Both the position numbers and the translations under genes were made by a program. From contig JAGQLS010000009.1 of the NCBI GenBank assembly GCA_020429045.1, forward strand, positions 1 through 53,207: DNA of 53,207 bases, in the 5' to 3' direction. The first letter of the stretch is position 1. Every line of letters starts with the position of its first letter. A model generated the notes under the pieces. It was not told the DNA's origin. It did not search any database and was given only the letters and a program-made list of their open reading frames with translations. The DNA is from Candidatus Woesebacteria bacterium. GTDB lineage: Bacteria; Patescibacteriota; Microgenomatia; UBA1406; GWC2-37-13. This document shows, piece after piece, positions 1-53,207 of this stretch.

Positions 1-2351
1 AAATCGGCAATAACGATGTTTGAACCTGATCCATCGACGATCAAGACAAAGTTGGTTTTACTCGCAAGGTCTGAAGGACTGGTAAAGGTGATGGTGTTTG
101 ACGCGTGGTTTACGGTATCGGATTGGATTTCGGAAACGTCTGATATCTCATTGACTTGTTTTGTCGACATAAGGTAGGAGATGTACGTTTGGACGTCTAT
201 CCCCTGTTGCGCAGTATAGCTCTGGGTGTACCAACCAGCTGTTGAGATGTGGTCTTGTTTTGGCGTCTGATTGAGATTAATAGTACCTGTGCTGGTCACG
301 ACACCTGCTGCACCCACGGTAAGTACGTCTGATCCGTCGTCGTCGTTACTTCCTGGTCCGTCAAAGTCGATGACGTCTGTAGCTTCTGGGATATAGTTGG
401 TGAGATTTCCCTTGCGGTTGAACGCCGTGTTTGAAAGTTTGTACCAATCGGCGTCTTCGACCGTTATGTTGAGGATCGTATCGTTTTCTGTGTCTGGATT
501 GAGGCAGGTGAAGATATTAAATCCAGAAACGCACGCGCTTGCGCCTCGACACTCTCCTGAGGTATACCCGTTCCAATTTTTAACAGAACGCACGTATGCT
601 GCCCACGAGCCTGCTCGCCATGGCGTCCAGCTAAAATTTTCGGTGCCTGCGGTCGTACGATTCGTTTGTAATACATCATTGTCGGAGCACGTGCCATCAT
701 AATAAAAAGTGATGCCTGCTTTGCTGACTGGCAAGTCGTAATCTGCACTGTATGCACCCACGTCGCCAACTTGTATATCCTCCTGGCCTGCGATATTGTA
801 AGCGTTTGGTTTTTTACCGAGTTTCCCTCGGCAGGTATTTGAAACGTTGCATGGTCTCCCATTTGGAGGGGGATTCTCTGTTGTTAAACCGATGAGTCCT
901 TCTGCTCCATTACACTGGTATCCTTGAGTGTTTTTGACGGTTACTTCCCACGTCATACCATTTTGATTGACGATATCTGGGTTTGCACCTTGCGAGACAA
1001 GTGATGTGAGGATGGAGTCGTAGGAGAAGTAGGTTTCGGTGCCCACGGTATAGAGCATAGATGTGGCCCCTGGCACTGTATAATATTCAAGCGTTGTCTC
1101 TGCAGGTGAATACCAGCTGTAGTCAAGGACCGTGGTACCGATACATGCACTTTTTCCGTCTCCTGTAAAACATAGGTCAACTTCACTTAAGCCATAATCG
1201 CCGTCGTAATTGATGCGGGATTTGAGATTTTCAAGCACTGTGTCGACGTGGTGCACTATTTTATAGGTATCGTTGGTTATGGGTCCTGGGGGATTGGTAG
1301 GACTGCGGTCGGTCAACGGATAATCCCGGACAAAGCCGGGTGGATTGGGGTCGGCATCGGTTTGTTGTCGAAAATTACTACCTGAGCCGATAATGAGTCC
1401 TTTACAGCTAAGCGTGTCAGCATCGGGCGTAGGTGTGCTCGTTGGCGGGATGGGTGTGTTTGTTGCGGTTGGCGGAACAGCTGTTGGGGTGTTTGTCCCA
1501 ACGGTTGGAGTGTTGGTTTGGGTCGGTGGGATAGGACTGTTTGTGAGAGTCGGCGTATTGGTTACAACTACGGTTGAACATTGAGCAAATCCAACAGATG
1601 TACTCCAATTGCCACAGGTGTTTCTGGCATGCATCCAACCTCCGTAGATGTTGTTTGCAGTGACGGGAAATGAGTAGGACGTTGTTGTCACAGGCCCGCT
1701 ATTTTCGGGTTCTTTGATGTAATAGATCCAATTTGGCGCTCCATTTTCGTATACTACCAATCGGAGTGGATAATCACTTACATTGCCGGTTGCGGGAGCA
1801 GACCAACTGAGTGTTGCGGTACCTGCACCGTTGGGACAATTGAGTATGGGGTTTGTAGGAGGTGCTTGCACCGGACATGTGGGGGTCGGCGTGTTTGTTG
1901 CACCCGGTGGAGGGGTGTTTGTGGGTGGTGGCACTGGAGTATTTGTTGCTCCAGGTGGAGGGGTGTTGCTGGGGGTTGGCGTGTTAACCGGCGTGTTTGT
2001 GGGTATAACCCAAGTACATGCAGGAGCATTTAGAGGGCACTGCGTGTTGGTGCACTCGCTGCCATATCCCTGATCTATACAGACTTGAGAATTATTCGTC
2101 GGCGGACAGCTATACGTAGCCAAAACCGGCAGATCGCAACCAGTCTGTTGCCACTCACAAAAACCCGCATTGATTTGATAGCATCGGTCATTATCGGGAT
2201 CACATCCTTGTGTCAACAACTCTGAACATCTCCATTCACCTACGGGAGTTCCGCATTGTACTGGTCCTCCTGTACAAATCGCGTTTACTTTAGATGCAAA
2301 AAAAAATAGAAGAAAAAAATTGACAATTAGTATTCCTACAAAACCCTTCAT
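1..2351 (-). CDS. Large secreted surface protein with Thr/Pro-rich linkers (C-terminus beyond window)
   Basis: Reading the minus strand from the ATG at 2351, the frame stays open to the left edge, at least 783 codons. Residues 1-24 form a signal peptide with a hydrophobic core ending VNA. Residues 25-112 are cysteine-rich. A Thr/Pro linker follows (repeats such as TNTPTP and PPPGATNTP, about 117-160), then an Fn3-like segment of about 100 residues (TATLSWSAP), a second TNTP linker, and Cys-containing beta-type domains. The visible 3' part contains a D/G-rich stretch and VLIVDGSGSN. Such linkers are common in CPR surface proteins. The start lies 6 nt after the stop of the upstream membrane gene, so the two are probably cotranscribed. 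Function is unknown; adhesion or an S-layer role is a guess. A C-terminal sortase signal, if present, lies outside the window. Confidence 0.85.
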   Translation of the reverse strand, partial: MKGFVGILIVNFFLLFFFASKVNAICTGGPVQCGTPVGEWRCSELLTQGCDPDNDRCYQINAGFCEWQQTGCDLPVLATYSCPPTNNSQVCIDQGYGSECTNTQCPLNAPACTWVIPTNTPVNTPTPSNTPPPGATNTPVPPPTNTPPPGATNTPTPTCPVQAPPTNPILNCPNGAGTATLSWSAPATGNVSDYPLRLVVYENGAPNWIYYIKEPENSGPVTTTSYSFPVTANNIYGGWMHARNTCGNWSTSVGFAQCSTVVVTNTPTLTNSPIPPTQTNTPTVGTNTPTAVPPTATNTPIPPTSTPTPDADTLSCKGLIIGSGSNFRQQTDADPNPPGFVRDYPLTDRSPTNPPGPITNDTYKIVHHVDTVLENLKSRINYDGDYGLSEVDLCFTGDGKSACIGTTVLDYSWYSPAETTLEYYTVPGATSMLYTVGTETYFSYDSILTSLVSQGANPDIVNQNGMTWEVTVKNTQGYQCNGAEGLIGLTTENPPPNGRPCNVSNTCRGKLGKKPNAYNIAGQEDIQVGDVGAYSADYDLPVSKAGITFYYDGTCSDNDVLQTNRTTAGTENFSWTPWRAGSWAAYVRSVKNWNGYTSGECRGASACVSGFNIFTCLNPDTENDTILNITVEDADWYKLSNTAFNRKGNLTNYIPEATDVIDFDGPGSNDDDGSDVLTVGAAGVVTSTGTINLNQTPKQDHISTAGWYTQSYTAQQGIDVQTYISYLMSTKQVNEISDVSEIQSDTVNHASNTITFTSPSDLASKTNFVLIVDGSGSNIVIAD

Positions 2352-2357
2352 GATCGT

Positions 2358-2948
2358 TTACAATTTCTCAACGTTGAAATAACTTTTATTATTTAGCTTT
2401 GCGTTTTGATATTCAACGATTATTTTATCTTTTTGTTTAGGTAGGGCAGCTTCTAATGCTCGAAAAAATTCAACTTGAAGATAATTGTTAAATGTTGATT
2501 TATGAATTGAAAATTCAGAAAAATATAATATTATTTCGATAGTCTGATCGTCTTTTTTCCTTAAATCAATTCCGGAAAGTATATTACCATCACTGTCCTT
2601 TGCAGTTGACCCTGCAGGCGAATCTGTAAAAACAATATCTATATTTTCAGGTTTCATATCAACGTTAATATTATTTTTTGGATCAAAAACAAGGATTGAA
2701 CTTCCCCATAAATTTAAAGATTCAAAATATCTCTTCAAATCTTTTCCATGAAAAGCAACTTTAATCATAGGATTCTTATTTACGATTTTTATTTCTTTCT
2801 TTTGGATGGTTAAATTCTCTGTAATTGATTGCGGAATAGCAATCCTGGAATCTCTATTAAGAGAGCTAAAAATAAGTTTAACAACAAGTATGGTCGTAAT
2901 AACGATGATTAAAAGAAGCCCTATAAAAACGAATTTGTTCTTATCCAT
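2358..2948 (-). CDS. Single-pass membrane protein, unknown family
   Basis: 196 residues. Residues 5-29 are a strong hydrophobic segment (FVFIGLLLIIVITTILVVKLIF) after a short charged N-terminus, so this is an N-anchored protein with about 165 residues outside the membrane. The exported part is lysine- and asparagine-rich and mixed alpha/beta. No catalytic motif was recognised. The gene is more AT-rich than its neighbours. The downstream surface-protein gene starts 6 nt after its stop, which suggests an operon and perhaps a secretion or assembly partner. An 8-bp inverted repeat surrounds its upstream region. Function not assigned. Confidence 0.75.
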   Translation of the reverse strand: MDKNKFVFIGLLLIIVITTILVVKLIFSSLNRDSRIAIPQSITENLTIQKKEIKIVNKNPMIKVAFHGKDLKRYFESLNLWGSSILVFDPKNNINVDMKPENIDIVFTDSPAGSTAKDSDGNILSGIDLRKKDDQTIEIILYFSEFSIHKSTFNNYLQVEFFRALEAALPKQKDKIIVEYQNAKLNNKSYFNVEKL

Positions 2949-2949
2949 A

Positions 2950-2983
2950 TATAGTGATATTCTAATATTAAAATGTCACTATA
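2950..2983. promoter_or_regulatory. Inverted repeat upstream of the surface-protein operon
   Basis: TATAGTGA (2950-2957) and TCACTATA (2976-2983) form a perfect 8-bp inverted repeat with an 18-bp AT-rich centre, placed 2-35 nt upstream of the ATG at 2948. A repressor or activator site is plausible. The adjoining ACTATAACT also occurs in the promoter region of the next surface-protein gene at 5715. Confidence 0.4.
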
Positions 2984-3006
2984 ACTAATGCAAAAGAGAA
3001 GAGGTT

Positions 3007-5715
3007 TTAATCTGAAGGATCAACAATCATCAAAGAAATACCAACTGTCTCGCTCGGATTTTTTGATTGATTAGCTCTATCGCTGTTATCATGACCCGGC
3101 GTTACCTGACCAAAATTTACATATCTTTGTTGAGGGGGAGTTCTTTTTTTTTCGTACAATAGCAACTCTTCTGCCACATAACCATGTCTTAGTAATATTA
3201 ATTGTAGAGTTTTATCGGTTATTGAAGGTGTGCTGCTATTATTTATTGACGCTGGCCATCTAATATGGATCGTTAACTGACCATTGTTGTCAACGGTGAA
3301 GTTTATACCCCCATTAAAATTATAGAGGCCATAATTATCGCTGTATAGATATCTTTGTCTGTCTGTATCAAATTTCGTATCAGGAATATCTGTTTGTAAA
3401 TCTAAAATAATTGGTTGATCAATCTTGAACGTTAAAGTACTTAGAGCAAGTGGATAATCTGTTTCAGAATCAAGCTTTGATTCGCCATTAATAACTACTG
3501 GGATTGTTACTTCACCCGATTCAGCTATCATGTTGGCAATTTCTAACGTGCTTTTATCTTGGTAGCTTAGAAGAGGATTGAGATAATCTAAATTGGTTCG
3601 TTGGAATTGACTAAACTGTGGTAAGCTAGCAAGAAACTCGACAATATACCCCATGTAATTGTGATTTTTGGTTAAATTAAGATTGTACGGATTTTCTAAG
3701 GTTTGCATTTCCTCCGCTCTAAAATTGTATGATTGAGTGATTGAGGTTAGTAATGGATCGCCATTAGGGCCATATATTGAACCTTCCAGGCGGCTTATAC
3801 TTCCTTCCTTATCTTGCAGGAAAAAGAGATGGGCCGGAACATCTTCACTATCATTTATTTTTGGGTTACTGACTTGAAACTCATAAACCTTATACGTTCC
3901 GCCTTCGTATGTGTCCAATAGTCTTGTAACATTTTCTGTCTCAACAGGGAAAGGAACCCATTGACCTGTAGAGCCGTCTGCAGAAGGGACAAACACCTTT
4001 GCATTCGTACCATCTTCGTTGGAGCGGAATGGCGGGAAAGCGGAAGTCTCCCAGGAGGCATTCATTGATTGCACATATTCACCAGTTGCTTCATTAAAGC
4101 CTACAAGCGGATCTCCGTCGCCACTAATAGTTGCAAATCCCTGAGGGAGGCTAAAAGCCAAAGTAAATTCATTCTCTTCGGATGAATATGCCACTTCTAA
4201 TTCTTGGCCTGCCACTGTGACTAACATCGTTCCATCAGGACCGGTATGAGTTTCGTGACGTTCGCCTGTTTGAGTGTCATAAACAAACGTTCTATCTGCG
4301 CTTTTAGCGATAATTAATGGATGATTCTCGTCTCCGATCATAATGTTTGCCTGATGAGAGAAATCTGTGAAAACCTCACCATCTGGTGCCTGTTGTGACA
4401 ATAATTCTGCTCCGACAATCGTACCGGTTTCTGCATCTACAATATTTCGAATGTAAATAAGCTTAGTCTGATCTTCGTTGAGCCCAACATTGTCACTACT
4501 CCCATTAATCGCAAGTATTGGTAAACCAGTCTCGCCACTAATATTTGCTGTGTTGACAAACCCTAATACTTCGTTGTCTGTTTTGTCTTCGACGGCAGCT
4601 TGTGGCCAATGGTCTGGGCCAACTTGTGCAATCACCCCATTTGGTATACGCAAAAGACCCAATGTTAAACCTTCTTTAACTACCCCGTTTTCATTAAATA
4701 CTAACGACTCCCCATTTTCTAAAAATTGTGGGTTTAAATCTGCGGGGTATCGAACTGTTCCGTTTTGATCTGTGAATGTTGGAATATAAAGGGCGCCATC
4801 GTCACCTCGAATTGACGCAACAAACTGATTGTTGTCTGTTAGTGTTTGTTCTACTTGGAAATTCGTGTCTCCAAGATTGAGTTCTGGGTTTGTCTGAATG
4901 TATCCTTGTACATATTTGAGCAATGCTTGATGTTGAGCTAAAATTGTTCCTGCGAAGACTTCTTGAATTTCTGAGCTCCTTCCAGCTTTTTCAATAAACG
5001 GAGCAAGAGCTTGATCGTCTAATATATCTTCAACCGACCCATAAAAAAGAGAATCATATACTTGAGCAGGGTTTTCTGCTATATTACCTGCTTCTGGCTG
5101 TCTTGAGCCAGGAAGCGGCGTAACTATAATTTCTGGTGTTGGTGATGGTTCTGGCGAAGGAGGAGCTGGAGAGCCCTCGTCTGTCGGCGGCGGGAACAAA
5201 TCGTTTGAAGCTGTAGGGGCGATGTTTGGAGTCGGTTTATCTGCTGGCATTGCGGTTGGATCGTGATCAAGTGTTATCTTTTGTCCTTCTGGTTCTATTT
5301 GGGGGTTTGCCGAACAGCCTGGCAATACTGTTTCGATTGCACCTACACCAATGATCACTAAGCCAACCGTTGCTGTTCTTCCAAAAGGCGTTCTGTTTTT
5401 TTCGCCCCGAGGAACTAAATGTCGCTGAGCTGTAGACGTGGTTTGAGGCGGTCTTATGACTCGTAGTCTCTTCGGTTTTATAGGTTTTGTAGCGTTTGAG
5501 CTTGCTTCGTGCCCTATATATGGATTATCCCGTGGTTTTCTTGCTATTAATGCATAGGTCTTGCCAAGATCTCGTCGTGCAGCATCTTCATCGGGGGTTC
5601 GACGACCTGAAAATGGCCTAATTCCCGCACTAGCAGGTGAAATTGGTCCGTTAAAACCGGGCCGTTTTGAGAGTTGAACTGAGCCGGGAACTGGCTGAAA
5701 TACATCTTTTCCCAT
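3007..5715 (-). CDS. Large membrane-anchored extracellular protein, unknown family
   Basis: 902 residues. About 113 basic, Pro/Arg-rich residues precede a hydrophobic segment (about 114-131) that ends in LPGC (Cys134), which resembles a lipobox placed unusually far from the N-terminus. Residues 150-205 are a Pro/Thr/Ser-rich spacer (PSPEPSPTPE). The rest is a long, mostly beta-type ectodomain rich in Asp, Asn and Gly, without a recognised enzymatic motif. The start at 5715 is supported by a promoter with its -10 ending 6 nt upstream. The topology suggests a cytoplasmic basic tail, one membrane pass and a large surface domain. Whether Cys134 is lipidated is uncertain because Pro at -2 is unusual. 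Function unknown. Confidence 0.8.
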   Translation of the reverse strand: MGKDVFQPVPGSVQLSKRPGFNGPISPASAGIRPFSGRRTPDEDAARRDLGKTYALIARKPRDNPYIGHEASSNATKPIKPKRLRVIRPPQTTSTAQRHLVPRGEKNRTPFGRTATVGLVIIGVGAIETVLPGCSANPQIEPEGQKITLDHDPTAMPADKPTPNIAPTASNDLFPPPTDEGSPAPPSPEPSPTPEIIVTPLPGSRQPEAGNIAENPAQVYDSLFYGSVEDILDDQALAPFIEKAGRSSEIQEVFAGTILAQHQALLKYVQGYIQTNPELNLGDTNFQVEQTLTDNNQFVASIRGDDGALYIPTFTDQNGTVRYPADLNPQFLENGESLVFNENGVVKEGLTLGLLRIPNGVIAQVGPDHWPQAAVEDKTDNEVLGFVNTANISGETGLPILAINGSSDNVGLNEDQTKLIYIRNIVDAETGTIVGAELLSQQAPDGEVFTDFSHQANIMIGDENHPLIIAKSADRTFVYDTQTGERHETHTGPDGTMLVTVAGQELEVAYSSEENEFTLAFSLPQGFATISGDGDPLVGFNEATGEYVQSMNASWETSAFPPFRSNEDGTNAKVFVPSADGSTGQWVPFPVETENVTRLLDTYEGGTYKVYEFQVSNPKINDSEDVPAHLFFLQDKEGSISRLEGSIYGPNGDPLLTSITQSYNFRAEEMQTLENPYNLNLTKNHNYMGYIVEFLASLPQFSQFQRTNLDYLNPLLSYQDKSTLEIANMIAESGEVTIPVVINGESKLDSETDYPLALSTLTFKIDQPIILDLQTDIPDTKFDTDRQRYLYSDNYGLYNFNGGINFTVDNNGQLTIHIRWPASINNSSTPSITDKTLQLILLRHGYVAEELLLYEKKRTPPQQRYVNFGQVTPGHDNSDRANQSKNPSETVGISLMIVDPSD

Positions 5716-5721
5716 ATTCTA

Positions 5722-5750
5722 AATGTACTATAACTTTTACTATAAGTCAA
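5722..5750 (-). promoter_or_regulatory. Sigma70-type promoter of the 902-residue surface protein
   Basis: On the minus strand TTGACT (5745-5750), a 17-bp spacer and TACATT (5722-5727) are followed by 6 nt and the ATG. The predicted transcription start falls on or beside the start codon, so the mRNA would be leaderless. Confidence 0.6.
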
Positions 5751-5789
5751 GTAAATTTATCTAATTTACATACTCATTATGTACTATAG
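5726..5789. repeat. Three TACTATA repeats over the surface-protein promoter
   Basis: On the plus strand TACTATAA occurs at 5726-5733 and 5738-5745, exactly 12 bp apart and between the -10 and -35 of the 5715 gene. TACTATAG occurs at 5782-5789. The spacing is near one helical turn, as in operators for cooperatively binding regulators. Confidence 0.35.
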
Positions 5790-5881
5790 TTTTTTATGTC
5801 AATCTCGTGTCTTTTTTAGAGTAGCACCTATAAGACTTGAATGCAAATAAAAATTAAAAACATATACCTGCATAGTGCACA

Positions 5882-6877
5882 TCATGATTGTTTTTTGTCT
5901 TTTTCCGGCAACTTCAATGTCTGCGCCGCTTCTATCTTCTGCCCCATCGCCGCAAGCTGATTTCCCACATTCCCCGACTGATTGTACGCATTTTGAATGT
6001 GTTTGTTGAGCACGCTAAACATATCGCTTGTTGTGTCAAAATCCTTTTTCATCGCCCGAAGCGCAGCAAGCACATCTTTTGCTTGTTCTTGTATACGCTG
6101 TCCTTCAAACGATATGAGTACGACCTTCAGATAGGCATAGAAACTCATCGGCGAAACCGGCACTACACGTTTTTCTGAAGCAAAATCGAAAAGGTCCTGG
6201 TTGTTTATCACTTCGTAGTAAATCGCCTCCGACGGGATGTACATGAGGGCGTAATCTACGGTCCCCTCCCCTGTCCGGATATATTTCTGCGCGATACTTT
6301 CGATGTGTTTTTTGATCTGCCGCTCAAATTCTTTCTTGAATTTCGTCCGTTCTGTTTCCTGATCGGCTTGTTGCAAATTGCGAAACACGCTAAGGGGAAA
6401 TTTCGCGTCGATAGGGATGATGCCCTGAGAGGTAATGATCGTCGCATCGACTTTCTCTCCCGTTTGAAATGCGTATTGCGTCGCATAGGCGTCTTGGGGA
6501 AGGATCTGTTTTAAGAGTTCTTCAAGTACTTGCTCGCCGATATTGCCACGAAGCTTTGGCGACTGCAAAAATTCCTGTAGCTCTTTCATCGACCTGCCGA
6601 TCTCAGAAAATTCGCCAATTGCCTTTTGCACGCCCATCATGCTTTTTGCCGCGTTGTCAAGGCGTTTGTTGAACTGATCGAGATTGTCGGTCAACTTTTT
6701 GTCGATATTTTCTGTCGAGCTGTCTACGCGACGGCTGACATCTTGCAGCCACGTTACGAGCTCTTTTGAGACCGCGGCCTTCTCCTCTACGCGCTTGAGC
6801 CACGCGCGGATAACCACCAAAAGAATAATGACTATGCCAAGCGAGCTGAAGATGATGACGATTTCCAACGAAGACAT
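5882..6877 (-). CDS. rmuC: RmuC family DNA recombination protein
   Basis: 331 residues. A single N-terminal membrane helix (about 5-24) is followed by a coiled coil (about 30-100) and the RmuC nuclease-like domain, with the family signatures NIGEQVLEELLKQ, DATI and IPIDAKFP. RmuC proteins are nuclease-fold proteins that limit DNA inversion and recombination; the exact reaction is not established. It is somewhat shorter than E. coli RmuC but covers the core domain. The ATG at 6877 is chosen because a very good promoter ends 5 nt upstream. It is transcribed as its own unit. Confidence 0.92.
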   Translation of the reverse strand: MSSLEIVIIFSSLGIVIILLVVIRAWLKRVEEKAAVSKELVTWLQDVSRRVDSSTENIDKKLTDNLDQFNKRLDNAAKSMMGVQKAIGEFSEIGRSMKELQEFLQSPKLRGNIGEQVLEELLKQILPQDAYATQYAFQTGEKVDATIITSQGIIPIDAKFPLSVFRNLQQADQETERTKFKKEFERQIKKHIESIAQKYIRTGEGTVDYALMYIPSEAIYYEVINNQDLFDFASEKRVVPVSPMSFYAYLKVVLISFEGQRIQEQAKDVLAALRAMKKDFDTTSDMFSVLNKHIQNAYNQSGNVGNQLAAMGQKIEAAQTLKLPEKDKKQS

Positions 6878-6882
6878 GAGAT

Positions 6883-6912
6883 ATTATAGAGTGTACAAAA
6901 ATGAATGTCTAT
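6883..6912 (-). promoter_or_regulatory. Promoter of rmuC
   Basis: Minus strand TAGACA (6907-6912), an 18-bp spacer and a perfect TATAAT (6883-6888), with only 5 nt between the -10 and the ATG. This predicts a leaderless message. Confidence 0.7.
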
Positions 6913-7110
6913 GCCCCCATACAATCTATAATAATATCCATAGATCCGGTGATCCTGGAAATAAATTTTAACTTACGTATAGTATCACGATTATGAGAAA
7001 TTCGAGAAACTCATTTGAGAAATTTCAGCAGGCAATTTCTTCTTAATTGCTGTTAAGTAGAGTCGAGCGATAGAGAAAGCAACGTGCAAACGAACGAATG
7101 AAAGGAGAGT

Positions 7111-7506
7111 TTAGGTGACGATGTTTTTCTCTTCTAAACACTGAATAACGTCAGCCAAAATTTGGTTTATCATATCAATTTCTTGTAAAGTAGTAAATTT
7201 ACCATGTAAATAACTAAAGTCCCAATTTAGAAATAAATGAATTCTTTCTATTAATTCAGAATCTGTAATAACACCACAGATTATTGCATCAGAAAGCACT
7301 GCACCCATATTAGTAATAAAGTTACCTCTACATTTGTAATTCCCACCATCATAACGACCATCTTCAGTAAGGGAAACTAACAATCTAACATCAGTATCGG
7401 GTAAATCGTCGCTGTAGTCGTCTCTCAATCCATATAAAATAGTTAGAAAAAATTGGCAATCTGGTTTTTCTTTCATTAAGTCTTTAATTATATCTATTTG
7501 ATTCAT
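7111..7506 (-). CDS. Hypothetical protein, 131 residues
   Basis: Soluble and acidic, predicted mostly helical, with no signal peptide, membrane segment or recognised motif. The centre is glycine-rich (DGRYDGGNYKCRGNF). It is more AT-rich than the flanking rmuC and DHH genes and is isolated by about 190-230 bp of noncoding DNA on each side, which fits an acquired gene. Function not assigned. Confidence 0.6.
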   Translation of the reverse strand: MNQIDIIKDLMKEKPDCQFFLTILYGLRDDYSDDLPDTDVRLLVSLTEDGRYDGGNYKCRGNFITNMGAVLSDAIICGVITDSELIERIHLFLNWDFSYLHGKFTTLQEIDMINQILADVIQCLEEKNIVT

Positions 7507-7695
7507 ATTTAGGATTGTTTTATATTAGGGTCTGGCCCAGTTAACGTAACTTTCTGAGCAACTTTTTAAGATCAATAGAAAGTGTATTTCTATGATTAAA
7601 TCTCCTTACTTAAAATCTTTCCTTCGTATTCTATTGAGTTTGGTAAACTCATTACCTTTTTCGTACTCTTTTGGGTCTGTATATGATCCGTCAAT

Positions 7696-8997
7696 CTACC
7701 TCACACTTTCTGGGATAATCTTTGGTTTGAGCCAGGTCTCTGGGTCGTCAACTGCGACTTCCTGATCCTGCTGCTCTGGTTGTTTTTCCTGCTCAACCTG
7801 AGAAATACCAGTCAAAGGCTGCATCGATGTGTGTTTTGGAAGATTGATCTTCGTGTGGCTTTGAGACTGAGCAGGTTGTGGCATAGCTATCGAGCCACTT
7901 GAAGGCTGTCGAGCCTGTTGAGGTTGTTGCGTTTGTTGGGGCTGCGTCACTGGCTGTGGTTGAGGTCGAGGTTGAAACGGTTGCGATTGTTGTGGTGTGA
8001 ATGGAGTAGGCTGTACGTCGTCGAATGAATCGTCATCTCCGAAGTCATCAAACCCTCCTCCGTTTGCACCGCCAAATCCTGCGCCGACCCCAAAGCCTCC
8101 AGTTGGATTAAATCCGCCCATGCCCCCACCCATGTTACCAAATGGCTGTGGCGATCTCATGGGGCTAGGGTTCATGCCAAACCCACCTGCGGGGTTAAAT
8201 CCACTATTTGCACGCCCACGAGCTCCTGCAGCGTTAGACATCGACTTTTTTACTGCGCCGGCACGCATAAGTTCGGAAATAACCTGAAACGTATCTGCGT
8301 TCACGGAATAGGAAGTAAAGTTGTTGGTCGCAACGGCAATACCATTGTAAAGATTGGTTGCCATGTCTTTATCAAGCGCTATACCAAGCACCTGAATGAG
8401 CTTGCTCACGAGTTCAGATGTCGAAGAAGCAGTTTTTTGTACAATATTGACACTGCCATACGATGCGTTGATGATGTGCCTATCAATATTTATGATGTTT
8501 CGACCGTGAAAAGAATTTTGATTTTTCTGATACAACGGACCGAGACTGTTCAAATTGGGGGCATCTATGGTGATGATGAAATCAATAGAACCACCGGTAT
8601 AGGAATATTGCACTTGATTGGTATTTAGCTTTGGATGACCTTCTCGGGGTGCAATGACAAGATTAAACATGCCATTTTCGATGTTGTAATCAATTCTATC
8701 TATTGCTCCTTCTTCGTAAGGAAATGAGACAACGAGGTTGTCCCCGCCGGTTGAAAGCGATGTATTGATTTTGTCTGTACCGACAAAATCCGATTGCGGC
8801 GCACTTGCCGCGCTTATGCTGACATTTTTTCCATATTTATTAAGCGCCATATAAAGAGCTGTTCCTGCTGCAATGGCGTCTTGAGAAGGCTTTGCAGGGA
8901 GCACAATAACACCAGAAGAATGCTTGGTGATAAGCGCCTTGGCTTGTTGTAATTCTTTAGTTATGTCTTGTGGTGGTTGATTTGTTTGCGGAAACAT
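7696..8997 (-). CDS. Degenerate DHH-family phosphoesterase with low-complexity tail
   Basis: 433 residues. Residues 1-250 follow the NrnA/DHH fold, but the metal-binding motifs are eroded: motif I reads LPAKPSQDAIAAG where active enzymes have H-x-NPDGDAIGS, and the DHH signature is IDRH. The DHHA1 domain is missing and is replaced by about 180 residues rich in Gly, Asn, Pro and Gln (PQPQPVTQPQQTQQPQQ). It lies directly downstream of infB, as nrnA often lies downstream of infB and rbfA in other bacteria. This suggests a retained but non-hydrolytic paralogue, perhaps an RNA- or nucleotide-binding scaffold. Catalytic loss is read from sequence; the alternative role is inference. Confidence 0.75.
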   Translation of the reverse strand: MFPQTNQPPQDITKELQQAKALITKHSSGVIVLPAKPSQDAIAAGTALYMALNKYGKNVSISAASAPQSDFVGTDKINTSLSTGGDNLVVSFPYEEGAIDRIDYNIENGMFNLVIAPREGHPKLNTNQVQYSYTGGSIDFIITIDAPNLNSLGPLYQKNQNSFHGRNIINIDRHIINASYGSVNIVQKTASSTSELVSKLIQVLGIALDKDMATNLYNGIAVATNNFTSYSVNADTFQVISELMRAGAVKKSMSNAAGARGRANSGFNPAGGFGMNPSPMRSPQPFGNMGGGMGGFNPTGGFGVGAGFGGANGGGFDDFGDDDSFDDVQPTPFTPQQSQPFQPRPQPQPVTQPQQTQQPQQARQPSSGSIAMPQPAQSQSHTKINLPKHTSMQPLTGISQVEQEKQPEQQDQEVAVDDPETWLKPKIIPESVR

Positions 8998-9012
8998 TCT
9001 TGTAAAAATTTA

Positions 9013-10464
9013 TTATAGGGTAAATTTTAACATATCTCCTTCTTTGATGTCAAGTGCAGGCTCAAAGAGCATACCGCACTCTTGATCTTTCTTTACGGTC
9101 TGCACACTTTTTGCTCGAATGCGAAGAGATGAGAGTTTGCTTTCGCCAACAAGAACATCGTTGCGATAAATTTCGACCTTGTCTCCCAAGTCAACTTTTC
9201 CCTTTGTTATCTTACAACCAAACACGGTTTGGTTCTCGATGATAAAAGAGGCTATCACTTTTGCCATAGCCTTGAGATTTTTTGCCTGTTGTTCGCGTTC
9301 GCGAATAAGCTCCGAAACTTCTTCAAGCTCTTCGACAAGTTCGTAAATAATTTCATAAGATTTGATGATTACTTTTTCCTGTTTGGCGAGTTCTTTTGCC
9401 TGGTTGTCTACGGGAACAGAAAAACCTATAACTATCGATTTTGTTGTTTTGCCAAGAAAAATATCTGACTGATTGATACCGCCAACCGCGCTCAAAATGA
9501 TGGTAATGTGTTCGTTTTTTGAAAGTGTGCTGGTTATGGCATCAAGTGACCCTTGAGAATCTGCTTTGATAATAAGGGAAAGGACTTTTGACTCTTGCTG
9601 TGCGCTGTGCATGATGTCTTCGACAGAAACCGGACCGCGGTGTTTGGTCTGTTTTTGCTCTTTTTTTTCCTCTGCAACGTGCTGAGAAGTGAGTTTTGTG
9701 CCCACTTCAGGGAGTTGAGAAAAACCAAGAAGCTCAAACGGTGTTGCAGGGCGTGCTTCGGCAAGAGGCTTGCCCAGATCATCTAGCATCGAACGCACGC
9801 GCACCTTTTGCTGGCCTGCGTATACATCATCTCCTGTTTTGAGGATGCCGTTTTTGATGATCGCGCTTGCGACAATGCCCCGTTTATCTTTTTTTGTCTC
9901 AATGATGAATGCTTCGATATCTGCCTGCTCTTCGTACGTCAGCTGTTGATCGGCAGCGATGATAAGAATTGACTCGAGGAGATCATTCACTCCCGTGCCT
10001 TTTTTCGCAGAAATAGGTATGGCGATGATGTCGCCGCCGTGGTCTTCGGTCACTACTTCGTGTTTTAAAAGATCCTTTTTCACTTTTGCCGGCTGTGCAT
10101 CGGGAAGATCCATTTTATTCAAAGCAACAATGAAGGGAATGTTTGCAGCTTTGATGTGGGAAATAGATTCAATGGTCTGTGGTTTTAAGGAATCTTTAGC
10201 ATCAATGATAAGAATGGCTATGTCGGCAACGTGCGCTCCGCGAGCGCGCAACTGCGAAAAAGCTTCGTGGCCTGGTGTGTCGATAAACGTGATTAGGCTG
10301 TTTTTATACCCTTTGATTTTGGTGTCAATAGCATACGCACCGATGCGCTGGGTTATGCCGCCATGCTCTTTTGTCGTAATGCTGCTCTTGCGAATATGGT
10401 CAAGGAGCGTGGTCTTGCCGTGGTCTACGTGTCCGAGAATGGTTACAATGGGTGGTCTAATCAT
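9013..10464 (-). CDS. infB: Translation initiation factor IF-2, short form
   Basis: 483 residues against roughly 700-900 in most bacteria; the whole N-terminal region is absent and the protein begins at the G domain. G motifs are intact: GHVDHGKT (G1), DTPGHE (G3), NKMD (G4) and SAKKG (G5). Domains II, III, C1 and C2 follow, with the fMet-tRNA-binding C2 at the end (FGCKITKGKVDLGD). IF-2 is the GTPase that recruits initiator tRNA to the 30S subunit. The ATG at 10464 is preceded by TATATT ending 6 nt upstream (10471-10476), so it may have its own leaderless message although nusA lies 96 bp upstream. The degenerate DHH gene follows. Confidence 0.95.
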   Translation of the reverse strand: MIRPPIVTILGHVDHGKTTLLDHIRKSSITTKEHGGITQRIGAYAIDTKIKGYKNSLITFIDTPGHEAFSQLRARGAHVADIAILIIDAKDSLKPQTIESISHIKAANIPFIVALNKMDLPDAQPAKVKKDLLKHEVVTEDHGGDIIAIPISAKKGTGVNDLLESILIIAADQQLTYEEQADIEAFIIETKKDKRGIVASAIIKNGILKTGDDVYAGQQKVRVRSMLDDLGKPLAEARPATPFELLGFSQLPEVGTKLTSQHVAEEKKEQKQTKHRGPVSVEDIMHSAQQESKVLSLIIKADSQGSLDAITSTLSKNEHITIILSAVGGINQSDIFLGKTTKSIVIGFSVPVDNQAKELAKQEKVIIKSYEIIYELVEELEEVSELIREREQQAKNLKAMAKVIASFIIENQTVFGCKITKGKVDLGDKVEIYRNDVLVGESKLSSLRIRAKSVQTVKKDQECGMLFEPALDIKEGDMLKFTL

Positions 10465-10560
10465 GGTGAAAATATAATAAATCAGTACAATGCTTAAGCG
10501 TTTATATAATCAAGATAGTAATAAGCGACACGCAATGCATATGATGCCTTACTTCGTTGA

Positions 10561-11787
10561 TCACTTCGTGCCGCTTGTTGTATTCGTGCTGTCGTCTGGT
10601 TGTTCTGATGCAGATTCTTCCTGAGGGACTCCCTCTTCTGATGATTGTTCTTCTTGAGGAATTTCCTTGTCCTCAGGTGCAGAATCACCGGTTTTTTCTT
10701 CTTCTTGTTTAGAAGGCTGCTCTTGCGTAGGTTGTTCTGGAACTTCCTGTTTCGATGGTTCTTTGGAAGCTTTTTCCTTTTCACCTTCTGACGTTTCCTT
10801 GGATGATGTTTTTTCTGCTTTTTCTTTACCGTCTTCTGAAGGGATTTGAATGATGTCTATGGCAAATCCGGTCAAGCGCCCGGCAAGATTCACATTCACT
10901 CCTCCGCGACCGATGGCTAGTGGCGCTTGTGCTTCTTGTACCGTCACTTCTGCTTTGTTTTCGTCAAGATCGACTTTCACTTTTTCAATTTCTGCGGGTG
11001 AAAGTGCGCTAGTTATGAAAATTTTTGGATCTTCGTTCCATTGGATAATATCGATTTTTTCTACACCGTTTAACTCGTTTGTGACGGTCTGGACTCGGAT
11101 CCCCTTTTGCCCTACACACGCACCGACAGGATCAACGCCTGGTTGGGTACTGTGGACTGCGATTTTGGCCCGTTCGCCTGGCTCACGTACGACCACTTTT
11201 ATTTCTACTGTTTTTGAAGCAACTTCCGGCACTTCCCGCTCGAAAAGCTTCGCAACAAGCTGAGGATGGGCGCGCGACACCACGATACGCGAATACCCGC
11301 GATCCTCGGAGATCTCCTTGAGGTAAAACACATATCTATCGTTAACATTGTACGACTCGTATTTCATCTGCTCTTCGCGCGGTAAAACAGCTTGGGCTTT
11401 GCCAATGTCGACAAATACAGTCTTGAAATCTTTGCGGATAACACGACCTTTGATGAGATTGCCGATTTCGTCTTGGTAGTGTGAAATAACCGTTTTCTTC
11501 TCGACTTCACGGATCTTTTGGACAATGACCTGGCGAGCTGTTTGCGCGGCAATTCTACCAAAACCTGGAGGAGTGATGTCGGCATCGTCTTTGAACAGAT
11601 GCGTTTCTCCTGTTTTTTTGTCGATGCGCACTTCTACGCTTTCATCTTCTGCCATTTCCGGATGTTCTTTATGAAAAGCAGCCAAAATAGCAGCTTGCAT
11701 GGACTCGATAACGTCATCGACGCTTATGCCACGTTCTGAGGCAACTTGGTTAAGCGCTAATGTAAATTCATTTTTTACGATTATCAT
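10561..11787 (-). CDS. nusA: Transcription elongation/termination factor NusA
   Basis: 408 residues: N-terminal RNA-polymerase-binding domain (1-100), S1 domain (about 105-170), two KH domains (about 180-320, with GACVGQKGIRV and IGRGGVNVNLA), then an 80-residue Glu/Ser/Lys/Pro-rich disordered acidic tail. NusA binds RNA polymerase and nascent RNA and modulates pausing, termination and antitermination. The usual rimP upstream and ylxR downstream are absent, leaving nusA-infB-DHH. TAAAAT (11795-11800) ends 7 nt before the ATG. The acidic tail stands where some NusA proteins have acidic repeats, but no repeat homology is visible. Confidence 0.95.
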   Translation of the reverse strand: MIIVKNEFTLALNQVASERGISVDDVIESMQAAILAAFHKEHPEMAEDESVEVRIDKKTGETHLFKDDADITPPGFGRIAAQTARQVIVQKIREVEKKTVISHYQDEIGNLIKGRVIRKDFKTVFVDIGKAQAVLPREEQMKYESYNVNDRYVFYLKEISEDRGYSRIVVSRAHPQLVAKLFEREVPEVASKTVEIKVVVREPGERAKIAVHSTQPGVDPVGACVGQKGIRVQTVTNELNGVEKIDIIQWNEDPKIFITSALSPAEIEKVKVDLDENKAEVTVQEAQAPLAIGRGGVNVNLAGRLTGFAIDIIQIPSEDGKEKAEKTSSKETSEGEKEKASKEPSKQEVPEQPTQEQPSKQEEEKTGDSAPEDKEIPQEEQSSEEGVPQEESASEQPDDSTNTTSGTK

Positions 11788-11896
11788 ACGGGTAATTTTA
11801 GCATATGTACGTCAAAAAGTCGAAGGCTAACAGAGTGAAACGAGCGCGATGGTTCGGTTATAGACTTTATGACTTTCAAACTTTATACTATCGTAT

Positions 11897-13180
11897 ATGT
11901 ATATCTGCTCCGAATGCGGTGAAGGTTCGACAAAATGGCTTGGCAAGTGTCCAAGTTGTGGTAATTGGAACACGTTCGTGAAGCATGAAATGGGTGGAAA
12001 GGGCTCAAAAAGAAAAAAAACACGTGTGTCCTTTGCAACTGAGCGCTTGAGCAAAGCAAAAGAGCTCGACACTATGCGTATGCCAACCGGCATGCCGGAG
12101 TTTGACCGCGTGCTTGGCGGCGGACTGGTGAAGGGCGAGGTCGTATTGTTGTCTGGACCGCCGGGGATCGGGAAATCTACGCTTCTTTTGCAGGGAATCC
12201 ATAAGCATACCACGCTCTACATCTCCGGAGAAGAATCAAGCGCCCAGGTTAAACACCGTGCACAGCGTCTTGGAGTCGACCTTGCGTCGATCGTGTTTTC
12301 TGAGACTACTCAGCTTGAAAGCATCGTGCAAGGCATAGCAGAACTACAAAACAAACCGGATGTTGTTGTGGTTGATTCTATTCAAACAATCTATTCGCTT
12401 GATGTTGAATCGACGCCAGGGAGTTTGGCGCAAATACGGGAAGTCTGCAACCAGTTGACTCAGCTTGCCAAAAAACACCATATCCCGATCATTATTGTCG
12501 GCCACGTGACCAAAGACGGCGATGTTGCCGGCCCAAAGACACTCGAGCATATCGTTGACGCAGTACTAACATTTGAGGGAGAGCGGGTCTCGCACCTGAG
12601 AGTTTTGCGTGCCAAAAAAAATAGATTCGGCTCAACGGACGAAATTGGTGTGTTTGAAATGAAAAAAGACGGATTGCAGCCGGTCGCCGACCCGCTTGCG
12701 TTTATTGGCGAAACCGGAGATATAAAAACAGCTGGACGCGCGGTTGTTGGCATCATGGAAGGACAACGACCGTTTTTCTTTGAAGTGCAGGCGCTTGCAG
12801 TACAGAGCAACCTGGCAGTACCCCGCCGCGTAGTTAAAGGGGTGCACTACAACAAAGTACTTCTTCTTTTGGCGGTACTGCAAAAACATGTGCGCCTGAA
12901 ATTTGGGATGTATGATGTGTATGTAAATGTCGTAGGCGGTGTGGATGTCAAATCGCCTGCTGCAGACTTGGGGATCGCGGCTGCGCTTATTTCTTCTGTT
13001 AAAGATATACCGCTTGCCCGCTCGACCGTGTTTACCGGCGAGATTGGACTGTTGGGAGAAGTACGGAAAGGTTTTCGTCAGGGAAAAATTGAGCAGGAAG
13101 CAAAACGATTGAAATTCAAAACAATGTTGAGCGCGCAAAATGTGTCTTCAGTAAAGGATTTGATGAAGAAACTACAATAG
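11897..13180 (+). CDS. radA: DNA repair protein RadA
   Basis: 427 residues. N-terminal C4 zinc finger (CSECG and CPSCG), a RecA-like ATPase core with Walker A GPPGIGKST, the family motif KNRFG, and a C-terminal Lon-protease-like domain (about 300-427). RadA is a branch-migration helicase that helps process recombination intermediates. TATACT (11884-11889) ends 7 nt before the ATG, which predicts a leaderless mRNA. It is divergent from nusA and converges with the rodZ-like gene, 5 bp away. Confidence 0.95.
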   Translation: MYICSECGEGSTKWLGKCPSCGNWNTFVKHEMGGKGSKRKKTRVSFATERLSKAKELDTMRMPTGMPEFDRVLGGGLVKGEVVLLSGPPGIGKSTLLLQGIHKHTTLYISGEESSAQVKHRAQRLGVDLASIVFSETTQLESIVQGIAELQNKPDVVVVDSIQTIYSLDVESTPGSLAQIREVCNQLTQLAKKHHIPIIIVGHVTKDGDVAGPKTLEHIVDAVLTFEGERVSHLRVLRAKKNRFGSTDEIGVFEMKKDGLQPVADPLAFIGETGDIKTAGRAVVGIMEGQRPFFFEVQALAVQSNLAVPRRVVKGVHYNKVLLLLAVLQKHVRLKFGMYDVYVNVVGGVDVKSPAADLGIAAALISSVKDIPLARSTVFTGEIGLLGEVRKGFRQGKIEQEAKRLKFKTMLSAQNVSSVKDLMKKLQ

Positions 13181-13185
13181 GCACG

Positions 13186-13809
13186 TTATTCTCTTACAAA
13201 TTCTTTATTAATAATTGTTTCCCGACCATTGGCTCCAACTACTTTGATGTCAACGGGATTTTTTCCTTTTTCAAGCGGGATATCAAAAGTAAATTGTCCT
13301 TCTTCGTCGACGTAGACTTCGTTACCAAAAATGGTAACTATTGCCTCAGGCTCGGTTTTTCCAACAAGCGTAATGCGTTCAACGTTTAAAAAATGATCTT
13401 TTGTCGGACTCACGAGTGCAACATCGGGCGGAGAAAGGTATCGTTTGATTTGATATCCAAAGTAGACAGCAAAAAACAACGCGACAACAACACTTATGCC
13501 GATGAGAATTTTTTTAGTTTCAGGAAGCAAATTGAGCGAAGGTACACGCTTTTTAAAATCAATGTGCTTTTCGTTTTTGTCGTATTCGCGGCGAAAGTAA
13601 GCAAGTGCCTTCATGGGGTCAACGTCAAGGTACTGCGCATAGGTTCGAAGTATGCCGGCGATGTAGACGCGGGAAGAAAACAAAGACCAATTATTTTCCT
13701 CTGCGGCTTTGAGATATTTTGTCTGGATACGGGTATCTTCTGAAGCCTGTTTGAGGGTGAGGTTTTTTTTCTCTCGGGCTGTGTGTAGAATTTCTCCAAC
13801 GGTAAGCAT
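13186..13809 (-). CDS. RodZ-like membrane protein with N-terminal HTH
   Basis: 207 residues. Residues 1-75 are a Cro/C1-type helix-turn-helix of the HTH_25 kind (GEILHTAREKKNLTLKQAS). A basic linker and one membrane helix (about 107-125) follow, then an extracellular Ig/glucodextranase-type beta domain (about 132-207). This is the RodZ layout; RodZ links MreB to the cell-wall elongation machinery. No MreB gene is in the window, so the cell-shape role is inferred from architecture. It follows efp by 66 bp on the same strand. Confidence 0.85.
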   Translation of the reverse strand: MLTVGEILHTAREKKNLTLKQASEDTRIQTKYLKAAEENNWSLFSSRVYIAGILRTYAQYLDVDPMKALAYFRREYDKNEKHIDFKKRVPSLNLLPETKKILIGISVVVALFFAVYFGYQIKRYLSPPDVALVSPTKDHFLNVERITLVGKTEPEAIVTIFGNEVYVDEEGQFTFDIPLEKGKNPVDIKVVGANGRETIINKEFVRE

Positions 13810-13875
13810 AACTCTTAAAACGTGTCGCTTATAGCTTATAACTTGTAACGTTAAACTCGATGCTTGTAGCTTGCT

Positions 13876-14436
13876 TCAGTTTGCCCGTTCGCCGTATTCA
13901 CCTGTCTCGGGGTTCACGGTGATCATGTCTCCTGTTTTGACAAAAAGGGGGACTTGTACTTTTGCGCCAGTTTCAAGCACGGCGACTTTTCGTGCACCAC
14001 TTACCGTATCACCTTTCACCGCTTCTTCTGTTTCCTGAATCTTCAAGCGCACGACCGATGGCGGACGGATATTGAGGGCTTTTTCCTCGTATAAATAGAC
14101 ATACATCACTTCGCCTTCTTTAAAAAAATGTACCATATCGCCGATCACGCTAAGTGGAACTTCATACTGTTGAAATGTCTGATTGTCCATGAAGTATGCG
14201 TTTTCATTGTCTTTGTACAGATACTGCATTTCGTTGCTACTTACTTCGACGGTTTCCACGGATTCTTGAGATTTGAAGGTGTAGTCAATGTTTTTGCCAG
14301 TTTTAATGTTGCGAATCTTGGTCCGCATGAGCGCAGATCCTTTCCCGGGTGAATAGAACTCGGTTTTCTGCACTTGCCAGATGTCACCTTGATATCGTAT
14401 GAATTCGCCTTTTTTGAGATTCCCTGCTGATGCCAT
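13876..14436 (-). CDS. efp: Translation elongation factor EF-P
   Basis: 186 residues, the normal EF-P length, with three beta-barrel domains: KOW-like (1-63), OB (about 67-125) and C-terminal OB ending NPETGEYGERA. EF-P relieves ribosome stalling at polyproline. The tip loop reads SPGKGSA with Lys32 at the position that is beta-lysylated in EpmA-type systems. The gene directly upstream encodes an EpmA-like ligase, a matching modification enzyme. TATAAT (about 14446-14451) ends 9 nt before the ATG, giving at most a very short leader. The Pro-rich surface proteins and bL25/NusA tails of this genome are plausible clients. Confidence 0.96.
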   Translation of the reverse strand: MASAGNLKKGEFIRYQGDIWQVQKTEFYSPGKGSALMRTKIRNIKTGKNIDYTFKSQESVETVEVSSNEMQYLYKDNENAYFMDNQTFQQYEVPLSVIGDMVHFFKEGEVMYVYLYEEKALNIRPPSVVRLKIQETEEAVKGDTVSGARKVAVLETGAKVQVPLFVKTGDMITVNPETGEYGERAN

Positions 14437-14484
14437 AGTTTGACTATTATATCATGCTCTTTTGTACTTTGCATCTAGGGAACG

Positions 14485-15486
14485 TCATACAACAGAAATG
14501 ACCTGAAGATCTTCGATTGACGGAAGATCGAGCATAACCATAGCTAACCGTTCTACACCGATCGCGATACCCGAGCACGCGGGCATACCTTTTTTGAGCG
14601 CGTCGATAAACCCATCGTCTGATGGGTGCGTAATAAGACCATGCTTTTTGCGCAGTTGTTGTTCTTCTTTCAAACGCTGTTCCTGCAACTTCCAATCCGT
14701 AAGCTCCGAATAGCAATTGCCGATTTCAACTCCTGCGATGTAAAACTCAAATCGCTGCGCGGTCACGCCATCGTCATTGGGTTTTGAAAGCGTAGCAAAC
14801 TGCACCGGATAATCATAAAGCAGTGTCGCGTGCCCGTTCATGCCCAGGTGCGGTTCGACTTCTTGCGCATACATCTGCGACCACAAATCTTCATAGGAAA
14901 ACGCATCGGTTACATAACGTTTTGCTTTTGCGGTTTCACAAAAAAGATTTGTATTAAAAAGCTGCTCTGGCGTGATGCCGGCATACCGCTCAAACGCCTG
15001 GGCGACAGTCATTTTCTCCCACCGGGAAAAATCTACTTTCGTGCCAGCGTAGGTAATGTGCGAAGATGAATAGAGTTTTTTGGCGATACGCTGCAACATG
15101 CTCAGGACCTCATCGGCGATAAACATGTAGTCTTTGCCTATGCCGTAAAGTTCCAACATGGTAAATTCGGGCATGTGTTTGGGAGAATTGGGTTCTGCAT
15201 TGCGAAACGAAGGGCCTAGGTAATAACAATCTCCTACTCCTTCTGCGATGAGGCGTTTGATAAAGAGCTCTGGCGAAGGGGTAAGGTAAAGGTGCTCGCT
15301 TTTTTTAAGATAGGTAAATGTTGTTTCAAAAATCTCTAAGTAGCTCTCGGGAATGAGTGCCGGCGAAAGCACTGGCAGCATGAGGCGCTGATACCCATTG
15401 GAGTCAAGATATGCTTCGATCGTGCGGATGACGCTGAGGTACTGTTTGTGGTTTTCAAAATGATCCCCGTGGGCTTTTATTTTCAT
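14485..15486 (-). CDS. epmA: EpmA-like EF-P lysine ligase (class II LysRS paralogue)
   Basis: 333 residues, about the length of E. coli EpmA (325). It contains only a class II LysRS-type catalytic core and no anticodon-binding domain. Family blocks: LYLTPSPELFIKRLIAEG, SFRNAEPNSPKHMPEFTMLE (motif 2 region), ELTDWKLQEQRL and the C-terminal GMPACSGIAIGVERLAM (motif 3). EpmA attaches (R)-beta-lysine to the EF-P tip lysine using ATP. The efp gene starts 48 bp downstream on the same strand with the expected Lys32. The partner aminomutase EpmB is not in the window, so the actual substrate is uncertain. Confidence 0.9.
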   Translation of the reverse strand: MKIKAHGDHFENHKQYLSVIRTIEAYLDSNGYQRLMLPVLSPALIPESYLEIFETTFTYLKKSEHLYLTPSPELFIKRLIAEGVGDCYYLGPSFRNAEPNSPKHMPEFTMLELYGIGKDYMFIADEVLSMLQRIAKKLYSSSHITYAGTKVDFSRWEKMTVAQAFERYAGITPEQLFNTNLFCETAKAKRYVTDAFSYEDLWSQMYAQEVEPHLGMNGHATLLYDYPVQFATLSKPNDDGVTAQRFEFYIAGVEIGNCYSELTDWKLQEQRLKEEQQLRKKHGLITHPSDDGFIDALKKGMPACSGIAIGVERLAMVMLDLPSIEDLQVISVV

Positions 15487-15540
15487 GTGGTATGTCGTCG
15501 CTAAATGTTAAATACTCTGCCCAATCACTATACATTGTTG

Positions 15541-15600
15541 GAATCCCGCCCTCATTTTTTTGTCATTTTCCTCAAAAATCGGAGGGGAATGACAATGCTG
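15541..15600. repeat. REP-like GC-rich hairpin sharing a 16-mer with 24089-24104
   Basis: The block contains GAATCCCGCC followed by an imperfect hairpin TCATTTTCCTC / GAGGGGAATGA. The 16-mer AATCGGAGGGGAATGA at 15577-15592 recurs exactly at 24089-24104. Such palindromes resemble REP elements, and a RAYT transposase lies at 22706. No T-run follows on either strand, so it is not a standard terminator. Confidence 0.5.
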
Positions 15601-15676
15601 TTAGTTTGGGGTCGATAGTTTCGGGTTGGATACTTCCTTAAGAGTGATCCACTTTTTTTATTTCATTACAATTACA

Positions 15677-16534
15677 TTATTGTAACTCCTTACCAAGTGC
15701 TTCGATGAGTTTTTTTGCCGTTCGTGATGGGTTTTGAGGCACTTCAACCTGCAAAATGACATACAAATCGCCTTTTCGCGAAGAATTAGGGTACGGAACA
15801 CCTTTACCTTGCACCCGAAGCATCTTCCCAGGTTGTGTCCCTGGTTTGACGCGCAATTTTATCGTTTCTCCAAAAATATTGATCTTGACTACACCACCCA
15901 ACGTCGCTAGTGGGAACGAAATATGTTTTTCAACATACAAATCTTGACCGCGGCGCTTGAACTGTTTGTGCGGTTGAATAGAAACAACAACGTCAAAATC
16001 GCCAAAACGTATGCGCGTGCCATCGTCGACTCCTGCCGGGATTTTGATTTTCTTTTCCTTACCTTCGATAACGGTTGTACGTTCGATGCCCTTGAATGCC
16101 TCTTCAAACGTAAGAGATATTTGATATACGCTCCTGCGTGGACGATTCGTCCGCCCTCCCTGGCCACCACGGAATCCGAAAAATTGTTCGAAAATGTCAA
16201 ATGGGTCAAAATCACCAAAATCAAAATTCACGTTTTGCCCACCCATGTTGGTGTAGTAGTATGTACCACCAAACGGACCTTGACCACCATAGCTACCTGT
16301 AGCCCGCGCACCGCCCTGCTCGTATGCCGCATGCCCCATCTGATCGTACATCTGGCGCTTTTTCTCATCGGACAAAACCTGATAGGCCTTGTTGATTTCC
16401 TTAAACTTTTCTTCTGCTCCCTTTTCCTTATTTTTGTCCGGATGATATTTTAAAGCCAATTTACGATACGCCGACTTGATTTCGGCTTGCGATGCGTTTT
16501 TTTTCACACCTAAAATATCGTAATATGTTTGCAT
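15677..16534 (-). CDS. dnaJ: DnaJ/CbpA-type J-domain co-chaperone without zinc finger
   Basis: 285 residues. J domain at 1-68 with the HPD motif at 31-33, a Gly/Phe-rich linker (about 70-125), then the two-part C-terminal substrate-binding domain (about 130-285). The four CxxCxGxG zinc repeats of type I DnaJ are absent, so this is a type II (CbpA-like) protein. It stimulates DnaK ATPase and delivers substrates. It starts 9 bp after the HD-domain gene and closes the hrcA-grpE-dnaK-HD-dnaJ cluster. Confidence 0.93.
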
Positions 16535-16543
16535 AAGAATAAA

Positions 16544-17272
16544 TTAGCGGGAAATAAAATAGGGCGTGTACGAAACAGAAATGCTTTCTGGAAATCGCTT
16601 GATGATTTTGTGATACACAAGCTTTTGGATAGGCCAAAGCGTAAGTTTTGCTATCCGGTCAAAATTCTTCTCAAAATACGCTTTGAGTTCGGGGATATAT
16701 TCTTCGTGCATGATTTCTATTGTTTCGGCGTGGTTGAATTTTACCACATTGCGCTCAAGAAGAAACAAAAATCCCAAAAGATACATCGCAAAAACGCGCT
16801 TGGAAAATCGGCCTACCTCAACATATGAAAGAAAATTGCGGAATCTCTCGGTAGAAAACGATTGCAAAGCATCGGCGTCTGAGAAAATACTGCTTTCCAA
16901 AAAATGTTTGCGGGGAAAAAGCCCAAGATAGGTTTCGTTTCGCGTGATAATCTTGGCGATGAGGTCAATTGTTTCTGCGTCAACACCGAGTTTTTTTAAT
17001 TCTTTTTTTGCAATACGTGCGCTGATGATGCCGTCGCAAAATGGTGAAATATATGCATGCTGACGGATGACGCGGCGCGATGTATCATGCCATAAACAAG
17101 CAAGTTCGAGCGCCTCAGAATTGACTGCTTTTTCTACGCCCAGTAGCTTCGTGAGGCGCAGTGCTTCGCGACGAACCGCCATCACGTGATAGTGGTCGTG
17201 CAGCGGATCGTAGACATGCGACATGATATCTATTGCTTCCTTCTTCGCCTTATCAAAGACTGTTTTTTTCAT
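16544..17272 (-). CDS. HD-domain phosphohydrolase-like protein
   Basis: 242 residues. An HD domain occupies about 20-140: an early His (LHDHYHV), the HD doublet in CLWHDTSR and a distal Asp in FSDADAL. HD proteins usually hydrolyse phosphoester bonds in nucleotides or act on RNA, but the substrate here is unknown. The C-terminal third lacks a recognised domain. It sits between dnaK (8 bp upstream) and dnaJ (9 bp downstream), so it is tightly embedded in the chaperone operon, an unusual neighbour that may link chaperone expression to nucleotide turnover. Confidence 0.8.
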   Translation of the reverse strand: MKKTVFDKAKKEAIDIMSHVYDPLHDHYHVMAVRREALRLTKLLGVEKAVNSEALELACLWHDTSRRVIRQHAYISPFCDGIISARIAKKELKKLGVDAETIDLIAKIITRNETYLGLFPRKHFLESSIFSDADALQSFSTERFRNFLSYVEVGRFSKRVFAMYLLGFLFLLERNVVKFNHAETIEIMHEEYIPELKAYFEKNFDRIAKLTLWPIQKLVYHKIIKRFPESISVSYTPYFISR

Positions 17273-17280
17273 AATACTTG

Positions 17281-19203
17281 TTATTCTACTACTTTTCCTT
17301 CTTCTACGTCTTCCGTGTCTTCGGGTTTGTCTTCTTTTTCATCTTTTTTCTCTGTTACATCTTCGGGTTTTGCCTCTTGTTGTTGCGCTTGGTTGACTGC
17401 TTGACCTATCTGTTGCAGAGTATTGGACAATTCTTCTATCTTTTTGTCCACCTCGTCTGCATCAAAGTCATCTTTCTCGATCGTTTCTTTGAGTTCTTTT
17501 ATTTTTTCTTCGACTTCGGTTTTGATTTTGGGGTCAACTTTGCTCGCGGCACCCGTTTTATCGTCAGACAAATCTTTAAGCGCTTTTTCTGAAGTATAAA
17601 TGAGGTGTTCTGCCTTGTTTTTGACTTCTACGCGTTTTTTGACCTTTTCGTCTTCTTCCGCGTGTTCTTCGGCTTCTTTTTTCATCTTCTCTATTTCTGC
17701 ATCAGATAAGCCTGTGCCACCGGTTATGGTGATGCTTTGGGACTTACCGCTCGCCTTGTCTTTGGCAGTCACAGTAAGGAGTCCGTTGGCGTCAATATCA
17801 AACGCAACTTCGATTTGCGGCACACCGCGCGGTGCAGGTGGAATACCTTCGAGATTGAATGTGCCAAGTGATTTGTTATCGCTAGCCATAGGGCGCTCCC
17901 CTTGCAAAACGTGAATCTGCACCTGAGTTTGGTTGTCCTGAGCCGTTGAAAATACTTCGGATTTGGACGTAGGTACAGTCGTGTTTCGCTCGATAAGCGG
18001 TGTCATTACTCTTCCCAGTGTTTCGACACCAAGCGTCAAAGGAGTAACGTCCAAAAGTACGACGTCTTTGGCTTCGCCGGAAAGAATACCAGCCTGAATT
18101 GCAGCACCGATTGCGACCACTTCGTCGGGGTTTACTGATTTGTTAGGGTCTTTGCCGAAGAACTTCTTTACTTCTTCGACAATCTTTGGCATACGAGTCA
18201 TGCCGCCGACTAAAATAACTTCGTTGACACCACTTGCTTTGATGCCTGCATCTTTGAGCGCGTCTTTGACCGGTCCAAATGATTTTTGGATGAGTTCGTC
18301 CACGAGCGTTTCGAGTTTGGCACGCGTTATTTTCATGACCAGGTGAAGTGGCTGGTTGTCCTGCACCGTAACGTAGGGTAAATTGACTTCTGCTTCCTGT
18401 GATGAGGAAAGTTCAATTTTTGCTTTTTCTGCTGCTTCTTTGAGGCGCTGCAAGGCTTGTGTGTCTTTGCGCAAATCGACGTTGTGTTCTTTTTTGAACT
18501 CGTCGGCAATATAGTTGATGATACGTTGATCGAAATCGTCGCCCCCAAGATGTGTGTCGCCGTTTGTCGCTTTGACTTCAAACACGCCATCTCCAAGCTC
18601 AAGAATCGTGATGTCGAACGTACCGCCCCCAAGGTCATACACCGCAATGGTGTGCGCGTGCGACTTGTCAAGCCCATAGGCAAGTGCCGCAGCTGTTGGC
18701 TCGTTGAGAATACGCACTACTTCGAGACCTGCGATTTGTCCGGCCTGTTTTGTTGCCTGACGCTGTGCATCGTCAAAGTATGCTGGCACCGTGATGACGG
18801 CTTTTTCTACTTTTTCTCCCAAATATGCTTCGGCGTCTTCTTTGATTTTGGTCAAAATCATGGCGGAAATTTCTTCTGGCGTGTAGGTTTTGCCTTCAAC
18901 TTCGACTACAACACGACCTTCTTTTCCGTCTATTATTTTGTAGGGAAGGAAGCTTTCTTCTTTTTTGACGACTTTGTCTTTTGACCTTCTTCCCATGAGG
19001 CGCTTTATCGAGTAAATAGTTTTTTCGGGGTTGAGGACGAGTTGTCGTTTGGCAACACGGCCAACAATACGTTTGATCGGGTCAACAACAGAAGGGATGA
19101 CGTTTTCTCCTTCTTTGGAGTGAATAATTTTGGGTTTGCCACCTTCCATGACAGCGACTGCGGAATTGGTTGTCCCAAGGTCTATACCTATGATTTTTGA
19201 CAT
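17281..19203 (-). CDS. dnaK: Molecular chaperone DnaK (Hsp70)
   Basis: 640 residues, full length. The nucleotide-binding domain starts [14 protein letters not shown] and contains [28 protein letters not shown] and [13 protein letters not shown]. The substrate-binding beta domain includes [13 protein letters not shown] and [14 protein letters not shown], followed by the helical lid and an acidic, Glu/Asp-rich tail. It binds exposed hydrophobic peptides in an ATP-driven cycle with GrpE and DnaJ, both encoded beside it. Confidence 0.98.
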
Positions 19204-19304
19204 ATGTTTGTATGAAATAAATTAATAATAAAAAATCTATAAAGTCTAAAAGTTACAAGCTATAAATTTTAAGTTTTTCCCTTTTCGTTTTTAGTTATTA
19301 GTTG

Positions 19305-19775
19305 TTAATTGTTAGTTATTTTCTTGCTCACGACAACTTTTCCATGTCTGATCACAGTTCCGTTGAGCTGATACGCTTTTTGCACAACCTGTGTCACGAT
19401 ATTATCATCCGTGCCTTGTGTGATCTCGACGACTTCTGCATATTCCGGATTGAACTCATTTCCCTGCAGCACAATTTCCGAAACTCCCAGCTCTGCAAGC
19501 GTATTTCTGAGTGCTTGCGCAATCATTTGTGTACCTTGGCTGTTTTCATATTGTTCTGCCTGATCTACGGTGTCTAAAATCGTTAAAAACCGTGCAATCA
19601 AATCTTGTTTTGTCTGATGCTGTATCCTTTCAATTTGGCTATGCGTGCGGTGCTCGAGATTTTTGTAATCGGCAAGTGCGCGCAAATAGCGATTTTCCAT
19701 TTCTTTGTACGTTTCTTCGGGTACAGCCTTGGCTGCTTCTTGTTCGTGCGCATCGTTGTGTTGGTGTTTTTTCAT
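19305..19775 (-). CDS. grpE: Nucleotide exchange factor GrpE
   Basis: 156 residues: a charged N-terminus, a long helix (about 20-60, YLRALADYKNLEHRT), then the four-helix and beta-wing region (about 70-150) ending with the GrpE signature VVQKAYQLNGTVIRHGKVVVSK. It promotes ADP release from DnaK. It lies 78 bp downstream of hrcA and 101 bp upstream of dnaK, presumably in the same heat-shock operon. Confidence 0.95.
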   Translation of the reverse strand: MKKHQHNDAHEQEAAKAVPEETYKEMENRYLRALADYKNLEHRTHSQIERIQHQTKQDLIARFLTILDTVDQAEQYENSQGTQMIAQALRNTLAELGVSEIVLQGNEFNPEYAEVVEITQGTDDNIVTQVVQKAYQLNGTVIRHGKVVVSKKITNN

Positions 19776-19853
19776 GACAAGTAATAAAAATAACTAATAC
19801 ATTCAATAACTGCAAATCCACGCGTTTTATGTAATTGTCATAAAGTCTTCGAT

Positions 19854-20594
19854 TCATGCTCCATGGCTTCTGATGACTTCTCCGATGAGATGGGAAAAAA
19901 ACCTCAGTTGGGGCACAATATGTTCGTAATGAATATATTTTGGCCCCACTACGCCGATTATTCCCCGAAGGTTCGGCGATTCAAATTCTGCAAACACACT
20001 GGCGCACGTATCAAAAATCGGATCTTTGAAATCGTCCTGTCCAAGGATGTATAACAAATCTTCATCTGAAATATAAAATTGTTTGAGAATTTCTTCCCAA
20101 AAATTGACTTTGTCGAGTCTGCTAAACAGTTCGCACGAGACGTCAAGATCTCGCATAAACTGGCTTTTGACCAAGTTGGCGACTCCTGCATAGTAAAGCT
20201 CGCCGTTACTGGTAGTTACAAGAGACAGTAATCCTGTTTTCTCAGCAAGAACGCGTGCTGAATTGGCAAGCACTTTGGCTTCTTTTTCGCGCTCGTCCCA
20301 AATGCTGTGTTTGTAAGCCACCTCGTCTACGGTCGAAAGCTCCTGTTCTTTCATCAGATTGTTAATGTAAAAACGGAATCCTTTGGCAGAAGGAATACGC
20401 CCCGAGGAAAAGTGAGCTTTCTTGAGGTATCCTTTTTTGGAAAGTGCGACCATTTCGTTGCGAATCGTTGCGGGGGAAACACCGAGGCGATATTTCTTTT
20501 CTATGATTTCCGAGCCCACAGCCTCACCGGTTTCGGTGTGCTCTTTGATGATTGCACGAAGTATATCGATTTGTCTTTGGCTAAGTTCATCCAT
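19854..20594 (-). CDS. hrcA: Heat-shock repressor HrcA, short form
   Basis: 246 residues against about 340 usually. The N-terminal winged helix is well conserved (LSQRQIDILRAIIKEH, SPATIRNEMVALSKKGYLKK and SSGRIPSAKGFRFYI), and the C-terminus has the HrcA end IIGVVGPKYIHYEHIVPQLRFFSHLIGEVI, so the central dimerisation region is shortened. HrcA represses chaperone operons by binding CIRCE. The ATG at 20594 is preferred over the in-frame TTG at 20603 because the latter lies inside the predicted -10/operator overlap. A consensus promoter and CIRCE-like operator lie directly upstream, implying autoregulation. Confidence 0.93.
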   Translation of the reverse strand: MDELSQRQIDILRAIIKEHTETGEAVGSEIIEKKYRLGVSPATIRNEMVALSKKGYLKKAHFSSGRIPSAKGFRFYINNLMKEQELSTVDEVAYKHSIWDEREKEAKVLANSARVLAEKTGLLSLVTTSNGELYYAGVANLVKSQFMRDLDVSCELFSRLDKVNFWEEILKQFYISDEDLLYILGQDDFKDPIFDTCASVFAEFESPNLRGIIGVVGPKYIHYEHIVPQLRFFSHLIGEVIRSHGA

Positions 20595-20596
20595 AC

Positions 20597-20623
20597 TTAG
20601 CAATAATATATCAACTCTGCTAA
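20597..20623. promoter_or_regulatory. CIRCE-like operator upstream of hrcA
   Basis: Plus strand TTAGCAATA, a 9-bp spacer and CTCTGCTAA. The outer TTAGCA/TGCTAA halves are identical to the CIRCE consensus (TTAGCACTC-N9-GAGTGCTAA) and the 9-9-9 layout is exact, while the inner three bases of each arm differ. It covers the spacer, the -10 and the predicted transcription start of the hrcA promoter, an ideal repression site. Confidence 0.8.
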
Positions 20624-20633
20624 TTCATGTCAA
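20605..20633 (-). promoter_or_regulatory. Consensus promoter of the hrcA-grpE-dnaK operon
   Basis: Minus strand TTGACA (20628-20633), a 17-bp spacer and TATATT (20605-20610). The predicted start near 20598 is about 4 nt before the ATG at 20594, so the mRNA is nearly leaderless and has no room for a Shine-Dalgarno site. Confidence 0.8.
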
Positions 20634-20682
20634 GAAGTAAATTGTGAAAGGTTCACTATTAAGCAAAGACAGGAAAACACAT

Positions 20683-20952
20683 TTATACAACTTTCCTTTT
20701 GAAAGCTTGCAATACTTGCTTTCGTGTAAAACCAAACGCTTCAATCTCTCGAATCATCATGTGACGAAAGGTCTTACTTGAATATTCCACAGCATGAGGA
20801 ATCGTTATGTGAGGTAATTGATTTTGATATGGCTTCCTTGTTGGGTGTTGTGCTAAATCGTGCCCTCCTTTTCCTCTATTTTTTAAAATTGTGAAACCTA
20901 AATTCCGAAGACATTTTTTAATTTGTCTTGCTCCAAAGGTTGGAATTGCCAT
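20683..20952 (-). CDS. hicA: HicA-like mRNA interferase toxin
   Basis: 89 residues from the ATG at 20952; an upstream start at 21033 would add a hydrophobic stretch unlike the family and is not preferred. The dsRBD-like HicA fold is recognisable: GARQIKKCLRNLGFTILKNRGKGGHDLAQHP, with the catalytic-type His after GG, then PHITIPHA and a C-terminal helix. HicA cleaves mRNA. The start overlaps the end of hicB by 35 nt, so the pair is translationally coupled, with antitoxin first. Confidence 0.85.
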   Translation of the reverse strand: MAIPTFGARQIKKCLRNLGFTILKNRGKGGHDLAQHPTRKPYQNQLPHITIPHAVEYSSKTFRHMMIREIEAFGFTRKQVLQAFKRKVV

Positions 20953-21253
20953 TATTAAGAGAGTGAAAGTAATAAAACTCAAGAGGAACATTCTTCTTTT
21001 GTATTTGTTTTTTCTTTTTCTGAAACTGTTCAAGCTTTGGCAAATAATACAAATTACTATTTAACGCATCTTTCCTAGAAACATTAAAGTAAGTCAAAAC
21101 CATATCTGTGATGTTAGAAAACAAATCAAACATATCGTCTGCTTCCGTCATACACCCAGCATATTCCTGTAATGAGGCAACATATAAGCCTTTATCTTTT
21201 ACTATACAAACGGTAATAGTTGCAGGAAGTTGATACTTCTCAATAATATTCAT
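20918..21253 (-). CDS. hicB: HicB-like antitoxin
   Basis: 111 residues. The N-terminal half is a partial RNase H fold of the HicB type (ITVCIVKDKGLYVASLQEYAGCMTEADD, then a helix). The C-terminus is lysine-rich, and no clear ribbon-helix-helix was recognised. HicB neutralises HicA and represses its own promoter. The gene has a consensus promoter with an inverted repeat between -35 and -10. Confidence 0.82.
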   Translation of the reverse strand: MNIIEKYQLPATITVCIVKDKGLYVASLQEYAGCMTEADDMFDLFSNITDMVLTYFNVSRKDALNSNLYYLPKLEQFQKKKKQIQKKNVPLEFYYFHSLNNGNSNLWSKTN

Positions 21254-21259
21254 ACCGAT

Positions 21260-21289
21260 AGTCTATTACAACAGACCATATGTTGTCAA
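21260..21289 (-). promoter_or_regulatory. hicBA promoter with probable operator
   Basis: Minus strand TTGACA (21284-21289), an 18-bp spacer, TAGACT (21260-21265), then 6 nt to the ATG. Within the spacer the inverted repeat ACAACA (21268-21273) / TGTTGT (21281-21286) with a 7-bp centre is a good candidate for HicB autorepression. Confidence 0.7.
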
Positions 21290-21306
21290 CTTTCTTGATA
21301 TAAAAA

Positions 21307-21336
21307 TTGTGGGAATTTTGCATCATACGTTATAAT
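21307..21336 (+). promoter_or_regulatory. Promoter of the CCA-adding enzyme gene
   Basis: A perfect TATAAT (21331-21336) ends exactly 6 nt before the ATG at 21343. The -35 is weak (TTGTGG, 21307-21312, 18-bp spacer). A leaderless message is predicted. Confidence 0.6.
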
Positions 21337-21342
21337 AAACAC

Positions 21343-22686
21343 ATGATGCAACTTCCCTCCTTCGTTACACAGTTTATGGACACCTTTGCAAAACACGGAT
21401 ACAAAATCTACGCCGTGGGTGGAACCGTGCGTGGCCTGCTTATGAAACACGAAGTAAACGACTGGGACTTCACCACCAGCGCACGCCCCGAGCAGATCCA
21501 AAAACTATTTGAGCACCACTTTTACAACAATCAGTTTGGAACCGTCGGCGTACCCATAGATGTTAACGGTAACGAATTGGTTTTTGAAGTCACAACCTTT
21601 CGCAAAGAAGGCAAATATAGCAACGCCCGTCACCCCGATGAGGTGCAATGGGCAGAAACAATTGAAGAAGACTTGAGTAGGCGGGATTTTACCATCAACG
21701 CCCTAGCGTTTGACGGGAAGGAACTCATTGATCCGTTTGGCGGACAAGATGATATTGAAAAACGCGTAGTGCGTGCGGTAGGAAAACCTGATGAACGTTT
21801 TGGCGAAGATGCACTTCGACTATTGCGGGCGGTTCGACAAGCAACACAACTAGGGTTTATGATTGAAGAAAAAACACACGCATCCATCGTTGCCAATGCC
21901 CAGAATATATCCCGCATTTCGGGCGAGCGCATCCGAGAAGAACTATTTAAAATACTCGCTTCACCGCACGCAGCTGATGGTATTTTGTTGTTGAAAAATA
22001 CCGGCCTCCTCCACCACATATTGCCAGAAGTAGACAATGCGTTTGGTGTCGAACAGAAAAGCCCGCATCGACATCATGTGTTTGATGTTGGTACTCACCT
22101 GGTCGAATCGCTCCGCCATTGCCCCTCAAGCGAGGTGATTACGCGGTTTTCAACGCTCATTCACGACATTGGAAAAGTGCAGACACACCGCAAAGATCCA
22201 AAAACACACATCATCACTTTTTACAATCACGAGGTGGTCGGTGAAAAACAGGCTGAGAAAATTGCCGATCGTCTGCGACTGTCAAAAGACCAAAAACAAA
22301 AACTCGTGACTCTTGTCCGGCACCACCAATTCTCGGTCTCTGAGAAACAAAGCGACAAGGCAATAAGAAGATTTGTCAAAAATGTCGGAAAAGAATGGAT
22401 CCAAGACATGCTTGATCTGCGCACCGGCGATAGACTCGGTTCCGGAGCCAAAGAAACTTCGTGGCGTACGGAGCTCTTTAAAAAACGTCTGGTGGAAGTG
22501 CAGAAAAAACCCTTCACTGTTCACGATCTTACTATCACCGGGCACGATGTCATGGAGGAACTTAGCATGAAGCCTGGGCCGCAAATAGGTACGATTCTTG
22601 AACAATTGTTTGAGGAGGTTGTCGAAGGAAGGGTAAAAAATGAAAAAAAGGCATTGTTGGAGCAGATGAAAATGATTTCTTCATAA
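21343..22686 (+). CDS. cca: CCA tRNA nucleotidyltransferase with HD domain
   Basis: 447 residues from the ATG at 21343, placed by the -10. Class II nucleotidyltransferase head: VGGTVRGLLMKHEVNDWDFTTSA with the metal-binding D-x-D, then RRDFTINALA and GEDALRLLRAVR. A C-terminal HD domain (about 240-340, LIHDIGKVQTH) is present as in longer bacterial enzymes. It adds or repairs the 3' CCA of tRNA. All three tRNA genes in this window lack encoded CCA, so the enzyme should be essential. The RAYT gene starts 19 bp after its stop. Confidence 0.95.
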   Translation: MMQLPSFVTQFMDTFAKHGYKIYAVGGTVRGLLMKHEVNDWDFTTSARPEQIQKLFEHHFYNNQFGTVGVPIDVNGNELVFEVTTFRKEGKYSNARHPDEVQWAETIEEDLSRRDFTINALAFDGKELIDPFGGQDDIEKRVVRAVGKPDERFGEDALRLLRAVRQATQLGFMIEEKTHASIVANAQNISRISGERIREELFKILASPHAADGILLLKNTGLLHHILPEVDNAFGVEQKSPHRHHVFDVGTHLVESLRHCPSSEVITRFSTLIHDIGKVQTHRKDPKTHIITFYNHEVVGEKQAEKIADRLRLSKDQKQKLVTLVRHHQFSVSEKQSDKAIRRFVKNVGKEWIQDMLDLRTGDRLGSGAKETSWRTELFKKRLVEVQKKPFTVHDLTITGHDVMEELSMKPGPQIGTILEQLFEEVVEGRVKNEKKALLEQMKMISS

Positions 22687-22705
22687 TGTGATACAATGAC
22701 ATAAA

Positions 22706-23266
22706 ATGCCATCTCCGTTATTTAAAGGTGTGTATCGTGTTGACTCTACACGATTATCTCGTTGGAATTATTCCTCTCCGGGATATTATTATGTAACAAT
22801 TTGTACAAAAAATAGAAGGTCTTTGTTTGGTGTTGTTAAAAACAATAAAATGAAATTGTCTGCATTGGGTCAAATTTGTAATGATTGTTGGATTGATCTA
22901 CCTAATCATTATCGAAATTGTGCGTTGGATGAATGTATTGTTATGCCGAATCATGTTCATGGTATTATTTTGATTCGTTATGATGTTGCCCCAAAAAATT
23001 TGAAACCATGTTCGCCAAATGTAGAGACAGGTTTGAAACCTGTCTCTACGACGAACATAAAACGATATTCATTGTCTGAAATCATCAGGGGGTTCAAAAC
23101 GTTTTCAGCGAAAAAAATGAACATTTTAAATGGTACACCGGGAACAAAACGCTGGCAATCACGTTTTTATGATAGGATTATTCGAAACGAAAAAGAATTA
23201 TACAATGTCAGGAAATATATTCGAAACAATCCAATAAAATGGAAAGAAGATTCGTATTTTCTATAA
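22706..23266 (+). mobile_element. RAYT (REP-associated tyrosine transposase, Y1/HUH family)
   Basis: 186 residues, full length. Family features: YYYVTICTKNR near the N-terminus, the HUH motif in VMPNHVHGIIL, the block IIRGFKTFSAKKMN, and the C-terminal Tyr-containing RFYDRIIRNEKELYNVRKYIRNNPIKW. RAYTs are domesticated single-strand transposases related to IS200/IS605 that process REP palindromes. The coding sequence carries a perfect palindrome at 23021-23049, between the HUH motif and the next block. It is more AT-rich than cca upstream, consistent with transfer. TACAAT ends 8 nt before the ATG. Confidence 0.92.
23021..23049. repeat. Perfect 14-bp palindrome inside the RAYT gene
   Basis: GTAGAGACAGGTTT, one central G, then the exact reverse complement AAACCTGTCTCTAC. 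It is read in frame as the residues around ETGLKPVST. A perfect 29-nt palindrome in a loop between conserved transposase blocks looks like an inserted REP-like element tolerated by the protein. Confidence 0.9.
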
Positions 23267-23278
23267 TTCTCCGTTCTT

Positions 23279-23875
23279 TTACTCCCCAATCATTGTCTCC
23301 TCACCATGACCCGGGTAAACAACAGTGTCTTTGGGAAGCGATAACAAATGTTGAACAGATTGTTCAAGTTTTTTTGGATCGGAATATACATAATTATTTC
23401 TCCCGATAGCCCCTCGGAACAATGTGTCTCCGGTAAATAGTATCTTCTCTTTTTTAAAATAAAAACAACAGCTTCCTGGGGTGTGACCTGGCGTTTCGAT
23501 AACCTCAAGACTAAACACGCCGATCGAAAGCGCCCCTTTTTGTAGATTTGTGCGGTGTCGGATGGGAATAACAATTGGTTTGTATCCTAAAAAATGCTCG
23601 GCAGTCGAGGTCAAACGATCAAGAAGAAATTGATCTTGCGTGTGTATGTGCAGTGGAATATTGGGGTAGGAAAGCTGCAGTTCGCCAACCGCCATCACAT
23701 GATCAAAATGACCGTGCGTCGCAAGGATACCAACAAGCTCTGCATTTTTCTGTCGAATTTTTTCGATGAGAAAATCTGCTGCATCGCCCGGATCGATAAG
23801 CAAGGCCTGCCCTTCGTGTTCAAGCAGGTAACAGTTAGCTTGCAACTGCCCAAGCGGAAAAGTAACAATATTCAT
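23279..23875 (-). CDS. MBL-fold hydrolase (glyoxalase II-like)
   Basis: 198 residues. Metallo-beta-lactamase motifs: THGHFDH (metal site), a His in TPGHTPGSCCFYF, Asp in FTGDTLFRGAIGR and a C-terminal PGHGEET. Length and motifs fit the small glyoxalase II/YcbL group, Zn-dependent thioester or related hydrolases; the physiological substrate is unknown. TATACT (about 23885-23890) ends 9 nt before the ATG. It converges with the RAYT gene, 12 bp away. Confidence 0.9.
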   Translation of the reverse strand: MNIVTFPLGQLQANCYLLEHEGQALLIDPGDAADFLIEKIRQKNAELVGILATHGHFDHVMAVGELQLSYPNIPLHIHTQDQFLLDRLTSTAEHFLGYKPIVIPIRHRTNLQKGALSIGVFSLEVIETPGHTPGSCCFYFKKEKILFTGDTLFRGAIGRNNYVYSDPKKLEQSVQHLLSLPKDTVVYPGHGEETMIGE

Positions 23876-23935
23876 TGTAGAGTAAGTATACCGTTTTGCG
23901 CTTGAAAGACACTACGCAAACCAAAGGAGTGTAGT

Positions 23936-24135
23936 TTTAAGTGTGAGCGAAGATATCTATTTTCGAGCTAGACCGGTCCCTCGAAGAGGGAGAAAGGCGG
24001 CGAGGAAATATGGTATCGAGCGAGCAGGAGAACTTAGAACGTAAAAAGCTTAAGAATACGTGATTCCCCCCCGCCGAATCGGCGGGCGAATCGGAGGGGA
24101 ATGAAAGTGTTCTATTGCTTTAATGTTTTCATGAT
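23936..24135. repeat. Diverged copy of the intergenic repeat family
   Basis: It starts with GTGTGAGCGAAGATAT and a conserved hairpin (CGAAGAT / ATTTTCG), has a different GC-rich middle (CCCTCgaaGAGGG and a REP-like palindrome), and ends with TTGCTTTAATGTTTTCATGA. The order of parts matches the copies at 29775 and 33171. Confidence 0.6.
24066..24104. repeat. REP-like palindrome
   Basis: CCCGCCGA, A, TCGGCGGG forms an 8-bp stem (24070-24086). It is followed by the 16-mer AATCGGAGGGGAATGA (24089-24104) shared exactly with 15577-15592. It lies about 50 bp beyond the secF stop, but without a U-tract. Confidence 0.55.
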
Positions 24136-25020
24136 TTAATGATCTATTGACTTTCGACTTTTTAATTTTTCAAACCACACTGCAAGAGGCGTTGCCACAA
24201 ACGGTGAAGAATACGTACCCGTAATTGTACCGATAAGAAGCGCAACCGCGAAAAAACGAATCGTTGAACCACCAAGAAGTGTAAGCGCAAGTAGCATAAA
24301 AATAATTGTGAAGGAATTGTTTAGCGACCGCACCATCGTGTTGGTCAGTGCCGTGTTGGCATAGGTTGCCATATCATTATGAATCCCCCGCTTCTGGTAA
24401 GCGCGAATCTCGTCAAACACTACAATCGTATCGTGCACCGAAAATGACATCGTGGTAAGGAGCGCTGTAACAAAAAGCGTATCAAGTTCGGCACCAAAGA
24501 AGTGAGAAATAAGAGAATACATGCCGATCACGACGATCGTATCGTGCAAAAGGGCAGAAATTGCTGCAACCGCGAATGTGAATTTTTTAAACGAATAAGC
24601 GATGTAGAGCAAGATGCCGACAATCGCGATGCCCGATGCTATCGCTGTCTTCTCGAGTGTTTCGGCACCGATGACCGGACCTACGGTTTCGGCATTGATC
24701 ACGGTTATTTCTCCAACCTTATCTTGCAATCCGGAAAGGAATGTTTGCTCTTCCTCTGTGCTGAGCGCCCGAGTTTTGATGAGTAGTCCGCTATTTTTTT
24801 CAAGCGCATTCACTGACGAAAGTTCGATGTTTTGTGCTTTTGCAACAGCGACAACAGTTTCGTGAGATAAGAGTTTTTCAGATTGTACGCTCAGTTCGGT
24901 TCCGCCGGTGAAGTCTATGGAGATAGTAAACCCCCAGACCATGATGGAAATAAGACCCACGGCAATAACAATAGAGGATATCGCAACATACCACTTCTGA
25001 TATTTCAAAAAGTCAATCAT
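24136..25020 (-). CDS. secF: Protein translocase subunit SecF
   Basis: 294 residues with the six-helix SecF topology: first helix about 11-33, a periplasmic-type domain beginning FTGGTELSVQ, then five helices. Family motifs include SFSVHDTIVVFDEIR and the TSPFVATPLA-like end. With SecD it uses the ion gradient to help late stages of protein export. It starts 6 nt after the secD stop. The many secreted proteins in the window are clients. Confidence 0.95.
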   Translation of the reverse strand: MIDFLKYQKWYVAISSIVIAVGLISIMVWGFTISIDFTGGTELSVQSEKLLSHETVVAVAKAQNIELSSVNALEKNSGLLIKTRALSTEEEQTFLSGLQDKVGEITVINAETVGPVIGAETLEKTAIASGIAIVGILLYIAYSFKKFTFAVAAISALLHDTIVVIGMYSLISHFFGAELDTLFVTALLTTMSFSVHDTIVVFDEIRAYQKRGIHNDMATYANTALTNTMVRSLNNSFTIIFMLLALTLLGGSTIRFFAVALLIGTITGTYSSPFVATPLAVWFEKLKSRKSIDH

Positions 25021-25026
25021 ATATTG

Positions 25027-26382
25027 TTAGTTTTCAATTTTGTAAAAATACATCATCAGGCGCTTGGTGATGACTACTCCAGTAAATAAACTTGTGATGA
25101 CGCCTATGGCAAGGGTAAGGGCAAAGCCACGCACGAGTCCAAATTGCGGCAAAAATTCCCAGTTTAAGGGATTGAACAAAATGAATGCGACCAAAAGCGT
25201 GGTGATGTTTGCGTCTTTTATCGCGTCCATGGCGCGTCCGAATCCTTTTGAAAAAGCTTTTGCAAATGTCGCTCCTTTGCGCTGTTCTTCTTTGATGCGT
25301 TCGAAAATGAGAATATTTGAGTCAACTGCCATACCAATGGACAATAAAAACCCCGCCACTCCGGGCAGAGTAAGCACAATCGGGATTGACCGGAAAATGG
25401 CAAAATTGATGAGCGCATAGATGCAAAGAGCCATACTCGCAATGATGCCATTTTTTTTGTAGAACAACATCATAAAGAGCATAACGATTCCGATGCCGAT
25501 AATGCCTGCCATAACACTTTTTTGAATCTCAAGAGCTCCAAGCGTCGGACCAACGTTGCGCTGTTCTACGAGCTGGATCGGTACAGGTAATGCGCCGGAG
25601 TTTATAGCAATTGCCAGTTCTTTTGCTTGTTCGGTATTGAAATTGCCGGTTATCACGGCGTTGCCGTCGACTATCGCTTGTTGCACCGTCGGGATCATAA
25701 GCGGTATGCTATCGAGGTAAATACCCACCGGCTTTCCCACGTTGCGACTGGTTATATCGGCAAATAGTTTTTTTCCCTCTTCGCTGAAGGTGAGGGCGAC
25801 TTCTGGCTCGCCATTTTGATTGTTGAAGGTGACGGTTGATTTTTTGACATCTTTGCCAGTCAAACCAGTCTCTTGAATAGTATTGAGGACAAACGCCGAC
25901 TCGCTTGCGATGGTAGGGTCTATGCTGTCGGGCTGCTCGCGGAAACTAAGCTGTGCAGTCTGCCCAATGAGGCCGATCGCCTGAGATGTATTTTGAATAC
26001 CCGGCAGATCGACGCTGATGCGATAATCGTTGCCAGATTTGATGGTGCGTACTTGCGGTTCGGTCACGCCAAAAAGGTTGACTCTGCGCTCGATTACGTT
26101 GCGTGCTGCTTCTACTGCATCTTGTACATCTTGCGTAGGAATGTTTGACGTATCGGTTTGAAAAACAAAATGGCTTCCGCCTTGCAAATCAAGTCCCAAT
26201 TTCGTATCAAACGTTTTGGTAATGCGGTTGCCAAAAAGATTTGTATCGATAACCATTGGTGCGATGGTGAAGTCAATCGTTTTCCCCAAGGCGCTAAAAT
26301 GTATAGGAATAGCCCGAGGAATATCAATCCATACGATGATGAGGGCGATGAAGGTAACAAGTGCTGTTTTGACAGTTCTCAT
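25027..26382 (-). CDS. secD: Protein translocase subunit SecD
   Basis: 451 residues: an N-terminal membrane helix (about 5-22), a large exported domain starting LGLDLQGGSHFVFQ, with NVIERRVNLFGVTEPQV and VDLPGI, then the helical SecD/F core (about 280-450) with AVDSNILIFERIKEE and NPLNWEFLPQFGLVRGFALTLAIGVITS. It is shorter than E. coli SecD (615), with a reduced exported region. It is cotranscribed with secF. Confidence 0.95.
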   Translation of the reverse strand: MRTVKTALVTFIALIIVWIDIPRAIPIHFSALGKTIDFTIAPMVIDTNLFGNRITKTFDTKLGLDLQGGSHFVFQTDTSNIPTQDVQDAVEAARNVIERRVNLFGVTEPQVRTIKSGNDYRISVDLPGIQNTSQAIGLIGQTAQLSFREQPDSIDPTIASESAFVLNTIQETGLTGKDVKKSTVTFNNQNGEPEVALTFSEEGKKLFADITSRNVGKPVGIYLDSIPLMIPTVQQAIVDGNAVITGNFNTEQAKELAIAINSGALPVPIQLVEQRNVGPTLGALEIQKSVMAGIIGIGIVMLFMMLFYKKNGIIASMALCIYALINFAIFRSIPIVLTLPGVAGFLLSIGMAVDSNILIFERIKEEQRKGATFAKAFSKGFGRAMDAIKDANITTLLVAFILFNPLNWEFLPQFGLVRGFALTLAIGVITSLFTGVVITKRLMMYFYKIEN

Positions 26383-26449
26383 ACAATAGTTCTCTAATCA
26401 AAAATGATGTTTACAACTGGTGTAGGATATACTGCGATTTGACCCTTTG

Positions 26450-27025
26450 TCAAGCTAACAAATCTTCTTCTTGACCTACCAACATAATTTTTGGTTGACG
26501 GAGAAATTTCCAGATAAACGGATCGTTATTTTTTTTCCTAAACGCGAGCTCATCTTCGGTCATGACGGTGTAATTGATGTCTCGATCGTAAAGTTTCCTT
26601 GCTTTATTCATAAGAAGTTCCACTTCGGGGATGACGATGACGCCGATAAAAAGCGCATATATCTCATCTTCTCTGAGCGGGAGTTTCTTGGGGAACTTCA
26701 TCGAAATTGCCACATATTTGACTTTACCGATTCTGCTTATGTTCTTCATGAGCAACTCAGAAAGCGGCGATTCTTTGGAAAACATGCGGAGAAATTCGTC
26801 AAAATAGAAAAAATGGAAATTGAGGCCATAAAATACTTTGTTGAGGCGCTTCTCGCGTTGGAGCACTTTCGCTTCTTGCAAAATATCGAGTTCTCGTTTG
26901 ACTGCGTTTACCTCTTCGCCGATCTTACGCTCAATTTGGCGCACATAATATTTTTCTGTAATGTCGTGAAAAAAAAGCGCCAAAATTTTCCTTCGGACTT
27001 TCGAGGTGATGATGTGGTCTAACAT
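26450..27025 (-). CDS. Winged-helix protein with minimal nucleotidyltransferase-like domain
   Basis: 191 residues. Residues 1-75 form a winged helix (SKVRRKILALFF, YYVRQIERKI, VNAVKRELDILQEAKVL). The remainder resembles the nucleotidyltransferase-like partner domain found with such wHTH in CPR genomes (INYTVMTEDELAFRKKNNDPFIWKFL), but the GS-x-D-x-D catalytic motif is not visible, so it is probably inactive. A transcription regulator is likely; the target is unknown. It follows the DUF3048 gene by 31 bp and may be cotranscribed with it. Confidence 0.7.
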   Translation of the reverse strand: MLDHIITSKVRRKILALFFHDITEKYYVRQIERKIGEEVNAVKRELDILQEAKVLQREKRLNKVFYGLNFHFFYFDEFLRMFSKESPLSELLMKNISRIGKVKYVAISMKFPKKLPLREDEIYALFIGVIVIPEVELLMNKARKLYDRDINYTVMTEDELAFRKKNNDPFIWKFLRQPKIMLVGQEEDLLA

Positions 27026-27056
27026 AGGTATTGTGTTCGTTCTAATGGTGTATGCG

Positions 27057-28241
27057 TTAGTTTTTTGATTGTTCTGTCGTTGGTTTTGCTGTTGGATTAA
27101 TCTTTTTAACCGTCACTTCATTGCCTGTTGGCAAAAGTTCAATCCAAATCTGACCAGGAACAAAGGTAACTTCCCTATCGGTTTCTGAGTCGTAAAAACG
27201 CATCATGTCTTCTTCGTCAAGCTTTTCCCAGTTCACGTCAATCGCTTTGCCGTTTTGGTACAACGTACCTTCGCCCTTGCCAATAATGTCGTAGAGAAGG
27301 TGTTGTCCATGGTCATACCCATCATTGGCAACGCTCTCATCGGCAAATACCACGACAATATTTTTGGTGGTAAGCTGTTCTCCGGTTGTAAAGTCCATGT
27401 GTGGTTTACCTCCGTTGGTACGGGCGTATGAATTGGTAATTGGGTCATACGTCCATGTGACGGTAAAATCTGATCCTAAGGCGTTGTCCCAAAAACCAAA
27501 GTTGATAATTGTAGCACCACCGCGATCTGCCCCTTCGGCTTCGTCTTGGAAAAGCCATGGCTCAAAATCGGCGTCCCATGCTTCGCCGTCTTCGTTTACG
27601 TTGGTGAAGCCGCGCGATTTGGCAGCATAATCCCATAATTTGAGGGTGTTGGTATACATCGTGTGCTCGGTAGCGCGGTCGGGTAAGCGATCGTAATCGC
27701 GCCAATAATTGGGAAATGGCACAGCGAATTGATCAAGGTCGTTATTGCCGGACCAGCCTAAGGCTTTGATTTCACCCAAAGCGTCGGCAGGGCCAGATGT
27801 GTTTGCTCCGCCAACATGGCCATACAATGGTTCATGACCGAATCCTTGCAAAAATTTGAGGAAATACATACGCGCAGAACGTACCGGGCCAACAATTTCG
27901 GGGTTGTCGCAGTAAAAAATTGCTAAGAAACGGGTTATGCCCCCTTCTGCTACTGCCTCGTGTACTATATCTGCTTGGGAAAGCCCAGACTGTGGACGCG
28001 CCTCGACGTGGTTTTCTACCATCACACCAAGCGGTCTGCGAGATTCCCACAGTTTACGTTGGCTTTTGGAATACAATTTGCCGTTTAATGGACACGCTTC
28101 GGTAAGGGGTTCTTGTTTGTCGTTGGTATTTTTTGGTTCATTCATGGAGGGAATAATAGAGTCGCGAGAGAAGACGGTATATGAAATGGCTGTTGAAACA
28201 AGATAAAGTACAATGCCTATGATAATAAGTTTTTTGTTCAT
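27057..28241 (-). CDS. DUF3048 (YerB-like) membrane-anchored protein
   Basis: 394 residues: an N-terminal membrane helix (about 4-24), then the DUF3048 domain with its characteristic blocks VMVENHVEARPQSGLSQADIV, EGGITRFLAIFY and GPVRSARMYFLKF, and a C-terminal half with WIELLPTGNEVT. Related Bacillus YerB is a lipoprotein of unknown function. It is an envelope protein here, with no lipobox seen. A consensus promoter lies upstream with a leader of about 27 nt, unlike most genes in the window. Confidence 0.88.
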   Translation of the reverse strand: MNKKLIIIGIVLYLVSTAISYTVFSRDSIIPSMNEPKNTNDKQEPLTEACPLNGKLYSKSQRKLWESRRPLGVMVENHVEARPQSGLSQADIVHEAVAEGGITRFLAIFYCDNPEIVGPVRSARMYFLKFLQGFGHEPLYGHVGGANTSGPADALGEIKALGWSGNNDLDQFAVPFPNYWRDYDRLPDRATEHTMYTNTLKLWDYAAKSRGFTNVNEDGEAWDADFEPWLFQDEAEGADRGGATIINFGFWDNALGSDFTVTWTYDPITNSYARTNGGKPHMDFTTGEQLTTKNIVVVFADESVANDGYDHGQHLLYDIIGKGEGTLYQNGKAIDVNWEKLDEEDMMRFYDSETDREVTFVPGQIWIELLPTGNEVTVKKINPTAKPTTEQSKN

Positions 28242-28274
28242 TGTCTAACAGAAAATTGTTAACATAATTTCATC

Positions 28275-28303
28275 ATTTTATCCGGTTGTCGAAACAGTGT
28301 CAA
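28275..28303 (-). promoter_or_regulatory. Consensus promoter of the DUF3048 gene
   Basis: Minus strand TTGACA (28298-28303), a 17-bp spacer and TAAAAT (28275-28280). The -10 lies 33 nt from the ATG, so this transcript has a 5' leader, although no Shine-Dalgarno sequence is visible in it. Confidence 0.7.
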
Positions 28304-28404
28304 CATGATTACGAAACGTGTAGCTTTAAACTTGTCTCTTGTAACTTTTCCCTAACATCTAATATCTAACTTGTGACTTTTCGACTTTATACTATACTAT
28401 CTTC

Positions 28405-28656
28405 ATGCCGCGCAAAACAAAAAAACAAAAACAACACAAAACCTACAAAACCATACCGGTTTTTACAAAAAGCAGTGAGAAAAAAATAAAACCAGCAGTA
28501 AAAAAAGAAACCAAAACAGACGATCGCACCTACTATTACAGACAAGACCTCAGCAGATCACTCATCATAACCGTGCTGTTGATGGCTCTCCTCATCGGTC
28601 TTGTGATCTTGGAATACTCCTCAATCATTTCTCTTGAGACCGTCATTCATTTTTAA
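28405..28656 (+). CDS. Small basic single-pass membrane protein
   Basis: 83 residues. The first 40 are very lysine-rich (PRKTKKQKQHKTYK), then one membrane helix (about 53-72, LIITVLLMALLIGLVILEY) and a short tail, so the basic part is probably cytoplasmic. TATACT (28393-28398) ends exactly 6 nt before the ATG, which supports it as a real, leaderless gene. No family recognised; binding of nucleic acid or ribosomes at the membrane is only a guess. Confidence 0.7.
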   Translation: MPRKTKKQKQHKTYKTIPVFTKSSEKKIKPAVKKETKTDDRTYYYRQDLSRSLIITVLLMALLIGLVILEYSSIISLETVIHF

Positions 28657-28677
28657 AAGCAGATGATGGAGAAAGCC

Positions 28678-29226
28678 TCAAAGAAGTTTGAAGGAAGCTA
28701 CGTGATTGTATATAGGATGCTTACCATTGGGTACACTTTCCAACAAGTCGAGTGAATCAATTGGAAAGTCGATATCGATTTCGTATCGTTCCATATATTT
28801 TTTAAGGTGTAAATATTGTTGCTTCGAAGGGATTTTGTAACGCGCGACACTTATGTGTGGAATATAATCAAGCTGTTTTGACTTGCTGCTGCCGTGCACA
28901 AAAGCGCGCATCAATTGTGCGTGGATCGACTCCAACATTTTGTTCCGCTGCAGCGCAAGATACAGAGTAATTTTATGACTCACAAAAAGATCGAGACCGT
29001 ACGAAAAAATATGGGTGTGTTCGGATTCAAACAATGCCTTCTCGGCGCGGTTGACGATTGATGATACTTTGTGCTTGGTCACTTCCCCCACATAAAAAAC
29101 GGTAATGTGATAATTTTTCTGAGGAACCCATTGAAAATATTGATATGATTTCTTGCATTCTTCGAGTTGATCGTTGAGAGAGCCAACGACTTCTTCAGGG
29201 ATGCGATAAGCAAAAAATAATTTCAT
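28678..29226 (-). CDS. thpR: RNA 2',3'-cyclic phosphodiesterase (LigT/ThpR family)
   Basis: 182 residues, normal for the 2H family. The two catalytic H-x-T/S-x motifs are NYHITVFYVG (about 42-51) and YIPHISVARY, on a duplicated LigT fold. It opens 2',3'-cyclic phosphates or ligates 2'-5' RNA in vitro. Its ATG overlaps the stop of the upstream cytidylyltransferase gene (ATGA), so the two are translationally coupled. Confidence 0.92.
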   Translation of the reverse strand: MKLFFAYRIPEEVVGSLNDQLEECKKSYQYFQWVPQKNYHITVFYVGEVTKHKVSSIVNRAEKALFESEHTHIFSYGLDLFVSHKITLYLALQRNKMLESIHAQLMRAFVHGSSKSKQLDYIPHISVARYKIPSKQQYLHLKKYMERYEIDIDFPIDSLDLLESVPNGKHPIYNHVASFKLL

Positions 29227-29696
29227 GACAACAATTCAATTATACGCGATGTTGAATATTTCGGTAATAACGAACTTACCGCCACTACCCTGCCGCCAAT
29301 TGATTGTGCCTGTTTTCGTTTCTCGGCAAGGAGTGGGTCGCCTTCGGTTACGGCAATGACTGCCGGACTCAATACTTCTACTAATGATTCGTATTCTTGA
29401 TTGCTAGAAAATAGGGGAAGATTGACAACCGCTTTTACCAGGCGCAAGGAGCAAAGAATTTCTGCTCGTTCCTGCTGAGTATGGATCGGCTCGCGATATT
29501 TGTATTTTGTAATAAAAGCGTCTGGTTCAAGTGCAACAATGAGAAAATCTCCTTGAATTGCAGCATTCTGGAGAAATGTAAGGTGTCCGTAGTGGAGAAG
29601 GTCGAAACATCCGCCTACTAATACTGTTTTTGCGTCATGAGGAATCGATTGCGTAAGGGTTTGGATATTGTCGTATTCCCACACGCATGTTTTCAT
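29223..29696 (-). CDS. Cytidylyltransferase-family nucleotidyltransferase
   Basis: 157 residues from the ATG at 29696; a longer frame to 29876 would run into the intergenic repeat and is rejected. The start is fixed by TATAAT (29703-29708) ending 6 nt upstream. Motifs: GGCFDLLHYGHLTFLQNA (HxGH class) and the C-terminal STSRIIELL. This resembles the glycerol-3-phosphate/ethanolamine-phosphate cytidylyltransferase and RfaE C-terminal type enzymes that make CDP- or ADP-activated compounds. The substrate cannot be told from sequence. Coupled to thpR by a 4-nt overlap. Confidence 0.88.
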   Translation of the reverse strand: MKTCVWEYDNIQTLTQSIPHDAKTVLVGGCFDLLHYGHLTFLQNAAIQGDFLIVALEPDAFITKYKYREPIHTQQERAEILCSLRLVKAVVNLPLFSSNQEYESLVEVLSPAVIAVTEGDPLLAEKRKQAQSIGGRVVAVSSLLPKYSTSRIIELLS

Positions 29697-29774
29697 ACTA
29701 CAATTATATATAACAAATGAAAAACAGAGAACAGAAAACGTGTAGCTTGTAGCTTGAAACATGTAACTTAAAAC

Positions 29775-29971
29775 GTGAGCGAAGATACCGTATTTTCGAA
29801 GACCTGCCCTTTGATTTTGCTTAAGGAACGATCCTAGAATTTGTTTCAGGGAGCGAAAAGGAACAGTATTGTTCATTGTTTTATTGACATATTGTTTTAA
29901 TGTTTTATTGATTTAATGATTTCTTGACTTTTCCCTAACATCTAATATCTAACAACTCATTATCTAGCCTT
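29775..29971. repeat. Intergenic repeat, copy A (upstream of the DUF4012 gene)
   Basis: About 155 bp from GTGAGCGAAGATACCG onward match 33171-33325 with roughly four substitutions. Beyond an indel-rich AT tract both copies share CTCATTATCTAGCCTTATG, which here ends in the DUF4012 start codon. Inside is a predicted RNA hairpin, CGAAGATA / TATTTTCG with a CCG loop. Confidence 0.9.
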
Positions 29972-32254
29972 ATGAAACTCACCATCGAATACGTCGAAGA
30001 ACAATCCGTCATCGCAATCATCGCCAAACAGTATTCCTCCTTTGCCCAACGCATAAAAGAGCAACTCAAAGATTACAATGTAGAACTTTTCCAAGACGAA
30101 ACCCCCGAGTCAATCGATGAATTCGACGTCCTCTTCTTAATTAACCGCGACGACATAGACATCGCCGAACTCATCAGTCAAAAAAATAAAAAAACCACGA
30201 TCGTATTATTTCGTCAAGGCGATTATGCACAATACCTCTGCAACGAAATTTACAAGAAAAAGGCAAAACATATTAAAGTTATAAATCTACAAACCCAAAA
30301 ACAGTACTACAAAAAAGATGTTGATACCATTTTATGGTTTTCTTTTTCTCAAACGCCCGATGCGTTTCTTTACATTTATAATCCGCCAATTGCGCCAAAG
30401 AAAAAAATTCGGAGAAAGCTACCGCTTGGTACCCGTTTGAAAAAAACGCTGTTGAAACCCAGAACGCTTATCTTGACTGGGTTGTGGCTTTTTATCATGA
30501 GTCAGGTACTATTTCTCTTCCCGCTTGGCGTGGCAACTTACCATAACTACCAACTTGCTCGCACGCTTGTGGCCGGCGATATCCAGACTGCGAAGAAGCA
30601 CGTATCGCAAGCGCGCGCCAATCTGACAACAAGTAGAAAATTCTATACAGCTTCCCAACCGCTGTTTCGATTCATAAACATTGGGCTTGCAATCGACAAT
30701 ATGTTTCAGCTGAATGAATCGGCTATCGTTTTAGGAGATGCGGCGATACAGGTGAAACATAATACTACAGATATACTCGAACACATACAACAATCAAATA
30801 AGTCTACAGAAGAACTTGCAACGCTCAATAAAGAATATGATGAAACGTTTTCGCTTCTTGAAACGATCAAAGCGCAAGCAGATATCGTCACGACCAAGAT
30901 ACCCGAAATTCATCCATCGCTTGTTGCAGCAAAAGAGCGCATTGCTCACCTTTCCGAGACGCTTGCCGCTGTTGACACAGTTGAACCGATTATGTCTTCG
31001 TTCATAAAATCCGATGGAGAAAAAACATATCTTGTCTTGTTTGCCAATAATATGGAGCTGAGACCCGGAGGAGGTTTCATCGGGTCCTTTGCTATCGTCC
31101 ACACCAAACCATTCACGCTTGATGATATCCATGTGTACGATGTGTACGACGCCGATGGTCAACTCACCGAACGCATTGAACCCCCAAAACCGATCTCTGA
31201 ATATTTGCATCAGCCTTTTTGGTTTTTGCGTGATTCTGCCTTTTCCCCAGATTTTCCCACGAATGCACAACAAGCGCACATATTCACCTCGCTTGAGCTG
31301 CCGAAAGAACAATTTGACGGCACGATCCTCATAACTACATCGGCAGTGCAAAATCTCCTTGCCTCGATGGGCGACGTGTACATCCCCGACTACAAAGAAA
31401 ACATAAATAAAGATAATTTTTATATCAAAACCCAGTTGTATGCTGAAGACGATTTCTTCCCGGGTTCGCAGTCAAAAAAACGTTTCCTGACTAGCGTGAT
31501 GAACCAGATCCTCCTTGCCATACCTCAAGCTTCCGGGCCTGAGCTTGTGCAGGCAATACAAACGTCACTTGATGAGAAACAAATGGTGATCGCAGTTGAC
31601 GACAAGGACATACAAGCGCGTATTGATAAAAAATACTGGGCTGGTCGCATGCTCACTCCCCAGTGTTCCCTTCCTGATGCGGTAAATTGTGTCTTAGATT
31701 ACGTGTTTTTGGTTGACGCCAATCTCGGGGTGAATAAAGCAAATTATTTTATTCAGCGCCCAACAAAAATGAATATCACAATAAGTGAAGAAGGCAATAT
31801 AACAAACACGGTCTCGTTCACCTACGCCAACACTTCCTATGATGACGTATTTCCCGGGGGAACATATAAAAATTATTTACAAATGTTCCTGCCACCCAAC
31901 GCGCAAATCGATAATGTACTCATGGATGGCAAACCCGTGCAAAACACGGAAGAAACGAATATTGATTACCGAACAATCGGATTTTTCTTGACCGTCAACC
32001 CGCAATCGGTCAAAACGATAGAAATAACGTATACGCTGCCAACGACTATAGTGAAAGGCAAGGGAGTCTACCAGCTCATTTTCCAAAAACAAATCGGCTA
32101 CCCAAATGAAGAGCTGCACATGCGTGTTTCACTCCCGAGTAATGTAACTGTGGAGAGAAATAACTTTACTCCCCTTGCCAATAGTCGAAATATTGACTAT
32201 AATACCACCATTTCTTCGGACAAAATTTTTGTCCTGGAATTTAATAAACAGTAA
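29972..32254 (+). CDS. DUF4012 membrane-anchored protein
   Basis: 760 residues. The N-terminal 150 residues form a Rossmann-like, response-regulator-sized cytoplasmic domain with no clear catalytic motif. A basic patch and one membrane helix follow (about 165-188, LILTGLWLFIMSQVLFLFPLGV), then a helical linker (190-330) and the DUF4012 domain with its hallmark YLVLFANNMELRPGGGFIGSFA, ending in beta-rich repeats (about 580-760). DUF4012 proteins are common in CPR and Gram-positive bacteria; function unknown, presumably cell-surface assembly. bL25 starts 4 nt after its stop. The upstream repeat reaches its start codon. Confidence 0.9.
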   Translation: MKLTIEYVEEQSVIAIIAKQYSSFAQRIKEQLKDYNVELFQDETPESIDEFDVLFLINRDDIDIAELISQKNKKTTIVLFRQGDYAQYLCNEIYKKKAKHIKVINLQTQKQYYKKDVDTILWFSFSQTPDAFLYIYNPPIAPKKKIRRKLPLGTRLKKTLLKPRTLILTGLWLFIMSQVLFLFPLGVATYHNYQLARTLVAGDIQTAKKHVSQARANLTTSRKFYTASQPLFRFINIGLAIDNMFQLNESAIVLGDAAIQVKHNTTDILEHIQQSNKSTEELATLNKEYDETFSLLETIKAQADIVTTKIPEIHPSLVAAKERIAHLSETLAAVDTVEPIMSSFIKSDGEKTYLVLFANNMELRPGGGFIGSFAIVHTKPFTLDDIHVYDVYDADGQLTERIEPPKPISEYLHQPFWFLRDSAFSPDFPTNAQQAHIFTSLELPKEQFDGTILITTSAVQNLLASMGDVYIPDYKENINKDNFYIKTQLYAEDDFFPGSQSKKRFLTSVMNQILLAIPQASGPELVQAIQTSLDEKQMVIAVDDKDIQARIDKKYWAGRMLTPQCSLPDAVNCVLDYVFLVDANLGVNKANYFIQRPTKMNITISEEGNITNTVSFTYANTSYDDVFPGGTYKNYLQMFLPPNAQIDNVLMDGKPVQNTEETNIDYRTIGFFLTVNPQSVKTIEITYTLPTTIVKGKGVYQLIFQKQIGYPNEELHMRVSLPSNVTVERNNFTPLANSRNIDYNTTISSDKIFVLEFNKQ

Positions 32255-32258
32255 AAGT

Positions 32259-32984
32259 ATGACAACAAATCAAAAGGAAAAAATTATTCTTGCCGTCCAA
32301 AAACGCAATGTCGTAGGAAAGGCAAACCGCATGCTGCGCAAACAGGGAATGATTCCGGCTGTTGTATATGGTCAAGGTACAGAACCTCTTTCCATCAGCA
32401 TCGGTATGAAAGATTTCATTTCTACCTATAAAAAAGCCGGAGAAACATCGGTTATTTATATCTCAATTGAAAAACAAGAAATTCCCACGCTTATTACTGA
32501 TTATCAAATCGATCCGATACGCAACTCCATTTTGCACGTCGATTTCATAAAAGTAAACTTGCACAAGAAGATAGAAGCTTCTGTGCCTGTTGAATTTGTC
32601 GGCGAATCTGAGGCAGTCAAAACCTTAAATGGCGTACTACTTACACAGACCGACGAGATAACGGTGGAAGCATTACCAACCGACATCCCTCATGCATTTA
32701 CCATTGATCTTTCGAAACTGACTCAAATTGGTGATATCGTGACCGTCGCTGATCTACCAAAATCCTCTTCATATACCATCCAGGATGAAGAAGACAAAAT
32801 CATCGTTTCTGTTGTCGAACACAAAGAAGAAGAGCTTGAGCCAGATACCACCTCCGAAACACCCGAGGTCACTGCCGAAGGCCAAGAGGGCGAAGAAGCC
32901 CAAGAAGGCGCCGAAGGCGAAACTCCACAAGCAGCTGAACAGCCAAGTGACGAGGGGAAGGACAATAATAAGAAAAAAGAGTAA
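32259..32984 (+). CDS. rplY: Ribosomal protein bL25 (CTC form)
   Basis: 241 residues from the ATG at 32259, 4 nt after the DUF4012 stop; the longer frame from 32175 overlaps that gene and is rejected. The L25 domain (about 5-95: NVVGKANRMLRKQGMIPAVVYG) binds 5S rRNA, followed by the CTC beta domain (100-185) and a 55-residue Glu-rich acidic tail (EEAQEGAEGE). It belongs to the 50S subunit. The acidic tail resembles that of NusA in this window. Confidence 0.94.
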   Translation: MTTNQKEKIILAVQKRNVVGKANRMLRKQGMIPAVVYGQGTEPLSISIGMKDFISTYKKAGETSVIYISIEKQEIPTLITDYQIDPIRNSILHVDFIKVNLHKKIEASVPVEFVGESEAVKTLNGVLLTQTDEITVEALPTDIPHAFTIDLSKLTQIGDIVTVADLPKSSSYTIQDEEDKIIVSVVEHKEEELEPDTTSETPEVTAEGQEGEEAQEGAEGETPQAAEQPSDEGKDNNKKKE

Positions 32985-33429
32985 ATTACTCCCCTTGCCA
33001 CTACCGGCTCTACGCAAGACGTGTAGCTCAAAACATATAACCTGAAGCGTGTAACTTAAAGCTTGTATCTTATAATTTGAAGGCGTGTGGCGTAGGGATA
33101 AGTCGCCTGACTGCCGCAGGCAAGCGAATTGTCCGTACACGAATTATCTTTATTTACATTTACTTGAAGTGTGAGCGAAGATACCGTATTTTCGAAGACC
33201 TGCCCTTTGATTTTGCTTAAGGAACGATCCTAGACTTTGTTTCAGGGAGTGAAAAGGAAAAGTATTGTTCATTGTTTTATTGACATATTGTTTTAATGTT
33301 TTATTGCTTTAATGATTTCTTGATTTCTTGATATATTGTTTTCATGATTTAATGATTTTATGATTTTTCCCTAACAACTCATTATCTAGCCTTATGACTT
33401 TTTCACTTATTATTTAGTATAGTAAACAT
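32985..33429. other. Long noncoding gap between rplY and aspS
   Basis: No gene is seen. It begins with short degenerate words (GTGTAGCTC, GTAACTTAAA, GCTTGTATCTT) that recur in other gaps (13815, 28313, 29737). It then holds repeat copy B (33171-33396), including a 7-codon mini-ORF at 33394, and the aspS promoter TATAGT (33418-33423). Confidence 0.7.
33171..33396. repeat. Intergenic repeat, copy B (upstream of aspS)
   Basis: Near-identical to 29775-29971 over the first 155 bp. It carries an extra run of TTGATATATTGTTTTCATGATTT-like units before the shared TTTTTCCCTAACAACTCATT and CTAGCCTTATG end. The final ATG opens only a 7-codon frame (MTFSLII), unlike copy A. Confidence 0.9.
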
Positions 33430-34821
33430 ATGAAAAATCTTTTCATCTCAGAAACACCAAGCAAAATCGGCAAAACCGTTGAGCTATACGGATGGATCGA
33501 CACCGTTCGCAACCACAAAAAAATCATATTTATCGACCTGCGCGATCGAAGCGGCATCGTCCAGGTTGTTGGTGATGAATCATATGCTGCCCTTTCCCCC
33601 GAAGATGTGGTAAAAATTACTGGAACCGTCAAAAAACGACCAGAAAAACTGGTAAACAAACAACTACCAACCGGCGAAATAGAAATCGAAGCAGCGTCAT
33701 TTGAAATATTATCCCATGCAAAAACACTTCCGTTGCCAATCGACACCGATGGACACGAAATCGACGAAGAAGTACGGCTCAAATATCGTTACCTTGACTT
33801 GCGCCGACCACGCATGAAGCAAAATCTCATCATGAGGTCAAAAATAACCACATACATTCGCAATTTTCTCACCCAGCGTGAGTTTATAGAAGTCGAAACT
33901 CCTATTTTGACCAAAACCACACCCGAAGGTGCACGCGATTTTCTCGTACCTTCTCGTTTGCAGCAGGGGAAATTTTATGCACTCCCCCAGTCGCCACAAC
34001 AGTACAAACAACTCCTTATGGTCGCCGGCGTAGAGCGCTATTTTCAGATCGCTCGTTGTTTCCGCGACGAAGACCCTAGAGCGGATCGTGCCTATGGCGA
34101 GTTTACGCAACTTGACCTTGAGATGTCGTTTGTAACGCGCGATGACATCATGCAGCTTACCGAAGCACTCTTCACCACGATGGTTGAAGAGCTTTTTCCT
34201 GAGAAACACATCATGCAAAAACCATGGCCACGCCTCACTCACAAGCAAGTCATGGAAAAATACGACACTGACAAACCCGACTTGAGGAAAAATAAAGATG
34301 ATAAAGATGAACTCGCGTTCTCGTGGACCATAGACTTTCCCCTTTTCACCAAACAGACATCAGAAGATTATTACCACGGTTCTGGGAGCGCTACATTTGC
34401 GCCTTCTCATCATATGTTTACCGCGCCCCACCCCGATGATGTAGAAATGCTTGATTCCGATCCACTCAAAGTACGCGGACAACAATACGACCTCGTGCTC
34501 AATGGCTACGAGGTGGGCGGCGGAAGCATCAGAATTCATGACGGGGCGATTCAACAGAAAATTTTTGATCTTATTGGATTTTCTGAAGAACAAAAACATC
34601 AATTTGATCATATGCTGACTGCGTTCACCTATGGCGTACCACCACACGGAGGTATCGCGCCTGGCATCGACCGGCTCTTGTTTGCCATTCTTGGCGAACC
34701 GTCGCTTCGAGAAGTGGTCGCCTTTCCGGCAACATCGGGCGGCAAAATCGCCGTCATGGATGCGCCATCTGAAGCAACCAAAGAACAACTCGACGAGCTC
34801 GGCATCAAAACATTGACATGA
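33430..34821 (+). CDS. aspS: Aspartyl-tRNA synthetase lacking the GAD insertion
   Basis: 463 residues against about 590 for typical bacterial AspRS. The anticodon-binding OB domain (1-105), motif 1, motif 2 (FQIARCFRDEDPRADR) and motif 3 (GGIAPGIDRLLFAI) are present and bacterial in style (LKYRYLDLRRP). The roughly 120-residue GAD domain between motifs 2 and 3 is reduced to a short Lys/Asp-rich segment (PDLRKNKDDKDE). It charges tRNA-Asp, possibly also tRNA-Asn if asnS is absent. TATAGT ends exactly 6 nt before the ATG. The stop overlaps the next start (ATGA). Confidence 0.95.
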   Translation: MKNLFISETPSKIGKTVELYGWIDTVRNHKKIIFIDLRDRSGIVQVVGDESYAALSPEDVVKITGTVKKRPEKLVNKQLPTGEIEIEAASFEILSHAKTLPLPIDTDGHEIDEEVRLKYRYLDLRRPRMKQNLIMRSKITTYIRNFLTQREFIEVETPILTKTTPEGARDFLVPSRLQQGKFYALPQSPQQYKQLLMVAGVERYFQIARCFRDEDPRADRAYGEFTQLDLEMSFVTRDDIMQLTEALFTTMVEELFPEKHIMQKPWPRLTHKQVMEKYDTDKPDLRKNKDDKDELAFSWTIDFPLFTKQTSEDYYHGSGSATFAPSHHMFTAPHPDDVEMLDSDPLKVRGQQYDLVLNGYEVGGGSIRIHDGAIQQKIFDLIGFSEEQKHQFDHMLTAFTYGVPPHGGIAPGIDRLLFAILGEPSLREVVAFPATSGGKIAVMDAPSEATKEQLDELGIKTLT

Positions 34822-35753
34822 CAAAAAAATCTAAAAAACACAACACGCTTCCCAGCTTCAAAACCGTATCGCTCTTTTTACTCATCGCTGCTTTGCTTTT
34901 GTTTTACCCGGGAGACAATCCATACTTTCAGATCGTAGCTTTCAACAGAGAAACGTTTTCTAAAGATTTGAGCATCCCCCGTCACGAGACGAATGATGTT
35001 CCTTACACTCAAGGGTACGCACCTTTTGTCACCGCAGATGGTGTCTATGTTGTAGAACTTTCGACGTTCACCCCAGTGCTTGCCAAAAACGAGCACAAAA
35101 AACTCTTTCCCGCATCAACAAACAAAATCATAACCGCACTCGTGACCCTCGACCTTTATAAACCGATCGACATCGTCAAGGTCAAACGAACTATTCAAGA
35201 AGGACAGCTCATGGATCTTGTAATTGGCGAGCGCATAACCGTCGAAAACCTGCTCTATGGTATGCTCGTACATTCGGGGAACGATGCAGCTTATGCCATA
35301 GCCTACGACTATGGCTATGACGCCTTCATCGACGCGATGAATAAAAAAGCGTGGGAGTTGGGTATGAAAGATAGTCAATTCCGTAACCCCGCAGGTCTTG
35401 ACGAAGCAAACCAACTGACTACCCCCTTTGACCTTGCCGTTGCAGCACGCGCCCTTTTGCAAAACGATTATTTACGCAAAATTGTTGGTACCAAAGAAAT
35501 CGTCATTTCCGATGTCGACTACACGCGTTTTCACACCCTCAAAAATGTCAACCAGCTTTTGGGCGAGATACAAGGGTTGGGCGGGCTCAAAACAGGGTAT
35601 ACCGAACTTGCAGGCGAAAACCTCGTGAGTTATTTTCGCTATAACAATAAAGAATATATCATCGTTGTCATGAAAAGCGAAGATCGGTTTGAAGACACGA
35701 GAGTTATTCTCGACTGGATAAAAAGCAACGTGAAATATATATCGGTACAGTAA
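34818..35753 (+). CDS. D-alanyl-D-alanine carboxypeptidase (peptidase S11)
   Basis: 311 residues: an N-terminal membrane anchor (about 14-32), then the penicillin-binding-protein fold with all three active-site motifs: STNK (SxxK), HSGNDAAYA (SxN) and GLKTGYT (KTG). It trims the terminal D-Ala of peptidoglycan stem peptides outside the membrane, so the cell has a peptidoglycan wall. The C-terminal beta domain of DacA is lacking. Overlap with aspS by 4 nt implies translational coupling. Confidence 0.94.
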   Translation: MTKKSKKHNTLPSFKTVSLFLLIAALLLFYPGDNPYFQIVAFNRETFSKDLSIPRHETNDVPYTQGYAPFVTADGVYVVELSTFTPVLAKNEHKKLFPASTNKIITALVTLDLYKPIDIVKVKRTIQEGQLMDLVIGERITVENLLYGMLVHSGNDAAYAIAYDYGYDAFIDAMNKKAWELGMKDSQFRNPAGLDEANQLTTPFDLAVAARALLQNDYLRKIVGTKEIVISDVDYTRFHTLKNVNQLLGEIQGLGGLKTGYTELAGENLVSYFRYNNKEYIIVVMKSEDRFEDTRVILDWIKSNVKYISVQ

Positions 35754-35781
35754 TTTAAACTCTTTATTAATTAATAATTTT

Positions 35782-36507
35782 ATGAAAAAAATCGCAATTG
35801 TAACAGGAGCTTCAAGAGGTATTGGTCGAGCAATAGCAATCCTTTTGTCCCAACATCAGTTCAACGTTATTGGCGTGTATGCTGAAAGTATTGAAAAGGC
35901 AAAAAAGATAGAAAAAGAACATAAAGGAATAATTATGTATCAAGCCGATATCGGAAAGGCTGATTCAATACCAAAGGTTATCCAATTTGTTATTGACAAA
36001 TTTCATCAAATTGATGTTGTTGTTAATAACGCGGGTATTAATTTATGGGGCAAAGTTGAAGCGTATCCTTTAGAAAATTGGAATCGTATGCTTAACGTCA
36101 ACGTGACAGCAAAATATCTTTTTGCCAAATGCGCCATACCTTTCCTGAAAAAATCAAATAACCCCAACATTATTAATATTTCTTCAAGAGCTGGGATGAA
36201 TGAATATGTTTTTTCTGACTTTACAACTTATTGTTCAAACAATGCAGCTATTACTAATTTCAGTCTCGCTCTTGCTAAAGAACTCAAGCCTGACGGTATT
36301 CGAGTTAACGTAGTGATTCCAACCGTTACGAATACGGATAGATTCAGAAGGACTTTTACTAAAACCGAGCAAGAAGAAGTTATCAATGCTGGGAAATTGG
36401 GCACCCCAGAAGAAGTCGCTCAAACTGTACTTGGAATCATTCAAGACAAGAAAAAAACTGGGGAAATAATTATTGATAAAAGAGTCTTTATTGAGACTTT
36501 GGCTTAG
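35782..36507 (+). CDS. SDR-family protein with altered catalytic motif
   Basis: 241 residues with a classical short-chain dehydrogenase fold: TGASRGIG (8-15) for NAD(P), NNAG (82-85) and ISS before the active site. The YxxxK motif reads Y150-CSN-N154, so the catalytic lysine is replaced by asparagine. Activity as an ordinary dehydrogenase is therefore doubtful, although the nucleotide site is intact. Codon use is visibly more AT-rich than in aspS or dacA next door, consistent with later acquisition. Its 3' end overlaps the convergent 36488-37567 gene by 20 bp. Confidence 0.88.
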   Translation: MKKIAIVTGASRGIGRAIAILLSQHQFNVIGVYAESIEKAKKIEKEHKGIIMYQADIGKADSIPKVIQFVIDKFHQIDVVVNNAGINLWGKVEAYPLENWNRMLNVNVTAKYLFAKCAIPFLKKSNNPNIINISSRAGMNEYVFSDFTTYCSNNAAITNFSLALAKELKPDGIRVNVVIPTVTNTDRFRRTFTKTEQEEVINAGKLGTPEEVAQTVLGIIQDKKKTGEIIIDKRVFIETLA

Positions 36508-37567
36508 CGACAAAATTTTCACTCACTGCAGGTACGTAGGCCACAAATTTATCTTCCCCTAAAAATACATACACCGGCTGAATGTACTCTTGGTAATCAT
36601 CGGGTTCGTAATATCCCAAAAATATTTTTTGAATGCGAATTTCCTTATTGGGATTGAAATTTGAGACAACGAGTCCTTTCCCTTTGGAAAGATCTTCCCA
36701 GGCTTGATCTGGCGTACGAAGTGGATACACACCCACCTTTTCTGGAGAATAATCATAATAGGCAACCTGCGCGCGGATCGGGATGAGCGTAGAACGGTTG
36801 ATCGCGTAAAGCACATAATGCGGACTATTGAAATAGCTTGAGGTGACAAATGGATATGCTCCAAGATCGGGGCGGAAAAAATCTACCTCAACCATGTTTG
36901 CCCCTTCGTTGGTATCCACGGGCTCGATTTGATTTTGTTCAACATTGTAAAAAAAATACGAAACACTACGCGTACCCTGGGCAAGGTCACTTGGATAGCG
37001 CAAAACTCTGAGCAAGTCTTGTGCTTCTCGCTCGATGTAATCCTGACGAGGTAAAAAGGAAGTATCGAATAACCCTTCGGCAACGTCGATCTTCCGGTTA
37101 AACGCAAAATTATAGGTGGTGATATCTATCGCCAGTTTCCGCACGCCGTCGTCAAACGTGGCGATTTCCCCATCAAGAACGTGAGGAAATTGCTCGGTGT
37201 CGATGTCAAATTGGGAAGCCATATTGTAAATGGTTGACAAAAAGCCGAACGTAGGAGTTTCTTTGGGAACAAAATAGACCGTCGCTGCGCTGGTTGCAGT
37301 TTCAAAGTTTGTCGTGCCGTCGAGCGTGTCAAGAATATACGTATACTCATCTGAAGGTTTTCCGTCGGGAATCTGAGGTGCAGTAATTGACCCGAACGTC
37401 GGATCTGTTTTTATCTGTTCTTTTGTGTTAACAGGAACCTGTTTCCCAGAATTGGCGTACAGCACCAACAACCGGAATGAAAAATAAAAAATGAGGACAA
37501 CAAGAAGAAAGATAACAACCAATGGAGCAAATTTTTGAATCGTTTCTTTGAGTTGGGTCAGGGTCAT
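36488..37567 (-). CDS. Single-pass membrane protein with large exported domain
   Basis: 359 residues; membrane helix about 15-35 (LVVIFLLVVLIFYFSFRLLVLY), the rest outside. The exported part is mixed alpha/beta with many aromatic residues and no recognised catalytic motif. TATCAT (37574-37579) ends 6 nt before the ATG, so it begins its own transcript, divergent from kup. Similar proteins of unknown function are expected in Microgenomates; not assigned. Confidence 0.78.
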   Translation of the reverse strand: MTLTQLKETIQKFAPLVVIFLLVVLIFYFSFRLLVLYANSGKQVPVNTKEQIKTDPTFGSITAPQIPDGKPSDEYTYILDTLDGTTNFETATSAATVYFVPKETPTFGFLSTIYNMASQFDIDTEQFPHVLDGEIATFDDGVRKLAIDITTYNFAFNRKIDVAEGLFDTSFLPRQDYIEREAQDLLRVLRYPSDLAQGTRSVSYFFYNVEQNQIEPVDTNEGANMVEVDFFRPDLGAYPFVTSSYFNSPHYVLYAINRSTLIPIRAQVAYYDYSPEKVGVYPLRTPDQAWEDLSKGKGLVVSNFNPNKEIRIQKIFLGYYEPDDYQEYIQPVYVFLGEDKFVAYVPAVSENFVAKPKSQ

Positions 37568-37769
37568 ATGTTAATGATAGCAAATTCTTCAATTGAAATA
37601 ATAATATGTCGTAAACTACATATAAAAATGTTTTTTTATGCATGCGCCCGTTGATACGGTGTTTTAATGTACGTATCAAAACTGTATTGACAAATACTTA
37701 TCAGAGGAGTAAAGTTTGAACCATTCTTTTCTTTTTTTAATAGTTTATAAATTATATATAGTATTTTTT

Positions 37770-39686
37770 ATGAGAAACTTGCTTACTCTGTCTCTTGGGG
37801 CCCTTGGGGTGGTCTACGGAGATATCGGCACTTCACCCCTTTACGCTATTAACGAAATTTTCTTCGGTAAAGCCGCAGACGCGATCACCAAAGCAGACGT
37901 ACTAGGCGTCATCAGTATCGTGTTTTGGGCTTTGACGCTTACTGTTTCGCTCAAATACATAACGATTGTATTGCGCGCAGACAGTGAGGGTGAAGGTGGT
38001 GTTTTTGCTTTATTGAGCCTTATTCATAAAACAAAAATCAAGAATAAATTTACGCATGTGTTAGAAATCTTGCTTATTATCGCAGCAGGGCTTTTGCTCG
38101 GCGACGGGATCATCACTCCTGCTATAAGCGTGATCTCTTCTGTCGAGGGGCTCAAAGTTGCAACCACCTCTCTTGCTCCATACATTATCCCGATTACGAT
38201 TGTTATTTTAACTGGACTTTTTTTCATCCAACAATTCGGGACCCACAAAATTGGTTCATTATTTGGGCCGGTCATCATGGTATGGTTTATTTCTATCGGC
38301 CTTATTGGACTTCGTTATGTTATTGCGTACCCTGCTATTTTTCAGGCCATAAATCCGATATACGCTGTGCAATTCGTTGCTTCTCATAGCATCAACACGC
38401 TCTTTATCGTCCTCGGCTCTGTCATGTTGGTTATGACCGGAGGAGAAGCTATGTACGCCGATATGGGTCATTTTGGGAAAAAACCCATCCGCTTGAGCTG
38501 GTTCTCACTAACCTACCCCATGTTGCTTCTTAATTATTTTGGACAAGGTGCGTATATTTTGAGCGGCCATCCTGTGCTTGCAGATAATATTTTTTACAGC
38601 ATGGTGCCAAAACCCTTTTTGTACCCCATGGTATTTTTGGCAACGTGTGCCACAATTATTGCTTCCCAAGCGCTTATCTCCGGTGCATTTTCGCTCATTG
38701 CTTCAGCAACAACGCTGGGACTACTACCCTACACCAAAGTAATCCATACTCATGAAAAGCATCACGGACAGATTTACATCCCTATTGTGAACTGGATGCT
38801 TTATGTTGGGTGTGTTATTTTGGTACTCATTTTCCAATCAAGTAGCAATCTCGCCTCGGCCTACGGACTGGCAGTTGCAGGCGTGATGCTCATCACAACC
38901 TTGAGCATGATCGCAATTTCGCGCTATCTGTGGAAATGGAGCTGGGTCAAATCGCTTGTGCTTTTCATACCGTTTGCCCTTATTGATTTGACGTTCCTCA
39001 GTGCAAACTCGCTCAAATTCCTAGAAGGAGGATATATACCACTTGGCATCGGCGTTTTCGTTTTGGTGACGATCCAAGCTTGGCAATGGGGGAGAAATTA
39101 TGTACGCAACGAATATGATGGCTACAAGCGAGGTACGATCGCCAAGCTTATCGACATGAAAAAGAACAAAACGTTGCCAGAAATTGAAAAAGCATATATT
39201 TTCCTCAGCCCAAATCCAATCGTAAAAAAAGGAGATAAAATGCCAACGATTATGCAGGTTTTCATCGATCGGTACGGAGCACTTCCACGGCACATTATTT
39301 TCTTGACGGTTAAAATATGCAAGCACCCCTACGTCGACGATGCCAAACGCTATGAAATCACAAACTTTGGAAAAGTGGGATTGCAATACGACACGTTTGC
39401 TTCTGTAGTGGTCAATTTCGGATTTATGGAAGACCCAAACGTGGAAAAGGTTCTTGAGAAACTCGCCAAGCACAAAGCAATTCAAATCGATCCTGACAAA
39501 CACAAGTGGCTTATCGAAGCTATGCACGAACGTATCTACCACAACGACGTGCAAGGATTTTATCCAAAGTTGAAGGCGCTCATATTTGAAACGCTGACAG
39601 ATTTCGCAGATACCGCCGACTACTATTTCAAACTCGGCGACAATCAACCCCTTGCTATTGAGGCAATACCAGTACGATTAAAGTAG
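37770..39686 (+). CDS. kup: Kup-type potassium transporter
   Basis: 638 residues from the ATG at 37770, where the family begins with SLGALGVVYGDIGTSPLYAI; TATAGT (37757-37762) ends 7 nt upstream, so the longer frame from 37716 is not used. Twelve membrane helices occupy about 1-440, including GGEAMYADMGHFG and SGAFSLIASATTLG, followed by a 200-residue cytoplasmic domain. Kup is a K+/H+ symporter. A good terminator follows. Confidence 0.96.
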   Translation: MRNLLTLSLGALGVVYGDIGTSPLYAINEIFFGKAADAITKADVLGVISIVFWALTLTVSLKYITIVLRADSEGEGGVFALLSLIHKTKIKNKFTHVLEILLIIAAGLLLGDGIITPAISVISSVEGLKVATTSLAPYIIPITIVILTGLFFIQQFGTHKIGSLFGPVIMVWFISIGLIGLRYVIAYPAIFQAINPIYAVQFVASHSINTLFIVLGSVMLVMTGGEAMYADMGHFGKKPIRLSWFSLTYPMLLLNYFGQGAYILSGHPVLADNIFYSMVPKPFLYPMVFLATCATIIASQALISGAFSLIASATTLGLLPYTKVIHTHEKHHGQIYIPIVNWMLYVGCVILVLIFQSSSNLASAYGLAVAGVMLITTLSMIAISRYLWKWSWVKSLVLFIPFALIDLTFLSANSLKFLEGGYIPLGIGVFVLVTIQAWQWGRNYVRNEYDGYKRGTIAKLIDMKKNKTLPEIEKAYIFLSPNPIVKKGDKMPTIMQVFIDRYGALPRHIIFLTVKICKHPYVDDAKRYEITNFGKVGLQYDTFASVVVNFGFMEDPNVEKVLEKLAKHKAIQIDPDKHKWLIEAMHERIYHNDVQGFYPKLKALIFETLTDFADTADYYFKLGDNQPLAIEAIPVRLK

Positions 39687-39698
39687 CCTGTAAAAAAC

Positions 39699-39741
39699 AA
39701 AAGGACTCGTAAGATACATACTTTCAGCGAGTCCTTTTTTT
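39699..39741 (+). terminator. Intrinsic terminator of kup
   Basis: AAAAGGACTCG (39699-39709) and CGAGTCCTTTT (39728-39738) form an 11-bp stem with an 18-nt loop, followed by a T-run to 39741. Confidence 0.9.
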
Positions 39742-39758
39742 GTATTATACTTAATAAT

Positions 39759-40025
39759 ATGGACAAAGAACATTTTTCAACCGATGAAGCAAAACAAATC
39801 GGTGAACAACTAGGGATTGATTGGAGCAGATTTGATGTTGAGCAGTTTCAAATGGGGATGAATGTCGAGCTTGAACATGGTCTCCATAATCCATCAACAA
39901 ATGTAACCAATGACGATGCTCTGACAACAGGAAAGATAGCACTTGCTCATCTCAATGAATTTCCGGATTATTACACTAGATTGAAAAAGATGGAGCAAGA
40001 AGCCGAAGTCGAATTGGCTTCTTAA
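39759..40025 (+). CDS. DUF5661 family protein
   Basis: 88 residues with the typical block order: FSTDEAKQIGEQLGIDW, FDVEQFQMGMNVELEHG, TTGKIALAHLNEFPDYYTRLKKME. Small soluble protein common in CPR and in archaea; function unknown. TATACT (39746-39751) ends 7 nt before the ATG and lies directly behind the kup terminator, so it has its own promoter. Confidence 0.85.
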   Translation: MDKEHFSTDEAKQIGEQLGIDWSRFDVEQFQMGMNVELEHGLHNPSTNVTNDDALTTGKIALAHLNEFPDYYTRLKKMEQEAEVELAS

Positions 40026-40052
40026 AGAATACTTACACTATGACGGTTGCAT

Positions 40053-41237
40053 TTAAAGAAATGTAATAGCTGTTCCTTGTTTATCACCCCGTCCGGTCCT
40101 ACCTATTCGGTGAATATATACTTCATAGGATTCAGGAGGGTCATAGTTTATAACATGACTTACGTTATCAATATCAAGCCCGCGTGAAGCAACATCTGTT
40201 GCAAGAAGTATGCTTATATCATTTCTTTTAAATCTATTTAACGTTCTCTGTCTTTGTGATTGTCTTTTGTTTCCATGAATAACATCAGCGTGAAAACCTC
40301 TCTTTACCAGTTCTTCTGTTAATCGCTGAACGCCAAATTTGGTTCGTCCAAAAATAAGTACTTTTTCAAATTCTTTTTTAATGAGCAAATCATGAAGACG
40401 ATCAATTTTTCTGCTTTTATCAACAATTTTTATAACGTCTTGGGTAATATTTTCAAGAGAATCCTGTTTTTTTACGGAAATCATGATTGGATTTCGTACG
40501 AAATGGGAAAGAACATCTTTTACTTTACCGTTTATGGTTGCTGAGAAAAAGAGAGATTGTCGTTCATGGGCAAGATACGAAATGATAAATTTGATATCTG
40601 TAATAAATCCAAAATCTACCATCTGGTCAACTTCGTCCAAAACAATACTATTAAATGTAGAAAGTTGCAAACTTCGCTGTTGAATCAAATCTTTCAATCT
40701 ACCTGGGGTACCAATAACGATATTAGGGTTTCTTCGTAATTCGCTTTTTTGTTGATAACTATTCACTCCTCCTATGCACGTTGCGGTTTGTATATTCATG
40801 CCACGAGCAAAAGAAAAACATTCATTGCGTATTTGAACGGCCAGTTCACGCGTTGGCGTTATGATAAGTATTTTTTTATGTCGATTCTTGGTAATTTCAT
40901 TAAGAAGTGGGATGACAAAGGCTGCGGTTTTGCCGGTACCTGTGTTTGCGATACCTATCACGTCTTTCCCCTCAAGAATAAGCGGAATGGCTTGATCCTG
41001 GATAGGAGTAGGTTGTGTATACCCTTTTGATGCAATATTGCGCTTGAGAGCTTCGCTTATCTTAAAATCAGCGAATGAATGAACGACCTCATACGGTTTG
41101 CTTCTTGGTTGAGTGGTATTGTTCTGTTGAATAAAACTTGTTGGATCAAATGATTTAACTCTTTTGGCTCCTTTCACTCCTCGAGAAAAATTTCTCTTTG
41201 GACGGTGATTAAAGCGATTAGAGCGATATTGGGACAT
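40053..41237 (-). CDS. DEAD-box RNA helicase (RhlE-like, DEVD variant)
   Basis: 394 residues: a short basic N-terminus, RecA domain 1 with ANTGTGKT (motif I), PTRELA, TPGRL, DEVD (motif II in place of DEAD) and SAT, then RecA domain 2 with ATDVASRGLD and HRIGRTGR. It unwinds short RNA duplexes with ATP. There is no long C-terminal extension. The Val in motif II is conservative and probably active. The gene is more AT-rich than the housekeeping genes and borders the accessory island. Confidence 0.93.
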   Translation of the reverse strand: MSQYRSNRFNHRPKRNFSRGVKGAKRVKSFDPTSFIQQNNTTQPRSKPYEVVHSFADFKISEALKRNIASKGYTQPTPIQDQAIPLILEGKDVIGIANTGTGKTAAFVIPLLNEITKNRHKKILIITPTRELAVQIRNECFSFARGMNIQTATCIGGVNSYQQKSELRRNPNIVIGTPGRLKDLIQQRSLQLSTFNSIVLDEVDQMVDFGFITDIKFIISYLAHERQSLFFSATINGKVKDVLSHFVRNPIMISVKKQDSLENITQDVIKIVDKSRKIDRLHDLLIKKEFEKVLIFGRTKFGVQRLTEELVKRGFHADVIHGNKRQSQRQRTLNRFKRNDISILLATDVASRGLDIDNVSHVINYDPPESYEVYIHRIGRTGRGDKQGTAITFL

Positions 41238-41466
41238 ATGAATAAGAATAAATTAAAAATATAATGGGAGCTTTAATAATGAAGATGGTGAAGGACTAAA
41301 AAACTTATTCTTACCCAAAAACAGTATCTAAACTCTGGTTTAAGATTAAAGTATACCATGTTTTTTGAAACAAATGAAAGGAAATGTTTCTTGATTGATC
41401 ATACTTCCATTGCTCTTGAAGGTTAGCCTTCTTTAAGTTTTACAAATAAAAAACGCACATAATTCT

Positions 41467-41619
41467 TCAGTAGGTTCTTTCCTGAAAAACTGCATTGGTT
41501 TCCTTGTTTATAGATAATGCAAAACAATCATAGCAACCATTAATCCATTCGCGGCGATAACATACTTCTGTTTTTTTAGAAGCAACAATGTCTTTTTTAC
41601 AAAAGGGGCAAGTATACAT
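41467..41619 (-). CDS. Tiny zinc-ribbon-like protein, 50 residues
   Basis: ATG at 41619, TGA at 41467. The protein has two CxxC pairs: CPFC (4-7) and CYDC (29-32), separated by a basic segment with CYRREW. This is the minimal layout of a four-cysteine zinc site. There is no membrane segment. The arrangement of two CxxC knuckles supports a real gene, but no family was recognised and the role is unknown. Confidence 0.6.
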   Translation of the reverse strand: MYTCPFCKKDIVASKKTEVCYRREWINGCYDCFALSINKETNAVFQERTY

Positions 41620-41760
41620 ATGTTGTAGTTTTTGTGCTTTCTTTTTTATAATGCTAATAATATCTTAAATGAAGGAATTGATGGTTCTCTTGAGTTCAAG
41701 ATTGTGTTGAATAAGTTACAGTATACTCTCTTCTCATAAAAAAAGAGAGGTAATTGGATT

Positions 41761-41874
41761 TTATAGATAACACTTACCACTTGTATATTTTTTGAAATGA
41801 TTTTTCAAATTGGTGGTAGAACCAATATAATACCTGCTTGTCTCGCTGTAGATTAAAATGTACGTATAATACAT
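41761..41874 (-). pseudogene. Truncated GIY-YIG endonuclease fragment
   Basis: A 37-codon frame beginning MYYTYILIYSETSRYYIGSTTNLKNHF has the GIY-YIG N-terminus (YTYIL, then YYIGSTTNLK) but stops after KKYTSGKCYL, where an intact relative (43601-43849) continues for about 45 more residues. The catalytic Arg/Glu region is mostly missing, so this is a remnant. A 33-bp upstream segment (41929-41961) resembles one upstream of the intact gene. Confidence 0.75.
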
Positions 41875-41928
41875 AAAGTTTACTAGCCGTTGCTTTAGTA
41901 AAGGCTAGTCCAGATTGGTGAAGGATGG

Positions 41929-41961
41929 TCGAACTTTGGACTGTGATGGAGTTGTTGGATA
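41929..41961. repeat. GIY-YIG-associated upstream segment, copy 1
   Basis: TCGAACTTTGGACTGTGATG and the following 13 bp match 43984-44016 at 26 of 33 positions. Both lie upstream, on the minus strand, of a GIY-YIG gene. Confidence 0.55.
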
Positions 41962-42045
41962 TCGACAGACATATTATGAGCAGAATTATATTCATGTTTG
42001 GTAATATTTAGTTAAGAGAAATAGAAAAATATTTATAAACAAGGA

Positions 42046-42060
42046 ATTCGCAATTTATTT
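42046..42060 (+). repeat. Left 15-bp inverted repeat flanking the PNPOx-like gene
   Basis: ATTCGCAATTTATTT abuts the ATG at 42061 and is the exact reverse complement of 42511-42525. A TATAAA at 42034-42039 would place the transcription start at about its first base. Confidence 0.85.
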
Positions 42061-42516
42061 ATGAAACAAGAAGAACTGAACAAAAAAGCTGTCGAAATCC
42101 TCAAGTCGAATATCTACCTGACTTTGGCAACAACCGATGGTAAATTACCTTGGGCGGCGCCACTTTTCTACTGTATGGATGAGGATTTCAACTTCTACTT
42201 CATTTCCCAAATGGATTCTGTTCACACAGTCCACGCTCTAAAACAACCCAAGGTAGCCTTTGCAGTTTTTGATTCTCACCAACCTGAAGGAGAAGGCAAC
42301 GGGGTGCAGGGTTCTGGCACAGTTTCTCTGCTTGAAGGCGACGAAGTTGTTGAAGGTTTGAAGTATTATTCGACTACTTTTATTGATCTCAAACCTGAAT
42401 CGTTAGTTGAGCCTGCCCCTTACAGACTATTCAAACTTTCAACCGACAGCTTTTTTGTTCTTGATCCCGAAGCAGAAACAGATAAGAGAGTTGAAGTGTT
42501 TATCAAGAAGAAATAA
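42061..42516 (+). CDS. Pyridoxamine 5'-phosphate oxidase-like split-barrel protein
   Basis: 151 residues. Flavin/F420-type split beta-barrel: YLTLATTDGKLPWAAPLFYCMDEDFNFYFIS, then VAFAVFDSHQPEGEGNGVQGSGTVSLLE and a helical end. Homologues bind FMN, F420 or haem and act as small oxidoreductases; the cofactor cannot be told here. The gene is bounded by perfect 15-bp inverted repeats, the left touching the start codon and the right overlapping the stop. It is less AT-rich than its surroundings. An AAGGA lies 15 nt upstream, too far for an efficient ribosome site. Confidence 0.88.
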   Translation: MKQEELNKKAVEILKSNIYLTLATTDGKLPWAAPLFYCMDEDFNFYFISQMDSVHTVHALKQPKVAFAVFDSHQPEGEGNGVQGSGTVSLLEGDEVVEGLKYYSTTFIDLKPESLVEPAPYRLFKLSTDSFFVLDPEAETDKRVEVFIKKK

Positions 42517-42525
42517 ATTGCGAAT
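42511..42525 (+). repeat. Right 15-bp inverted repeat flanking the PNPOx-like gene
   Basis: AAATAAATTGCGAAT is the exact reverse complement of 42046-42060 and overlaps the stop codon of the gene. Confidence 0.85.
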
Positions 42526-42654
42526 ACTATTAGAAAATATTTTTCTACTCTGCGCTCCCGATGGTCGCTTGCCCCGTTGCACTCTCGCTCCTTCGTCGCT
42601 CGGGTCTCTTAACACAGTATATACGGTTCGCTCGTTGCACTTCTCTCTCCCATA

Positions 42655-42698
42655 TTCCGCTACAACTACTAAGATGATAAAATATGGATGTAGCGGAA
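42655..42698. promoter_or_regulatory. Inverted repeat upstream of the HTH antitoxin gene
   Basis: TTCCGCTACA (42655-42664) and TGTAGCGGAA (42689-42698) are perfect 10-bp arms around a 24-bp centre, 22 bp before the ATG at 42720. A weaker outer repeat (TTAACACAGTATA near 42610; TATACTG and TGTTAAG near 42706-42726) surrounds it. An autoregulatory operator of the toxin-antitoxin pair is likely; a mobile-element end is an alternative. Confidence 0.55.
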
Positions 42699-42719
42699 CA
42701 TCGCATATACTGAAACGTT

Positions 42720-42980
42720 ATGTTAAGTACAAAAGCGTATACTCCAGAACAGGTAGCCGAGATGTTACAACTATCTAAGAATACTATATATGACCTCATC
42801 AGCCGAGGTGAAATCATAGCCAAAAAAATTGGAAAAGTTTACAGAATACCTCGAAAATCAATATCGTTTATCTTTACTGGTTTAGATAGTGATTTGAATC
42901 AGGCCGAGCAGATTGATCAGAAAAATCTCAAAAAAATAACAAATGCCTTGAAGGAATCAAGAAAGGAGATGTATACATGA
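42720..42980 (+). CDS. Excisionase-type HTH protein, probable antitoxin
   Basis: 86 residues. Residues 1-52 are a MerR-like HTH_17/Xis domain (YTPEQVAEMLQLSKNTIYDLISRGEIIAKKIGKVYRIPR). The C-terminus is helical and polar. Its stop overlaps the ATG of a broken PIN-domain gene (ATGA), the usual arrangement for this kind of antitoxin-toxin pair. TATACT (42706-42711) ends 8 nt before the ATG. Confidence 0.82.
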   Translation: MLSTKAYTPEQVAEMLQLSKNTIYDLISRGEIIAKKIGKVYRIPRKSISFIFTGLDSDLNQAEQIDQKNLKKITNALKESRKEMYT

Positions 42981-43398
42981 ACATTCGTGTCTTTATAGAC
43001 ACGGATGTTATTATTTCTGCTTCACTTTCAACATCTGGCGCTGCATATCAACTTCTTAATAACGTGCATATTCAAAAGTTTGTATCAAACTTTTCAATTG
43101 ATGACGCGCAAAGCACTTCAAAAAATTGAACATTCGATTTCTGAATGTGCAGATCCAACTTGAAATGTGTACAAAGATAGATCTCAATGAAAATCTTTCA
43201 ACTATCGAAATAGAGTACGCAAAATATGTAAACGACCCTACAGATGCACATATTGTAGCAGGTGCTGTAAACTCAAAATCACGATTTTTAACCACTTATA
43301 ATTTGAAAGACTTCAAAATTGAATTAATCAAGCGAGAATTTGATATTATTGTGTTGTCTCCGGGAACATTGCTACAATATCTAAGGAGTAAAAAATAA
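42977..43398 (+). pseudogene. Frameshifted PIN-domain toxin
   Basis: The PIN toxin is split over three frames. Frame one starts at 42977 (MNIRVFIDTDVIISASLSTS) with the first acidic residues and ends SIDDAQSTSKN. Frame two gives RKALQKIEHSIS (from 43107). Frame three, from about 43170 to 43398, gives the C-terminal PIN part with EYAKYVNDPTDAHIVAGAV and FLTTYNLKDF. The join suggests a small deletion plus frameshifts. The PIN fold cleaves RNA with an acidic metal site; here it cannot be made intact. Sequencing error could explain one shift but hardly both. Confidence 0.8.
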
Positions 43399-43600
43399 AG
43401 CCTTGGGGGGAGAATTTCCAGTTGTACTCTTCATAAGCTGAGTCCTCTGTCTGTAATTATTCACCTTGAACTCGTAAACATAGAGTTTGACGAATTTGGT
43501 AGGTTCTTTCTATCTGCCCCGAACAAAAAATACCTCACCGTGACAAGTCGATTTCTTCAGTCCAGGGGAGGTTCCCTGGCATGCGGAACTAATCTATAAA

Positions 43601-43849
43601 CTATTCTTTCAACATTGTCATTAAAGTAGTTCTTCCCTTATTTGTTTTTAAATATTCTTCTCTTCGTTTGGCATCTTTCATATTTCGATATGCTTCATAG
43701 TGAATAAGTTCTAGTGGTAAATATGGCTTTGTAGATTTTGAAAATCCATTATTATGCTGTTTGATTCTCTGTTTAAGATTGGTTGAATATCCAATATAAA
43801 TATAGTCTTTAAACTTATTATGGAGAATATATACGTAATAGAATTTCAA
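43601..43849 (-). CDS. GIY-YIG endonuclease domain protein
   Basis: 82 residues, the full size of the small stand-alone family. Motifs: YYVYIL, YIYIGYSTNLKQRIKQH with the catalytic Arg, and LIHYEAYRNMKDAKRREEYLKTNKGR with the metal-binding Glu. Such proteins are widespread in CPR genomes and of uncertain role (repair or selfish spread). It is AT-rich and sits alone among noncoding, repeat-bearing DNA. Confidence 0.9.
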   Translation of the reverse strand: MKFYYVYILHNKFKDYIYIGYSTNLKQRIKQHNNGFSKSTKPYLPLELIHYEAYRNMKDAKRREEYLKTNKGRTTLMTMLKE

Positions 43850-43897
43850 ATATCATGAGTAGCCAGATACCAGACGGTACCTGACTGCGGCACACAT

Positions 43898-43974
43898 GCT
43901 TTTTTTGCTCCTGGCGGAGCAAAGGCTTGTTCTTGGCGGAGCAAGGCATCGCATGGTGCCTTGTCCACACGCTG
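43898..43974. repeat. Tandem hairpins upstream of the GIY-YIG gene
   Basis: TTTGCTCC-TGGC-GGAGCAAA is an 8-bp stem with a 4-nt loop. After a second TGGCGGAGCAA direct repeat, CAAGGCA and TGCCTTG form another stem. No U-tract follows on either strand. GC content is higher than in the surrounding island. Confidence 0.6.
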
Positions 43975-43983
43975 GGATAATTT

Positions 43984-44016
43984 TCGAACTATGGATTGGG
44001 ATGAAGTGGTGGAATA
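43984..44016. repeat. GIY-YIG-associated upstream segment, copy 2
   Basis: TCGAACTATGGATTGGGATG and the following 13 bp match 41929-41961 at 26 of 33 positions. It lies about 135 bp upstream of the intact GIY-YIG gene on the minus strand. Confidence 0.55.
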
Positions 44017-44101
44017 CCCACAGGGGTTTTATGAGAAGTGTAATGGGATTATTGAACTAAACCGACGAAATACTTTATAAAACAAAGCAATACTATTATT
44101 G

Positions 44102-45181
44102 CTAAGCTTCAAAAATCCTTTTTCCTACTATTGCTAGTTTTCTCATGTGATCTTTCAATAATGTAGGATCTCTAGATCTTCTACTCGCAATTCTCACGTG
44201 TACTGGGGAGGATGTAAACTTATACACTTCAGTTATTTCAAATTCATTTTGATAGCCCAAAGTTCTTACTAAACGTTTTGCATCGTCTATTGATATTTCT
44301 CGTGTATCAAGAAACGTCGAAAATCCATCTGGCTGTTCTGTTGACCGAGCTATTCTAAGCCGCCCTCCTGTATATCCGAAGATAGTTCGTGGCTCATCGG
44401 GTGAAATAACATCATGAATTTCTAATCTTGAACTAACCTCATCTTCAACGTCGACCTTCAGGGGATTATCGACATCTGTTTCCAAAGCTTTATCTGTAAG
44501 CACAGCCTTCTGATCTTTTAGTAAAAGTATTCTTTCAGCTATTCCTTTTTCAAGTTGTCCTGCAAAAATGTCTCTTTCTTCCGAATTTTGAAATGTTCTT
44601 TCCCATTTTGGATGTCTGCCTGCGCCAGTACTAACGCCTTTTGAAATAAAACCCTGCTCCTCAAGTAAGTGCTTCACTTTTCCTGTGCTATCTCCCTCTT
44701 CTGTTATAAGAATTTCTGCTCCCTCTGCTAACAATTCTCTACGAGCTATCATACCTAATATTGAGCCTAATTTATAACCTCTCACCGCTGGAGATATATG
44801 AAGCATAGTAATCTCACCATATTTCTTACCTTCTTTTTCAAATACCCCTCCGACAGCATATCCTACTCTTTGACCAGCAATAACCAACCCTATTCTTTTT
44901 GTTGACGTTCCATATTTAATATCATTAGTTACACCAAGTACTGGATAATCTCCATGAAAATCCCTGTCGTTTATAGAAGATACTTCATAAGCTGATAATG
45001 ACTCAAGCCTCATGCCAACATCATTCAGTTTGTCAGTTATTTCATAAGTATTTTGAGATATCAGAGTTGGTTTTTGCTCACGGGTTACAAAATTTGGCTT
45101 AATGGTATCAGTAAAACTATTCACATCAGGCTTTAAAGAATCTTCTGTTTCTGGATGTGGTATTTGAGGTTCGCTATCCAT
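44102..45181 (-). CDS. GNAT-fold acetyltransferase-like protein
   Basis: 359 residues. A central GNAT domain (about 85-200) has ITMLHISPAVRGYKLGSILGMIARRELL, with the acetyl-CoA loop RGYKLG matching R/Q-x-x-G-x-G/A. The N-terminal 80 residues are polar, and the C-terminal 150 residues (FGYTGGRLRIARS, ISIDDAKRLVRTLGYQ) have no recognised family. Substrate unknown. It is AT-rich like the rest of the accessory island. Acetyltransferase activity is inferred from the CoA motif only. Confidence 0.7.
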   Translation of the reverse strand: MDSEPQIPHPETEDSLKPDVNSFTDTIKPNFVTREQKPTLISQNTYEITDKLNDVGMRLESLSAYEVSSINDRDFHGDYPVLGVTNDIKYGTSTKRIGLVIAGQRVGYAVGGVFEKEGKKYGEITMLHISPAVRGYKLGSILGMIARRELLAEGAEILITEEGDSTGKVKHLLEEQGFISKGVSTGAGRHPKWERTFQNSEERDIFAGQLEKGIAERILLLKDQKAVLTDKALETDVDNPLKVDVEDEVSSRLEIHDVISPDEPRTIFGYTGGRLRIARSTEQPDGFSTFLDTREISIDDAKRLVRTLGYQNEFEITEVYKFTSSPVHVRIASRRSRDPTLLKDHMRKLAIVGKRIFEA

Positions 45182-45313
45182 AGCTTATTAATTTTGTAAA
45201 ATATATACAATCCTAGTTTACCACCTTCCTCATCCTATTGCCTTTTGGTTCAGAAAGTACCCCCATCTCTGAGTCAATGAAGATATCTAATTATCGCTTT
45301 ATTAAAGCCTAAG

Positions 45314-45397
45314 TCCAGGGGGAGAGATTCGAACTCCCGTAGGGATAAACCCGGCAGATTTACAGTCTGCTGCGATTGGCCGCTCCGCCACCCCTGG
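45314..45397 (-). tRNA. tRNA-Tyr (anticodon GTA)
   Basis: 84 nt, class II with a long variable arm. Anticodon stem GCAGA/TCTGC with loop CTGTAAA; D arm GCG/CGC; T loop GTTCGAATC; discriminator A. CCA is not encoded. The acceptor stem is CCAGGGG/CCCCTGG, so pair 1:72 is C:G, whereas bacterial tRNA-Tyr normally has G1:C72. Confidence 0.95.
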
Positions 45398-45458
45398 TTA
45401 GAATTATTATTATACCATCAAATCACTTTAAGAGAAATAATACGGTATACTATGCTCC

Positions 45459-46067
45459 ATGTTTCGCCACAAACCTTCCTGGCTCAATATTGTTTTATTT
45501 TTTATTGCGGGAATACTGCTTCTTAATATTGTTAGTCTGTCCCGCGCAGTTTCTTCATCACAAAGCAAAACAGCATCTTCGACCAGCGTCGAGCCGAAAA
45601 GCGTGGATGAACCAGCTGTTCCACTATTCATCATGATTCCCTCAATAAATCTTAAGGCAAAGATTGAACCGGTAGGACTCGTCCAGGATGCGAAAATGGC
45701 AAACCCGCTGAATAAACAAAATGCAGCATGGTTTAATCATGGCAGCAAACCAGGAGAAAAAGGAACTGCCGTAATTTCGGGACATTATGATACCACGACC
45801 GGTGCACCTTCGGTATTTTATCATCTTTCAGAACTTAATCCTGGTGATGAAATTGATCTTTTCGACAACGAAGGGCACAAGTATGCGTATCTTGTCGATC
45901 GGAAACAAGTGTACGCAAACGATGCATTCCCTATTGATGAAGTTTTTGGACAAACCGGTGATGATGATAAAGCTCGCCTTAATCTGATAACCTGTGAGGG
46001 GACGTATGACCGCGCAGCGCAAAACTACACCCACCGCACGGTGGTGTATGCCCGACTGATTGAATAA
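45459..46067 (+). CDS. Sortase (class E/F-like)
   Basis: 202 residues: a membrane anchor (about 10-28, IVLFFIAGILLLNIVSL), a Ser/Thr-rich spacer, then the sortase barrel (about 55-202). Catalytic residues are visible: His in VISGHYD, Cys in LITCEG and Arg in THRTVVYA. Sortases cleave a sorting signal of surface proteins and attach them to the wall or to each other. No LPxTG-type substrate is complete in the window; the protein at 1-2351 is a candidate. TATACT (45446-45451) ends 7 nt before the ATG. Confidence 0.9.
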   Translation: MFRHKPSWLNIVLFFIAGILLLNIVSLSRAVSSSQSKTASSTSVEPKSVDEPAVPLFIMIPSINLKAKIEPVGLVQDAKMANPLNKQNAAWFNHGSKPGEKGTAVISGHYDTTTGAPSVFYHLSELNPGDEIDLFDNEGHKYAYLVDRKQVYANDAFPIDEVFGQTGDDDKARLNLITCEGTYDRAAQNYTHRTVVYARLIE

Positions 46068-46113
46068 ATACCCATTGTCCCCAAAAAAAGAAAGTTTCGT
46101 GTAAACTAAAATC

Positions 46114-46637
46114 GTGAATTACTTTCAATTGATACACATTGGTCCCTTTACTCCCGAACTGCAGATTGCAATCGTCGTCGTACTTTTTATTGTAACGGTG
46201 ATCTTCCGCGTCAAAACATACCGTCGCCTCAAAGTTCCTCAGAGCGATGCGATAATTCATTATCAATATTTTTTCGCGCCTATATATATGAAGAGATTTT
46301 ATTTCGAGGACTGCTGCTTCCCGGTCTTTTGCATTATTACTCTCCTGTTGCTTCTGTAATCATTACTTCTTTTATTTTTGGCGTTTGGCGCTTAAAAAAC
46401 GTTATTCACTTGGATAATAAAAGAGTGCTTTATCAAGTTGCATACGCTGGAATGGTTGTCACTCCAGTGTTAGGACTCATCGCTCTTTACGCTCAAACAA
46501 TTTGGATAGGAGTAATACTGCACTACATAAACAATTTGTGGTCAATTGTTCAATGGTGGGTATATGATCGCGTGGGAGTATTGAGTAAAAAAAATTGGAT
46601 CAACTTTCTCCGTATAAACTACGCTGAAAATATATAG
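46114..46637 (+). pseudogene. CPBP (CAAX-like) intramembrane protease, frameshifted at a TA repeat
   Basis: The first frame starts with GTG at 46114 (TAAACT ends 6 nt upstream) and is read to FFAP near 46280. After TATATATAT (46281-46289) the family continues in another frame: IYEEILFRGLLLPGLLHYY (the EExxxR active site), then FGVW, and HYINN near the end, stopping at 46637. Removing one TA unit restores a single frame of about 173 codons. In motif 2 the expected His is Arg (FGVWRLKN), so activity may be altered even if the frame is restored. Confidence 0.82.
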
Positions 46638-46702
46638 ACATCCGCTTTTTAACTCTTCAATCGTTTCTGACATCGTCATGGCAAAACTCTCACTTGATTA
46701 TA

Positions 46703-46737
46703 CAAAAACCCCTCGCCTGTTATGAAGACGAGGGGTT
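46703..46737. terminator. Bidirectional terminator between the CPBP gene and groEL
   Basis: AACCCCTCG (46707-46715) and CGAGGGGTT (46729-46737) form a 9-bp stem. On the minus strand it is followed by a T-run (complement of AAAAA at 46704-46708), which ends the groEL transcript. On plus, a short spacer leads to TTTTTT at 46742. Confidence 0.88.
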
Positions 46738-46774
46738 ATACTTTTTTACGTTTTGCTGAAAGTTTCCAGATTTT

Positions 46775-48418
46775 TTACATCATGCCTGGCATGCCGCCAC
46801 CCATACCGCCAGCTGGTGCTTCATCCTTTTTCTCAGGAAGGTCGGTAATGAGCGCCTCGGTCGTGAGGATCGATGCTGCGACAGAACCCGCGTTTTGAAT
46901 CGCGCTGCGCACAACCTTTGCAGGATCAACAATACCGCGCTTGAACATCGAGCCAAATTCTCGAGATACCGCGTCGAATCCATAGTCTGGATCTTTCTTC
47001 ATTTCTATCTCGTGCATGACGCGTCCGGAATCCATGCCACTGTTTTGCGCAAGCATTTTGATAGGTTCTTCAAGAGCTTTATAGACAATTTCAACGCCTA
47101 CTTTCTCTTCGTCAAGCTCTACAGATTCGCGTAGTTTGTGCAACACTTCGCGCGCCTGCAAATAGGTGGTGCCGCCTCCTGCGACAATTCCCTCTTCAAG
47201 TGCTGCTTTTGTTGCAGCGACTGCATCGTTTACACGTTCTTTCTTTTCCTTGAGTTCGACTTCGGTTGCAGCGCCTACCTTTATAACAACAACGCCGCCA
47301 GAAAGTTTAGCAAGACGTTCTTGCAGTTTTTCGCGATCAAAATCAGAAGTGGTTTCGTCGATTTCACGACGGATTTGTGCCATACGAGCAGTAAGTGCTG
47401 CTTTATCGCCTTTACCGCCGATGATGCGGGTCTTTTCTTTGTTTGACCAAACCGAGTCTGCACGACCCAAGTCTTCAATGTCGACATTCTCAAGTTTCTT
47501 ACCAAGGTCTTCGGAAATAACCGTACCGCCGGTCAAAATTGCGATGTCTTCAAGCATTGCTTTTCTCCTGTCTCCAAATCCAGGAGCTTTGACAACAAGT
47601 GCATTGAATGTACCGCGTAGTTTGTTAACAACAAGTGTTGCAAGTGCTTCGCCGTCGACGTCGTCTGCGATGATGACAACATTCTTGGAAATCTTAACGA
47701 CTTTTTCCAGTAATGGCAACAGGTCAGAAATCGCGGAAATTTTCTTGTCAGTAATCAAGATGTATGGATCTTGGATTTCTGCTTCCATACGGTCGGGGTT
47801 GGTCACCAGATATGCAGAAGCATAGCCGCGGTCAAATTCCATACCCTCTTTGTGTTCGCTTTCCATTTGCAAACCCTTGCCTTCTTCGACGGTCACAACA
47901 CCATCTTTTCCTACAGTTTTGATGGCTTCGGCAATCATCTTGCCGATTTCCTCGTTTGCTGCGGAGATCGTGGCAACCTGAGAAATTTGTGCAATGTCGT
48001 CGGCTGGGATTTGTTTAGCCATTTTTTTTACCTCTTCTGAAACTGCGGTTATTGCCAAATCGAATCCTCTCTTGAGGATCATAGGATTTGAACCAGCAGT
48101 GATGTTGCGCAATCCGAGGTTGACCATCGCTCGCGTGAGAAGTGTAGAGGTTGTTGTACCATCTCCTGCGATGTCGTTTGTTTTTGATGCAGCTTCTTTG
48201 ACAAGTTGTGCGCCCATATTCTCAAACGGATCCTCAAGTTCTATTTCTTTTGCAACGGTTACGCCGTCGTGAATAACTTTTGGTGAACCCCATTTTTGAT
48301 CGATTGCTACGTTACGACCACGAGGTCCGAGTGTGGTGGTAACTGCCTCTGCAAGTGCGTTCACGCCTTTTGCAAGTTTTGTTCGTGCATCGTCGCTGAA
48401 AACCATTTGTTTTGCCAT
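46775..48418 (-). CDS. groEL: Chaperonin GroEL (Hsp60)
   Basis: 547 residues, full length. Signatures: [79 protein letters not shown] and the Gly/Met-rich tail [11 protein letters not shown]. It forms the double-ring folding chamber closed by GroES. It is downstream of groES with a 108-bp gap holding a 13-bp inverted repeat, and has its own possible promoter (TATATT at 48425-48430, 6 nt before the ATG). Confidence 0.98.
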
Positions 48419-48445
48419 ATGTTAAATATAACTTTTAATATAAGT

Positions 48446-48480
48446 TGACAAAGAAATATGATAATGTTATTTCTTTGTCA
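48446..48480. promoter_or_regulatory. Perfect 13-bp inverted repeat between groES and groEL
   Basis: TGACAAAGAAATA (48446-48458), 9-bp spacer, TATTTCTTTGTCA (48468-48480). On the minus strand the promoter-proximal arm supplies TTGTCA, a possible -35 lying 15 bp from TATATT. It may be an operator, or an mRNA hairpin that sets groES/groEL ratios. Confidence 0.75.
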
Positions 48481-48526
48481 CCTCGAGCGAAGTCCACCGA
48501 ATTGGGGGACACAATCGAGGGGTATT

Positions 48527-48826
48527 TTATTTCACTACTGCCATAATATCTTTTTGTTCGATAAGTAGCCATTCTTCGTTGCCAACTTTGACTTCGTTAC
48601 CGCCCCATTTTTTATAGAGGACTTTTTGACCGACTTTGACGATCATGGGTATTGTTTTACCCTCGTCGTTTACGCCACCTGGTCCAACTGCCATTATTTC
48701 TCCCATTTGTGGTTTCTCTTTTGCAGAATCGGGGAGTACGATTCCGGAAGCAGTCTTTTGTTCTCGTTCGAGTGGTTTGACGAGAACGAATCCAAACAAT
48801 GGTTGGATTTTCTTTGGATCTATCAT
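48527..48826 (-). CDS. groES: Co-chaperonin GroES (Hsp10)
   Basis: 99 residues, normal length. PLFGFVLVKPLEREQKTASGIVLPDSAKEKPQMGEIMAVGPG contains the mobile loop, followed by VKVGQKVLYKKWGGNEVKV and the C-terminal EQKDIMAVV. It caps GroEL. A consensus promoter lies upstream with a leader of about 39 nt. Confidence 0.97.
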   Translation of the reverse strand: MIDPKKIQPLFGFVLVKPLEREQKTASGIVLPDSAKEKPQMGEIMAVGPGGVNDEGKTIPMIVKVGQKVLYKKWGGNEVKVGNEEWLLIEQKDIMAVVK

Positions 48827-48871
48827 AGATTTATGAAAAAATAACTTGTAAAATAATGTTACGACATGACT

Positions 48872-48900
48872 ATGATAATCAACATCAAAAATTTTGTCAA
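48872..48900 (-). promoter_or_regulatory. Consensus groES-groEL promoter
   Basis: Minus strand TTGACA (48895-48900), a 17-bp spacer and TATCAT (48872-48877). No full CIRCE is present, in contrast to hrcA. The divergent Lon-like gene starts only 25 bp beyond the -35. Confidence 0.75.
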
Positions 48901-48924
48901 GTGAAAAGTTAGTCTGCTAATTGT

Positions 48925-49968
48925 ATGGATGGTCAAAATAATTTATCACAGCTTATTAGGCTAAAACAAAAATTGCAGTCTGCACAACTTCCTGCTAATC
49001 TCGTGCAACGTGCGCAAGAACAAATCGATCGTGCCGAGCTTGCACTAAAATATGGCGGCAATCTTTCACATATGGACGTAGTAGAAAAATATATCGATTG
49101 GATTGTTTCGTTGCCCTGGTATGCAGAAACGAGTGACCAGCTCGATATGGTTCAAGCAAAAAAAATTCTTGATAAAAACCATTATGGGCTCGAAAAGGTG
49201 AAAACAAAACTGCTTGAATATTTGTCTGTGTACAAAATGCAAAAAGAAAAAAATCAAGATGCTAATTTGCGAATACGACCACTCTTTTTTGTCGGGCTTG
49301 CCGGAACGGGTAAAACAACCTTTGCCATATCTGTTGCCGAAGCTCTGGGAAGACGATTTGTACGTATACCATTTGGGGGGTTGTCCTCAGCTGGTAATTT
49401 ACGGGGTCATGCGAAAACAAACCCCGAGGCACAACCAGGAGTGATTATGAAAGCCCTCAAAGACGCACAGGTGCGTAATCCGGTGATTTTACTTGACGAA
49501 CTCGATCGTATTGTACCCGAGTCGCGCGCTGAGATCATGGGAGTACTTTTGGAACTACTTGATCCTGCACAAAATATTCAGTTTACTGATTATTTTATCG
49601 ATTTCCCTTTTGACCTTTCTCATGTGCTGTTTTTGGCAACAGCAAACAATACGCAAACCATCTCTCCACCGGTGCTTGACCGTATGGAGCTCATCCAGAT
49701 GCCTTCCTACAGCGATGAGGAAAAAATAGAAATTGGTAAACGATTCATTTTGCCAAAATATATGCAATACGCCGGTGTGGACCCAAAGCAGCTGACGGTC
49801 GATGATGCGTTATGGTCTGTGATGGTGCGCCCGCTCGGTTTTGAACCAGGCATACGGAGCTTGGAGCGACTTATCGAGACAATGGTCAGAAAGGTGGCCT
49901 ATAAACTGGTGACCGGCCAAGGCACGAGCTTCTTCATAAACGAAAGCAATTTGCGGGAGTTTAAATAA
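48925..49968 (+). CDS. Lon-type AAA+ ATPase without protease domain
   Basis: 347 residues. The Lon linker helix and ATPase module are clear: VVEKYIDWIVSLPWY, ILDKNHYGLEKVKTKLLEYL, Walker A GLAGTGKT (124-131), GNLRGHAKTNPEAQPG, Walker B VILLDELDR, TANNTQTISPPVLDRMELI (sensor 1 region) and PGIRSLERLIETMVRKVAYKL. The N-terminal LON substrate domain and the whole Ser-Lys protease domain are missing; the protein ends at the normal ATPase/protease border. It starts divergently from groESL, so an unfoldase or chaperone-like role is suggested. There is no sign of a frameshifted remainder downstream. Confidence 0.88.
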   Translation: MDGQNNLSQLIRLKQKLQSAQLPANLVQRAQEQIDRAELALKYGGNLSHMDVVEKYIDWIVSLPWYAETSDQLDMVQAKKILDKNHYGLEKVKTKLLEYLSVYKMQKEKNQDANLRIRPLFFVGLAGTGKTTFAISVAEALGRRFVRIPFGGLSSAGNLRGHAKTNPEAQPGVIMKALKDAQVRNPVILLDELDRIVPESRAEIMGVLLELLDPAQNIQFTDYFIDFPFDLSHVLFLATANNTQTISPPVLDRMELIQMPSYSDEEKIEIGKRFILPKYMQYAGVDPKQLTVDDALWSVMVRPLGFEPGIRSLERLIETMVRKVAYKLVTGQGTSFFINESNLREFK

Positions 49969-49975
49969 TCATATG

Positions 49976-50617
49976 TTACGAAGCAACGATCAAAGCGGTT
50001 ATGGAGGCAATTTGGGTGAATGTACATCGAGTAAATCCCGTTTGTTGCAGTAATGAGGTAAGCTCAGAAGGAGAGTAATGCATGACTCCAGGTTCGATGA
50101 TCGCTCGATTGATATATATAAGCGCACGAGAAACTATAGAAGTCTTTACCGCCTCAATCATAACCAGTTCTCCACCCTGTTTTAACACCTTTCTAAACCC
50201 TTTGAGTACTTTTTTCTGATTGGGATAATGATGAAACGACTGAAGGCAAATGACATAATCAAATATTTTTTTGTCAATGGGAAGATCTTCAGCGTCCGCC
50301 TCGATAAAAGTAATGTTTGGCGTGTCTGTACTTTTTTCTTTTGCTTTCTGCAACATCTTTGGAGAAATATCCACGCCAGTAATGCTGACACGAGGATATT
50401 TTTTTGCCAAGCTAATCTCTAATGTCCCGCTGCCGCAGCCTACGCTTAGGACTTTTTTACCATTCAGGTCACCTACATGTTCTGCAGCAATTTTATAATA
50501 TTTTCCAAAATAACGAGCGACCAGAAAAGAATCATACAATGTAGCCCAGCTGTTAAACTGTTTCAGTGAGCGTTGTTTTAGTTTTTTCATATATTTACTC
50601 CACTCGTCGGCGATCAA
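49976..50617 (-). CDS. Class I SAM-dependent methyltransferase
   Basis: 213 residues. Rossmann methyltransferase motifs: VLSVGCGSGTLEISLAKKYP (motif I), GVDISPKMLQKAKEK (motif II), IEADAEDLPI, ICLQSFHHY and LKQGGELVMIE. It is of the UbiE/Methyltransf_11 type; substrate unknown. The start overlaps the TPR gene stop (50614-50617), so it is translationally coupled to a membrane protein. Confidence 0.88.
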   Translation of the reverse strand: MIADEWSKYMKKLKQRSLKQFNSWATLYDSFLVARYFGKYYKIAAEHVGDLNGKKVLSVGCGSGTLEISLAKKYPRVSITGVDISPKMLQKAKEKSTDTPNITFIEADAEDLPIDKKIFDYVICLQSFHHYPNQKKVLKGFRKVLKQGGELVMIEAVKTSIVSRALIYINRAIIEPGVMHYSPSELTSLLQQTGFTRCTFTQIASITALIVAS

Positions 50618-51363
50618 TTTTTTCCTATTTTCCGATCATCCATAATGTCCTTCATAGTTTTTATCAGTTCGTTGTCAGGATCATATCTGAGGCCCTGTTC
50701 CAAATTTTGGTAAGCTTGGTCAAATTTGCCTTGGTAGTAGTGCGAAAAAAACAAACCAAGATTTGTTTGTGCACGCTGTTCATCAGTTAAATCCAGGGTC
50801 ATCATATAGGAAAAAATGCGTTCAGCATCAGGTGCATATTTTATATTGGAATTGACATATAAAGTGGCCAACCCGGAATTACTTTCATAGTGGGTGTTGT
50901 CAATCGCCAATGCTTGCTTGTAGTAATGTTCTGATTTCTGCCAACTATTTTGCAAATCAAGATTATGGCCAAAACGATATAATTCTCCCAAAAGGAATGT
51001 ATACTGCAATTGATTTGCGTTTGTCATATTATTCTTATTAGCGTTAAAATATTCTTCTGTTTGGCTTGCAAAAGAAGTGAACTCGGCTTTAAGAGCAGGC
51101 AAATCTTTTTCCTCAACTTGTGGAGGATAGCTATTCAGAAGGGGGCTCCACTTTGCAATTTTTGTTTCAAGCTGCAATAACTGCGCCGTTTGAGTATCAT
51201 TCTGCTGAGATTTATTGATGATCGGTTGAGTTAAGAATGCTTTTCTGAAAATTATTCCGGCAAACAACAAAATTACCAGTAAAGCCACAGTTAACAGAAA
51301 TCGTGTTGAAATGAGAAAGTCTTTTTTATTTTTCTTTGTAGATTTTGGCTTAGATTTTGTCAC
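50614..51363 (-). CDS. Membrane-anchored TPR protein
   Basis: 249 residues starting with GTG at 51363. Lysine-rich N-terminus, membrane helix (about 23-42), then a helical region with at least two TPR-like units near the C-terminus (SEHYYKQALAIDNTHYESNSGLATLY; GKFDQAYQNLEQGLRYDPDNELI). TATAAT (51370-51375) ends exactly 6 nt before the GTG, which supports this start and a leaderless mRNA. A scaffold role outside the membrane is likely; the partner is unknown. Confidence 0.82.
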   Translation of the reverse strand: MTKSKPKSTKKNKKDFLISTRFLLTVALLVILLFAGIIFRKAFLTQPIINKSQQNDTQTAQLLQLETKIAKWSPLLNSYPPQVEEKDLPALKAEFTSFASQTEEYFNANKNNMTNANQLQYTFLLGELYRFGHNLDLQNSWQKSEHYYKQALAIDNTHYESNSGLATLYVNSNIKYAPDAERIFSYMMTLDLTDEQRAQTNLGLFFSHYYQGKFDQAYQNLEQGLRYDPDNELIKTMKDIMDDRKIGKN

Positions 51364-51463
51364 GGATTAATTATATCAAAACTCGCACGCTCGATTATTA
51401 AGGTTTAAATGATGAAGTGTTGTATGTAAGTTTAGATTACGATGAAAGTCTAAATATTCTGTG

Positions 51464-51550
51464 CGGAAGGGGAGGGATTCGAACCCTCGATGACGTTGCC
51501 GCCATGCAGGTTTTCAAGACCTGTGCATTCGTCCACTCTGCCACCCTTCC
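51464..51550 (-). tRNA. tRNA-Ser (anticodon TGA)
   Basis: 87 nt, class II with a long variable arm. Acceptor GGAAGGG/CCCTTCC with discriminator G; anticodon stem CAGGT/ACCTG with loop CTTGAAA; T loop GTTCGAATC. CCA is not encoded. Confidence 0.95.
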
Positions 51551-51598
51551 TCAACTATTTATTTATCTTTATTGTTTTTCACTTTTGGCGTACCTTGA

Positions 51599-51670
51599 GG
51601 TCCGAGGGGGAATCGAACCCCCGTATAAGAGTTTTGCAGACTCTTGCCTTACCACTTGGCTACCGGACCT
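51599..51670 (-). tRNA. tRNA-Cys (anticodon GCA)
   Basis: 72 nt. Acceptor GGTCCGG pairs with TCGGACC (one G:U pair), discriminator T as expected for Cys; anticodon stem AGAGT/ACTCT with loop CTGCAAA; T loop GTTCGATTC. CCA is not encoded. Confidence 0.95.
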
Positions 51671-51838
51671 GTCTGCCCTATCTGCCGACAGTTAGACGAC
51701 AGGCAGGCTATTTTGCTAGATACTACTAGGGCACACTGTAGCGTTCCCACTTCGCCAATGTGCCAAAATATACTTCTCTATTGTACCATCAACCAAACCT
51801 TTTATCACTCCAGGAAAGAACATAGTATAATGGTGCCT

Positions 51839-52369
51839 ATGGATTCACCAATCACCAAAAACACTACCGACAACCAAGACGAATTGTTCGTAGTCGTCGA
51901 TGAGCAGAATAATATCGTAGGCTACAAAACGCGGAGCGAGTGCCACAATGATCCTTCGCTCCTTCATCGTTCGGTTCATGTTGCAGTTGTAAATAGTGAA
52001 GGGAAGATTCTCCTTCAAAAGCGCAGCATGACCAAAGATTTGAGTCCTGGGTGGTATTGCATCTCGGTTGGTGGACACGTTGAAAAAGGAGAAGACGATC
52101 TGACCACGGCCGTGCGGGAACTTGAGGAAGAATTGGGAATAAAAGATGTACAACCTAGATTCGTCACGTCGTTTCTCTCGTTTAACGAACCTGACTCGGA
52201 ACGCGTAGCACTTTTCACCGTAACCCACGATGGACCTTTTTATTGTAACAAGGAAGAAATCGAAGAGGTGCGACTTTTCGACAAACAGGAAATTGAAAAA
52301 GTGAAAGAAACAATAACTAAGAGGGCGCGCAGGTCACTCGTTATTCTCCATTTTCTAAAGTCCGCATGA
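51839..52369 (+). CDS. Nudix hydrolase, IPP-isomerase-like
   Basis: 176 residues from the ATG at 51839; longer frames run through tRNA-Cys and are rejected. The Nudix box is complete: GHVEKGEDDLTTAVRELEEELGI. The surrounding layout (LFVVVDEQNNIVGYKTRSECH, LLHRSVHVAVVNSEGKILLQKRS, SPGWYCISVGGHV) is that of type I isopentenyl-diphosphate isomerases and YfcD-like Nudix proteins. The active-site NTCCSHP of classical IDI is not present, but a Cys lies in WYCIS. The stop overlaps the mvaD start (ATGA), which favours isoprenoid metabolism. TATAAT (51826-51831) ends 7 nt upstream. Confidence 0.8.
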   Translation: MDSPITKNTTDNQDELFVVVDEQNNIVGYKTRSECHNDPSLLHRSVHVAVVNSEGKILLQKRSMTKDLSPGWYCISVGGHVEKGEDDLTTAVRELEEELGIKDVQPRFVTSFLSFNEPDSERVALFTVTHDGPFYCNKEEIEEVRLFDKQEIEKVKETITKRARRSLVILHFLKSA

Positions 52370-53207
52370 AAAAAGTTTCGGTTATTTCTCCTGCCAATAT
52401 CGGCCTCATCAAATATTGGGGATTTCATGATGAAACGTTGTATATTCCAAACAACGATAATATTGCCGTGACGATGAGTAATTGTTTGACTACTACAACG
52501 GTTAAAGTCTCAGAAGAATACGGTGAAGATTCAATAGCCTTTGCATCGCAAGATGGAGAATGTATGCTGACAGATAAATCTACCATGAAATCAAAAAAAG
52601 CATACGAGCTGGTCGAATATGTGCGCAAAAGAGCTGGCTCCTCGCTGAAGGCAAAAATAGTGTCGCACAATACCTTCCCCTCAGATGCCGGTATCGCCGC
52701 TTCGGCTTCATCGTTTTCTGCACTTACGTTGGGCTTGCTGCATGCATACGAACTCAACGATGTGCTGGGTGATGCGCAGGAAATTTCACGCATAGCACGG
52801 AGGAGCGGTTCAGCTTCTGCTGCCCGATCGATAATGGGCGGGTTTGTCAAACTCAAGGCGGGGGGCGATGACCAACATTCCTTTGCCGTACAAATTGCCG
52901 ATGAGCATCATTGGGATATCGTCGATGTTGTTGCAGTTGTAGACGACGGGAAAAAAATCCTTTCAACGTCAGAAGGCCACATGCGAGCAAAAACAAATCC
53001 GTACTTCCACACGCGGCTTGAGGAGATGCAACCGCGCATACAACGTGTAAGACAAGCAATCGTTGAAAAAAACATACAGCTTCTTGGGGAAGCGATCGAA
53101 CAAGAGGCGTTGTCGATGCACGCGATAACTATGACTTCCCAACCACCTGCGCTCTACTTCCAACCAGGCACCATCGCGCTCATAAAAAATATCATGCGCT
53201 GGAGAGA
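52366..53207 (+). CDS. mvaD: Diphosphomevalonate decarboxylase family (3' end beyond window)
   Basis: 280 codons are visible with no stop. GHMP-kinase fold: SPANIGLIKYWG near the N-terminus, the phosphate loop FPSDAGIAASASSFSALT, and RRSGSASAARSIMGGFVKL. This family decarboxylates mevalonate diphosphate (or mevalonate phosphate in archaeal-type variants) with ATP to make isopentenyl units. The block usually reading YWGK is YWGF here, so exact substrate specificity is uncertain. It is coupled by a 4-nt overlap to the Nudix gene. A mevalonate route is unusual among bacteria but known in some CPR and Gram-positives. Confidence 0.88.
   Translation, partial: MKKVSVISPANIGLIKYWGFHDETLYIPNNDNIAVTMSNCLTTTTVKVSEEYGEDSIAFASQDGECMLTDKSTMKSKKAYELVEYVRKRAGSSLKAKIVSHNTFPSDAGIAASASSFSALTLGLLHAYELNDVLGDAQEISRIARRSGSASAARSIMGGFVKLKAGGDDQHSFAVQIADEHHWDIVDVVAVVDDGKKILSTSEGHMRAKTNPYFHTRLEEMQPRIQRVRQAIVEKNIQLLGEAIEQEALSMHAITMTSQPPALYFQPGTIALIKNIMRWR

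Follow-up and report, generated by a model that had tools for sequence, protein, structure and literature searches.

A probable REPIN/MITE-like mosaic repeat in the intergenic spacers of a Candidatus Woesebacteria genome

What is the nearly identical DNA lying upstream of a DUF4012 gene and of aspS in this Candidatus Woesebacteria genome, and how did it come to fill these spacers? We analysed the window, i.e. the whole stretch of 53,207 nucleotides (contig C58, bases 1-53207, of a 1.19 Mb genome in 58 contigs), for which an initial annotation had described two such copies, A and B, and a third, diverged one, C, near secF, proposing either a mobile promoter/RNA element or a structured regulatory RNA. 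Our data suggest, with a probability of about 0.68, a lineage-specific, non-coding, dispersed repeat family of REPIN/MITE-like mosaic type, combined with short-word tandem arrays and copied into the spacers of a streamlined genome. The mobile part of the original proposal is supported by dispersed copies, near-empty orthologous spacers, alternative inserts and paired arms; the regulatory RNA part is not.

Copies in the window and their modules

Copies A (29766-29930) and B (33162-33326) are 95% identical over 165 nt by sequence comparison, bearing out the near-identity first described, and share the common terminus CTAACAACTCATTATCTAGCCTTATG. They diverge in an AT-rich array and re-converge in 27 identical nt, CTAACAACTCATTATCTAGCCTTATGA, ending CTAGCCTTATGA (29949-29975 in A, 33371-33397 in B). 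As annotated, the ATG of copy A (29972) is the start of a DUF4012 protein (PF13196, E 1.4e-21), and that of copy B, located between rplY (L25/TL5) and aspS, opens a frame of only seven codons (ATG ACT TTT TCA CTT ATT ATT TAG). Both copies contain the reported hairpin with an 8-bp stem and a CCG loop (CGAAGATA CCG TATTTTCG; 29780-29798 and 33176-33194). The duplication of A and B thus stands; copy C, between a metallo-beta-lactamase-fold gene and secF, is not a full third copy. Of the modules of A and B it retains the left arm, with 77-81% identity over 26 nt, and a portion of the 8-mer tail, with 60%; its middle is unrelated to theirs and carries a right arm and a GC-rich hairpin, and the CTAACAT...CTAGCC end is absent. 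The window holds further material that the initial annotation had missed, namely an arm-less fourth copy with 27 nt identical to A and two more 7-mer arrays (13804-13872 and 33017-33078); about 25 more copies, likewise missed, lie elsewhere in the genome. The features are as follows.

29736-29769, plus strand: copy A, degenerate 7-mer array (GTAACTT/GTAGCTT) on the left side (repeat family D3)
29777-29783, plus strand: copy A, left GAGCGAA heptamer, direct repeat with 29851-29857 (joint analysis)
29780-29798, plus strand: copy A, inverted-repeat left arm, the hairpin of the initial annotation, CGAAGATACCGTATTTTCG
29784-29797, plus strand: copy A, arm core GATACCGTATTTTC
29799-29850, plus strand: copy A, variable middle of the type CTGCCCTTTGATTTTGCTTAAGG...
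29851-29878, plus strand: copy A, right GAGCGAA and joint module AAGGAACAGTATTGTTCATTG, common to 7 other copies
29875-29926, plus strand: copy A, degenerate 8-mer (TTTAATGA) array (tail HMM)
29927-29974, plus strand: copy A, 7-mer (CTAACAT/CTAATAT) tail, its last letters being the ATG of the DUF4012 gene (tail HMM)
33017-33078, plus strand: copy B spacer, 7-mer array after the rplY stop codon (repeat family D3)
33145-33161, plus strand: copy B, inverted, transition-diverged arm TATCTTTATTTACATTT, pairing with 33167-33183 in the fold
33173-33194, plus strand: copy B, GAGCGAA heptamer and left arm
33195-33274, plus strand: copy B, middle and joint module (GAGTGAA 33247-33253, AAGGAAAAGTATTGTTCATTG 33254-33274)
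33271-33366, plus strand: copy B, expanded 8-mer (TTTAATGA) array
33367-33396, plus strand: copy B, shortened 7-mer tail, its ATG opening the seven codons; aspS starts at 33430
23945-23965, plus strand: copy C, heptamer and left arm
24004-24024, plus strand: copy C, right arm GGAAATATGGTATC and GAGCGAG, pairing with the left arm (minus-strand match to the arm core)
24063-24102, plus strand: copy C, GC-rich hairpin module ATTCCCC...CGCCGAATCGGCGGG...GGGGAAT
24107-24154, plus strand: copy C, 8-mer tail reaching the stop-codon end of secF
28314-28370, plus strand: fourth copy, arm-less, a 7-mer array joined straight to the CTAACATCTAATATCTAAC tail

Across the genome the modules follow one order, i.e. 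a GTAACTT-type 7-mer array, an optional arm (GAGCGAA followed by GATACCRTATTTTC), a middle, an TTTAATGA-type 8-mer array and a CTAACAT-type 7-mer tail terminating at CTAGCCTTATG. The middle is either a run ending in GAGCGAA plus AAGGAAAAGTATTGTTCATTG or the GC-rich hairpin CGCCGAATCGGCGGG..GGGGAATGACA, both being mutually exclusive as they never occur together in the 27 tail copies. Only 10 of these copies contain the arm, and its lack in the other 17 argues against the arm being the sole spreading part, suggesting that some copies spread via other parts or that arms were lost. The joint module AAGGAAAAGTATTGTTCATTG is preceded by arm-derived inserts in A, B, C12, C2, C6 and C11 and, in C56 (31172-31356), by a different 165-bp inverted-repeat element (AGCGAAATAACC...GGTTATGAGCGAA), of which a second copy lies at C2:5357-5526. 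GAGCGAA-like heptamers flank the inserts at the joint module on both sides, and alternative insertions at a single site would look like this, with different inserts found at one GAGCGAA joint. The GAGCGAA direct repeat is nearly invariant across copies, which is easier to reconcile with a part of the element or a fixed target than with random duplication of the target.

Dispersal in the genome and host range

Allowing up to 3 mismatches, the arm GAGCGAAGATANNNTATTTTCG was found at 14 places in the genome versus 1 in the reversed control, although a few of the matches with 3 mismatches look like chance. Blastn of copy A against the genome returned 51 partial matches. A tail HMM, applied to about 0.7 Mb of the genome, gave 30 matches at 27 distinct places at E below about 1e-3 and no match at this threshold in the reversed sequence. 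With reversed-sequence controls yielding 0-1 matches overall, the duplication is not due to chance. The initial annotation had named a lack of further copies in the genome as evidence against its proposal, and this is clearly not what we see. The copies A, B and the one on contig C12 are 95-97% identical over 117-165 bp and would be recent duplicates of a single mosaic version.

Across 143 related genomes the search for the arm gave a single match, with 2 mismatches, the exact 23-mer of the arm has no match in GTDB r220 contigs or viral contigs, and copy A has none in phage and plasmid records, which led us to reject a phage, plasmid or viral origin. A few other genera of the host's family contain 7-mers resembling the tail (CTAACATCTAATATC), with weak E-values. 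The idea of the middle module TTTCGACTCCGCTTAAGGGACCGG being a pan-bacterial repeat is unsupported in its exact form (0 exact matches in GTDB contigs). The literature outside subscription papers yielded no account of elements of this kind in this bacterial group.

Position between genes and growth of the arrays

The roughly 27 copies lie almost without exception exactly between genes. The tails adjoin coding sequence in every copy examined: 23 of the 27 are close to a start codon on their own strand (about 50 nt at most, usually no more than 20), and the remaining four meet the stop codon of a gene on the other strand. In copy A and four others the gene starts at the ATG of the tail itself. 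The spacers concerned are long compared to those of relatives: the rplF-rplR spacer measures 150 bp here versus -11 to 17 bp in the readable relatives and the rplY-aspS spacer 445 bp versus about 20 bp in relative G012, these relatives being all of other genera and hence offering no true empty site. At C1:23964 the end of a gene continues in frame into the joint module. Together, the tail positions, the short orthologous spacers and this gene end show that this lineage has gained the blocks in the gaps between its genes. Judging from the orthologous spacers read, streamlined bacteria of this kind usually keep intergenic gaps of a few bases; the filling of gaps from stop to start codon, even within a ribosomal-protein operon, suggests that genome reduction does not preclude active small mobile DNA.

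Of the 20 copies flanked by co-directional genes, the one at rplF-rplR having been assigned by inspection of that locus, 17 have their tail directed towards the start of the downstream gene (p 0.0026, two-sided binomial test). This bias leaves room for a role of the tail as a leader and, with the tail ATG serving as start codon in five copies and the tail holding more stop codons than first-order Markov sequence does, speaks for a portable expression module, according to which the 8-mers and the CTAACAT tail ending in ..TTATG act as promoter or 5' leader, drive or insulate the downstream gene and are selected for orientation. We regard this as unlikely, since A and B show no clear excess of promoter-like sites over shuffles, three copies, including the one that separates rplF from rplR in the ribosomal operon, point the opposite way, and another copy sits between convergent genes. 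The bias could equally reflect selection against the opposite orientation. The mobile promoter of the initial annotation is neither shown nor excluded by the comparison of promoter-like sites with shuffles, and a terminator scan was likewise not clearly above shuffles. With these copies, the questions of what moves the repeat and whether its orientation bias amounts to a leader function can be addressed at known loci.

The 7- and 8-mer arrays are degenerate and differ in length between A and B, and in copy B a transition-diverged inverted arm lies directly upstream of the arm, pairing with it over about 16 bp. Both observations would also be expected if there were no transposition at all and short-word arrays grew locally by replication slippage and quasi-palindrome template switching, the copies being homogenised by gene conversion or recombination. 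A relative, G025 (same family, different genus), adds to this, as 19 of its 44 sampled spacers are filled with its own dispersed words forming imperfect hairpins (GATCTTAGATCTTTGATCTGAGATCTTAG-TTTTTTT-CTAAGATCCAAGACCTAATATCTAAGATC), suggesting array growth being a wider habit in this family. However, local growth does not bring the arm, the GC-rich hairpin, the joint module and the 165-bp inverted-repeat element, none of which is an array, to several unlinked loci, and the high identity of A, B and the C12 copy requires copying, making this account of the whole structure quite improbable.

The mean fold z of the spacers is -2.11 in G025 versus -0.42 in this genome, on which basis we rejected the idea that all spacers here are as rich in hairpins as those of G025. 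The sampled relatives G007, G026 and G045 show little filling of spacers with words. Genome-specific spacer words are therefore present in at least two genera and are not universal. A more far-reaching reading, which we consider doubtful, is that members of this family of bacteria with small genomes carry genome-specific vocabularies of 6-8 nt words copied as whole, transcription-oriented spacer blocks into the gaps of a few bases between genes by a dedicated mechanism; if true, such spacer-building elements would form a class apart from REPs and MITEs and would act as portable 5' leaders.

Paired arms and relation to known mobile repeats

In five copies, namely copy C, C11:92567, C11:142620 (on the minus strand), C11:77180 and C54:68050, the arm is followed 40-75 bp further downstream by another one in inverted orientation, resulting in an element of 85-110 bp with arms pairing over at least 14 bp. 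Within this small sample of five, the pairing of each left arm with its own right arm is the single best of 120 left-right permutations (sum -99.5 versus a mean of -90.8 kcal/mol). Compensatory changes affect both arms, i.e. C-G to T-A in C54 and A-T to T-A in C11:77180; in the latter the local hairpin is gone (-0.2 kcal/mol) and the arm-to-arm stem is kept (-19.1). This arm-to-arm pairing suggests that the hairpin first noted in A and B is mainly the quasi-palindromic left arm of the element, A and B having lost, or never had, the matching right arm. The local hairpin is almost invariant, leaving little there to covary. Compared to shuffles, A and B fold no better (z 0.38 and -1.33); C folds strongly (z -5.96). 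An Rfam scan of the window gave no match for the element, only three tRNAs reaching gathering scores, and we rejected an RNA gene or conserved regulatory RNA for A and B. A riboswitch- or sRNA-like RNA in the 5' leaders of DUF4012 and aspS, as originally considered in view of the stable 8-bp hairpin upstream of two genes and compatible with the fold of C, is largely refuted and highly improbable given the shuffle-like folds, the missing Rfam match, the functionally unrelated downstream genes, the arms missing from most tails and the hairpin broken in C11:77180.

The REPIN/MITE-like mosaic, moved as non-autonomous DNA with slippage of the arrays on top, is consistent with a model according to which a trans-acting enzyme using the paired arms would copy blocks into the few-base gaps between genes, the arrays then lengthening, shortening and drifting by replication slippage. 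The copies surviving would be insertions sparing both neighbouring genes, which would explain the blocks ending at start or stop codons. Effects on neighbouring genes would be by-products, with a selected role possible for the gene-pointing tail. With 85-110 bp the element is too short to encode a transposase. No transposase with matching ends, i.e. no autonomous parent, was found in the stretches of this incomplete genome examined, which include few of its smallest contigs (C14 to C50), and a partner transposase may lie on one of the others. One partial Y1 transposase gene (Y1_Tnp) is located at the end of contig C22, and the sequence around it is compositionally foreign (tetranucleotide profile r 0.39 versus the rest); as the only, doubtful, match it did not lead us to adopt a RAYT/Y1 link.

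The nearest known counterparts are REPINs, tagged REPs and the BrickBuilt MITE. REPINs are REP doublets forming hairpins (PMC3116915). The elements described here resemble them in having two short inverted arms, a variable middle and a long stem, in being extragenic and multi-copy in one genome and in occurring as single arms as well as doublets; the two arms are present in five copies, most arm copies including A and B being single-armed. In contrast to REPINs, no dedicated Y1 transposase (RAYT) was found beside the copies, there are fewer copies (about 14 arms), the left arm alone is a good local palindrome and the element is embedded in 7- and 8-mer arrays. GTAG/CGTC-tagged REPs are likewise short, mostly intergenic palindromes, often in inverted pairs and in some families without known transposase, and are reported to lie predominantly downstream of coding regions (PMC3733652), whereas the tails here mostly point at start codons and the GTAG or CGTC tag at the palindrome foot is absent, the foot being GAGCGAA in nearly all copies. 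The 14-bp inverted core GATACCRTATTTTC, the non-coding 85-110 bp and the multiple copies are those of a MITE; an insertion-specific target-site duplication is not seen, the constant GAGCGAA being perhaps a fixed target or part of the element. As the defining tags are absent and the transposase partner is unproven, we classify the repeat as working like a REPIN/MITE mosaic rather than as a proven member of either class.

BIMEs (bacterial interspersed mosaic elements) are described as similar mosaics of short modules with a preferred order in intergenic regions (PMC2817692), but modules, size and host are unrelated, and the words here form tandem 7-8 nt arrays. The BrickBuilt MITE of Porphyromonas gingivalis, with 19 copies in one strain, always intergenic, shares the MITE-like character, an internal tandem repeat, leader and tail subunits and a limited host range; it is built of one 23-nt unit and lies 49-591 nt from genes (PMC4596501), whereas the block described here is built of arrays of three different 7-8 nt words and abuts coding sequences.

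Uneven spread of the blocks

Contigs C22, C33 and C44 of the Woesebacteria genome G000 (384 kb, about one third of the genome) are essentially without any of the about 30 blocks, the mosaic repeats dispersed between genes, reflecting either regional clustering or contigs of a second organism. Tetranucleotide composition is similar in most sampled stretches of these contigs despite the near-absence of blocks, strongly deviating profiles being found at G000:C22:1-20000 (r 0.39) and G000:C33:80001-100000 (r 0.31). The partial Y1 transposase gene sits at the edge of the deviating C22 stretch.

Further repeat elements

G000 carries a second inverted-repeat family of about 165 bp (AGCGAAATAACC...GGTTATGAGCGAA), which has the outer heptamer GAGCGAA in common with the first, 85-110 bp family. 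In a third element type, a first-family arm forms one end and an unlike sequence (AACGAAATGTAAAAGAATAAATATATACGAAGAG) the opposite end, with an inverted AATTTT..ATCTCC stem inside.

G000:C56:31172-31356, second-family copy
G000:C2:5357-5526, second-family copy
G000:C11:79581, third-type copy
G000:C11:143902, third-type copy
Window 1453-1980, plus strand, GGTGTGTTTGTTG-type direct repeats

The direct repeats probably represent a low-complexity coding stretch of the opposite strand.

Spacer words in a relative

In G025 (stretches L180-L184), belonging to another genus of the family, many spacers are occupied by own words of 6-8 nt laid out as long imperfect hairpins.

L181:253-499, example spacer
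L180:13088-13316, example spacer

A dispersed partner exists for 19 of the 44 spacers sampled in L180-L184, and the mean fold z of G025 spacers, i.e. folding strength versus shuffled sequence, is -2.11.
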